A DNA stretch of 35,487 bases from Rhodopila globiformis (GTDB taxonomy: Bacteria; Pseudomonadota; Alphaproteobacteria; Acetobacterales; Acetobacteraceae): NCBI RefSeq assembly GCF_002937115.1, contig NZ_NHRY01000058.1, forward strand, positions 1-35,487, read 5' to 3'. Position numbers and translations under genes: made by a program. Shown one piece after another: positions 1 through 35,487 of this stretch. How positions within the stretch are numbered: the stretch's first letter is position 1; every line of letters begins with the position of its first letter. The notes beneath the pieces are model-generated. The model was given only the letters and a program-made list of their open reading frames with translations, did not search any database and was not told the DNA's origin.

Positions 1-149
1 CGCTGGCGGGGTTTGTCGCGTCAGCGAAAGTTACGTTCAATACAGGATTTGTCCGGTTGGCCGCCACGGTTTGTTGCCGGCGGCACGGAACTGAGCCGCC
101 TGACCAAGCTTAGTCTCGCAGTCCCCAAGCCCATTGCCAGGAGATCCGG

Positions 150-2222
150 ATGCCTGACGCGAGCGACCTCGACCAACTGTCCATTAACACCATCCGCATG
201 CTGGCGGCCGACGCCGTTCAGAAGGCGAAGTCCGGCCACCCCGGCACGCCCATGGGCGCCGCGCCCACCGCCTATACATTGTGGCAGCGCTACCTTCGTT
301 ACGACCCCGCAGCCCCGGAATGGATGAACCGCGACCGCTTCGTGCTGTCGGTCGGCCATGCCTCGATGCTGCTCTATTCATTGATCCACCTCGCCGGCAT
401 CCAGGGCAGTTCCGAATCCGATGGTACCGAGGGCCGCCCGGCGGTGACGCTGGACGACATCAAGCATTTCCGCCAGGCGCAGAGCCACACGCCAGGCCAT
501 CCGGAATACCGCCTGACGTCCGGCGTCGAGGCCACCACCGGCCCGCTCGGCCAGGGCGTTGCCGACAGCGTCGGGATGGCGATCGCCGGCAAGTGGCTCG
601 CCGCCACCTATAATCGCCCGGACCTCACCCTGTTCGACTACAATGTCTGGGTCCTGTGCAGCGACGGTGACATGATGGAGGGCGTCGCCAGCGAGGCGGC
701 CTCCCTGGCCGCGCACCTGAAGCTGTCGAACCTGTGCTGGATCTACGACAGCAACCGCGTGAGCATCGAGGGCTACACCGACCTCGCCTTCTCCGAGGAC
801 GTGGCCGCCCGCTTCCGCGCCTATGGCTGGAACGTTACGACCGTGGAAGACGCCAACGACCTGGCACAGCTTTGCCGCGCCTACCAGACCTTTCTCGACA
901 CAGCCGATCGGCCGACGTTCATCCTGGTGCACAGCCATATCGGGTATGGCGCGCCGAAACTGCAGGATACCCCGAAGGCGCACAGCGATCCGATGGGCGA
1001 GGAGGAAGTGGCGGGCGCGAAAAAGTTCTTCGGCTTCCCGCCGGACGGAACGTTTGTCGTGCCCGACGGCGTGCCGGAACATTTCGCCGCCAACATGGGC
1101 GCGCGCGGCAAGGCGGCGCACGCGGCATGGGACAAGCTGATGGCGGCGTACCGCAAGGCGCATCCCGACCTCGGCAGGCAGGTCGATGCCATCGCCAACG
1201 GTACGCTGCCGGAAGGATGGGAGGATGCGCTGCCCACCTTCCCGGCGGATCCCAAGGGAATGGCTACGCGCGATTCCTCCGGCAAGATCCTGAACGCGCT
1301 GGCGCAGCGCATCCCCTGGATCGTCGGCGGCGCGGCGGACCTTGCCCCCAGCACCAAGACGACCCTGACCTTCGAAGGCGCCGGCAGCTTCCAGGCGCCG
1401 GGGAACGGCGGCGACTACCGCGGCCGCAATCTTCATTTCGGTGTCCGCGAGCACGCGATGGTTGCCGCGGTCAACGGCATGGCGCTGGGCGGGCTGCGGC
1501 CGTACGCCTCGGGTTTCCTGATCTTCACCGACTATGCCCGCGGCGCCATCCGCCTGGCGGCGCTGATGGAGCTGAACGTCGTCCATATCTGGACGCACGA
1601 TTCCATCGGCGTCGGCGAGGACGGCCCGACGCACCAGCCGATCGAGCAGTTGCTGTCGTTAAGGGCGATTCCGGGCATGGTGGTGCTGCGGCCGGCGGAC
1701 GCGAACGAGGCGTCGGAGGCCTGGCGGGTCGTGCTGAAGCTGAAACATCGGCCTGCCGCCATCGCCTGCTCCCGCCAGCCGCTGCCGACGATCGACCGCG
1801 AACGGTTCGCGCCGGCGTCTGGGCTGGCCAGGGGCGCCTATGTCCTGGCCGATCCGCCGGATGGCAAGCCGTCGGTGATCCTGATCGCCACCGGCAGCGA
1901 GGTTTCGCTGTGCCTGGCGGCGTGGGAGAAGCTGCGCGCTGAGGGCATCGCTGCCCGTATCGTTTCGATGCCGTCGTGGGAGCTGTTCAACGAGCAGGAC
2001 CAGGCGTATCGTGACAGCGTGTTGCCGCCGTCGATCACGGCGCGCGTGACAGTGGAGCAGGCCTCGCCTATCGGCTGGGACCGTTACGCCGGGCGCACCG
2101 GGGTCGTACTGGCCATGCGCAGCTTCGGCATGTCGGCGCCGATTGCCGCGGTTCTGGAACATTTCGGGTTTACGCCCGACAAGGTGGTGGAAGCGGCGAA
2201 GCAGGCCATGGCGGCGAACTGA
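150..2222 (+). CDS. tkt: Transketolase
   Basis: Transketolase is a thiamine-diphosphate enzyme that moves two-carbon units between sugar phosphates in the non-oxidative pentose phosphate pathway and the Calvin cycle. At 690 residues the protein has the usual full length. Visible signatures are the N-terminal SGHPGTPMG segment (about 28-36, with the conserved His), GPLGQG at 131-136, the cofactor and metal segment SDGDMMEG at 171-178, and the pyrimidine-domain motif GVGEDGPTHQP near 487. The ATG is preceded by CAGGAGATCCGG, a good ribosome binding site. The next gene, 6-phosphogluconate dehydrogenase, starts 22 bases after the stop, so the two are probably co-transcribed and link the oxidative and non-oxidative branches. 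Family assignment is firm; the physiological direction cannot be told. Confidence 0.97.
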   Translation: MPDASDLDQLSINTIRMLAADAVQKAKSGHPGTPMGAAPTAYTLWQRYLRYDPAAPEWMNRDRFVLSVGHASMLLYSLIHLAGIQGSSESDGTEGRPAVTLDDIKHFRQAQSHTPGHPEYRLTSGVEATTGPLGQGVADSVGMAIAGKWLAATYNRPDLTLFDYNVWVLCSDGDMMEGVASEAASLAAHLKLSNLCWIYDSNRVSIEGYTDLAFSEDVAARFRAYGWNVTTVEDANDLAQLCRAYQTFLDTADRPTFILVHSHIGYGAPKLQDTPKAHSDPMGEEEVAGAKKFFGFPPDGTFVVPDGVPEHFAANMGARGKAAHAAWDKLMAAYRKAHPDLGRQVDAIANGTLPEGWEDALPTFPADPKGMATRDSSGKILNALAQRIPWIVGGAADLAPSTKTTLTFEGAGSFQAPGNGGDYRGRNLHFGVREHAMVAAVNGMALGGLRPYASGFLIFTDYARGAIRLAALMELNVVHIWTHDSIGVGEDGPTHQPIEQLLSLRAIPGMVVLRPADANEASEAWRVVLKLKHRPAAIACSRQPLPTIDRERFAPASGLARGAYVLADPPDGKPSVILIATGSEVSLCLAAWEKLRAEGIAARIVSMPSWELFNEQDQAYRDSVLPPSITARVTVEQASPIGWDRYAGRTGVVLAMRSFGMSAPIAAVLEHFGFTPDKVVEAAKQAMAAN

Positions 2223-2244
2223 ACTTTCATCAGGGAGCAAAACG

Positions 2245-3267
2245 ATGCAGCTCGGCATGATCGGCCTTGGACGCATGGGCGGCAACATGGTGATCCGCCT
2301 GATCCGGGCGGGCCACGAGTGCCTGGTCTATGACAGCCATGCGGCGGCGGTGGAGGCGCTGGTCGCCAAGGGCGCGCAGGGCACCACCCGCCTGGAGGAT
2401 TTCGTTGCGAAATTGACCAAGCCGCGGCTGGTCTGGCTGATGGTGCCGGCCGCCGTCGTCGATCCGGTCATCGGCTCGCTGGTGCCGCTGCTGGAGCCCG
2501 GAGACACCATCGTTGATGGCGGCAATTCCTATTACCACGACGACATCCGCCGCGCCGGAGAGTTGCGCGCCAAGGGCCTGCACTACGTCGACGTCGGCGT
2601 CAGCGGCGGCGTCTGGGGCCTGGAACGCGGCTATTGCCACATGATCGGCGGCGAGGACGAGGTGGTGCGTCGGCTCGACCCGATCTTCCGCTCGCTCGCC
2701 CCGGGCGTGGAGGCGGCCGCGCGTACGCCGGGTGCGAGTGGCGAGCCGGAACCTGCGGAACTGGGCTACCTGCATTGCGGCCCGAACGGCGCCGGGCACT
2801 TCGTAAAAATGGTGCACAACGGCATCGAATACGGGCTGATGGCCGCCTATGCCGAGGGGCTGAACATCATCCACAACGCCAATGTCGGATCGCGCAGCCA
2901 GGTCGACGATGCCGAAACGACGCCACTGCGGCACCCGGAACATTACAAATACAACATCGACGTCGCCAGGGTCGCCGAGGTGTGGCGGCGCGGCAGCGTC
3001 GTCGCGTCCTGGCTGCTCGACCTTGCCGCCAGCGCGTTGCGCAAGAGCCCCGACCTGGACAATTTCGCCGGCCGGGTTTCGGATTCCGGCGAAGGGCGCT
3101 GGACGGTGCAGGCGGCGGTGGAGGAAGGCGTGCCGGCCCCGGTGATCTCGGCCGCCCTGTTCGCCCGCTTCACCTCCCGCGGCGCGTCCGATTACGCCGA
3201 TCGGCTGCTGTCGGCGCTACGGTTCGAGTTCGGCGGCCATGTGGAGAAGCCGAAAGCGGAACAATAA
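2245..3267 (+). CDS. gnd: 6-phosphogluconate dehydrogenase, decarboxylating, short NAD-type
   Basis: This enzyme oxidatively decarboxylates 6-phosphogluconate to ribulose 5-phosphate. The Rossmann motif GLGRMGG lies at 7-13, the substrate-binding SGG at 120-122, and the catalytic segment GPNGAGHFVKMVHN at 179-192 with Lys188 and Asn192. At 340 residues it belongs to the short form of the family rather than the roughly 470-residue E. coli form. An Asp at position 30, at the end of the second beta strand (VYD), suggests preference for NAD+ over NADP+; this is inference from the fold. The start was chosen at the ATG after CAGGGAGCAAAACG; the open frame extends further upstream only into the end of tkt. 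It follows tkt closely and is probably in the same transcript. Confidence 0.95.
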   Translation: MQLGMIGLGRMGGNMVIRLIRAGHECLVYDSHAAAVEALVAKGAQGTTRLEDFVAKLTKPRLVWLMVPAAVVDPVIGSLVPLLEPGDTIVDGGNSYYHDDIRRAGELRAKGLHYVDVGVSGGVWGLERGYCHMIGGEDEVVRRLDPIFRSLAPGVEAAARTPGASGEPEPAELGYLHCGPNGAGHFVKMVHNGIEYGLMAAYAEGLNIIHNANVGSRSQVDDAETTPLRHPEHYKYNIDVARVAEVWRRGSVVASWLLDLAASALRKSPDLDNFAGRVSDSGEGRWTVQAAVEEGVPAPVISAALFARFTSRGASDYADRLLSALRFEFGGHVEKPKAEQ

Positions 3268-3571
3268 AGCCGCGGTGGCCTGCGCTTTGTTGTTCGGCCG
3301 CCGGGCCGTGGCATTCTTGACGACGGTCTGAATTTCCTGTTCGGTGGCCGAAAAAGGGAGGACCCAGGATAAACTCTGTCGTGGCGATGCAGCCGAGGCC
3401 TGCCGCTTAGCAAGCCGCAGGCCCGCGGTACGTTGCCGCGCTGACAGCCGGTTTCTCTTTTCTTGTCCGGTCCGGTACCGCATGGGCGCGGCCGGTCGCG
3501 GCAGATTCGTTCGCCCATCAAGAACAGCACGGGAAGTGATTTTCCCGGCCAGCAACAAAGGGAGCGTTCCA
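3268..3571. other. Intergenic stretch, no gene seen
   Basis: These 304 bases separate 6-phosphogluconate dehydrogenase from the esterase. No convincing reading frame is present: the esterase frame stays open upstream but the encoded residues look random, and a good ribosome binding site sits just before the esterase ATG. The stretch probably holds the end of the tkt-gnd transcript and the promoter of the esterase-monooxygenase pair. One imperfect hairpin lies at 3397-3423. No clear -35/-10 pair was recognised. Confidence 0.6.
3397..3423 (+). terminator. Hairpin, possible weak terminator
   Basis: The outer stem ggcctgc/gcaggcc (7 bp) and inner stem gctt/aagc are separated by one C:C mismatch around a three-base loop. 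No T run follows, so termination activity is doubtful. It lies about 130 bases after the 6-phosphogluconate dehydrogenase stop. Confidence 0.3.
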
Positions 3572-4510
3572 ATGCCAGTGCTGCCGCAAGTCCAGGCCTT
3601 GCTCGACGAATTCGAAAAGCAGGGCTTGCCGCCATTCGAAGAGATGAGCGTCACGCAGGCCCGGGAGGTTACCCTGGGCTTCCGCGACCTGCAAGGTGAG
3701 CCGGAAAAAGTCGCCGACGTGAAAGATATCGTTGTCCCGGGTCCGGCCGGCGCCCTGCCGGTGCGGCTGTACTATCCCGAGCAGGGCAAGGCGCTGCCCC
3801 TGGTCGTGTACTTCCACGGCGGCGGCTGGGTCATCGGCGACCTGGAAATCGTCGATCGCCCGTGCCGCGCACTCGCCAATGCCTCGGGATGCATCGTTGC
3901 ATCGGTAAACTACCGGATGAGCCCGGAGACGAAATTCCCCGGCGCCGCCGAGGATTGTTACGCTACGACAAAGTGGCTGGCGGAGCATGCCAAGGACATC
4001 GGCGCCAACGGCCGGTTCCTCGCCGTGTCGGGCGACAGCGCCGGCGGCAACCTGGCGGCGGTGGTATCGCTGATGGCGCGGGACCGCGGCGGTCCGGCGA
4101 TATCCTATCAGCTTCTGATCTACCCCGTAACGGCGCCCGTCGAGGGCAACCCGTTTGCCTCATACCGCGACAACGCCGAAGGCTATTTGCTGACCAAGGC
4201 CGGCATGGAGTGGTTCTGGGACCATTACCTGGCGTCCCCGGCGGACGGCAACAACCCCTATGCGTCGCCGCTGCACGCCCCTGACCTGAGTCGCCTGCCG
4301 CCGGCCATGGTGATCACCGCGGAATTCGACCCGCTGCGCGATGAAGGCCAGGAATATGCAAAGCGGTTGCAACAAGCCGGCGTCAAGGTGAAGACGTCGC
4401 ACTATCCGGGATTGATCCACGGCTTCTTCTGGATGGCCGGCGCGCTGTCCGCAGGAAAGGACCTGACCGCCGAGATCGGCAAGGAACTCCGGCAGCAGGC
4501 TGCTGCCTGA
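3572..4510 (+). CDS. Alpha/beta hydrolase, HSL (hormone-sensitive lipase) family esterase
   Basis: A 312-residue carboxylesterase of the HSL/family IV type. The oxyanion-hole motif HGGGW is at 82-86, the nucleophile elbow GDSAGG places Ser156, and Asp253 (in EFDPLRDEG) and His283 (in LIHGFF) complete the triad. No signal peptide is visible, so it is probably cytoplasmic. The ATG follows AAAGGGAGCGTTCCA. The stop is 27 bases before a Baeyer-Villiger monooxygenase on the same strand, which suggests the esterase hydrolyses the ester or lactone made by that enzyme. Family and triad are seen in sequence; the coupling to the monooxygenase is inferred from position, and the substrate is unknown. Confidence 0.92.
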   Translation: MPVLPQVQALLDEFEKQGLPPFEEMSVTQAREVTLGFRDLQGEPEKVADVKDIVVPGPAGALPVRLYYPEQGKALPLVVYFHGGGWVIGDLEIVDRPCRALANASGCIVASVNYRMSPETKFPGAAEDCYATTKWLAEHAKDIGANGRFLAVSGDSAGGNLAAVVSLMARDRGGPAISYQLLIYPVTAPVEGNPFASYRDNAEGYLLTKAGMEWFWDHYLASPADGNNPYASPLHAPDLSRLPPAMVITAEFDPLRDEGQEYAKRLQQAGVKVKTSHYPGLIHGFFWMAGALSAGKDLTAEIGKELRQQAAA

Positions 4511-4537
4511 CGTTCAACCGAAGGGAGGATTGTCCAA

Positions 4538-6187
4538 ATGAGTGATGCGAAGTCATCGGCCGCAACGAAGGATTTCGACGCCATTGTCGTCGGCGCTGGA
4601 TTCTCCGGCATGTACATGCTGCACAAGCTGCGGGAACTCGGCCTTTCGGCGCGGGTCTTCGAAGCGGCCGATGGTGTCGGCGGGACGTGGTACTGGAACC
4701 GCTATCCGGGAGCACGTTGCGACTCCGAAAGCTATTACTACGCCTACTCATTCTCGAAGGAAATCCAGCAGGAGTGGAACTGGAGCTGCCGCTACCCCGA
4801 GCAGCCCGAGATCCTGCGGTACCTCAATTTCTGCGCCGACAAGCTGGACCTTCGCCGGGACATCCAGTTCAACACTCGGATCACCGGAGCGCGGTACAAC
4901 GACACGACGCATCGCTGGGATATCGAGACCGAAGACGGCAAGCGCGTTTCCGCCAGGTACTTCATCACCGCCGTCGGCTGCCTGTCCGCCGCACAGATCC
5001 CGAACATCAAGGGTCTGGAGAGCTTCCGGGGCAAGTGGTACCACACCGGCAAGTGGCCGCATGAGGGCGTTGATTTCACCGGCAAGCGTGTCGGCATCAT
5101 CGGCACCGGATCGAGCGGTATCCAGGCTATTCCCGTCATTGCCGCTCAGGCGAAGCATCTGACGGTGTTCCAGAGGACGCCCAACTATACCGTTCCCGCA
5201 CGCGACGCGCCGATGCCGGCGGATTTCCAGAAGACGGTCAAGGCAACCTACGACGAAATCACCCGCAAGACGCGGGCCTCGGTCTTTGGCATGCCGTTCG
5301 ACTTTCCTGAGCAATCAGCCCTGGAAGCGACGCCGGAGCAGCGGAAGGCCATCTACGACAGCTGGTGGGACAAAGGCGGCTTCGGGTTCCTGCTGTCCAG
5401 CTACAACGACCTGATCATAAACAAGGAGGCAAACGAAACGGCCGCCGAATATGTGCGTGCCAAGATCCGCGACATCGTCAAGGATCCTGTTACCGCCGAG
5501 AAACTGACGCCGCGCACCTATCCCATCGGCACCAAGCGGCCGCCGATTGATACCGATTATTACGAGACGTTCAATCGCGAAAACGTAACACTGGTCGATA
5601 TCCGGAGCCTGCCGATCGAGGAAATCACGCCGAAGGGCATTCGCACCAGCGAAGCCGAATACGAACTGGACGCGATCGTTTTCGCCACCGGGTTCGATGC
5701 CATGACTGGGGCGCTGTTCAAGCTGGGCATTCACGGCAAGGGCGGCATCGCGCTGGAGCAGCAATGGGCGCACGGGCCGCAGACCTATCTTGGTATCGCA
5801 ACGACAGGTTTCCCCAACCTGTTCATCATCACCGGCCCCGGCAGTCCGTCCGTGCTGAGCAACATGCCGGTTTCGATCGAACAGCATGTGGAATGGATTG
5901 CCGGCTGCATCCAGTACATGCGGGCCCATAACCTGGACAGCATCGAGCCGAGCGAGGACGCTCAGCGGACCTGGGTCGCCCATGTCAACGAACTTGCCAA
6001 CGAGACTTTGTTCCCGCAGGCGGACTCCTGGTACATGGGCGCCAACATCCCCGGCAAGCCGCGCGTCTTCCTGCCGTATACCGGCGGTGTCGGACCATAC
6101 CGGGACCGGTGCGCTGAAATCGCCGAGAAAGGCTACGAGGGTTTCGTTATGACCCGTGATCGTCAGAATGAGGCCGTTGGCGCCTGA
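4538..6187 (+). CDS. Baeyer-Villiger flavin monooxygenase (cyclohexanone monooxygenase-like)
   Basis: A 549-residue type I Baeyer-Villiger monooxygenase that would use FAD, NADPH and O2 to insert oxygen next to a ketone carbonyl. Two Rossmann motifs are present, GAGFSG at 19-24 and GTGSSG near 189. The diagnostic fingerprint FxGxxxHxxxWP is present as FRGKWYHTGKWP at 163-174, together with the second family signature GGTWYWNRYPG around 48-58 and a late FATGFD motif. Length and motifs fit the cyclohexanone/phenylacetone monooxygenase group rather than simple N-oxygenating enzymes. The ATG follows AAGGGAGGATTGTCCAA. It sits just behind an esterase, forming a ketone-to-ester-to-acid-plus-alcohol pair. 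A hairpin terminator follows. The natural ketone cannot be predicted. Confidence 0.94.
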   Translation: MSDAKSSAATKDFDAIVVGAGFSGMYMLHKLRELGLSARVFEAADGVGGTWYWNRYPGARCDSESYYYAYSFSKEIQQEWNWSCRYPEQPEILRYLNFCADKLDLRRDIQFNTRITGARYNDTTHRWDIETEDGKRVSARYFITAVGCLSAAQIPNIKGLESFRGKWYHTGKWPHEGVDFTGKRVGIIGTGSSGIQAIPVIAAQAKHLTVFQRTPNYTVPARDAPMPADFQKTVKATYDEITRKTRASVFGMPFDFPEQSALEATPEQRKAIYDSWWDKGGFGFLLSSYNDLIINKEANETAAEYVRAKIRDIVKDPVTAEKLTPRTYPIGTKRPPIDTDYYETFNRENVTLVDIRSLPIEEITPKGIRTSEAEYELDAIVFATGFDAMTGALFKLGIHGKGGIALEQQWAHGPQTYLGIATTGFPNLFIITGPGSPSVLSNMPVSIEQHVEWIAGCIQYMRAHNLDSIEPSEDAQRTWVAHVNELANETLFPQADSWYMGANIPGKPRVFLPYTGGVGPYRDRCAEIAEKGYEGFVMTRDRQNEAVGA

Positions 6188-6195
6188 GTCGACAG

Positions 6196-6228
6196 CCCTC
6201 GGTGGCTCAGGATTCGAGCCGCCGAGGG
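6196..6228 (+). other. Stable hairpin just after the monooxygenase stop
   Basis: A 13-bp stem with one mismatch (ccctcggtggctc against gagccgccgaggg) and a seven-base loop starts eight bases after the stop codon. No T run follows directly. It probably protects the mRNA 3' end or acts with the terminator immediately downstream. Confidence 0.5.
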
Positions 6229-6232
6229 AAGT

Positions 6233-6266
6233 CCCGCGCCTACAGGTGCGAATCGCGGGCTTTTTT
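6233..6266 (+). terminator. Intrinsic terminator of the esterase-monooxygenase operon
   Basis: The stem cccgcg/cgcggg is followed by c and six Ts, a classic intrinsic terminator on the plus strand. It lies inside the last codons of the convergent RraA-like gene, whose stop codon occupies 6240-6242, so the two convergent transcripts overlap here. Confidence 0.7.
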
Positions 6267-6959
6267 CCATTCCTCGAAATCCCGCAGCGCCTGTTCACCG
6301 GCCACCGGGAAAAGCCCAGTCAGGGACCGGCCGTGGGCGACTTCCTCCTCCGCGAACGTGTCATACAGCGTCGCCGCGACCGCTTCCTCGGCAACTTCAT
6401 CCGCCATCGCAGCCGGAACGACCACGATCCCGTCGCGGTCGCCGACAACGACGTCGCCGGGGTAAACCGCCACGCCGCCGCAGGCAATCGGCAGATTCAG
6501 GTCGATCGGATAATGGACGATCGGGCTGGGCGGCGAAGTCGGCCGGCGCTGATAGGCCGGCAGGCCGGTCTTGATGATTCCTTCGGAGTCGCGAAGCCCG
6601 CCGTCCGTCACGATTCCGGAACAGCCCCGCGCCGCCAGCCGCCCGATATACAGGTCTCCGGCAGACGCTGCCCGCGCATCGCCGCGCGAGTCGATCACCA
6701 GCACATGGCCGGGCGGGCATTCCTCCATCGCCTGCGGCTGCACGGATTTGCGTGGTCCCCTCGGCGGATTCATGTCCTCCCGGAACGGAATGAAGCGCAT
6801 TGTGTAGGCAAGCCCGACCATGCGAGGCTGGTCGAGGCGAAGCGGGAAGACGTCCTGGAGGAACATGTTGCGCAGACCTCGTCTGAACAGCGCGCCAGTG
6901 AGAGTCGAGGTCGCCACGGTCAGCAGTGCCTCGCGTGTCGTCTGACGAAGTTCGGTCAT
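6240..6959 (-). CDS. RraA-like protein (HMG/oxaloacetate aldolase-type fold)
   Basis: A 239-residue member of the RraA / 4-hydroxy-4-methyl-2-oxoglutarate aldolase family. Signatures are the metal-site segment TDGGLRDSEG (119-124 carries D-G-G-L-R-D), the upstream GDLYIGR (from about 101) and the later VVGDRDGIVVVP. Family members act as metal-dependent class II pyruvate aldolases or oxaloacetate decarboxylases at the ends of aromatic ring-cleavage pathways, and only some regulate RNase E. Its place at the end of an aromatic-catabolism run favours the aldolase role; that is inference. The start was set at MTELRQ because AAGGGAAAC lies just upstream; the open frame before it is not protein-like. 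Confidence 0.85.
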   Translation of the reverse strand: MTELRQTTREALLTVATSTLTGALFRRGLRNMFLQDVFPLRLDQPRMVGLAYTMRFIPFREDMNPPRGPRKSVQPQAMEECPPGHVLVIDSRGDARAASAGDLYIGRLAARGCSGIVTDGGLRDSEGIIKTGLPAYQRRPTSPPSPIVHYPIDLNLPIACGGVAVYPGDVVVGDRDGIVVVPAAMADEVAEEAVAATLYDTFAEEEVAHGRSLTGLFPVAGEQALRDFEEWKKARDSHL

Positions 6960-6987
6960 GATGTTTCCCTTGTTTATTCCTCGCGTC

Positions 6988-8082
6988 CTACCGTCCCGAT
7001 GGGACATGGCCAGCATATTTCGGCCAGTTACCGGCAATCTCGTTCACCACCGCACTGCCTGTCAGGTACACGTCGTGAAGGCTTTCCAGAAACGCGGAGT
7101 AACCTGTGCCGCTGTCCTCATTGCTCAACAGTTCTGTTGCCGTCTGGCCCGGGTACGGAACCGAGTAATTGCTCGCAGCCCGCAGTACCAGTACTCGATT
7201 GAAGTCTATCGCGTGGATTTGTGACAGGAAAGTCAGCGCCTGGGCGTATCCGGCATCCTCTTCCGCCGTCATGGTGAACGCGGCCTTGCCGTTGCTCCAG
7301 TATCTTACCCAGTTCTCTGCCCAGGTGTTCATCAGCTCGCCGATCCAGAACGTTCCGGAGGCGAGCACATCGCCCTTCAGTACCTGCGGGGGATACTGCG
7401 TTGCGGGAAAACTCTTGTACAGCAAGCGGATGGAATGCAGATTGACAGTATCCGGCAGCACCACGCGGGCACGGGTGAGCTGATAGGCCCAGTTGACGAA
7501 CGGGCCGTTCAGCTGGAACAGGTTCACGCCATTAATCGAGCTGGCCGGCGGCACCGGCAACTGATACGGGGCGGTGCGGCCGAGCGGGACATAGCCGGTG
7601 CTCCATCCCTCGGGAATCTCGCGTGCATCGATCTCATAAGCCAGGTCGCCGTCGATGACATAGCTGGCCCAGGCGGCCGAGCCGACCGGACCGGCATTCG
7701 CGTCGATACCGGCGATGCCTGCCAAAATCCAGTACGCACGGCTGAAATCGAAACGACGGTCGTTGGCCAGAGCCGTAATCGAAGCCGCCATGTGCGTCGG
7801 CCCCTCACCCGTTTTGATACCCAGCACATGCTTTTCGGCGTTGTAGCGCAGATCGTGGTAACCCTGTGGGAACGGAATGACCTGCTGCAGCGGGAAATTC
7901 ACCACCCAGGTGTTGAACTCGCCTGGGGCCGTGAGATCGTCTCCCGTGTCAAACGTGGTAACGACGACGAATCGAACGGGTATGCCGCCGGCATCCTGTG
8001 CACGCGCCGTGACGCAGCCTGCGGCCAATATTGCCGAAACAACGGCCACCAGGGTCCGGCGCCTGAACGGGATCCGAAGCAT
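6988..8082 (-). CDS. NUP-family protein (purine nucleoside permease family), exported
   Basis: A 364-residue protein related to the NUP family named after a fungal purine nucleoside permease. Recognisable segments are GEGPTHMAAS, the glycine-rich LAGIAGID, and the stretch around DLAYEIDAREIPEGW. It has one N-terminal hydrophobic segment after RRR and no further membrane spans, so the bacterial protein is more likely periplasmic than a permease. The export signal ends either in a lipobox-like LAAGC or in an ARA-Q type site. The ATG was chosen because AAGGGAG lies nine bases upstream. It sits 158 bases after the HpaB-like gene and 28 bases before the RraA-like gene. Its job here is unknown; nucleoside or related ligand handling is possible. 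Confidence 0.85.
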   Translation of the reverse strand: MLRIPFRRRTLVAVVSAILAAGCVTARAQDAGGIPVRFVVVTTFDTGDDLTAPGEFNTWVVNFPLQQVIPFPQGYHDLRYNAEKHVLGIKTGEGPTHMAASITALANDRRFDFSRAYWILAGIAGIDANAGPVGSAAWASYVIDGDLAYEIDAREIPEGWSTGYVPLGRTAPYQLPVPPASSINGVNLFQLNGPFVNWAYQLTRARVVLPDTVNLHSIRLLYKSFPATQYPPQVLKGDVLASGTFWIGELMNTWAENWVRYWSNGKAAFTMTAEEDAGYAQALTFLSQIHAIDFNRVLVLRAASNYSVPYPGQTATELLSNEDSGTGYSAFLESLHDVYLTGSAVVNEIAGNWPKYAGHVPSGR

Positions 8083-8240
8083 CAGCCCGACTCCCTTGCA
8101 ATGTGAACAGGCAAGCTCGCTGTCGCGCACTTCCTGCGCCGCTCGGATGGCCTGGGCAGTTTGATACCACCTGCATGGTCTCGTCGCCGGCGCAGGGATC
8201 GGTCGGCGCCGCTTGCGCAAGAATGAATGAAGACGCTGCA

Positions 8241-9719
8241 TCAGGCAGTTGGCGGAGTGACAGGACGCCGCGGCGCCATCGGGGCGGAACGAATCGCAGA
8301 CAGGTCAATGTCCGGCAGCGGAATGTTCAGCTGCCGTGTCACCGCGTTCGCCAGCGCGTTGTAGTCTTCGAAACTGCGCCGCAGCCGGTGCCGCCATGCC
8401 TGTATGCCACCATTGGCATGCAGTTCGAAGACGGACTCACGATGATCCAGCGCGGAACCGACATGATCCCACGCCAGTTGCAACAGGGCCGCCCGCTGCT
8501 GCGCGGTGTAGCCGCCTCCGCCAAACGACGCTTCAAGGCCGGCGGCCAGCGCGGGATTTACCAGATCGGCGTTGGATGGTGCGACAACCAGCGATGATCC
8601 AGGCAGGATGCGCAGGATTTCAGCCATGCGCGGGCGAGCCTTCAGCATGGCGATGCTGCCGGCCGACAGATGCGCATGGTTCGGCGCGCAGAAACCTTCC
8701 GGCGTGAAAACGGGATCAAGCTCGGTCGCCTTCTGGCAGCTTCTGACCGTCTGCACATCAGCCATCAGATCGACAAGGTAATCGATCGTCGCGTCGTGCG
8801 ATGCCAGCCCCATCGCATGCGCGCAGGCCAGCGCCAGCCCAAGGGTGAATTCCGCCTTGGCAAGCCAGCAATACAGCTGATGCCAGAACAGCCAGCGCGC
8901 GACTGGCTCGGGGCTTATATCAGTCAGGAAGACCCGATCCCAGGGGACCAGGACCTCGTCCAGCCACATCTGCCCGTCAAGCTCATCGTAACGACTGCTG
9001 AGCGGCGAGACGAAGGGATCAGTATCGCGCGCGGCCCGCCGGCGGCAGATGATCGTTACGCCCGGCGCGTTCACCGCGACCACGAACGTAGCGCGGTGTC
9101 CCTGGAAATCGACGCCGGAGATCGCGCCGATATAGACATCCTCGGCATAGGCCGGACTGGTGTGCATGCCGATCTTGCCGCTGATGACCAGGCCGGCGTC
9201 GGTTTCGCGGACGATACGGAGCGCCGCGCGCTCGGCCGGATTGTCGCGCATGCGATAGCCGATGGGGGCGCCGCCGGACGCGAAGGTCAGGAAGCGCCCG
9301 GTGGCGGCGACATGCGCGCGATAGGCTTCGGCATTTGCCACCTGCAACGGCGAAGCATTGCGCAGGCCGACGGCGTGCAGCACGCCAAGCGCAATCAGGT
9401 GGCCGTAGGCCGGCGTGTGGGTCACGTTGCCGGCAGTCTCGAAGCACGTTGCGGCGAAGCATCGTCCCATGCGCGTCAGGTCGTCGGCGCTGCGCGGCAA
9501 CAGCATGCCAGCCGGCGACCGCTTGCTGTTCGCATCAGGCGGCGTCAGCACCACGCCCTGCCAGGCGGGATCGGCGTGGCGATCGTACCACTTGACATAA
9601 GCGTCCACCATCGGCCGGGTGGCGGGATGCGTAACGACATCCTCGACCTGCCCCTCGCCCAGGATGAAAACCCGGCGCCCGTCGCGCAGTGCCTGCCGGT
9701 AGTCCGATCCGGTTCGCAT
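8241..9719 (-). CDS. HpaB-type FADH2-dependent aromatic monooxygenase
   Basis: A 492-residue protein of the 4-hydroxyphenylacetate 3-hydroxylase family, the two-component flavin monooxygenases that ortho-hydroxylate phenolic rings with reduced FAD supplied by a separate reductase. N-terminal residues TGSDYRQALRDGR, the central GNVTHTPAYGHLIALG (about 98-112) and the flavin-binding region around 176-195 (GLVISGKIGMHTSPAY) fit the family and its usual length. The start is preceded by AGGAGG, which overlaps the stop region of the molybdenum-hydroxylase gene; only nine bases separate the two genes. No canonical HpaC reductase is nearby; the flavodoxin-like protein at 13960-14451 is a possible substitute. 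The exact phenolic substrate is unknown, and the family also includes PvcC-like enzymes. Confidence 0.88.
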   Translation of the reverse strand: MRTGSDYRQALRDGRRVFILGEGQVEDVVTHPATRPMVDAYVKWYDRHADPAWQGVVLTPPDANSKRSPAGMLLPRSADDLTRMGRCFAATCFETAGNVTHTPAYGHLIALGVLHAVGLRNASPLQVANAEAYRAHVAATGRFLTFASGGAPIGYRMRDNPAERAALRIVRETDAGLVISGKIGMHTSPAYAEDVYIGAISGVDFQGHRATFVVAVNAPGVTIICRRRAARDTDPFVSPLSSRYDELDGQMWLDEVLVPWDRVFLTDISPEPVARWLFWHQLYCWLAKAEFTLGLALACAHAMGLASHDATIDYLVDLMADVQTVRSCQKATELDPVFTPEGFCAPNHAHLSAGSIAMLKARPRMAEILRILPGSSLVVAPSNADLVNPALAAGLEASFGGGGYTAQQRAALLQLAWDHVGSALDHRESVFELHANGGIQAWRHRLRRSFEDYNALANAVTRQLNIPLPDIDLSAIRSAPMAPRRPVTPPTA

Positions 9720-9728
9720 TGAAACCTC

Positions 9729-12056
9729 CTACCGGGCACGCGCCGCTTGCAGGGCCTGCCAGACACGTTCGGGCGTCGCCGGCATATCAAGTTCCCGCAC
9801 GCCGGCTGGTTGCAGCGCGTTCATCACCGCGATCATGACGGCTGGCAGGGCGCCAACACAGCCGGCCTCGCCCGCGCCCTTGGCACCGAGCGGATTGCTG
9901 GGTGTGGGCACCGGATTGCTGACGATCCGGATATTGCACATCGTATCCGCGCGCGGCATGACATAATCCATGAAGCTGGCGGTCAGAAGCTGGCCGGAGC
10001 CGGGTTCATACACCACCTGCTCGCCCAGCACCTGACCGGCGCCCTGCGCCACGCCGCCGTGGATTTGTCCCGCCAGCGTCAGCGGATTGATGATTGTGCC
10101 GACATCATCAACGACCAGATAGGACAGCAGCGCAACGACACCCGTTTCGGGATCGATCTCCACCTCAGCGACATGGCAGCCGTTGGGGAAGGTGTCGCGC
10201 TTCGGCGCATAGGTGGCGTTTTCGTACAGTCCAGGCTCGACGCCGGGCGGAAGGCGGGCCGGCTGGAAGGCCGTCATCGCCACCTGTTTCAGCGTCACCC
10301 CGCGATCGGTTCCCGTCACGGAAAATGTTGCATTGGCAAATTCGATGTCGGCCTCGGCGGCTTCCAGCAGATGCGCGGCAATGCGCTTGCCCTTGGCGAT
10401 CACCTTGTCCGCCGCCAGCGTCAGCGCGGACCCGCCGCTGACCATGGAACGAGAGCCGTTTGATCCCATGCCGAACGCAACACGGTCGGTGTCGCCGTCG
10501 ATGAACTGCACCGCCGCCGGGTCGATGCCGAGCTTTTCGTGCAGGATCTGCTTGAACGACGTCTCGTGCCCCTGGCCGTGGGTCTTGGTGCCCAGGAACA
10601 TGATCGCCGTGCCGCTCGGGTTGAAACGAATCTCGGCATATTCCGGTGTCGGCCCCGCCGCCTGCTCGATGGCGTTGACGACCGCGATGCCGCGCAGCAG
10701 GCCGGCGCGGCACGATGCCTCCCGTCGTGCGGCGAAGCCGGCATAGTCGGCGGCTTCCAGGGCGAGATCCATGTTCTTGTCGAACGCGCCGCAGTCGTAA
10801 TATGGCCCGAGCGGTGCCTTGTAGGGAATTTTCTCTGGGGGAATGATGTTGCGCCGGCGCAGGGCGATCGGATCGATGTTCAGTTCTCGCGCGGCGTCTT
10901 CGACGATGCGCTCGATCAGGTAGGCTGCCTCCGGCCGCCCGGCGCCGCGATAGGGTGCGGTCGGGCTGGTGTTCGACAGCACCGCGTCGATGCTGACAAA
11001 GGCGGCGGGAATGTCATAGACGCCCGTTACAGTACCGATCTGGCCGAACGGAGTCAGCAACTGGCGGTCGGAGGCGATGTAGGCGCCGATGCTGGCAAAC
11101 ATGTGCAGGCGCAGCCCCAGGAATTTCCCGTCCTTGTCCAGCGCCAGTTCGATATCGCCGATATTGTCGCGGCCGTGCTCGTCGGCCAGCAGCACCTCGG
11201 ATCGCTCGCACTTCCATTTCACCGGACGACCGAGTTTCCGCGCCGCCCACAGTGTCAGGCGGTGATCGACATACTGCCAGCCTTTGGCGCCGAAGCCGCC
11301 GCCGACGTCACGGACCTGCACGCGGACGTGGCTTTCCGGCACCTTGAACACCATGTTCGCCAGCATGTTGCGCACGCGGTGCGGATAATTCACGTCGGCG
11401 AAGAGAGTGAAACGATCCTCGCCTTCGTCATAGGTGCCGATGGAGCCGCGCGGCTCCATGTACTGGGCGTGGACGCGGGTGATCACGTAGCGCCGGCGCA
11501 CCACGTGGGCGGCCCTGGCGAAGGCGGCGTCGGTGGCGGCGCGGTCGCCGCGTTCGGTCGTGTGGGAGATGTTGTCCGGGTTCTCGTCCCAGACGCGCGG
11601 GGAGTCCGGGCGGGCGGCGTCGGCAAGAGAGGTGACGGACGGCAGCGCCTCGTACCGTACATCCACCAGCTCCGCCGCGTCCTTCGCCTGGGCGAGCGTC
11701 TCCGCAACCACCATAGCAACGGTGTCGCCGACATAGCGCACCCGGTCGATCACGATCGCCGGGCGCTGTGGCGCGAACATCGGCGATCCGTCGCGCTTTT
11801 TCCGCGGCATCGCCGCCTTCGGCGTGGCGATCCCGTCGGCGGCGTAATCCTGCCCGGTATAGACCGCCGCCACGCCGGGCGCGTTGGCCGCCGCCGTCGT
11901 GTCGATGGAAACGATTTTGGCATGCGCGTGCGGCGAGCGGACGAACACGGCCCAAAGCTGATGCGGCAGGGTCAGGTCGTCCTGGAAATGGCCCTTGCCG
12001 GTCAGTAGCCTGCGGTCCTCGAACCGGCGCACCGGCTGGCCGACGCCGTACTTCAT
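9729..12056 (-). CDS. Molybdenum hydroxylase large subunit (CoxL/xanthine dehydrogenase family, form II-like)
   Basis: A 775-residue molybdopterin-binding subunit. It shows the cofactor motif GGGFGAK at 252-258, the active-site loop PYRGAGR at 368-374, and the catalytic Glu at about 730 in KGAGEAG. The AYRGAGR-type loop marks the form II group, which hydroxylates aldehydes or N-heteroaromatics, not the AYxCSFR loop of true CO dehydrogenase. Such enzymes normally need a 2Fe-2S small subunit and often an FAD subunit; neither is encoded in this window, so partners must be elsewhere or the enzyme is unusual. GAGGAG precedes the ATG. The hydratase gene ends 20 bases upstream and the HpaB-like gene begins nine bases downstream, which implies co-transcription and a shared pathway. 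Confidence 0.93.
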   Translation of the reverse strand: MKYGVGQPVRRFEDRRLLTGKGHFQDDLTLPHQLWAVFVRSPHAHAKIVSIDTTAAANAPGVAAVYTGQDYAADGIATPKAAMPRKKRDGSPMFAPQRPAIVIDRVRYVGDTVAMVVAETLAQAKDAAELVDVRYEALPSVTSLADAARPDSPRVWDENPDNISHTTERGDRAATDAAFARAAHVVRRRYVITRVHAQYMEPRGSIGTYDEGEDRFTLFADVNYPHRVRNMLANMVFKVPESHVRVQVRDVGGGFGAKGWQYVDHRLTLWAARKLGRPVKWKCERSEVLLADEHGRDNIGDIELALDKDGKFLGLRLHMFASIGAYIASDRQLLTPFGQIGTVTGVYDIPAAFVSIDAVLSNTSPTAPYRGAGRPEAAYLIERIVEDAARELNIDPIALRRRNIIPPEKIPYKAPLGPYYDCGAFDKNMDLALEAADYAGFAARREASCRAGLLRGIAVVNAIEQAAGPTPEYAEIRFNPSGTAIMFLGTKTHGQGHETSFKQILHEKLGIDPAAVQFIDGDTDRVAFGMGSNGSRSMVSGGSALTLAADKVIAKGKRIAAHLLEAAEADIEFANATFSVTGTDRGVTLKQVAMTAFQPARLPPGVEPGLYENATYAPKRDTFPNGCHVAEVEIDPETGVVALLSYLVVDDVGTIINPLTLAGQIHGGVAQGAGQVLGEQVVYEPGSGQLLTASFMDYVMPRADTMCNIRIVSNPVPTPSNPLGAKGAGEAGCVGALPAVMIAVMNALQPAGVRELDMPATPERVWQALQAARAR

Positions 12057-12076
12057 CGTGTCGTGCTCTCCTCGTT

Positions 12077-12880
12077 TCAGACGAACCGGACCGAGATCGA
12101 TCCGAACGAGCCGTAATCGACGTGGAACGTATCGCCGGCCCGCGCCTCCACCACGCCGGTGAAAGAACCGCCCAGCACGAACTGCCCCGGCTCCAGCGCG
12201 ATGTCGAACGGCGCCAGCTTGTTAGCCAGCCAGGCGACGCCATTCGCCGGGTGGTTCAGCACTGCCGCGGCGACGCCGGATTCCTCGATGACGTTGTTCC
12301 GATAGCACAACGCCGCCACCCAGCGCAGGTCCAGGTCCAGCGGGCGCATCGGCCGCCCGCCGACGATCAGTGCGGCGCAGCCGGCATTGTCGGCGATGCT
12401 GTCCAGCACGTTGCGCGGCTTGTCCGTTTCGGGGTCGATGCGGTGCGCCCGGTTGTCGACAATCTCCGCGGACGGCACCACGTATTCCGTGGCGCTCAGC
12501 ACGTCGAAGATCGTGCAGTTCGGGCCTTTCAGGCGCCGGCCGATGACAAAACCGATCTCGCACTCGAAACGAGGCTGGATGAAGCGGCTGACGGGGATTT
12601 CCGCGCCGTCGGTGTAGAACATGTCCTCCATCAAGGAACCGTAGTCCGGCTCGGTGATGTTCGCCTGCCGCTGCATTGCCCGCGACGTCAGGCCGATCTT
12701 GTGGCCTTTGATGCGGTTGCCTTCGGACAGCTTGATTTCGACCCAGCGGCGCTGCACCGCGTAAGCGTCCTCGATGGTGAAGCCGGGGTACTGCACGCTG
12801 GGCGGGCGGAACCGCTGGCGGGTCTTTTCGGCCTGGTGACAGGCGCGGGCGATCGAATCGATCGTGGTGGCATCAAGCAT
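12077..12880 (-). CDS. HpaH/MhpD-family hydratase or 4-oxalocrotonate decarboxylase
   Basis: A 267-residue enzyme of the family that contains 2-oxohepta-4-ene-1,7-dioate hydratase (HpaH/HpcG), 2-oxopent-4-enoate hydratase (MhpD) and 4-oxalocrotonate decarboxylase. GHKIGLTS at 59-66 and Glu106, Glu108 (FECEIG) and Glu139 (SAEIVDNR) correspond to the magnesium ligands described for this fold. The length is typical, and overall resemblance seems closest to HpaH. These enzymes act after meta-type ring cleavage. The gene begins 12 bases after the RidA stop and ends 20 bases before the molybdenum hydroxylase. Whether it hydrates or decarboxylates cannot be decided from motifs; the adjacent RidA makes the decarboxylase reading worth testing. 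Confidence 0.9.
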   Translation of the reverse strand: MLDATTIDSIARACHQAEKTRQRFRPPSVQYPGFTIEDAYAVQRRWVEIKLSEGNRIKGHKIGLTSRAMQRQANITEPDYGSLMEDMFYTDGAEIPVSRFIQPRFECEIGFVIGRRLKGPNCTIFDVLSATEYVVPSAEIVDNRAHRIDPETDKPRNVLDSIADNAGCAALIVGGRPMRPLDLDLRWVAALCYRNNVIEESGVAAAVLNHPANGVAWLANKLAPFDIALEPGQFVLGGSFTGVVEARAGDTFHVDYGSFGSISVRFV

Positions 12881-12892
12881 CGCGCCGCCGCC

Positions 12893-13279
12893 CTAGGACA
12901 GGACGGCGGTGAAGTCGGCCTGCACCAGCGCGCGGCTGTCGGGCGGCAGGGCCACGGTGTGCCGCGCGGGGCGTGACGCCGCGTCGGGAAACATCCTGGT
13001 CCACTCCGCGTTCAAGGCCGCGCGCTGGGTGGCGGGATCCTTGACCCAGAACGTCACCTTGATGATGTCGTCCACCGTGCCGCCGGCGGCCTCGATATCG
13101 TTGCGCAAGTTGGCGAACACGTTGGCCACCTGCTGCTCGAGCGTCGGCGGCATTTCCCTTGTGCCGGGATTGGCGCCGCCGATGACGCTCGACATGACGA
13201 TGTTGCCGATGCGGCAGGCGTTCGGGATCGGGTTCTCGTGCCGGGGCGTGGGGCTGTTGATGCTCTGACGCTTTGCCAT
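12893..13279 (-). CDS. RidA/YjgF-family protein, possible pathway deaminase
   Basis: A 128-residue RidA-family protein. The C-terminal half carries the family pattern, with VTFWVKDP in the middle and a conserved Arg at about 106 (ASRPARHTV) that binds the substrate carboxylate. RidA proteins hydrolyse reactive imines or enamines, and specialised members such as 2-aminomuconate deaminase work in aromatic pathways. The position usually held by a late catalytic Glu appears as Asp (VQADF), so activity may differ from housekeeping RidA. The ATG follows TAGGAAT, which overlaps the stop of the preceding VOC gene. Its location directly before a hydratase/decarboxylase supports a pathway-specific deaminase, but this is inference. 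Confidence 0.9.
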   Translation of the reverse strand: MAKRQSINSPTPRHENPIPNACRIGNIVMSSVIGGANPGTREMPPTLEQQVANVFANLRNDIEAAGGTVDDIIKVTFWVKDPATQRAALNAEWTRMFPDAASRPARHTVALPPDSRALVQADFTAVLS

Positions 13280-13289
13280 GGCCCGATTC

Positions 13290-13865
13290 CTATTGCGCCG
13301 TCTGGAAGACTGGCAGGCCCTCTACCCGATCCTCCAGCGCTTCCGGTCCTTCGGTCGGCACGGCTACGGCATGATTCAGCGCGGCGTCAATGTCGCCTTC
13401 CCAGACGTCGCGGGGCAGCTCGTATAACAGTTCGACGCCGTAACCGTTCGGGTCGTTGATATACAGGCTGTGCGTCATGCCGTGCTCGACGCGGCGGTTG
13501 AAGCGGATGTTGCGGCTTTGCAGATAGGCGAGCTGGCGCAGCCAGGCTTCCCGGTTCGGCAGCGTAATGGCGATATGGCCGATGGCCATCGGCATGCCGC
13601 TCATGGCCCAGTCGGCCGGCGGCGGCGGCAGGGCGGTGTTCTCGATCAGGGCGATGTCGTGGTGGTTCATCTTGCCGTCGTGGTCGCCACTGTAAAAGCG
13701 CATGCGTGGCGGGTTCGGCCGTGTCGGGCTCGCCTTCAGTTCGCCGACTTGCCTGAAGCCGAGAATCTCTGTCCAGAACTGGTGCGATTCGTCCAGGTTG
13801 CGGACATTCAGCACCAGGTGGTTCAGGCCGGACGGAGTGACGGGGCCGGTTTGGTTTCCAGACAT
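13290..13865 (-). CDS. VOC-family protein, probable extradiol ring-cleavage dioxygenase
   Basis: A 191-residue vicinal-oxygen-chelate protein with two beta-alpha-beta-beta-beta modules. Candidate metal ligands are His16 (LNHLVLNV), His97 (GHIAITL) and Glu145 (YGVELLYE), the His-His-Glu set of type I extradiol dioxygenases; the segment SLYINDPNGYGVEL resembles catechol 2,3-dioxygenases of the CatE group. The start was placed at MSGNQTG because AGGAGG lies five bases before that ATG; the longer open frame has no such site. It precedes RidA by ten bases. In this context it would open the ring of a catechol or similar product of the HpaB-type monooxygenase, but other VOC activities are possible. 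Confidence 0.85.
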   Translation of the reverse strand: MSGNQTGPVTPSGLNHLVLNVRNLDESHQFWTEILGFRQVGELKASPTRPNPPRMRFYSGDHDGKMNHHDIALIENTALPPPPADWAMSGMPMAIGHIAITLPNREAWLRQLAYLQSRNIRFNRRVEHGMTHSLYINDPNGYGVELLYELPRDVWEGDIDAALNHAVAVPTEGPEALEDRVEGLPVFQTAQ

Positions 13866-13959
13866 TCTTTCCTCCTGTTTAGCCGACTGCATTCCTGGCA
13901 GGCGCGTTGACACCACGCTACCCCGTTGGGGCGGCGTTCGTCCACTGGCAGGGAAAGCG

Positions 13960-14451
13960 CTAGAAAATTCCGGCAGCCAGCCCGCTGGCGAGGGCGGCGC
14001 CCAGATCGCGGCAGCGGCCGATGTCGTCCGGGCCGATGTGCTTGGGGGCCAGGATGGCCTCCGGCGTTTGAGCGTTGGTTCGCACGATCAACGGTTCGGC
14101 GACGGCGCGCAACCGCCATCCGGTGGCGATCCGGGCGATCTGCCGCGCGGCGCCTGTCCCGTCGCTGCCGGCGCAGATCAACATCGCGTAAGGGCGGCCG
14201 TTGATCCTGTCCAGTACGGGATAGTAGCTGCGGTCGAAGAAATCCTTCATGTGCCCGGCCATCGCCGCCAGATTTTCCGGTGTCGCAAAGATGTAGCCGT
14301 TGGCGGCCAGCACGTCCTCCGGCCCGGCCTCCGGGGCGGTGAGCAGCCGCACCGTCACCTCCGGCTCATCCGACGCGCCGGCGACGGCGGCCTGCGCCAT
14401 TGCCCGGGTGCCGCCCGTCAGGGAATGGAACACGATCAGCAGTGTCTTCAC
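13960..14451 (-). CDS. Flavodoxin-like NAD(P)H-dependent oxidoreductase
   Basis: A 163-residue flavodoxin-fold protein. It begins with a beta strand and phosphate-binding loop (FHSLTGGTRAMA), followed by the FATPENLAAMAGHMKDFFDRSYYP segment that packs against FMN in NADPH:FMN reductase and WrbA-like proteins. The start codon is GTG and overlaps the SSS transporter stop by four bases (GTGA), so translation is coupled. It may supply electrons or reduced flavin to the HpaB-type monooxygenase in the same run; HpaC reductases normally have a different fold, so this pairing is a hypothesis. A 94-base gap separates it from the VOC gene. Confidence 0.82.
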   Translation of the reverse strand: MKTLLIVFHSLTGGTRAMAQAAVAGASDEPEVTVRLLTAPEAGPEDVLAANGYIFATPENLAAMAGHMKDFFDRSYYPVLDRINGRPYAMLICAGSDGTGAARQIARIATGWRLRAVAEPLIVRTNAQTPEAILAPKHIGPDDIGRCRDLGAALASGLAAGIF

Positions 14452-15914
14452 CGAGCGTGCCGGGCGAGCGCCGTCCTCCGATACGTCAGGGCGCTGACGA
14501 TGCCGGTGACGAGGACATTCAATGCCAGCGCGACAATGCCGATGTTCAGGTCACGCAACGGACCAGGAAGGCCCGGCAGCAGCGTTGCGATGCCGGTATG
14601 GGCCAGGGATGTGGCGGCCACCGTGGCGACGCCGACGCAGATGCCGGCGAAGGCGCCTTCGCGCGTCACCGGATTGCGCGGCAGCAGGCTGGCCAGCAGC
14701 GACGGGAAAAGCTGGGTCACGAAGGCATAGCCCATCAGCAGCAGCGCAACGATCGTGCTGCCGCCGCGCACCGTGAACAGAACCGACACCAGCGCGATCA
14801 CCGGCACCAGGCCCTTTGCCAGATTCGATACCGTTACGTCCGTAATCTGCGGATGGACCGTCCGGACGATCGTGTTGGCCAGCAACGTGGCCGACGTCAT
14901 CAGGATCATCGATCCCGGCACCAGCGCTGTCAGAACGCCGGCCGCGCCGATCACGCCCACGAACCACGGATCGAACGTGGCGATCGACAGGCGAAGCAGC
15001 GACAGGTCGATGTCCGGTCCCTTCAGCCCGGGCACCTTCAGGATCGCGGCGAAGCCGACGAAGAACACGAACAGCAGGATCAACTGGTACAGCGGCAGCA
15101 ACGCCGCGTTGCGGCGGAACGCGCGTTCCTCCTTCGCGGTATACAGCGAGCCGAAGGTGTGCGGCCACATAAAGAAGCCAAGCGCGGTCAGCAGCACGGT
15201 CGAATCGAACCAGGTCAGGCTTTCGCCCTGCGGCGGCAACACCAGGAAGCCCGGTTTCGCCGCCTGGATGGCGGTGAACATCGCTCCGTAGCCGCCGTAG
15301 TAACGAATCGGCAAGTAGATTCCCAGGAACAGCACCACGGCCAGGATCAGGATATCCTTGACCACCGCCGTCCAGGCCGAGCCGTGCACGCCGGAAACCA
15401 TGACGTAAGTCGTTACGACAACAGCGCCAATCCAGATCGCCAGGGTGGGGGAGATTGTTCCATAAGCGGCCGCGTCGACGATGATGCCCAGGCCCTTGAG
15501 CTGCAGCACCAGGTACGGAACCAGCGCAACGATCCCGACGACCGCGACCAGAACCCCCAATGCCGGACTGTCGTATTTCCGCGCGAAGAAGTCCGGTTGC
15601 GCGATCAGCCGGTGCTGCCTGGCATAGCGCCATATCGGCGGCAGCAGCCAGTAGGACAGCACATAGGCCAGGCAGCCGTAGCTCAGGATATAGAAGGCCG
15701 GCGCGCCGTGCCCATAGGCGAAGCCGCTGCCACCCAGGAAGGTGAAGGTGGTGTAGATCTCGCCCGCCATCAGCACGAAGACCAGGACGGTGCCGAAGCC
15801 GCGGCCGCCGACGGTCCATTGCTCCAGGTTCATGTCCTTGCCGTGGCGGGCGCGCAGGCCCAGCAACAGGGCCGCAACGATCGTCAGGACGATGATGGCC
15901 AGGGCGGCGTTCAC
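14448..15914 (-). CDS. Sodium:solute symporter (SSS family)
   Basis: A 488-residue integral membrane protein with about 13 hydrophobic helices, typical of the sodium:solute symporter family. An N-terminal outward helix is followed by GGRGFGTVLVFVLMAGE and FTFLGGSGFAYGHG, matching the first broken helix and sodium-site region. It starts with GTG and overlaps the DUF3311 gene by four bases. The SSS-DUF3311 pair is a recurrent two-gene transporter unit, and here it heads the catabolic run, so it probably imports the pathway substrate, likely a carboxylate. Ligand specificity cannot be read from the sequence. Confidence 0.93.
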   Translation of the reverse strand: MNAALAIIVLTIVAALLLGLRARHGKDMNLEQWTVGGRGFGTVLVFVLMAGEIYTTFTFLGGSGFAYGHGAPAFYILSYGCLAYVLSYWLLPPIWRYARQHRLIAQPDFFARKYDSPALGVLVAVVGIVALVPYLVLQLKGLGIIVDAAAYGTISPTLAIWIGAVVVTTYVMVSGVHGSAWTAVVKDILILAVVLFLGIYLPIRYYGGYGAMFTAIQAAKPGFLVLPPQGESLTWFDSTVLLTALGFFMWPHTFGSLYTAKEERAFRRNAALLPLYQLILLFVFFVGFAAILKVPGLKGPDIDLSLLRLSIATFDPWFVGVIGAAGVLTALVPGSMILMTSATLLANTIVRTVHPQITDVTVSNLAKGLVPVIALVSVLFTVRGGSTIVALLLMGYAFVTQLFPSLLASLLPRNPVTREGAFAGICVGVATVAATSLAHTGIATLLPGLPGPLRDLNIGIVALALNVLVTGIVSALTYRRTALARHAR

Positions 15915-16117
15915 GGGCGGCTCTCCGGCGCGTCACGGTTGGCGGGATCAGCGAAATAGATGATCGCCATGATCACCGCGGTCAGGATGATCCACAGCAC
16001 GATCCAGGCCAGGACCAGCGGCAGGCCCAGGACCAGCGGTTCAACCCGGTTGAGCAGGGGAACGCCGACCAGGATGCCGATGAACGGCAATGCAGCCAGA
16101 TACTTGATCAGACCCAC
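15911..16117 (-). CDS. DUF3311-type small membrane protein, transporter partner
   Basis: A 68-residue protein with two predicted membrane helices (about 6-23 and 29-55) and a short polar tail. Size, the PFIGILVGVPLLNR segment and position directly before an SSS symporter fit the DUF3311 family, which resembles the small subunit of two-part SSS systems. Translation starts at GTG after AGGTGA, and the stop overlaps the symporter GTG start by four bases. As first gene it probably lies just after the operon promoter. Confidence 0.88.
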   Translation of the reverse strand: MGLIKYLAALPFIGILVGVPLLNRVEPLVLGLPLVLAWIVLWIILTAVIMAIIYFADPANRDAPESRP

Positions 16118-16259
16118 GGCTCACCTGCCATATTGTGAAGCGACAGGCTTACAGGTGGGTAATCCGTCACGCAAACGCCAGTCCCGGACGGCGGTGCATT
16201 TTCCGACCGCCGCGTTGCCTGTTACAGTCGCCACCCGAAACGTCTGGAGGAGAGCACAC
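16118..16259. promoter_or_regulatory. Divergent promoter region between catabolic run and SDR gene
   Basis: These 142 bases lie between two divergent starts (the DUF3311 gene on minus and the SDR on plus), so they should hold both promoters and any operator. A 6-bp inverted repeat, cacctg at 16122-16127 and caggtg at 16152-16157, is the only symmetry noticed; it is too short to call an operator. No regulator gene lies beside it in the window. Confidence 0.45.
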
Positions 16260-17033
16260 ATGGCGTATAACCCTTTCGACCTGACCGGCAAGGTCGCCCT
16301 GGTCACCGGCGGCAACAGCGGCATCGGCCTCGGCATGGCGCAGGCCATGGCGCAGGCCGGCGCGGACATCGCGATCTGGGGCACCAACGTGGCAAAAAAC
16401 GCCGCCGCCACGGAAACGCTCCGGGCGACCGGGCAGAAAATTCTGGCGCTGCCATGCGACGTCGGTGACGAGGCCGCGGTGGAGGGCGCTTTCGCCCGCA
16501 CGCTCGAGGAATTCGGCCGCGTCGATGGCTGCTTCGCCAATGCCGGCGTGTCCGGCCGCGGCGGCCACAGCTTCCTGGAGATGAGCGCCACCGAGTGGCA
16601 TCGCGTGACGCGGGTCAACCTTGACGGCGCGTTCTACACATTCCGCGCGGCGGCGCGGCACATGGTGGCGCGTGGCGGCGGCGGCGTGCTGGTCGGCACC
16701 GCCTCGCTCGCGGCGATCGAGGCCGCGCCGCGCAGCGAGCACTATGCCGCGACGAAGGGCGGCATGATCTCGATGGTGCGGGCAATGGCGGTGGAATTCG
16801 CCCGCCACGGCGTGCGGGCGCACGCGATCCTGCCGGGCTGGATCGAAACCAACATGACGGCCAATGCGGTGGCCACGGACGGATTCAAGACCAAGGTGCT
16901 GCCGCGGGTGCCGATGCGCCGCTGGGGCGAGGGCAGCGATTTCGGCGGCATTGCGGTGTACCTGATGAGCACGGCGTCGGCGTACCATACCGGGGACACA
17001 TTCGTCATCGACGGCGGCTATTCGTTGTTCTGA
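16260..17033 (+). CDS. SDR-family oxidoreductase
   Basis: A 257-residue classical short-chain dehydrogenase/reductase. Signatures are the cofactor motif TGGNSGIG near the N-terminus, NAG in CFANAGVSG, a catalytic Ser in GTASLAAIEA, and the active-site YAATK. The C-terminus YHTGDTFVIDGGYSLF is typical. It would interconvert an alcohol and a ketone with NAD(P)H in the cytoplasm. The ATG is preceded by CTGGAGGAGAGCACAC, a strong site. The gene is divergent from the catabolic run, so the two could share a regulator, and it could also feed ketones to the Baeyer-Villiger enzyme; both links are only contextual. Confidence 0.93.
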   Translation: MAYNPFDLTGKVALVTGGNSGIGLGMAQAMAQAGADIAIWGTNVAKNAAATETLRATGQKILALPCDVGDEAAVEGAFARTLEEFGRVDGCFANAGVSGRGGHSFLEMSATEWHRVTRVNLDGAFYTFRAAARHMVARGGGGVLVGTASLAAIEAAPRSEHYAATKGGMISMVRAMAVEFARHGVRAHAILPGWIETNMTANAVATDGFKTKVLPRVPMRRWGEGSDFGGIAVYLMSTASAYHTGDTFVIDGGYSLF

Positions 17034-17050
17034 AGTTCCATTTCAGGCAA

Positions 17051-17070
17051 GCCGGGCAGCGCCGCCCGGC
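17051..17070. terminator. Hairpin between convergent genes
   Basis: A perfect 7-bp stem (gccgggc/gcccggc) with a six-base loop lies in the 52-base gap between the convergent SDR and serine hydrolase genes. It has no T run on either strand, but its position suggests a bidirectional 3' end. Confidence 0.45.
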
Positions 17071-17085
17071 GAGCCGCCGCCGGCC

Positions 17086-18261
17086 TTATGCCACCGCGCG
17101 GTATACCGCCGCCTCGAACGCATCCAGCGTCTCCAGCACCGTCGCGTCGGCAAACGGCAGCACCTGCGTCATCAGCACGCCCGTTACCTTGCGTATCGGA
17201 TCGAGCCAGTAATAGGTATTGTACAGCCCCGCCCAGGCCAGGCTGCCGGCGGTGCGGCCGGCCGAGCCCGGGGCGGTGTTGATCAGGAAGCTCAGCCCCC
17301 ATTTCTTCACCATGCCGGGGAACAGTTCCACGTCGTTAGATACGTTCGGCATCTGGGTGGGCATCCGTTGCACGTCCAGCGCGCCGATATGGTTCTGCCC
17401 CATCAGCGCCACCGTTTCGGGCCGCAGGATGCGCGCTCCATCCACTTCCCCGCCCTGCATCAGCGCGCGCAGGAACCGCATGTAGTCCGCGGCGGTGGAG
17501 AACAGCCCGCCGCCGCCGCCGAAGAACTCCCGCTCCGCCACCACCCCCGGCGGTGCGGCGGCCGGGCGCAGGGAGCCGCCGGACTCGCGGTCGTGCACCG
17601 TGGTCAGGCGGCTTTCCCAGTCCGGGCGCTGGATGTAGGTGGTGTCCACCATGCCCAGGGGCGCGCAGATGTGCCGCTGGAAGTAGGTTTCCAGGTCCAG
17701 GCCGCTCGCCGCCTCGATCATCCGGCCGGCGATGTCGATGTTGATGCCGTATTCCCAGCGCGTGCCGGGATCGAACGCCAGCGGCGCCTGCAGCGCCGCC
17801 AATCTGCCACTACGGGCAGTCGGCAGACCGGTCAACTGCGCATAGCGGTTCATCGCGGCGTTCCAGGTATCGTAGACGAAACCGGCAGTGTGGGTCAGCA
17901 GGTTTCGCAAGGTGATCGCGGCGCGCGGCGACCGCAGCACCGGCTGGCCGGCGGCGTCGAATCCATCCAGCACCGGCGTATCGGCCAGGAACGGCAGCAC
18001 CGTCCGCGCCGGTTGGTCGAGCGACAGCCGCCCCTGCTCGACCAGTTGCATCGCCGCGGCGGCGGTGATGGCCTTGGTCATGGAGGCGATACGAAACACC
18101 GCATCCGGCGTCATGGGCGCCGATCGGCTGACGTCCAGGCGGCCGAAGGCGGCATGGTAGAACACGCCGTCGGCGTCGGCCGCGGTGGCGACCAGGCCGG
18201 CAATGCGGTCACCGGCAACGGCCGAGGCGAGAACCTGGTCGATCGAGCCCGTGTTGCGCAT
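17086..18261 (-). CDS. Serine hydrolase, beta-lactamase class C/EstB-like
   Basis: A 391-residue penicillin-binding-protein-fold hydrolase. The nucleophile motif SMTK is at 60-63 (Ser60, Lys63), and Tyr171 in RWEYGINIDIAGR is the probable second catalytic residue. Length and the lack of a signal peptide fit cytoplasmic family VIII esterases (EstB-like) better than secreted AmpC beta-lactamases. A purine-rich site, AAAGGCGGA, lies before the ATG. It ends facing the SDR and lies 131 bases after the DUF6295-like gene. The substrate is unknown; ester or amide hydrolysis is the family role, and beta-lactam resistance should not be assumed. Confidence 0.92.
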   Translation of the reverse strand: MRNTGSIDQVLASAVAGDRIAGLVATAADADGVFYHAAFGRLDVSRSAPMTPDAVFRIASMTKAITAAAAMQLVEQGRLSLDQPARTVLPFLADTPVLDGFDAAGQPVLRSPRAAITLRNLLTHTAGFVYDTWNAAMNRYAQLTGLPTARSGRLAALQAPLAFDPGTRWEYGINIDIAGRMIEAASGLDLETYFQRHICAPLGMVDTTYIQRPDWESRLTTVHDRESGGSLRPAAAPPGVVAEREFFGGGGGLFSTAADYMRFLRALMQGGEVDGARILRPETVALMGQNHIGALDVQRMPTQMPNVSNDVELFPGMVKKWGLSFLINTAPGSAGRTAGSLAWAGLYNTYYWLDPIRKVTGVLMTQVLPFADATVLETLDAFEAAVYRAVA

Positions 18262-18392
18262 GGCGTCCGCCTTTCCCGTTGCCTTCGTGTCGGAACGGTA
18301 TCAGCTCCCTGCCCGGCTGGCAAATCCGCGCTACGCGCCCGACGGAGGCCCGGGGCAAAATTGGTGTCGTAGACAAACGACCGCCGCGCGCC

Positions 18393-18704
18393 TCATCCGC
18401 TCCGTGCGTTACGATGCGGGAACGGGGCGCCCTTGCCCCGCACCTCCGCCTCCTCGAACGCGGCGGCGGTGATCGCCCGGTCGAGCGCGGCGCGCAGATT
18501 CCTTGCGGTTTCCAATGTCAACTCGACACCGGCGCGCGCCCCGGGCTCGAGACCGGTATTGATGAAGTCGAGCGTGATGACGTCGCCCAGCGGCGCGTGG
18601 CGGGCGTGGTCATAGGCGACCACCGCCTGCGCCAGTGGAAACCAGTCGTCGCCTCGCTTCGCCATGCCCTGGGCGCGGACGATTTCGACAATGGACGTGC
18701 ACAC
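18393..18704 (-). CDS. Small DUF6295-like protein
   Basis: A 103-residue protein of unknown function that I associate from memory with the DUF6295 family, whose members start MCTS and share an FDH/YDHxxHAPLGD-type centre and a DFINTGLEPGARxxVELT segment. The frame is open much further upstream, but that part is antisense-like noise inside the dienelactone hydrolase gene. The GTG at 18704 gives the family-like N-terminus VCTSIVEIV and follows AGGGGAT. It begins 11 bases after the hydrolase stop, so the two are probably one operon. The balance of acidic and aliphatic residues suggests a small soluble beta-rich protein. Function cannot be assigned. Confidence 0.7.
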   Translation of the reverse strand: MCTSIVEIVRAQGMAKRGDDWFPLAQAVVAYDHARHAPLGDVITLDFINTGLEPGARAGVELTLETARNLRAALDRAITAAAFEEAEVRGKGAPFPHRNARSG

Positions 18705-18715
18705 AGGCCGATCCC

Positions 18716-19465
18716 CTATTTCGCCAGATGCCTGTTGAAGAACGCGAAGACCTTGCTCCAGCCGTCCATCGCCTGCTCGGGCCGGTAGAGTGGCCGGTGC
18801 CAGTAGAAGAAGCCGTGGCCGGCGCCGTCGTAACGGTGGAATTCGTAGCCCTTGCCGTGCTTTTTCAGTTCGGCTTCGTGCTGGTTCACCTGCTCGGGAC
18901 TCGGCGCGCGGTCGTCGTTGCCGAAGATACCGATCAGCGGGCAGGACAGGCCGCTTGTCAGGTCGATGGGCGCGACGGGCGTCTTGTCGTTGAGTTCCTC
19001 CTTGCCCATCAACACGCGGCCGCCCCATAGCTCGGCGCAGGCGTCGACGTCCTTCCTTTGGCAGGCATAGAGAAAGGCGTGGCGGCCGCCGGAGCAGGAG
19101 CCGAAAATACCAACTTTGCCGTTGTGCGCGGGCTGCGCGCGCATCCATTTCACCGCGGCCTCGGTATCGCCGATCACCTGGGCGTCGGGAACACCGCCCT
19201 CGGCCCGCACCTTGGCGGCGACATCGTCAGGGTTGCCGTTGCCGGCCCGCTCATAGAGGTTGGCGCAGATGGCGAGAAAGCCGTGATGCGCGAAGCGTCG
19301 TGTCGTTTCGATATAGAACTCGCTCCAGCCGGGAAGGTGGTGGACCAGCACCACGCCAGGGAAGGGGCCCGCGCCCTCCGGCCTGGCCACATAGGCGGTG
19401 ATCGGGGTTCCCTTGTCGCCGCTGATGGTCACGTTCTCGCAGGTCATGCCTCGGTAGAATGACAT
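18716..19465 (-). CDS. Dienelactone hydrolase-family protein
   Basis: A 249-residue alpha/beta hydrolase of the dienelactone hydrolase family. The nucleophile elbow GSCSGG carries Cys124, as in true dienelactone hydrolases, with Asp184/185 (FGNDDRAP) and His217 (GAGHGFF) completing the triad. The Glu that holds the Cys in classical enzymes (QEIFG segment) is replaced here by VHHLPG at 41-46, so activation or substrate differs from chlorocatechol-pathway enzymes. No signal peptide is evident. It is the first gene before the DUF6295-like protein. A role in hydrolysing a lactone or ester is likely; the true substrate is unknown. Confidence 0.92.
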   Translation of the reverse strand: MSFYRGMTCENVTISGDKGTPITAYVARPEGAGPFPGVVLVHHLPGWSEFYIETTRRFAHHGFLAICANLYERAGNGNPDDVAAKVRAEGGVPDAQVIGDTEAAVKWMRAQPAHNGKVGIFGSCSGGRHAFLYACQRKDVDACAELWGGRVLMGKEELNDKTPVAPIDLTSGLSCPLIGIFGNDDRAPSPEQVNQHEAELKKHGKGYEFHRYDGAGHGFFYWHRPLYRPEQAMDGWSKVFAFFNRHLAK

Positions 19466-20268
19466 TGGTGCTCCTCCGCGGGCGCCGGCCTTGATTGTCC
19501 GTGCGGCGGCATCTTACGGTCAGGGCGTGCGCATGCCAAACCCGTAGCCGGTTACAGGTCTTTAACAGAAGTGCCGCGCTCCTGCGGGCAACTATTGATC
19601 GTCAACGGGCAGAGGCTTTCACCGCGTCCGTTTACTGGCACTACGACCAGAAGGGACCGGACGAGCAAGACAACAACCGGCATGGCGGCAGTTTCCAATC
19701 TGGTGATCATTCTCCGCACGAACCGCGACGAAATTTCCGCGTTCTGCGTCTGATCCACCGGCGGCCAGATGCGGGAGTCTGCTTCGACGTGCTTACCCTG
19801 ACGATCAACGGTGCCTGCGCGGTGCATCCCGATGGCGCCCGGACTCGTTGCGCTCGCCGCGTCCTGGCGGCCGTGGAATACGCACAGGATGGCCGCGCGC
19901 GAACCTACGACTGTCCATGCGAGCTCGCATGGCCATCCGTTACCATATCGGCATTACAGCCGCATGAAGCAACGCGATTGGCTTTCCCCCAGATCCAGGC
20001 GGCAATTACCCGACCAGGGCACAAGACTGACGGCGCCGAGACTGGCTGAAAAAGGAATCCTTCTGACGTATCTTTTGATCTCAACCGCTTTCGATAGCGC
20101 ACGTTATGGTGAGAACAGCGCGAGCGACGCACAAGAATTGCGTCGGAAGTTTAAGTACGGCAAGGTTCTTAGTGGAGGTAAACGCGCAGACAGAGTTTCA
20201 CTATTTAACAAAAGGCTTCATCAAATCCCTGGTATACGTCAGATGAACAAAGTGAATGCGCTTCATCA
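19466..20268. other. Long stretch without a recognisable gene, AT-richer right end
   Basis: These 803 bases separate divergent genes. Several frames are open on both strands (the longest about 184 codons at 19495-20049) but their translations have no family-like pattern. The part from about 20050 to 20268 is visibly richer in A and T than its surroundings. It should hold promoters for the dienelactone hydrolase gene and the large fusion gene. One open frame (19811-20272) overlaps the fusion start as ATGA, which could indicate coupling or chance. No repeats or RNA gene were recognised. Confidence 0.6.
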
Positions 20269-23200
20269 ATGAATGTAACAGACGAAACCATCTGCACTCC
20301 CAATTCCGTTGGCATCAGCCGCTCCGCGCTGACTGATTTCATCCGTTTCTGCGAGACGGCCACAGGCGTCCGCTTCCCCAATCAGGCGAATTTCCACCAC
20401 TTCTCCAGCACGGATTACCGTGCCTTCTGGCGCCTTTTCCTGGACTGGTCAAGGCTTGCCGCCGAGGGCGACCCCGAGCCGGTGTGCGACGGTGACGACG
20501 TGGAGCGCGCGCGGTTTTTCCCGAACCTGCGACTCAGTTACGCGGAAAACCTTCTCGCCGGGCCATCCGAGGCAACAGCCATAATCGCGCGGCACGGAGA
20601 CGGCAGGCGCGAGCAACTCAGCCGGGGTGAGCTGCGCGAGCGCGTGTTCCGGCTTGCCAGTGCGCTACAGCAGCTTGGCGTGCAGCCGGGCGACCGCGTG
20701 GCCTGCATCGCCCGCAACAACGCCGAGGCTGTGATCGCAGCCCTCGCCGCGGCCGTGATCGGCGGCATCTTCTCCAGCTGCGGCGCGGACATGGGCGCTT
20801 TCGCCATCCTGTCGCGCTTTGCGCCGCTCGCGCCCGTCGTGCTGTTTGCCGATACCCGGGCCGAGCCGTGGGATACCGGCGCACCACTGGCCGCGCGCGT
20901 GGCCGAGGTCGCGGCCGGGCTGGCATCGCTGCGCGCGATCGTGAGCTTCGATGAAGCACCGCTGCCGCCAACGGACGACATCGCAACGTATCGGCTGAAC
21001 GCGCTGATCGCGGCGGCAGACGGGGATGTCGCGTGGGAGCGGCGGCCATTCGGTCATCCACTGTTCGCAATGTTCTCGTCCGGCACAACCGGCGCTCCGA
21101 AATGCATCCTTCATGGCGCTGGCGGAACGTTGCTTGAGCATGTCAAAGAGCACCGGCTGCATTGCGATCTGCGCCCCGGCGAGCGGTTGTTCTACCAGAC
21201 GTCCTGCGGCTGGATGATGTGGAACTGGCAGCTCTCGGCCCTGGCCTCGGGAGTCGTGCTGGTCCTGTACGATGGCGCGCTGACCGCGCCGGAATCGCTG
21301 TGGCGGATCGTTGCCGAGGAACGCGTCTCGGTGTTCGGCACCAGCCCGGCTTATCTGCGCTTCTGCGAGGATGCCGGTCTTGTGCCGGGGCGCGACTTCG
21401 ACCTCGGGGCTCTGCGCTCGGTGCTTTCAACCGGATCGATCCTCTATCCGCGCCACTACGACTGGGTGGCGGAAAATGTCGGGCGAATCCCGCTGCAATC
21501 GATTTCCGGCGGAACCGACATCATCGGCTGCTTCGTGCTCGGCAGCCCCAACCTGCCGGTGCGCCGTGGCGAGGCGCAGTGCCGAAGCCTCGGCCTTGAC
21601 GTGCGCGCGCTGCCGCCTGCCGACGATCCCGCCTCGCCCGTTGGCGAGCTTGTCTGCGCCAATCCGTTTCCCTCCCGGCCGATCGGGCTTTGGAACGATG
21701 GCGATGGCACGCGTTTTCACGCCGCCTATTTCAGGCAGAACCCGGGCCTGTGGACGCACGGCGACCTGATCGAGTTCACCGCGGCGGGCGGCGCGCGGCT
21801 GCACGGGCGCTCGGACGGCGTGCTCAACATTCGCGGCGTGCGCGTCGGCCCGGCAGAGATCTACGCGGCGCTCGAGGATGTGCCCGAGATCGCGGAATCA
21901 ATGGCCGTCGAGCAGACCGCGGAAGACGAGCCAGGCGGGAGCCGCCTCGTGCTGCTAGTCCGGCTTCGGCCCGGTGCGGCACTGGATGCCGCTCTCGCAG
22001 CGCGGATACGGGCGGTGCTGCTCGAACGTGGCTCGGCCGCAATGGTTCCGGCGCGCATCGCCGACGTCAGCGCGTTGCCCGAGACGCATAACGGCAAGCG
22101 CTCGGAAGCCGCCGCGCGCGCCGCGGTCAACGGCCGATCGGCGCGCAACCGCGAGGCCCTGCGCAATCCGGAATGCCTGGAGGAGATCGCCGCCCATCCG
22201 GCGCTGCGTGCCCCGGCGCCGTCATGCGCTCCCGCAGCCGTCGACGACCTGCCCATGGACGATCGGCTTGATGCGGAACTGCAAGCACTCTGCCAGCACC
22301 TCCTGGGAATTTCCCCGATTGCGCCAACGGATAATTTGTTGGCCGCGGGGGGAAACTCGTTGGCCATGCTGACCCTGATCATGGAAATCGAGCGGCGGGC
22401 GAAACGTGAATTGCCGGTTGCAGTGCTGTTCGCGAAGCCGACGATCGAGGGGCTGGCCGCCCTGCTCCGCGGCACCGCGGCAGGCAATGAGACGCAAGGC
22501 GTTCATGTCCGGCCGATCGGCACGCATGACATCGAACCGATTTGCGCCCTGCTCCACCGCGTGGGATTCGAAGGGGACCAGATCGGACGGATCAGGCCGG
22601 AAATCTGGCGTAACCTGTTTGACTACAGCTGGCTGGAGCAAAAGCCCGATCGCGGCTTCGTGCTTGTCGACAACAACGACATCGTCGGCTTCCTGGGCAC
22701 AATCTATGCCAGACGGGAGATCAACGGCAAGGCCGGACTCACCTGCAACCTTTCATCCTGGTACGTGCAGCCTCGATACCGAGGCTGGGGTGCCGCCCTG
22801 TTGCACGCGGCGTTGCGCGATGCGAACGTCACGTACGTCAGCCTGACCCCGAACCCATTGTCGCAGCAGGTCTTCCAGATGCTCGGGTTCCAGGAACTGA
22901 GCGGCCCGATCCTTCTGCTGCCGCCGCTCCTGCATGCCGAAACGCTTCAACATGCGCGTCCGCGAATCAGTTTCGATCCAAACGATGTGCGCGCGTCACT
23001 GGATGATCGGCGGCGTTCCATATTCGACGACCATGCCCCTTACGACTGCCTGCAACTGGTCGTATGGGATGGCCCGGAGCAGGCCTATATCGTTGCCAAG
23101 CGCCGCGTCATGCCGGTGCCGAAGCTGGCGTCATGGCTCGGCAAGCGCATGACAATGCCGTGCTCCGAGATTCTGTATTGCAGCAATCCGCCGCTGCTGA

Positions 23201-23394
23201 ACCGTCACCTCGAGCGCGTGAAGCTTGCGATCCTGAGACGGCAACGAACCGTGGTTCTGCTCACCGCGGCACGGCTGTTCCCCCGGCGCCTGCGCGGCGC
23301 GACGCTGAAGCAGCACACCAGCTATCGCTCGCGCCTGTTTGACGCCAGCGAATTGGATCAGCTTTATTCAGAGCTTGTCCTCCTGCCGGTCTGA
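20269..23394 (+). CDS. Acetoacetyl-CoA synthetase-like adenylation / carrier protein / GNAT acyltransferase fusion
   Basis: A 1041-residue three-part fusion. Residues about 1-650 match acetoacetyl-CoA synthetase: LRLSYAENLL, the AMP-binding FSSGTTGAPK at 268-277, TSCGWMMWNWQ, SISGGTDIIG, GRSDGVLNIRGVRVG, and the C-terminal catalytic Lys610 in NGKRSE. Residues about 668-735 form an acyl/peptidyl carrier domain with the phosphopantetheine Ser at about 697 in GGNSL. Residues about 745-1041 are a GNAT-type acyltransferase: CNLSSWYVQPRYRGWGAAL (from about 825) contains the R-x-x-G-x-G acyl-CoA loop, followed by a longer tail. A stand-alone synthetase is about 650 residues. The logic is activation of a short acid (acetoacetate or 3-hydroxybutyrate-like), loading on the carrier, and transfer to an amine or sugar. 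No strong ribosome site precedes the ATG, so the start is provisional. Confidence 0.88.
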   Translation: MNVTDETICTPNSVGISRSALTDFIRFCETATGVRFPNQANFHHFSSTDYRAFWRLFLDWSRLAAEGDPEPVCDGDDVERARFFPNLRLSYAENLLAGPSEATAIIARHGDGRREQLSRGELRERVFRLASALQQLGVQPGDRVACIARNNAEAVIAALAAAVIGGIFSSCGADMGAFAILSRFAPLAPVVLFADTRAEPWDTGAPLAARVAEVAAGLASLRAIVSFDEAPLPPTDDIATYRLNALIAAADGDVAWERRPFGHPLFAMFSSGTTGAPKCILHGAGGTLLEHVKEHRLHCDLRPGERLFYQTSCGWMMWNWQLSALASGVVLVLYDGALTAPESLWRIVAEERVSVFGTSPAYLRFCEDAGLVPGRDFDLGALRSVLSTGSILYPRHYDWVAENVGRIPLQSISGGTDIIGCFVLGSPNLPVRRGEAQCRSLGLDVRALPPADDPASPVGELVCANPFPSRPIGLWNDGDGTRFHAAYFRQNPGLWTHGDLIEFTAAGGARLHGRSDGVLNIRGVRVGPAEIYAALEDVPEIAESMAVEQTAEDEPGGSRLVLLVRLRPGAALDAALAARIRAVLLERGSAAMVPARIADVSALPETHNGKRSEAAARAAVNGRSARNREALRNPECLEEIAAHPALRAPAPSCAPAAVDDLPMDDRLDAELQALCQHLLGISPIAPTDNLLAAGGNSLAMLTLIMEIERRAKRELPVAVLFAKPTIEGLAALLRGTAAGNETQGVHVRPIGTHDIEPICALLHRVGFEGDQIGRIRPEIWRNLFDYSWLEQKPDRGFVLVDNNDIVGFLGTIYARREINGKAGLTCNLSSWYVQPRYRGWGAALLHAALRDANVTYVSLTPNPLSQQVFQMLGFQELSGPILLLPPLLHAETLQHARPRISFDPNDVRASLDDRRRSIFDDHAPYDCLQLVVWDGPEQAYIVAKRRVMPVPKLASWLGKRMTMPCSEILYCSNPPLLNRHLERVKLAILRRQRTVVLLTAARLFPRRLRGATLKQHTSYRSRLFDASELDQLYSELVLLPV

Positions 23395-23501
23395 CGCGCG
23401 TTGCCGGCATGATCCCCCCGGGTCGTCCGGGTGCGGCGCACGGTTTGCCGGTTCCGGGTCCGATGCGCTCCACCCCTGGACCGCAAGGCAATTCGCGCGC
23501 C

Positions 23502-24674
23502 TCAACGGAGCGCCGCTGGTACCGGCCGCGTTACCGCCTGAATCAGGTTTCCATAGGCCGAGGCGCAGGCCGCCGTCGTGAATGCCCCCGCCCGGGCCTT
23601 GAGAACTTCAGGCGGCCAAAGCCCTCGCAGTTCCCCGACCCGGTCCATGGCTTTGGCCAGGGCGTCCGGCGCCTGCGTCGGAACCAGCAAGCCATAGCGC
23701 CCATTGGCGAGGATCTCGGACGGCCCATGCTCGCAATCCGTGGAAATCACCGGCGTGCCGCATCCCAGGGCCTCGACCAGTACGTTGCCAAATCCTTCCG
23801 ACCGCGAACTCAGGACAAATGCGTCCGCCCGACGGAACCAGGGCAAGGGATTGTCCTGGAAGCCCAGGAACTGCACGGCATCGCCCAGTCCAAGCGCGCG
23901 GCTTCGCTCTTCCAGCGCGTTACGCAGCGGTCCATCACCCAGGATCAGCAGGCGGGAAGGTTGATGCTGCCGGTGCATGGCCAGGGCACGCAGCAACGTT
24001 TCGTGATCTTTCAGCGCAACGAGCCGGCCGGCCGTAACGAACACGGGACCGGCCGGATCATCGAACCAGGGATGGCGGACCGCCGCGTTGCACCGGCTGA
24101 AGAACTGGGCGTCGACAATCCCGTTGTGGATCACGTGCACCTTGTCCGGCGGGACGTGCGCGATCCGGCGCATTTCACCGGCCAACCCTTCCGATACACA
24201 CACGGCCGCAGCGATATCGGGCGAAAGCAGCCGGTAAAGGCTGGGAATGTATCGATAGCTGCGGCTGAGGCCTTCCGTGTACCGGGAAGACAGGGCGTTG
24301 TGCTGGCAGATGATGACCGGCGTCCGCGTGCCCGACAACCGGCTGGCAACAAGCGCGGCGACGTTGTTATGGTCGAGGTTCGACACCAATACGTCTGGCC
24401 GCGCCTGCCGCAGGAAGCGGGCAAGGCGGGAAATATCCTGCAAGGTGCGGCGACTCGCCAGATCCACGACCGCCACGCCGGGCGGCACCGCAGGGGAAAA
24501 CGCGCCGCTGAACTGATGCAGCACCAGCGTGATGGCCCAGCCGGACGCCTGCAATGTCTCGGCCAGCGTCAGGATTTGCCGCTCGACGCCGCCCGAGGCC
24601 AGGTCGCGATTGTAGATGGCGACCGACGTGCGCCGCGTGTGGCAGCTTGCTGATCCCACGAGGTCTGCGTCCAT
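23502..24674 (-). CDS. GT4-family glycosyltransferase
   Basis: A 390-residue GT-B fold retaining glycosyltransferase. The N-terminal donor/acceptor loop appears as LASGGVERQI, the C-terminal half has TAGRLVALKDHETLL and ILGDGPLR, and the E-x7-E nucleotide-sugar motif is SEGFGNVLVE (Glu293 and Glu301). It would transfer a sugar from a nucleotide donor to a glycan or lipid at the cytoplasmic face. No membrane helix is present. The ATG at 24674 was preferred because the upstream 29 codons look non-conserved, but no strong ribosome site marks either start. It is convergent with the acyl-activating fusion across 107 bases, suggesting a glycan-modification pair. The sugar is unknown. Confidence 0.9.
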   Translation of the reverse strand: MDADLVGSASCHTRRTSVAIYNRDLASGGVERQILTLAETLQASGWAITLVLHQFSGAFSPAVPPGVAVVDLASRRTLQDISRLARFLRQARPDVLVSNLDHNNVAALVASRLSGTRTPVIICQHNALSSRYTEGLSRSYRYIPSLYRLLSPDIAAAVCVSEGLAGEMRRIAHVPPDKVHVIHNGIVDAQFFSRCNAAVRHPWFDDPAGPVFVTAGRLVALKDHETLLRALAMHRQHQPSRLLILGDGPLRNALEERSRALGLGDAVQFLGFQDNPLPWFRRADAFVLSSRSEGFGNVLVEALGCGTPVISTDCEHGPSEILANGRYGLLVPTQAPDALAKAMDRVGELRGLWPPEVLKARAGAFTTAACASAYGNLIQAVTRPVPAALR

Positions 24675-25500
24675 GCCAGTCCCAACTTCCACTTGCCAAT
24701 ACTTCAAAACATTGACCTGACAGGACGACCTCCGATCAGGCAGGGCGGCTTCCGACGACATAGCCGCCTGTAGGGCAGCCGGAAACCCTTGAAACCGGCA
24801 GAATCCCAGCGCGGCACGTAATCGTGCTTACCGGAACCCATCGCTGGCCAATGAGTTTCCGGCGAAATATGATTGCCGCTATCCCCTGTAATCAACTGCT
24901 GCCGATATGGTGTCATGGCGTGGAACGGGAGCATGAGGAAGTGGGGGCGGCGCGGCAGCCCGGCCGGACAGCCGAGCCTACAGGTTACGACAACGCCACA
25001 TTGGCACGCCGCCACCACAACGAATTTCACCTGTTTCGCCGGGCTGAACCTGCCTGGGCGTTAAAGCAACGACGGCCGTTACGACCTCATCATACCGGGC
25101 GGAGGCCCGGAGCCTGTGTTCCTGCTTCAACACCCAGGGCGCTGAACCCGGCTTTCGCGCCGCCGCAGAGATGCCGGCGAAAACGGCATCAACAGCCTTC
25201 TTGGCCGCGCCCTGCCGCATATTGGTCAACGCCGCGCGAAACGCCGCCTGGACGGTCGTGGCAGGGTCATTCCCTGCCTCCGGCTCAGGATGCCTTGCAG
25301 GGAAGCGCCGACGACCCTCAATATGATCGTCGAGCGGCCCGTCCCGGACTTGCCATTGCAGCCGGTTGACTCTAACCGAACCGGCTGGGGAGGATCGGCC
25401 ATCCCGAAGCAGTGGCAAAAATCATGGCGGCAAGCCTTCCGGCTCGGGCACCGCGCGTTGGTATCGACGCCCGAGGCATCAATGGCAAGGGTTATCGCAG
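24675..25500. other. 826-base stretch without a supportable gene
   Basis: Open frames on both strands (for example 24978-25418 minus and 24824-25369 plus) give proline- and arginine-rich translations without family patterns. The minus frame has one helix-like run near 25130-25270, so a decayed gene is possible. A short plus frame ends in a TGA that overlaps the helicase GTG by four bases (25501-25504), which looks like translational coupling to a tiny or truncated upstream frame. An 8-bp inverted repeat, agccggtt at 25360-25367 and aaccggct at 25379-25386, is present. No promoter or RNA was recognised. Confidence 0.5.
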
Positions 25501-28500
25501 GTGACTGAAACGCTTGTTACCGAGAATCTATGGAAGGCGTACCAGGACCTGCCGCCGGGCCCGCGCACCGTGCTACGGGTGAAGGCCCTGGTCGTCACCG
25601 TCACCACCAAGACCGCTTTCCTGGAGTGCCTGAACCGCGGCGGCGTGCGCACACCAGAGGGCAAGAGCTGGACCAGCGCAGTGGCCAACCCGGCGCTGGA
25701 CGTCCTGCAGAAACATTCCCTGCTCACCGCCGATCTGGCCTGCGTGCCGGCACTGCTGCACCCGGTGGCCATGGACGCCGCCGCCGCGCCGGAGGCCGAA
25801 CGATTGTTCGACGCGGCGCGGCGGTTCTTCTCGCCGTCGCCCGCCGGCCTCGGCTACAGCTCGCCGATGCGGCGCATGCTTGGCGACAGCGAACGGCTGC
25901 TGCTGGCGCGCCTCGCTATTTATGCCAACGACCCGGATGGGTTCGCCCACCAGCGCACGCAGTCCGGCATTTACCTGCCGGGAGCGGACGAACCGTTCAT
26001 GCGGTCGCTCGGCCGCATGCTGGCCCGGGTGGACTTCACGCCCGCCTGGCTCGACAGCCGCGCCCCGGTGCTGCAGGCCGCGCTGCTGGAAAGCCGGCTC
26101 GAGGCGTTCATGGCCGGCGATCTCGCCATCCCGGGCGTTCCCGCGCTGATCGACCGCTATCGCGATCGGCAGGACCAGCCGGAATTCGCGCCGATCCTTC
26201 CGGTGCTGCTCACGCAGGCAATCGTCGGGCTGCGCCTCGACGAAGCCCGGACGCTGCTGGCCCGGCTGCAGGCCGACGCGCCCCAGCCCAAGCCGGCCCA
26301 CCAGGAAATTGCCGCCACCCTGCACTTCCTCGCCGGCGAGAATGCCGAGGCGATCGGCCTCTACCGCGCCGCGCTCAAGCTGCGCCGGAAGGCCGCCAGC
26401 AAGCGCAAGCTGTTCGTCGATGGCATGCACGGCCTGTTCTTCCTGATGGCCCTGCTGCGCGCCAGCGACCCCGCGCTGTATCCCGAAATTCAGGCCGGGC
26501 TCAATATGCTGCCGCTTACAGACCGCCCGTATTCCTCGGCCTGGCCGGGACTGCAGACACTGCTGTGGCTGGCGCAGGGGATGGAGGGCAAGGCACGCGA
26601 GCAGGTGCGCGCGATGAAGGGTGTCATCTCGGAAGACCCGCTCGCCGATGCCGTCTGGACGCTCGCCGCGCACGCCGTCGATCCGGACAACACGCGGCAG
26701 CGCGCGCCCGCGCTTTGGAAGCGTTTCGACTTGATACAGGGCGTGCTCGTCCTGCCTGCCCGCATGTATGCCGAGGCTCTCGCCGAAGCGGACCCGGCAC
26801 CCGATCGGTATGCCGCATACCTCAAGGCCACGGCCGCCGGGATTGGCGTGGAATTCACGCATCTGCTGCGCCTGACCCAGCCGTGGGAGCGGGCGCTGGA
26901 GACCCTCGACACACTGCTGTTCGCCGATGGGGCAAAGCCCGGAGCGGAGCCGGCCGCCCCGACCAAGCGCCTCGCCTGGTTCGTCGATCCCGTGACTCTG
27001 AACATCGAGGTGGCCGAGCAGGCCGCGAGAGGCCGCGACGGCTGGTCGGATGGGCGCGTGGTCGCCATGAAGCGGCTCTACGAGCAGGACCCGCGCCTGG
27101 ACTACCTGACCGACCAGGACCGCCGGGCGCTGCGCGGCATCCGCCGTGAACGCTACGGCGGCTGGTATGACAACGAGTATTCCTACGATTTCGACGCGGT
27201 GCGCGTCCTGCCTCTGCTGGTCGGCCACCCGGCGGTGTTCGACGCGCGGCGGCGGCACCAGCCGATGGAACTGGTCGCCTATCCGGTCGAGCTGGTGGTG
27301 ACCGAGCAGCGCGGCGGGGTCCGCATCGCGCTGTCGCACACCGCCAAGGAGCCCACCGTGTTCCTGGAGGCGGAGGCGCCGCATCGCTACCGGGTGATCG
27401 TGCTGACCGAACGCCTGCTGGCGGTGCAGCAGATCGTCGGGCCGCGCGGCCTGGTCGTGCCCAGGGACGGGCGGGACCAGGTGGTGGAGATGGTGCGCAA
27501 GGCCAACCCGATGCTGCCGATCCGCGCCGAAATCGACGCGGTCGAGGCGGACGCGCGCGAGGGCATCCCCACCCCGGTCGTGCAACTGGTGCCGGACGGC
27601 GATCCCGCCGCCGGCGGCAGGCTGAAGGTCACCCTGCTGGTGCGGCCGTTCGGCGCCGACGGCCCGGCCTACATCGCCGGGCTCGGCGGCCACTCGGTGC
27701 TGGCGGTCATCGGCGGCGAGCAGGTGCGCGTCCGCCGCGACATCGACGCCGAGCTGGCCGCCCGCCGCGCTCTGGTCGCTGCCTGTCCGACGCTGGAGTC
27801 GGTCGGCGCCGCGCAGGCGCACGAGGTGACGCTGGAGGGGCTGGAACCCTGCCTCGACGCGCTGATGGAATTGCAGGCGCATCCCGAACTGGCCGTTGTC
27901 GAGTGGCCGGAGGGCCGGAAGTTCTCCGTTGGCGTCGTCGATCCCAGGAAGCTGCGCTTCAAGGTCCGGCAGGTGCGCGACTGGTTCGCCGTCAGCGGCA
28001 AGGTGCAGGTGGCCGAGGACGACGTGCTGGAAATGCGCTTCCTGCTCGATCGGCTGGACCGCGCGCAGGGGCGCTTCGTGCCGCTCGACAACGGGCAGTT
28101 CGTCGCGCTGACCCAGCGGCTGCAGTCGCAGCTGCGGCAGCTGGCGGCGGTGTCCGAGCCGGACAAGGGGGAGCAACGCGTCCCGGCGCTCGGCGCCGCC
28201 GCCGTGGACGGGCTGCTGGAGGAAGCCGGGCAGGTCGATGCCGATCCCGCCTGGCGGCAGCAGGTCACGCGGGTGCGCGAGGCGGGCGACTGGACTCCGT
28301 CGATACCATCGGCGCTTCAGGCCGAGCTGCGCGACTACCAGGAGGAGGGGTTCATCTGGCTGGCACGGCTCGCCCGGCTGGACGCGGGGGCCTGCCTCGC
28401 CGACGACATGGGCCTGGGCAAGACGGTGCAGGCGATCGCGCTGATGCTGCACCGCGCCGCCGAGGGGCCGTGCCTGGTGGTGGCGCCGACCTCGGTGGTG

Positions 28501-29700
28501 CCGAACTGGGCCAGCGAGATCGCGCGGTTCGCGCCGACGCTGACGGTCCACCGGCTCGCCACCGCGCCGGATCGGCAGGCGCTGGTGGACGGGCTCGGGC
28601 CGCGCGACGTGCTGCTGGTCAGCTACGGCCTGCTGCCGCAGGAGGAGGCGCTGCTGACCGGGCGCGCCTGGCAGATGGCGGTGCTGGACGAGGCGCAGGC
28701 GATCAAGAATGCCGAAACCCGGCGCGCGCAGGTGATCCACGGCTTGCAGGCGCGGTTCCGGCTGGCGCTGACCGGGACGCCGGTGGAGAACGACCTCGAC
28801 GAGCTGTGGAGCCTGTTCTCGTTCGTGACGCCGGGGCTGCTCGGGTCGCGCGACAAGTTCCAGCGGCGCTTCGCCGGGCCGATCGAGCGCGACCGCGACC
28901 CGGCGGCGCGGACGGCGCTGCGGACGCTGCTGCGGCCGTTCCTGCTGCGGCGCACCAAGGCGGCGGTGCTGAGCGAGCTGCCGCCGCGCACCGAGCAGAC
29001 CATGTTCGTCGAGATGGAGCCGGAGGAGCGCGCGTTCTACGAGACGCTGCGGCAGCAGGCGCTGGCGGCGATTGCCGCGCTGGACGACACGCCCGGGGGA
29101 CAGCGGAAGATCCATATCCTGGCCGAGATCACCCGGCTGCGGCGGGCCTGCTGCAACCCGGCGCTGATCGACGCCAAAGCCGCGGTGCCGAGCGCCAAGC
29201 TGGCGGCGTTCCTCGACCTGGTGGACGAGCTGCGTGCCAGCCGTCACCGGGCGCTGGTGTTCAGCCAGTTCGTCGGGCACCTGGCGCTGGTGCGGGCGGC
29301 GCTGGACGCGCGGGGCGTGAGCTACCAGTACCTCGACGGCAGCACCCCGGCGGCGGATCGGGAGCGCCGGGTGGCGGCGTTCCAGGCCGGGGAGGGCGAG
29401 CTGTTCCTGATCAGCCTGCGGGCCGGTGGCACCGGGCTGAACCTGACCGCCGCCGACTATGTGGTGCATCTGGATCCGTGGTGGAATCCGGCGGTGGAGG
29501 ACCAGGCGTCCGACCGCGCGCATCGCATCGGCCAGACCCGTCCGGTGACGATCTACCGGCTGGTTATGCAGGACAGTATCGAGGAGCGCATCGTTGCGCT
29601 GCACCGCGACAAGCGGGCATTGGCCTCGGAACTGCTGGAAGGCGCCGACGTGGCCGGGCGGCTGACCGAGGAGCAGTTGCTTGAGTTGCTGCAGGCGTAA
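25501..29700 (+). CDS. SNF2-family DNA-dependent ATPase/helicase with large N-terminal region
   Basis: A 1399-residue protein whose C-terminal third is a SNF2 motor. Walker A is DDMGLGKT (Lys974), Walker B is LDEAQAIKN (Asp1063), then TGTPVENDLDELWSLFSF, LRRTKAAVLSELP, FSQFVGHL, SLRAGGTGLNLT, DPWWNPAVEDQ and HRIGQTRP at 1341-1348. Such ATPases translocate on double-stranded DNA and remodel protein-DNA complexes. The roughly 950 residues before the motor are not a recognised domain; residues about 60-500 look alpha-helical and repeat-like. The GTG at 25501 (after CAAGGG) was chosen because the codons before it are not protein-like. It is apparently a single-gene unit. No restriction, methylase or nuclease gene is adjacent, so a defence role is not supported. 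Confidence 0.93.
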   Translation: MTETLVTENLWKAYQDLPPGPRTVLRVKALVVTVTTKTAFLECLNRGGVRTPEGKSWTSAVANPALDVLQKHSLLTADLACVPALLHPVAMDAAAAPEAERLFDAARRFFSPSPAGLGYSSPMRRMLGDSERLLLARLAIYANDPDGFAHQRTQSGIYLPGADEPFMRSLGRMLARVDFTPAWLDSRAPVLQAALLESRLEAFMAGDLAIPGVPALIDRYRDRQDQPEFAPILPVLLTQAIVGLRLDEARTLLARLQADAPQPKPAHQEIAATLHFLAGENAEAIGLYRAALKLRRKAASKRKLFVDGMHGLFFLMALLRASDPALYPEIQAGLNMLPLTDRPYSSAWPGLQTLLWLAQGMEGKAREQVRAMKGVISEDPLADAVWTLAAHAVDPDNTRQRAPALWKRFDLIQGVLVLPARMYAEALAEADPAPDRYAAYLKATAAGIGVEFTHLLRLTQPWERALETLDTLLFADGAKPGAEPAAPTKRLAWFVDPVTLNIEVAEQAARGRDGWSDGRVVAMKRLYEQDPRLDYLTDQDRRALRGIRRERYGGWYDNEYSYDFDAVRVLPLLVGHPAVFDARRRHQPMELVAYPVELVVTEQRGGVRIALSHTAKEPTVFLEAEAPHRYRVIVLTERLLAVQQIVGPRGLVVPRDGRDQVVEMVRKANPMLPIRAEIDAVEADAREGIPTPVVQLVPDGDPAAGGRLKVTLLVRPFGADGPAYIAGLGGHSVLAVIGGEQVRVRRDIDAELAARRALVAACPTLESVGAAQAHEVTLEGLEPCLDALMELQAHPELAVVEWPEGRKFSVGVVDPRKLRFKVRQVRDWFAVSGKVQVAEDDVLEMRFLLDRLDRAQGRFVPLDNGQFVALTQRLQSQLRQLAAVSEPDKGEQRVPALGAAAVDGLLEEAGQVDADPAWRQQVTRVREAGDWTPSIPSALQAELRDYQEEGFIWLARLARLDAGACLADDMGLGKTVQAIALMLHRAAEGPCLVVAPTSVVPNWASEIARFAPTLTVHRLATAPDRQALVDGLGPRDVLLVSYGLLPQEEALLTGRAWQMAVLDEAQAIKNAETRRAQVIHGLQARFRLALTGTPVENDLDELWSLFSFVTPGLLGSRDKFQRRFAGPIERDRDPAARTALRTLLRPFLLRRTKAAVLSELPPRTEQTMFVEMEPEERAFYETLRQQALAAIAALDDTPGGQRKIHILAEITRLRRACCNPALIDAKAAVPSAKLAAFLDLVDELRASRHRALVFSQFVGHLALVRAALDARGVSYQYLDGSTPAADRERRVAAFQAGEGELFLISLRAGGTGLNLTAADYVVHLDPWWNPAVEDQASDRAHRIGQTRPVTIYRLVMQDSIEERIVALHRDKRALASELLEGADVAGRLTEEQLLELLQA

Positions 29701-29771
29701 GCGGACGGGTCTCATGCATATCAGGAGAGGGCGGTCGACGGAGAAGGATTTGGCGCCCGGTCCGTTGCCTC

Positions 29772-29979
29772 ACCGTCATGGCCGGGCGTGTCCCTACGTA
29801 ATGCACACATCCTGGAAAAGAGTCGGAAATGACCGTAAAATCAAGTGCTTGCCTGGGCGCCAAGAGCGTTTCCCTTTCGTCATGGCCCGGCTTGTCCGGG
29901 CCATGACGAAAGGGAAACGCAGCGGCGGACCGTTTCCGAGATGTGTGCATCCCGTAGGGACACGCCCGGCCATGACGGT
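29772..29979. repeat. Nested inverted repeat (outer pair)
   Basis: The outer arms 29772-29798 and 29953-29979 are perfect 27-base inverted repeats built on 'gtcatggccgggcgtgtccc'. With a two-base mismatch the symmetry continues through atgcacacatc on the left and gatgtgtgcat on the right, giving arms of about 40 bases. Inside lies the perfect hairpin at 29866-29920. Related palindromes occur in many copies in alphaproteobacterial genomes, so this is probably a composite of dispersed REP-like elements. Confidence 0.9.
29866..29920. repeat. Perfect 25-bp hairpin (inner pair)
   Basis: Arms 29866-29890 and 29896-29920 are exact reverse complements over 25 bases, around the five-base loop cttgt. 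The arm combines gcgtttccctttc with gtcatggcccgg. It could terminate or stabilise transcripts from either side and would form a cruciform in supercoiled DNA. Confidence 0.95.
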
Positions 29980-29980
29980 A

Positions 29981-30060
29981 AAGAGACGACCGCGTCGATG
30001 AAGAGATGACCGCGCCGATAGAGTGACGGCCATGACAATAGAGTGACGACCTCACGCCGC
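29981..30060. repeat. 20-base periodic direct repeat
   Basis: Four consecutive 20-base units can be laid out. Units at 29981 and 30001 match at 17 of 20 positions (aagaga[c/t]gaccgcg...gat), and units at 30021 and 30041 share gagtgacg[g/a]c. It directly follows the outer palindrome arm and the copies have begun to diverge. Confidence 0.6.
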
Positions 30061-30122
30061 CCGATCACTGGCGCCTGCAACGCACATTTTCACAGGAGAA
30101 AAAGAAAGGGTCCTGACAGCCA

Positions 30123-30179
30123 AGACCCCCGAACGCTGACTGCGTTAACGGGGGTCTATAATGCGAAGATCAACTTCGC
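30123..30179. terminator. Twin hairpin, probable terminator region
   Basis: The first hairpin (30123-30157) pairs agacccccg with cgggggtct and aacgc with gcgtt, with a two-base bulge. The second (30163-30179) pairs gcgaag with cttcgc around a five-base loop. Read on the minus strand, the structure lies about 160 bases after the aminotransferase stop and is followed, within about 20 bases, by a T-rich run (cctttctttttctcc), which fits an imperfect terminator for that gene. A small structured RNA is an alternative. Confidence 0.45.
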
Positions 30180-30335
30180 GCCCGGCAATATAAGCCAAGC
30201 ATAACGTGGGCTTTGTATTTCGGTTACCGATGCCACGGTGTTTCGGCAACCTCGACTACTTCAGGTGGATTCATGCTGGTGATGCATCCTCCTATTCGGT
30301 TACAAACCAAACGTTATGCCTGTGCGGATTCGCTG

Positions 30336-31550
30336 TCAAGCAGTTCGTGCAGATTCCAGCGGATGCGAACTCAGGTGATGCAAGGCCTGCTCGACGCCGC
30401 TGCCTTGCAGGTTCACGCCCGCCATCCGCAGCCCCATCTCGCAGCCGCACAGCGCCGCCATCAGCATCAGGTCGTTACAGTCCCCCAGGTGGCCGATGCG
30501 GAACATCCGGCCTTTCACCTTGCCCAGCCCGGTGCCCAGTGACAGGTCGAAATGGTCGTAGATCAGCGCGCGCACCACGTCGGCATCCACGCCCTCGGGC
30601 ATCATCACGCCCGTCAGCACAGGCGAGTAGGCAGCCGGATCGACGCACTGGATCTCCAGGCCCCAGCCGCGCACCGCGCTGCGGCAGGCCGCCGCCAGGC
30701 GCTGGTGGCGGGCGAGCACGTGGTCCAGCCCCTCGTGCATCAGCATGTCCAGCGCCTCGTGCAGCCCGTACAGCAGGTTGGTATTCGGCGTGTACGGCCA
30801 ATACCCGTTCCGGTTCATCGGCAGGATATCCGCCCAGTCCCAGTAGGCGCGCGGCAGGGTCGCCGTCTTCGCCGCCTCCAGCGCCCGCGGCGAGACCGCG
30901 TTGAAGCTGATCCCCGGCGGCAACATCAGCCCCTTCTGCGAGCCGGCGACGGTGACGTCCACGCCCCACTCGTCGTGCCGGTACTCCGCCGAGGCCAGGC
31001 CGGAAATGGTATCCACCATCAGCAGCGCCGGATGCCCTTCCCGGTCGATCGCCCGCCGCACCGCCGCGATGTCGGACGTCGCGCCGGTCGAGGTCTCATT
31101 ATGGACCACGCATACCGCCCTGATCCGCCGCTCGCGATCCGCGTGCAGCCGATCCTCGATCATCGTCGCGTCCACCCCGCGCCGCCAGCCGTCGATCCCC
31201 GGCAGGCCGAGGAATTCCGGCCGCAGTCCCAGCCGCTCCGCGAGCCGCTTCCACAGTGACGCGAAATGCCCGGTCTCATACATCAGCACCGCGTCGCCCG
31301 GGCCGAGCGTGTTGACCAGCGCCGCCTCCCACGCGCCGGTGCCGGAGGCCGGGTAGATCACCACCGGATGCTGCGTCCGGAACACATGCTTCAGCCCATC
31401 CAGCACCTGCAGGCCGAGCGCGCCGAACTCCGGCCCGCGGTGGTCGATCGTCGGGTGGCTGATCGCCCGCAGGATGCGGTCGGGCACCGGGCTGGGGCCG
31501 GGGATGTGCAGGAAGTGGCGGCCGGCGGGATGGAAATCGAGCGTCAGCAT
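30336..31550 (-). CDS. sgaA: Serine-glyoxylate aminotransferase-type class V aminotransferase
   Basis: A 404-residue PLP enzyme of the alanine/serine-glyoxylate aminotransferase group, which converts serine and glyoxylate to hydroxypyruvate and glycine in photorespiratory-type or serine-cycle metabolism. Signatures are the N-terminal IPGPSPVPDRILRA, the cofactor region YPASGTGAWEAAL, HNETSTGA, and the Schiff-base Lys206 in GSQKGLMLPPG. The segment YWPYTPNTNLLYGL also fits the group. The start at MLTLDFH follows AAGGAGGA; the longer frame is not conserved-looking. Choice between serine and alanine as donor cannot be settled by eye, but length and motifs favour the bacterial serine-glyoxylate type. 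It lies 49 bases after queA. Confidence 0.88.
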   Translation of the reverse strand: MLTLDFHPAGRHFLHIPGPSPVPDRILRAISHPTIDHRGPEFGALGLQVLDGLKHVFRTQHPVVIYPASGTGAWEAALVNTLGPGDAVLMYETGHFASLWKRLAERLGLRPEFLGLPGIDGWRRGVDATMIEDRLHADRERRIRAVCVVHNETSTGATSDIAAVRRAIDREGHPALLMVDTISGLASAEYRHDEWGVDVTVAGSQKGLMLPPGISFNAVSPRALEAAKTATLPRAYWDWADILPMNRNGYWPYTPNTNLLYGLHEALDMLMHEGLDHVLARHQRLAAACRSAVRGWGLEIQCVDPAAYSPVLTGVMMPEGVDADVVRALIYDHFDLSLGTGLGKVKGRMFRIGHLGDCNDLMLMAALCGCEMGLRMAGVNLQGSGVEQALHHLSSHPLESARTA

Positions 31551-31599
31551 CGGATCGTCCTCCTTCTCCGGTAAGCGGCCGATTGGCGGCGCGATAGCG

Positions 31600-32676
31600 C
31601 TACCCTGGCTCCAGGAAGCAGGCGTCGCCATAGGAGTGGAACCGGTAGCCCGCCACGATCGCGTGTTCATACGCCGCCAGGATGCGCGCCCGGCCGCTGA
31701 ACGCCGAGACCAGCATCAGCAGGGTGGAGCGCGGCAGGTGGAAATTGGTCAGCAGGCGATCGACGGCCTTGAAGCCGTAGCCGGGCAGGATGAACAGGGA
31801 CGTCTCGCCGCGGAACGGCTGCACCGTCCCGGCCGGCCAGGCCGCGCTTTCCAGCAGCCGCAGGCTGGTGGTGCCGACGGCAATCACCCGGCCGCCGTCG
31901 CGCCGCGCCTGGTTGATCGCCGCGGCGGCCTCGGCCGTGATCTCGCCGCGCTCGGCATGCATGCGGTGATCGGCCACACGCTCCACCCGCACCGGCAGGA
32001 AGGTGCCGATGCCGACATGCAGCGTCAGCGTCACCCGCCGCACCCCGGCCGCGTCCAGCGCCGCCAGCAGGGCGGGCGTGAAATGTAGTCCCGCCGTCGG
32101 CGCCGCCACCGCGCCCTCGCGCTGGGCGAACACCGTCTGGTAATCGGCCGAGTCGCTGGGCAGCGGCCCGTGCGGCCGGTCGATGTAGGGCGGCAGCGCC
32201 AGCGCCCCGGCTTCGTGGAACGCCGCCATCAGGTCGTCGCCGTCGAGGTTGAACGCCAGACCGACGCTGCCGTCGGCGTGCTTGTCCACGACCCGGGCGG
32301 TCAGCATGCCGGCGCCCGCGATTGCCAGGGCATCGCCGGCATGCAGCCGCCGCGCATTGCGCGCCAGTGCCTTCCACGCGCCGTCGCGGCGCGGCCGGTC
32401 CAGGGTAATGCCAATGCGCGCGGCGCCGCGCAGCGCGGTCAGCTGCGCCGGGAACACCCGCGTGTCGTTCGCCACCAGCACATCCCCCGGCCGCAGCAGC
32501 CCCGGCAAATCCCGCACCAGCCGATCGGCCAGGCCACCGGGGTGGACGTGCAGCAGGCGGGCGGAGTCGCGTGGCCGGGCGGGTTCATGCGCAATCCGCT
32601 CAGGCGGCAGCGTGTAGTCGAAATCGGCCAGCGTCAGCGGGGTAACCGGAGGCTCCACGTCAGTCGCGACCGGCAT
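31600..32676 (-). CDS. queA: S-adenosylmethionine:tRNA ribosyltransferase-isomerase
   Basis: QueA transfers the ribosyl part of S-adenosylmethionine to 7-aminomethyl-7-deazaguanine in tRNA, making epoxyqueuosine at the wobble position. Family segments are FDYTLPPERIAHEP, RLL near the N-terminus, NDTRVFPAQL, PTAGLHFT, LHVGIGTFLPV, VGTTSLRLLES and the C-terminal TNFHLPRSTLLMLVSAF. At 358 residues it is normal length. The start is uncertain: the ATG at 32676 lacks a clear ribosome site, and the frame extends 11 codons upstream through a repeat that encodes FICVHLWFLF, which I regard as non-coding. A start nearer LTLADFDYTL is also possible. Confidence 0.94.
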   Translation of the reverse strand: MPVATDVEPPVTPLTLADFDYTLPPERIAHEPARPRDSARLLHVHPGGLADRLVRDLPGLLRPGDVLVANDTRVFPAQLTALRGAARIGITLDRPRRDGAWKALARNARRLHAGDALAIAGAGMLTARVVDKHADGSVGLAFNLDGDDLMAAFHEAGALALPPYIDRPHGPLPSDSADYQTVFAQREGAVAAPTAGLHFTPALLAALDAAGVRRVTLTLHVGIGTFLPVRVERVADHRMHAERGEITAEAAAAINQARRDGGRVIAVGTTSLRLLESAAWPAGTVQPFRGETSLFILPGYGFKAVDRLLTNFHLPRSTLLMLVSAFSGRARILAAYEHAIVAGYRFHSYGDACFLEPG

Positions 32677-32681
32677 GAACA

Positions 32682-32774
32682 GGAACCACAAATGAACACA
32701 AATGAACACAAATGCGGCGTGCTGACCCGAATTGGCGCACCCGGCATCGTCTATTTGTGTTCATTTGTGATTCC
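32682..32774. repeat. Inverted repeat with tandem 'aatgaacaca' units
   Basis: The arm 32682-32703 contains tandem copies of aatgaacaca and is matched, with one mismatch, by the reverse complement at 32753-32774. It lies between queA and the VOC gene. Similar acaaatgaacac-type strings recur in many unrelated bacterial genomes and produce spurious peptides such as ICVHLW. It could form a hairpin with a 49-base loop at the end of the upstream transcript. Confidence 0.75.
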
Positions 32775-32794
32775 ATTCCTGCCGATGCCCCCGC

Positions 32795-33198
32795 CTACCG
32801 CGACTGGTAGGACGAAATCTCCACCAGGTTCCCATCCGGATCGCGGCAGTACACCGACGTGATGGTCCCCAGCGCCCCGGCCTTCGGCACCGGCCCCTGC
32901 AGGACCTGCACGCCGCAGTCGTGCAGGTGGCCGATCACCTCGTCCGGCGGCACGGCGGTGATGAAGCAGATGTCCACCGAGCCCGGCTCGGCCACCACGC
33001 CGGTGGGCCAGGCGCCGGTATCCGCCTCCAGCGGCCGCAGGTTGATCTTCTGGCCGCCGAATTTCAGCGCCGTGCGGTTGTCGTCGGCGCCGAAATCCTC
33101 GCGCTCCATGCCCAGCACGCGCTGGTACCAGGCCGCGGTGATCTCCACGCTCTTCACGTTCATCACGATGTGGTCGATGCGGTCGATGGTAAAGCGCA

Positions 33199-33199
<1 letters not shown>
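32795..33199 (-). CDS. VOC-family protein
   Basis: A 134-residue vicinal-oxygen-chelate protein of the widespread single-chain 'VOC virulence-type' group. The N-terminus IDHIVMNV carries His10, FGGQKINLRP ends the first module, VDICFIT begins the second, and DPDGNLVEISSY supplies a C-terminal Glu. The second-module position that is His in classical extradiol dioxygenases is not His here, so catalysis by ring cleavage is unlikely. Its ATG overlaps the fumarase stop by one base (TAATG), giving tight coupling to that gene. The true substrate is unknown; a lyase or small-molecule-binding role is possible. Confidence 0.87.
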
Positions 33200-34845
<1,646 letters not shown>

Positions 34846-34875
34846 GGCAGGATCCTTTCGGTTGGAAAAACGCGC

Positions 34876-35391
34876 CTAGCCTTGCGGCGTGCGGCGGCGG
34901 AACGCATCCAGGCTGACCACCTGGGCCGGTTCGGCCGGCGCCTCCGGGGCCGGCGGCGGCGCGGGTTCGGCCTCGGCGGCGTCCGGCTCCGCTGCCGCCT
35001 CCGGCAGCTCCGGCGGCTGGAAGCGCAGCCCGTAGCGGATATGCGGATCCGCGAACTCGACCACCGACTCGAGCGGGATGACCAGCGTCGTCGGCACGCC
35101 GCCGAACGACAGGCCGACGCTGATCGCCTGGCTGTCCCGGTCGTAGCGCAGGTCCCAGAACTGGTGCTGCAGCACGATGGTCATCTCGCGCGGGTACTGG
35201 GCGCGGATGCGCGACGGCATTTCCACGCCGGGGCAATCGGTGCGGAAGGTGATGTAGAAATGGTGCCCGCCCGGCAGGCCCTGGGCGGCGGCGTGCTCGA
35301 TCGCCAGCGCCACCACCTGGCGCAGCGCCTGCTCGATCCATTGCTCATACGGCAGCAGGCTTTCCGGCCGTTGTTTCTGATCGTCGTCCAT
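34876..35391 (-). CDS. sspB: SspB-like ClpXP adaptor protein
   Basis: A 171-residue stringent-starvation-protein-B-type adaptor that delivers ssrA-tagged and other proteins to the ClpXP protease. The N-terminal domain includes LPYEQWIEQALRQVV, HFYITFRTDCPGV and MTIVLQHQFWDL, and the domain ends in the beta-rich FGGVPTTLVIPLESV. A low-complexity Pro/Ala/Glu linker (about 125-155) leads to a short C-terminal tail, VVSLDAFRRR, fitting the ClpX-binding peptide of SspB proteins. The start was chosen at MDDDQKQ because GGAGG lies just before it. The divergent form is the alphaproteobacterial type. It heads a run with fumarase and a VOC protein. Confidence 0.92.
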   Translation of the reverse strand: MDDDQKQRPESLLPYEQWIEQALRQVVALAIEHAAAQGLPGGHHFYITFRTDCPGVEMPSRIRAQYPREMTIVLQHQFWDLRYDRDSQAISVGLSFGGVPTTLVIPLESVVEFADPHIRYGLRFQPPELPEAAAEPDAAEAEPAPPPAPEAPAEPAQVVSLDAFRRRTPQG

Positions 35392-35487
35392 GGCTGCCTC
35401 CGCGCTTTTGCATGCGCCTCTCGGGGGGAGAGATAGCGCGTCGATGGCGGGTGGCAAAGAGGGTTGTGGGGTGGGAGAAGCGTGGCG

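What the first reader, a model, noticed from the sequence alone, without database searches (positions are those of the whole stretch)
20269..23394. Adenylation / carrier / GNAT fusion built on an acetoacetyl-CoA synthetase
One polypeptide carries an acetoacetyl-CoA-synthetase-like domain with intact motifs (FSSGTTGAPK, GRSDG, Lys610), a carrier domain with GGNSL, and a GNAT domain with R-x-x-G-x-G. Acetoacetyl-CoA synthetase normally ends near residue 650 and hands product to CoA. Here a carrier Ser could accept the acyl group and an acyltransferase could pass it on, so the protein may be a self-contained acetoacetylation or 3-hydroxybutyrylation enzyme, for example for an amino sugar. The motifs are seen directly; the reaction is inference.
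Basis: partly seen in the sequence, partly recalled or inferred. Interest (0 to 1): 0.8.

Follow-up and report, generated by a model that had tools for sequence, protein, structure and literature searches.

The report
Carrier-loading enzyme with built-in acyltransferase
A bacterial gene encodes one protein that appears to activate a small keto acid, hold it on its own swinging arm and pass it to an acceptor, perhaps an amino sugar; some relatives carry unrelated transferases for that last step.

Summary
In detail: window 20269-23394 (+) is one 1041-aa frame with an acetoacetyl-CoA-synthetase (AACS) type adenylation domain, a carrier domain (Ser697) and a GNAT with an extra C-terminal lobe. Unbroken relatives (46-52% over carrier-GNAT) occur in 15 of 265 Bradyrhizobium genomes, one further alphaproteobacterium and 3 other genomes of the window's family.

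In 30 AACS-carrier proteins the tested acid-pocket residues equal those of 87 ordinary AACS, but conserved basic residues are lost, including the Acs Arg584 CoA contact (0 of 30 against 86 of 87). This fits loading of the carrier rather than CoA. Behind this front end the last domain is a GNAT, a hexapeptide acyltransferase, an AAC(3)-like domain or a thioesterase; five Bradyrhizobium proteins keep a GNAT remnant at the junction. Of 40 hand-picked stand-alone GNAT loci, 12 have a polysaccharide deacetylase nearby, against 0 of 59 AACS loci.

Best reading: acetoacetate or a close acid is loaded on Ser697 and moved to an amine, most likely an amino sugar. Acid, acceptor and product are untested; most fused genes lack polysaccharide neighbours, and only an AcpS-type priming enzyme was found.

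The parts
20269..23394 (+). the whole gene: AACS-type adenylation domain - carrier - GNAT, 1041 aa
20269..22233 (+). adenylation domain, residues 1-655, AACS type (GWMMWNW 314-320, STG 387-389, SGGTD 413-417)
22021..22023 (+). residue 585 (Leu), aligned with the CoA 3'-phosphate Arg (Acs Arg584); Arg/Lys in 86 of 87 ordinary AACS, in 0 of 30 AACS-carrier proteins
22096..22098 (+). Lys610, presumed catalytic Lys, kept in 30 of 30 and 87 of 87
22276..22467 (+). carrier (PP-binding) domain, residues 670-733
22357..22359 (+). Ser697, presumed phosphopantetheine site; Ser in 30 of 30 AACS-carrier proteins
22489..22923 (+). GNAT N-terminal lobe, residues 741-885 (boundary by eye), with the RYRGWG loop 836-841 (Arg838 invariant in 42 of 42)
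22924..23391 (+). C-terminal lobe, residues 886-1041, no Pfam family for this protein; His922 invariant, Asp1030 and Glu1035 nearly so
23502..24761 (-). neighbouring GT4-type glycosyltransferase, convergent, 107 bases downstream; link to the gene is only by position

Best explanation
A single-protein, NRPS-like acyl transfer machine. (1) The AACS-type domain adenylates acetoacetate or a near relative such as 3-hydroxybutyrate (inferred from the conserved pocket). (2) The acyl group goes to phosphopantetheine on Ser697 of the built-in carrier rather than to free CoA (inferred from the lost CoA contact and the fused carrier). (3) The two-lobed GNAT takes the acyl group from the carrier and puts it on an acceptor amine, most likely an amino sugar of a surface or secreted polysaccharide or glycoconjugate (inferred from GNAT kin and from the domains that replace the GNAT). 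Shown: the domains, the residue changes, the distribution, the exchange of the last domain. Inferred: the substrates, the reaction and its order.
For: Domains. Residues: in 87 ordinary AACS (79 of the best 80 loci and 8, so the nearest kin, not a random sample) and 30 AACS-carrier proteins (20 GNAT-type, 10 other), Trp315-Met316-Met317, Thr388, Gly414 and Lys610 are the same throughout; Arg/Lys falls at 585 from 86 of 87 to 0 of 30, at 361 from 85 to 0, at 605 from 83 to 0, at 591 from 85 to 0, at 203 from 86 to 4; Gly522 (86 of 87) becomes Arg in 29 of 30. Arg584 of Acs contacts the CoA 3'-phosphate (passages of PMC10455477). The 87 ordinary AACS frames end within 12 residues of the match. 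24 AACS-carrier proteins lie on one side of a branch, 100/100. The GNAT is replaced by a hexapeptide acyltransferase in 4 proteins (PDB search on one; the other three alike by eye) and by an AAC(3)-like domain in 1, 5 of 5 keeping a GNAT-start remnant, and Burkholderiales forms end in a thioesterase. The carrier-GNAT pair also sits on another ligase type (L206). Stand-alone GNAT kin: an S. meliloti plasmid run GNAT - AMP ligase - decarboxylase (in two frames) - ACP - GT2 - polysaccharide deacetylase; in the window's genus E1 - E2 - ACP-like - [deacetylase-like + GNAT] (ACP just below the Pfam cut-off, 20.2 against 20.8). In 40 hand-picked stand-alone GNAT loci (43 less the three that gave seed sequences) 12 have a deacetylase within 5 kb and 15 a carrier or charging enzyme, against 0 and 6 of 59 ordinary-AACS loci.
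Against: No biochemistry. Residue 585 as the Acs Arg584 equivalent rests on alignment and recalled Acs numbering; Arg584 variants of Acs kept activity with a 7-8-fold higher CoA Km in one study (quoted in PMC10455477), so its loss alone need not stop CoA use. The window's genome has one PF01648 match, which reads as AcpS, and the three fused-gene relatives in its family have one each (their type not read), so priming of Ser697 would rest on AcpS or on an enzyme not found. Of 24 fused loci (3 of them with split or shortened genes, 1 the other ligase type) only 6 have a polysaccharide-type gene within 8 kb (window, L196, L202, L204, L205, L241); L196, L202 and L204 are one syntenic group, and the window and L196 gave seed sequences, so they count by construction; no deacetylase was found beside any of the 24 by BLAST with these seeds, and some loci are short. 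25 of the 40 stand-alone loci showed no carrier or charging gene. The structure model was too poor to use.
Confidence: 0.5

Rival explanations
1. Ebony-like maker of a small diffusible amide: the acid is loaded on the carrier and the GNAT joins it to a free amine (amino acid, polyamine, biogenic amine), giving an N-acetoacetyl or N-3-hydroxybutyryl metabolite with no polysaccharide involved.
For: 18 of 24 fused loci show no polysaccharide-type neighbour, as a one-gene pathway would. Ebony is A - carrier - GNAT-like condensing domain (recalled; only the title of Izore 2019 was seen, in the reference list of PMC8072286). Stand-alone kin also sit in operons with amino-acid enzymes that resemble the rhizobitoxine cluster (resemblance recalled).
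Against: Stand-alone kin favour deacetylase and polysaccharide settings over the AACS control; the replacing domains match sugar and aminoglycoside acetyltransferases. No sequence match of the C-terminal part to a solved chain below E 0.8; the family profile reached ordinary GNATs and, weakly, N-myristoyltransferases.
Confidence: 0.2
2. A normal acetoacetate-CoA ligase of ketone or polyhydroxybutyrate metabolism, with a fused GNAT that switches it off by acetylating Lys610, as Pat-type enzymes do in trans.
For: names it acetoacetate--CoA ligase; S. lividans PatA, which has a GNAT domain, acetylates AACS at Lys617 (passages of PMC8007912).
Against: CoA-contact residue lost and a carrier added; GNAT exchanged for hexapeptide or AAC(3)-like domains while the AACS part stays; the carrier-GNAT pair sits on a different ligase in L206; stand-alone GNAT kin in polysaccharide loci.
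Confidence: 0.1
3. O-acyl rather than N-acyl transfer: the acyl group goes to a sugar hydroxyl, for instance as a 3-hydroxybutyrate or acetoacetate ester of an exopolysaccharide.
For: Some PDB matches of the hexapeptide replacement are O-acetyltransferases; rhizobial exopolysaccharides can carry 3-hydroxybutyrate esters (recalled).
Against: Deacetylase neighbours of the GNAT kin and the AAC(3)-like replacement point to amines.
Confidence: 0.08

Closest known systems
Acetoacetyl-CoA synthetase (AACS; TIGR01217, PDB 4wd1)
   Same: Adenylation domain above the equivalog cut-off; acid-pocket residues and Lys610 kept.
   Different: Carrier and acyltransferase fused on; the Acs Arg584-type CoA contact and four other conserved Arg/Lys positions lost or mostly lost.
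Ebony-type A - carrier - GNAT-fold condensing enzymes (recalled)
   Same: Same domain order and, as inferred, the same logic of moving a carrier-bound acid to an amine.
   Different: Ebony has an amino-acid (beta-alanine) adenylation domain and is an insect protein (recalled); here the adenylation domain is AACS, and no sequence kinship of the GNAT part to a solved Ebony chain was found.
A - carrier - thioesterase NRPS-like enzymes
   Same: The Cupriavidus relative is AACS - carrier - thioesterase; the Caballeronia one looks alike.
   Different: The window protein has a GNAT instead.
Deacetylate-and-reacylate systems for amino sugars (NodB/NodA logic, recalled)
   Same: Some stand-alone kin of the GNAT lie with polysaccharide deacetylases, acyl carrier proteins and ligases.
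   Different: Here ligase, carrier and transferase are one polypeptide and no deacetylase was found beside it.

Membership tests
Acetoacetyl-CoA synthetase | sequence above the curated AACS equivalog cut-off | tested here: met
   614.8 bits against 520.9
Acetoacetyl-CoA synthetase | acid-pocket residues and catalytic Lys of the AACS type | tested here: met
   same residues as in 87 of 87 ordinary AACS at 315-317, 388, 414, 610
Acetoacetyl-CoA synthetase | basic CoA 3'-phosphate contact (Acs Arg584 place) | tested here: not met
   Leu585; Arg/Lys in 0 of 30 AACS-carrier proteins, 86 of 87 ordinary
Acetoacetyl-CoA synthetase | makes acetoacetyl-CoA | not testable with these tools
   needs an assay
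NRPS-like A-carrier protein | AMP-binding domain followed by a PP-binding domain with a conserved Ser | tested here: met
NRPS-like A-carrier protein | carrier modified with phosphopantetheine | not testable with these tools
   one PPTase frame found in the genome, AcpS type by eye
GNAT superfamily | Acetyltransf_1 match above cut-off and a Q/R-x-x-G-x-G/A loop | tested here: met
   RYRGWG 836-841; of 42 family members 19 match Acetyltransf_1 and 14 Acetyltransf_9 at E up to 0.01; the Gly of the loop is not kept in all stand-alone members
Ebony-type enzyme | A - carrier - GNAT order | tested here: met
   (Ebony's order recalled)
Ebony-type enzyme | C-terminal domain related to Ebony's | tested here: inconclusive
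   no Ebony chain among the PDB sequence matches (that Ebony is in the PDB is recalled); model too poor for a fold search

The most novel reading that the evidence does not exclude
A primary-metabolism CoA ligase (AACS) has been turned into a dedicated carrier-loading module that serves as a plug-in platform: the same AACS-carrier front end is joined to interchangeable acyltransferases of unrelated folds (GNAT, hexapeptide, AAC(3)-like) or a thioesterase, to decorate amino sugars with a keto or hydroxy C4 acid. The two-lobed GNAT would be an unnamed family of carrier-dependent N-acyltransferases fed by several kinds of charging enzyme.
Probability: 0.42. Interest if true: 0.78.

Novelty: new variant of a known kind. 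Interest (0 to 1): 0.66.

Why it matters
If right, a gene group that annotation calls 'acetoacetate--CoA ligase' does something else, and its acyl products have been overlooked. The exchange of unrelated acyltransferases behind one loading module, with a remnant of the old domain left at the junction, is natural domain engineering that can be read and reused. It also gives a testable function to a GNAT family for which NCBIfam gave no good name.

Tried and rejected
Structure prediction of residues 733-1041 with two sequences (window and L031) gave mean pLDDT 43; no fold search was run on it.

Labelling error, corrected: I first took all AACS-carrier proteins without the GNAT for thioesterase types. 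Searches showed otherwise: L009 is (PDB search), L010 looks it by eye, L242-L244 by full-length similarity to L009; L217 is hexapeptide type (L215, L216, L218 by eye) and L214 AAC(3)-like. The label 'TE' in the scripts, and in my earlier notes, means 'not GNAT'.

Viral contigs: no relative. Plasmids: no record covers 80% of the full protein. The small frame 19811-20272, which overlaps the gene's start by four bases, has no family, an odd make-up and is taken as spurious. Neighbours of the fused genes: no common one; several groups share synteny among themselves. One shared set: AMP ligase and ACP in L198, L199 and L241, with a luciferase-like protein (named by eye) in L199 and L241.

Limits and rows dropped. 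The genome search scores only a few candidates per genome, so the counts are lower bounds. Alignment A2 holds 42 of 56 candidates (53, plus L223, L224, L155). Dropped: the fused-gene pieces of L194, L195, L208; the remnants L212, L213; L175, L176, L113, L178, L222 (same loci under another id); L118, L119, L122 (taken as near-copies); and the stand-alone copy of L194. L114/L152 (one locus) had already been set aside as a short match, as had L155, which I put back. The tree used 29 of the 87 ordinary AACS. The neighbour control used 59 of the 79 loci L032-L110 (those of 14 kb or more). The stand-alone GNAT loci were picked by hand from hit lists, mostly one per genome, so the p values are post hoc.

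Papers: passages only of PMC10455477, PMC8072286, PMC8007912; the Ebony paper is not held. Searches aimed at such a fusion or such a GNAT: no paper; listings with part of the abstracts; none is about an AACS-carrier fusion by its title. One open-access library, so absence from print is not shown.

Full report
What is there. Window 20269-23394 (+) is a single 1041-aa frame. Pfam finds AMP-binding, AMP-binding_C, PP-binding and Acetyltransf_1 in that order, all four above cut-off; NCBIfam calls it acetoacetate--CoA ligase. The window is one whole contig (C58) of a 7.2-Mb assembly, an alphaproteobacterium as I infer from its relatives. The gene seems monocistronic: the small frame just upstream looks spurious and the next gene, 107 bases downstream on the other strand, is a GT4-type glycosyltransferase.

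Distribution. With carrier-GNAT (residues 640-1041) as query, fused matches over nearly the whole query occur in 2 of 385 genomes of the class (window and G280), 4 of 299 genomes of the window's family (window, G1065, G1149, G1197), 1 of 398 genomes drawn from the phylum (the window alone), and at 19 places in 17 of 265 Bradyrhizobium genomes. Of these 19, 15 are single unbroken AACS-carrier-GNAT frames in 15 genomes, one (L206) carries another ligase type, two (both G659) are split over frames, and one (G473) begins in its frame at query residue 217. Two further places match only in part (G601, and G424 with a stop). With residues 1-740 as query, the AACS-carrier chassis is in 21 of 265 Bradyrhizobium genomes; five further genomes match only at 34-41% in frames of 663-738 aa and look like ordinary AACS. 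The search tool scores few candidates per genome, so these are lower bounds.

The adenylation domain has stopped looking like a CoA ligase. I compared 87 ordinary AACS (87 of the 87 loci given; 79, 8, so near kin rather than a random sample) with AACS-carrier proteins, first 24, then 30. Trp315-Met316-Met317, Thr388, Gly414 and Lys610 are the same in all. Basic positions are lost: Arg/Lys at 585 in 86 of 87, then 0 of 30; 361, 85 and 0; 605, 83 and 0; 591, 85 and 0 (2 have His); 203, 86 and 4; His592, 87 and 4. Gly522 (86 of 87) becomes Arg in 29 of 30; an IRG-type sequence here is usual in NRPS adenylation domains (recalled). Position 585 aligns with Acs Arg584 (Acs numbering recalled), which contacts the CoA 3'-phosphate; the same paper quotes a study with only a 7-8-fold rise in CoA Km on its loss. 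The ordinary AACS frames ran no more than 12 residues past the match (87 of 87).

The last domain is exchangeable. Apart from the GNAT form (20 unbroken proteins), four Bradyrhizobium proteins end in a hexapeptide-repeat acyltransferase (PDB matches for L217 include WxcM-like, QdtC, VioB and perosamine N-acetyltransferase, best E 7e-10; L215, L216 and L218 are alike by eye), and one ends in an AAC(3)-like domain (best E 3e-10, FrbF among the matches). A Cupriavidus plasmid protein ends in a thioesterase (L009, best E 8e-21), as do by eye the Caballeronia L010 and, by full-length similarity, three proteins in the window's family (L242-L244). In all five Bradyrhizobium exceptions a short remnant of the GNAT start (GPDDxEPVCRFLEE-like) follows the carrier, scoring above the best of 200 shuffles, while L009 and L010 show none (part of the score comes from the shared linker). 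In the tree these five lie among Bradyrhizobium GNAT forms (a seven-row clade of these 5 plus 2 GNAT rows, 97/98; the fork below it is open), so I infer that the GNAT was replaced there. Conversely a GNAT 52% and a carrier 44% identical to the window's sit behind a PRK08162-type acyl-CoA synthetase in L206.

What the GNAT family does elsewhere. The C-terminal 300 residues belong to a family with no good NCBIfam name, whose N-lobe is GNAT and whose C-lobe holds an invariant His922 (42 of 42). Stand-alone members: in S. meliloti beside an AMP ligase, a PLP decarboxylase (in two frames), an acyl carrier protein, a GT2 and a polysaccharide deacetylase; in Paludibaculum beside a HAD-IIIC protein, with a deacetylase and glycosyltransferases; in Bradyrhizobium in a deacetylase - GNAT - AMP-ligase run (L184/L222) or after a class II tRNA-synthetase-like protein (L180, L183, L186), perhaps an amino acid:carrier-protein ligase (recalled; a literature search gave no paper on it); in the window's own genus after E1, lipoyl E2 and ACP-like genes, fused behind a part that I take for a deacetylase by eye (Pfam gave no family for this frame; the ACP is just below its cut-off). 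In the window's family two more loci (L270, L275) match this deacetylase-like part in the GNAT frame and have an ACP-like gene beside it. Among 40 stand-alone loci (of 43; the three that gave seed sequences left out) 12 have a deacetylase-like gene, 6 a HAD-IIIC-like one, 15 any carrier or charging enzyme (AMP ligases included), 17 any polysaccharide-type gene within 5 kb; among 59 ordinary-AACS loci (of 79, those of 14 kb or more) 0, 0, 6 and 5 (BLAST with seeds, loci hand-picked, p values 6e-6 to 3e-3 post hoc). So 25 of the 40 show no carrier or charging gene.

Against this reading of the acceptor: of the 24 fused loci only 6 have a polysaccharide-type gene within 8 kb. Three of these are one syntenic group, and the window and L196 supplied seeds and count by construction; none of the 24 showed a deacetylase. 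Around L196, however, Pfam itself finds a chain-length protein, a priming sugar transferase, an export protein and a sugar-nucleotide epimerase. Against easy priming: the window genome shows one PF01648 match, which reads as AcpS. Of 16 other genomes searched, the three fused-gene relatives in its family show one each; of the 10 other fused-gene genomes 7 show two or three; of 3 same-genus genomes 1 shows two.

Conclusion. The best-supported mechanism is adenylation of acetoacetate or a near C4 acid, loading on Ser697, and GNAT transfer to an amine, most likely on a sugar. By what it works like, it resembles Ebony (recalled). As to membership, it is an AACS by descent but fails the CoA-contact feature, and kinship to Ebony's last domain was not found. 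It is a new variant of the known A-carrier-transferase kind.

Noticed in passing
L206:9561-12455: PRK08162-type acyl-CoA synthetase - carrier - GNAT of the same GNAT family (Pfam does not call its GNAT part): the pair has been combined with another ligase.
   Followed up: partly
L155:469-5999; L270; L275: In the window's genus and family the GNAT is fused behind a deacetylase-like part with an ACP-like gene beside it; in L155 E1 and lipoyl E2 genes precede, as if an acyl group were passed from a 2-oxoacid dehydrogenase to the ACP.
   Followed up: partly
L206:2456-7166, with partly similar genes in L194 and L207: Operon with homoserine O-succinyltransferase-like, stand-alone GNAT, class IV aminotransferase and (L206) a Cys/Met-metabolism enzyme; it resembles the rhizobitoxine cluster (recalled).
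   Followed up: no
L241:3229-11237 and L198/L199: Fused gene near an AMP ligase and a small ACP, and in L199 and L241 a luciferase-like monooxygenase (named by eye), in Bradyrhizobium and in the window's family.
   Followed up: partly
L011, L194, L195, L208, L212, L213: Copies of the AACS-carrier gene that are split, shortened or remnants, so the gene may often be lost; assembly errors not excluded.
   Followed up: no
L215:5307-8168: An adenylation - carrier - thioesterase protein of another type lies directly beside the AACS-carrier-hexapeptide gene.
   Followed up: no
window:25366-29700: 1444-aa SNF2 helicase whose first about 890 residues match no Pfam or NCBIfam family.
   Followed up: no
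window:6988-15914: Cluster with purine nucleoside permease, HpaB-type hydroxylase, molybdopterin hydroxylase subunit, FAA hydrolase, RidA-like protein and sodium-solute symporter: looks like an N-heterocycle breakdown locus.
   Followed up: no
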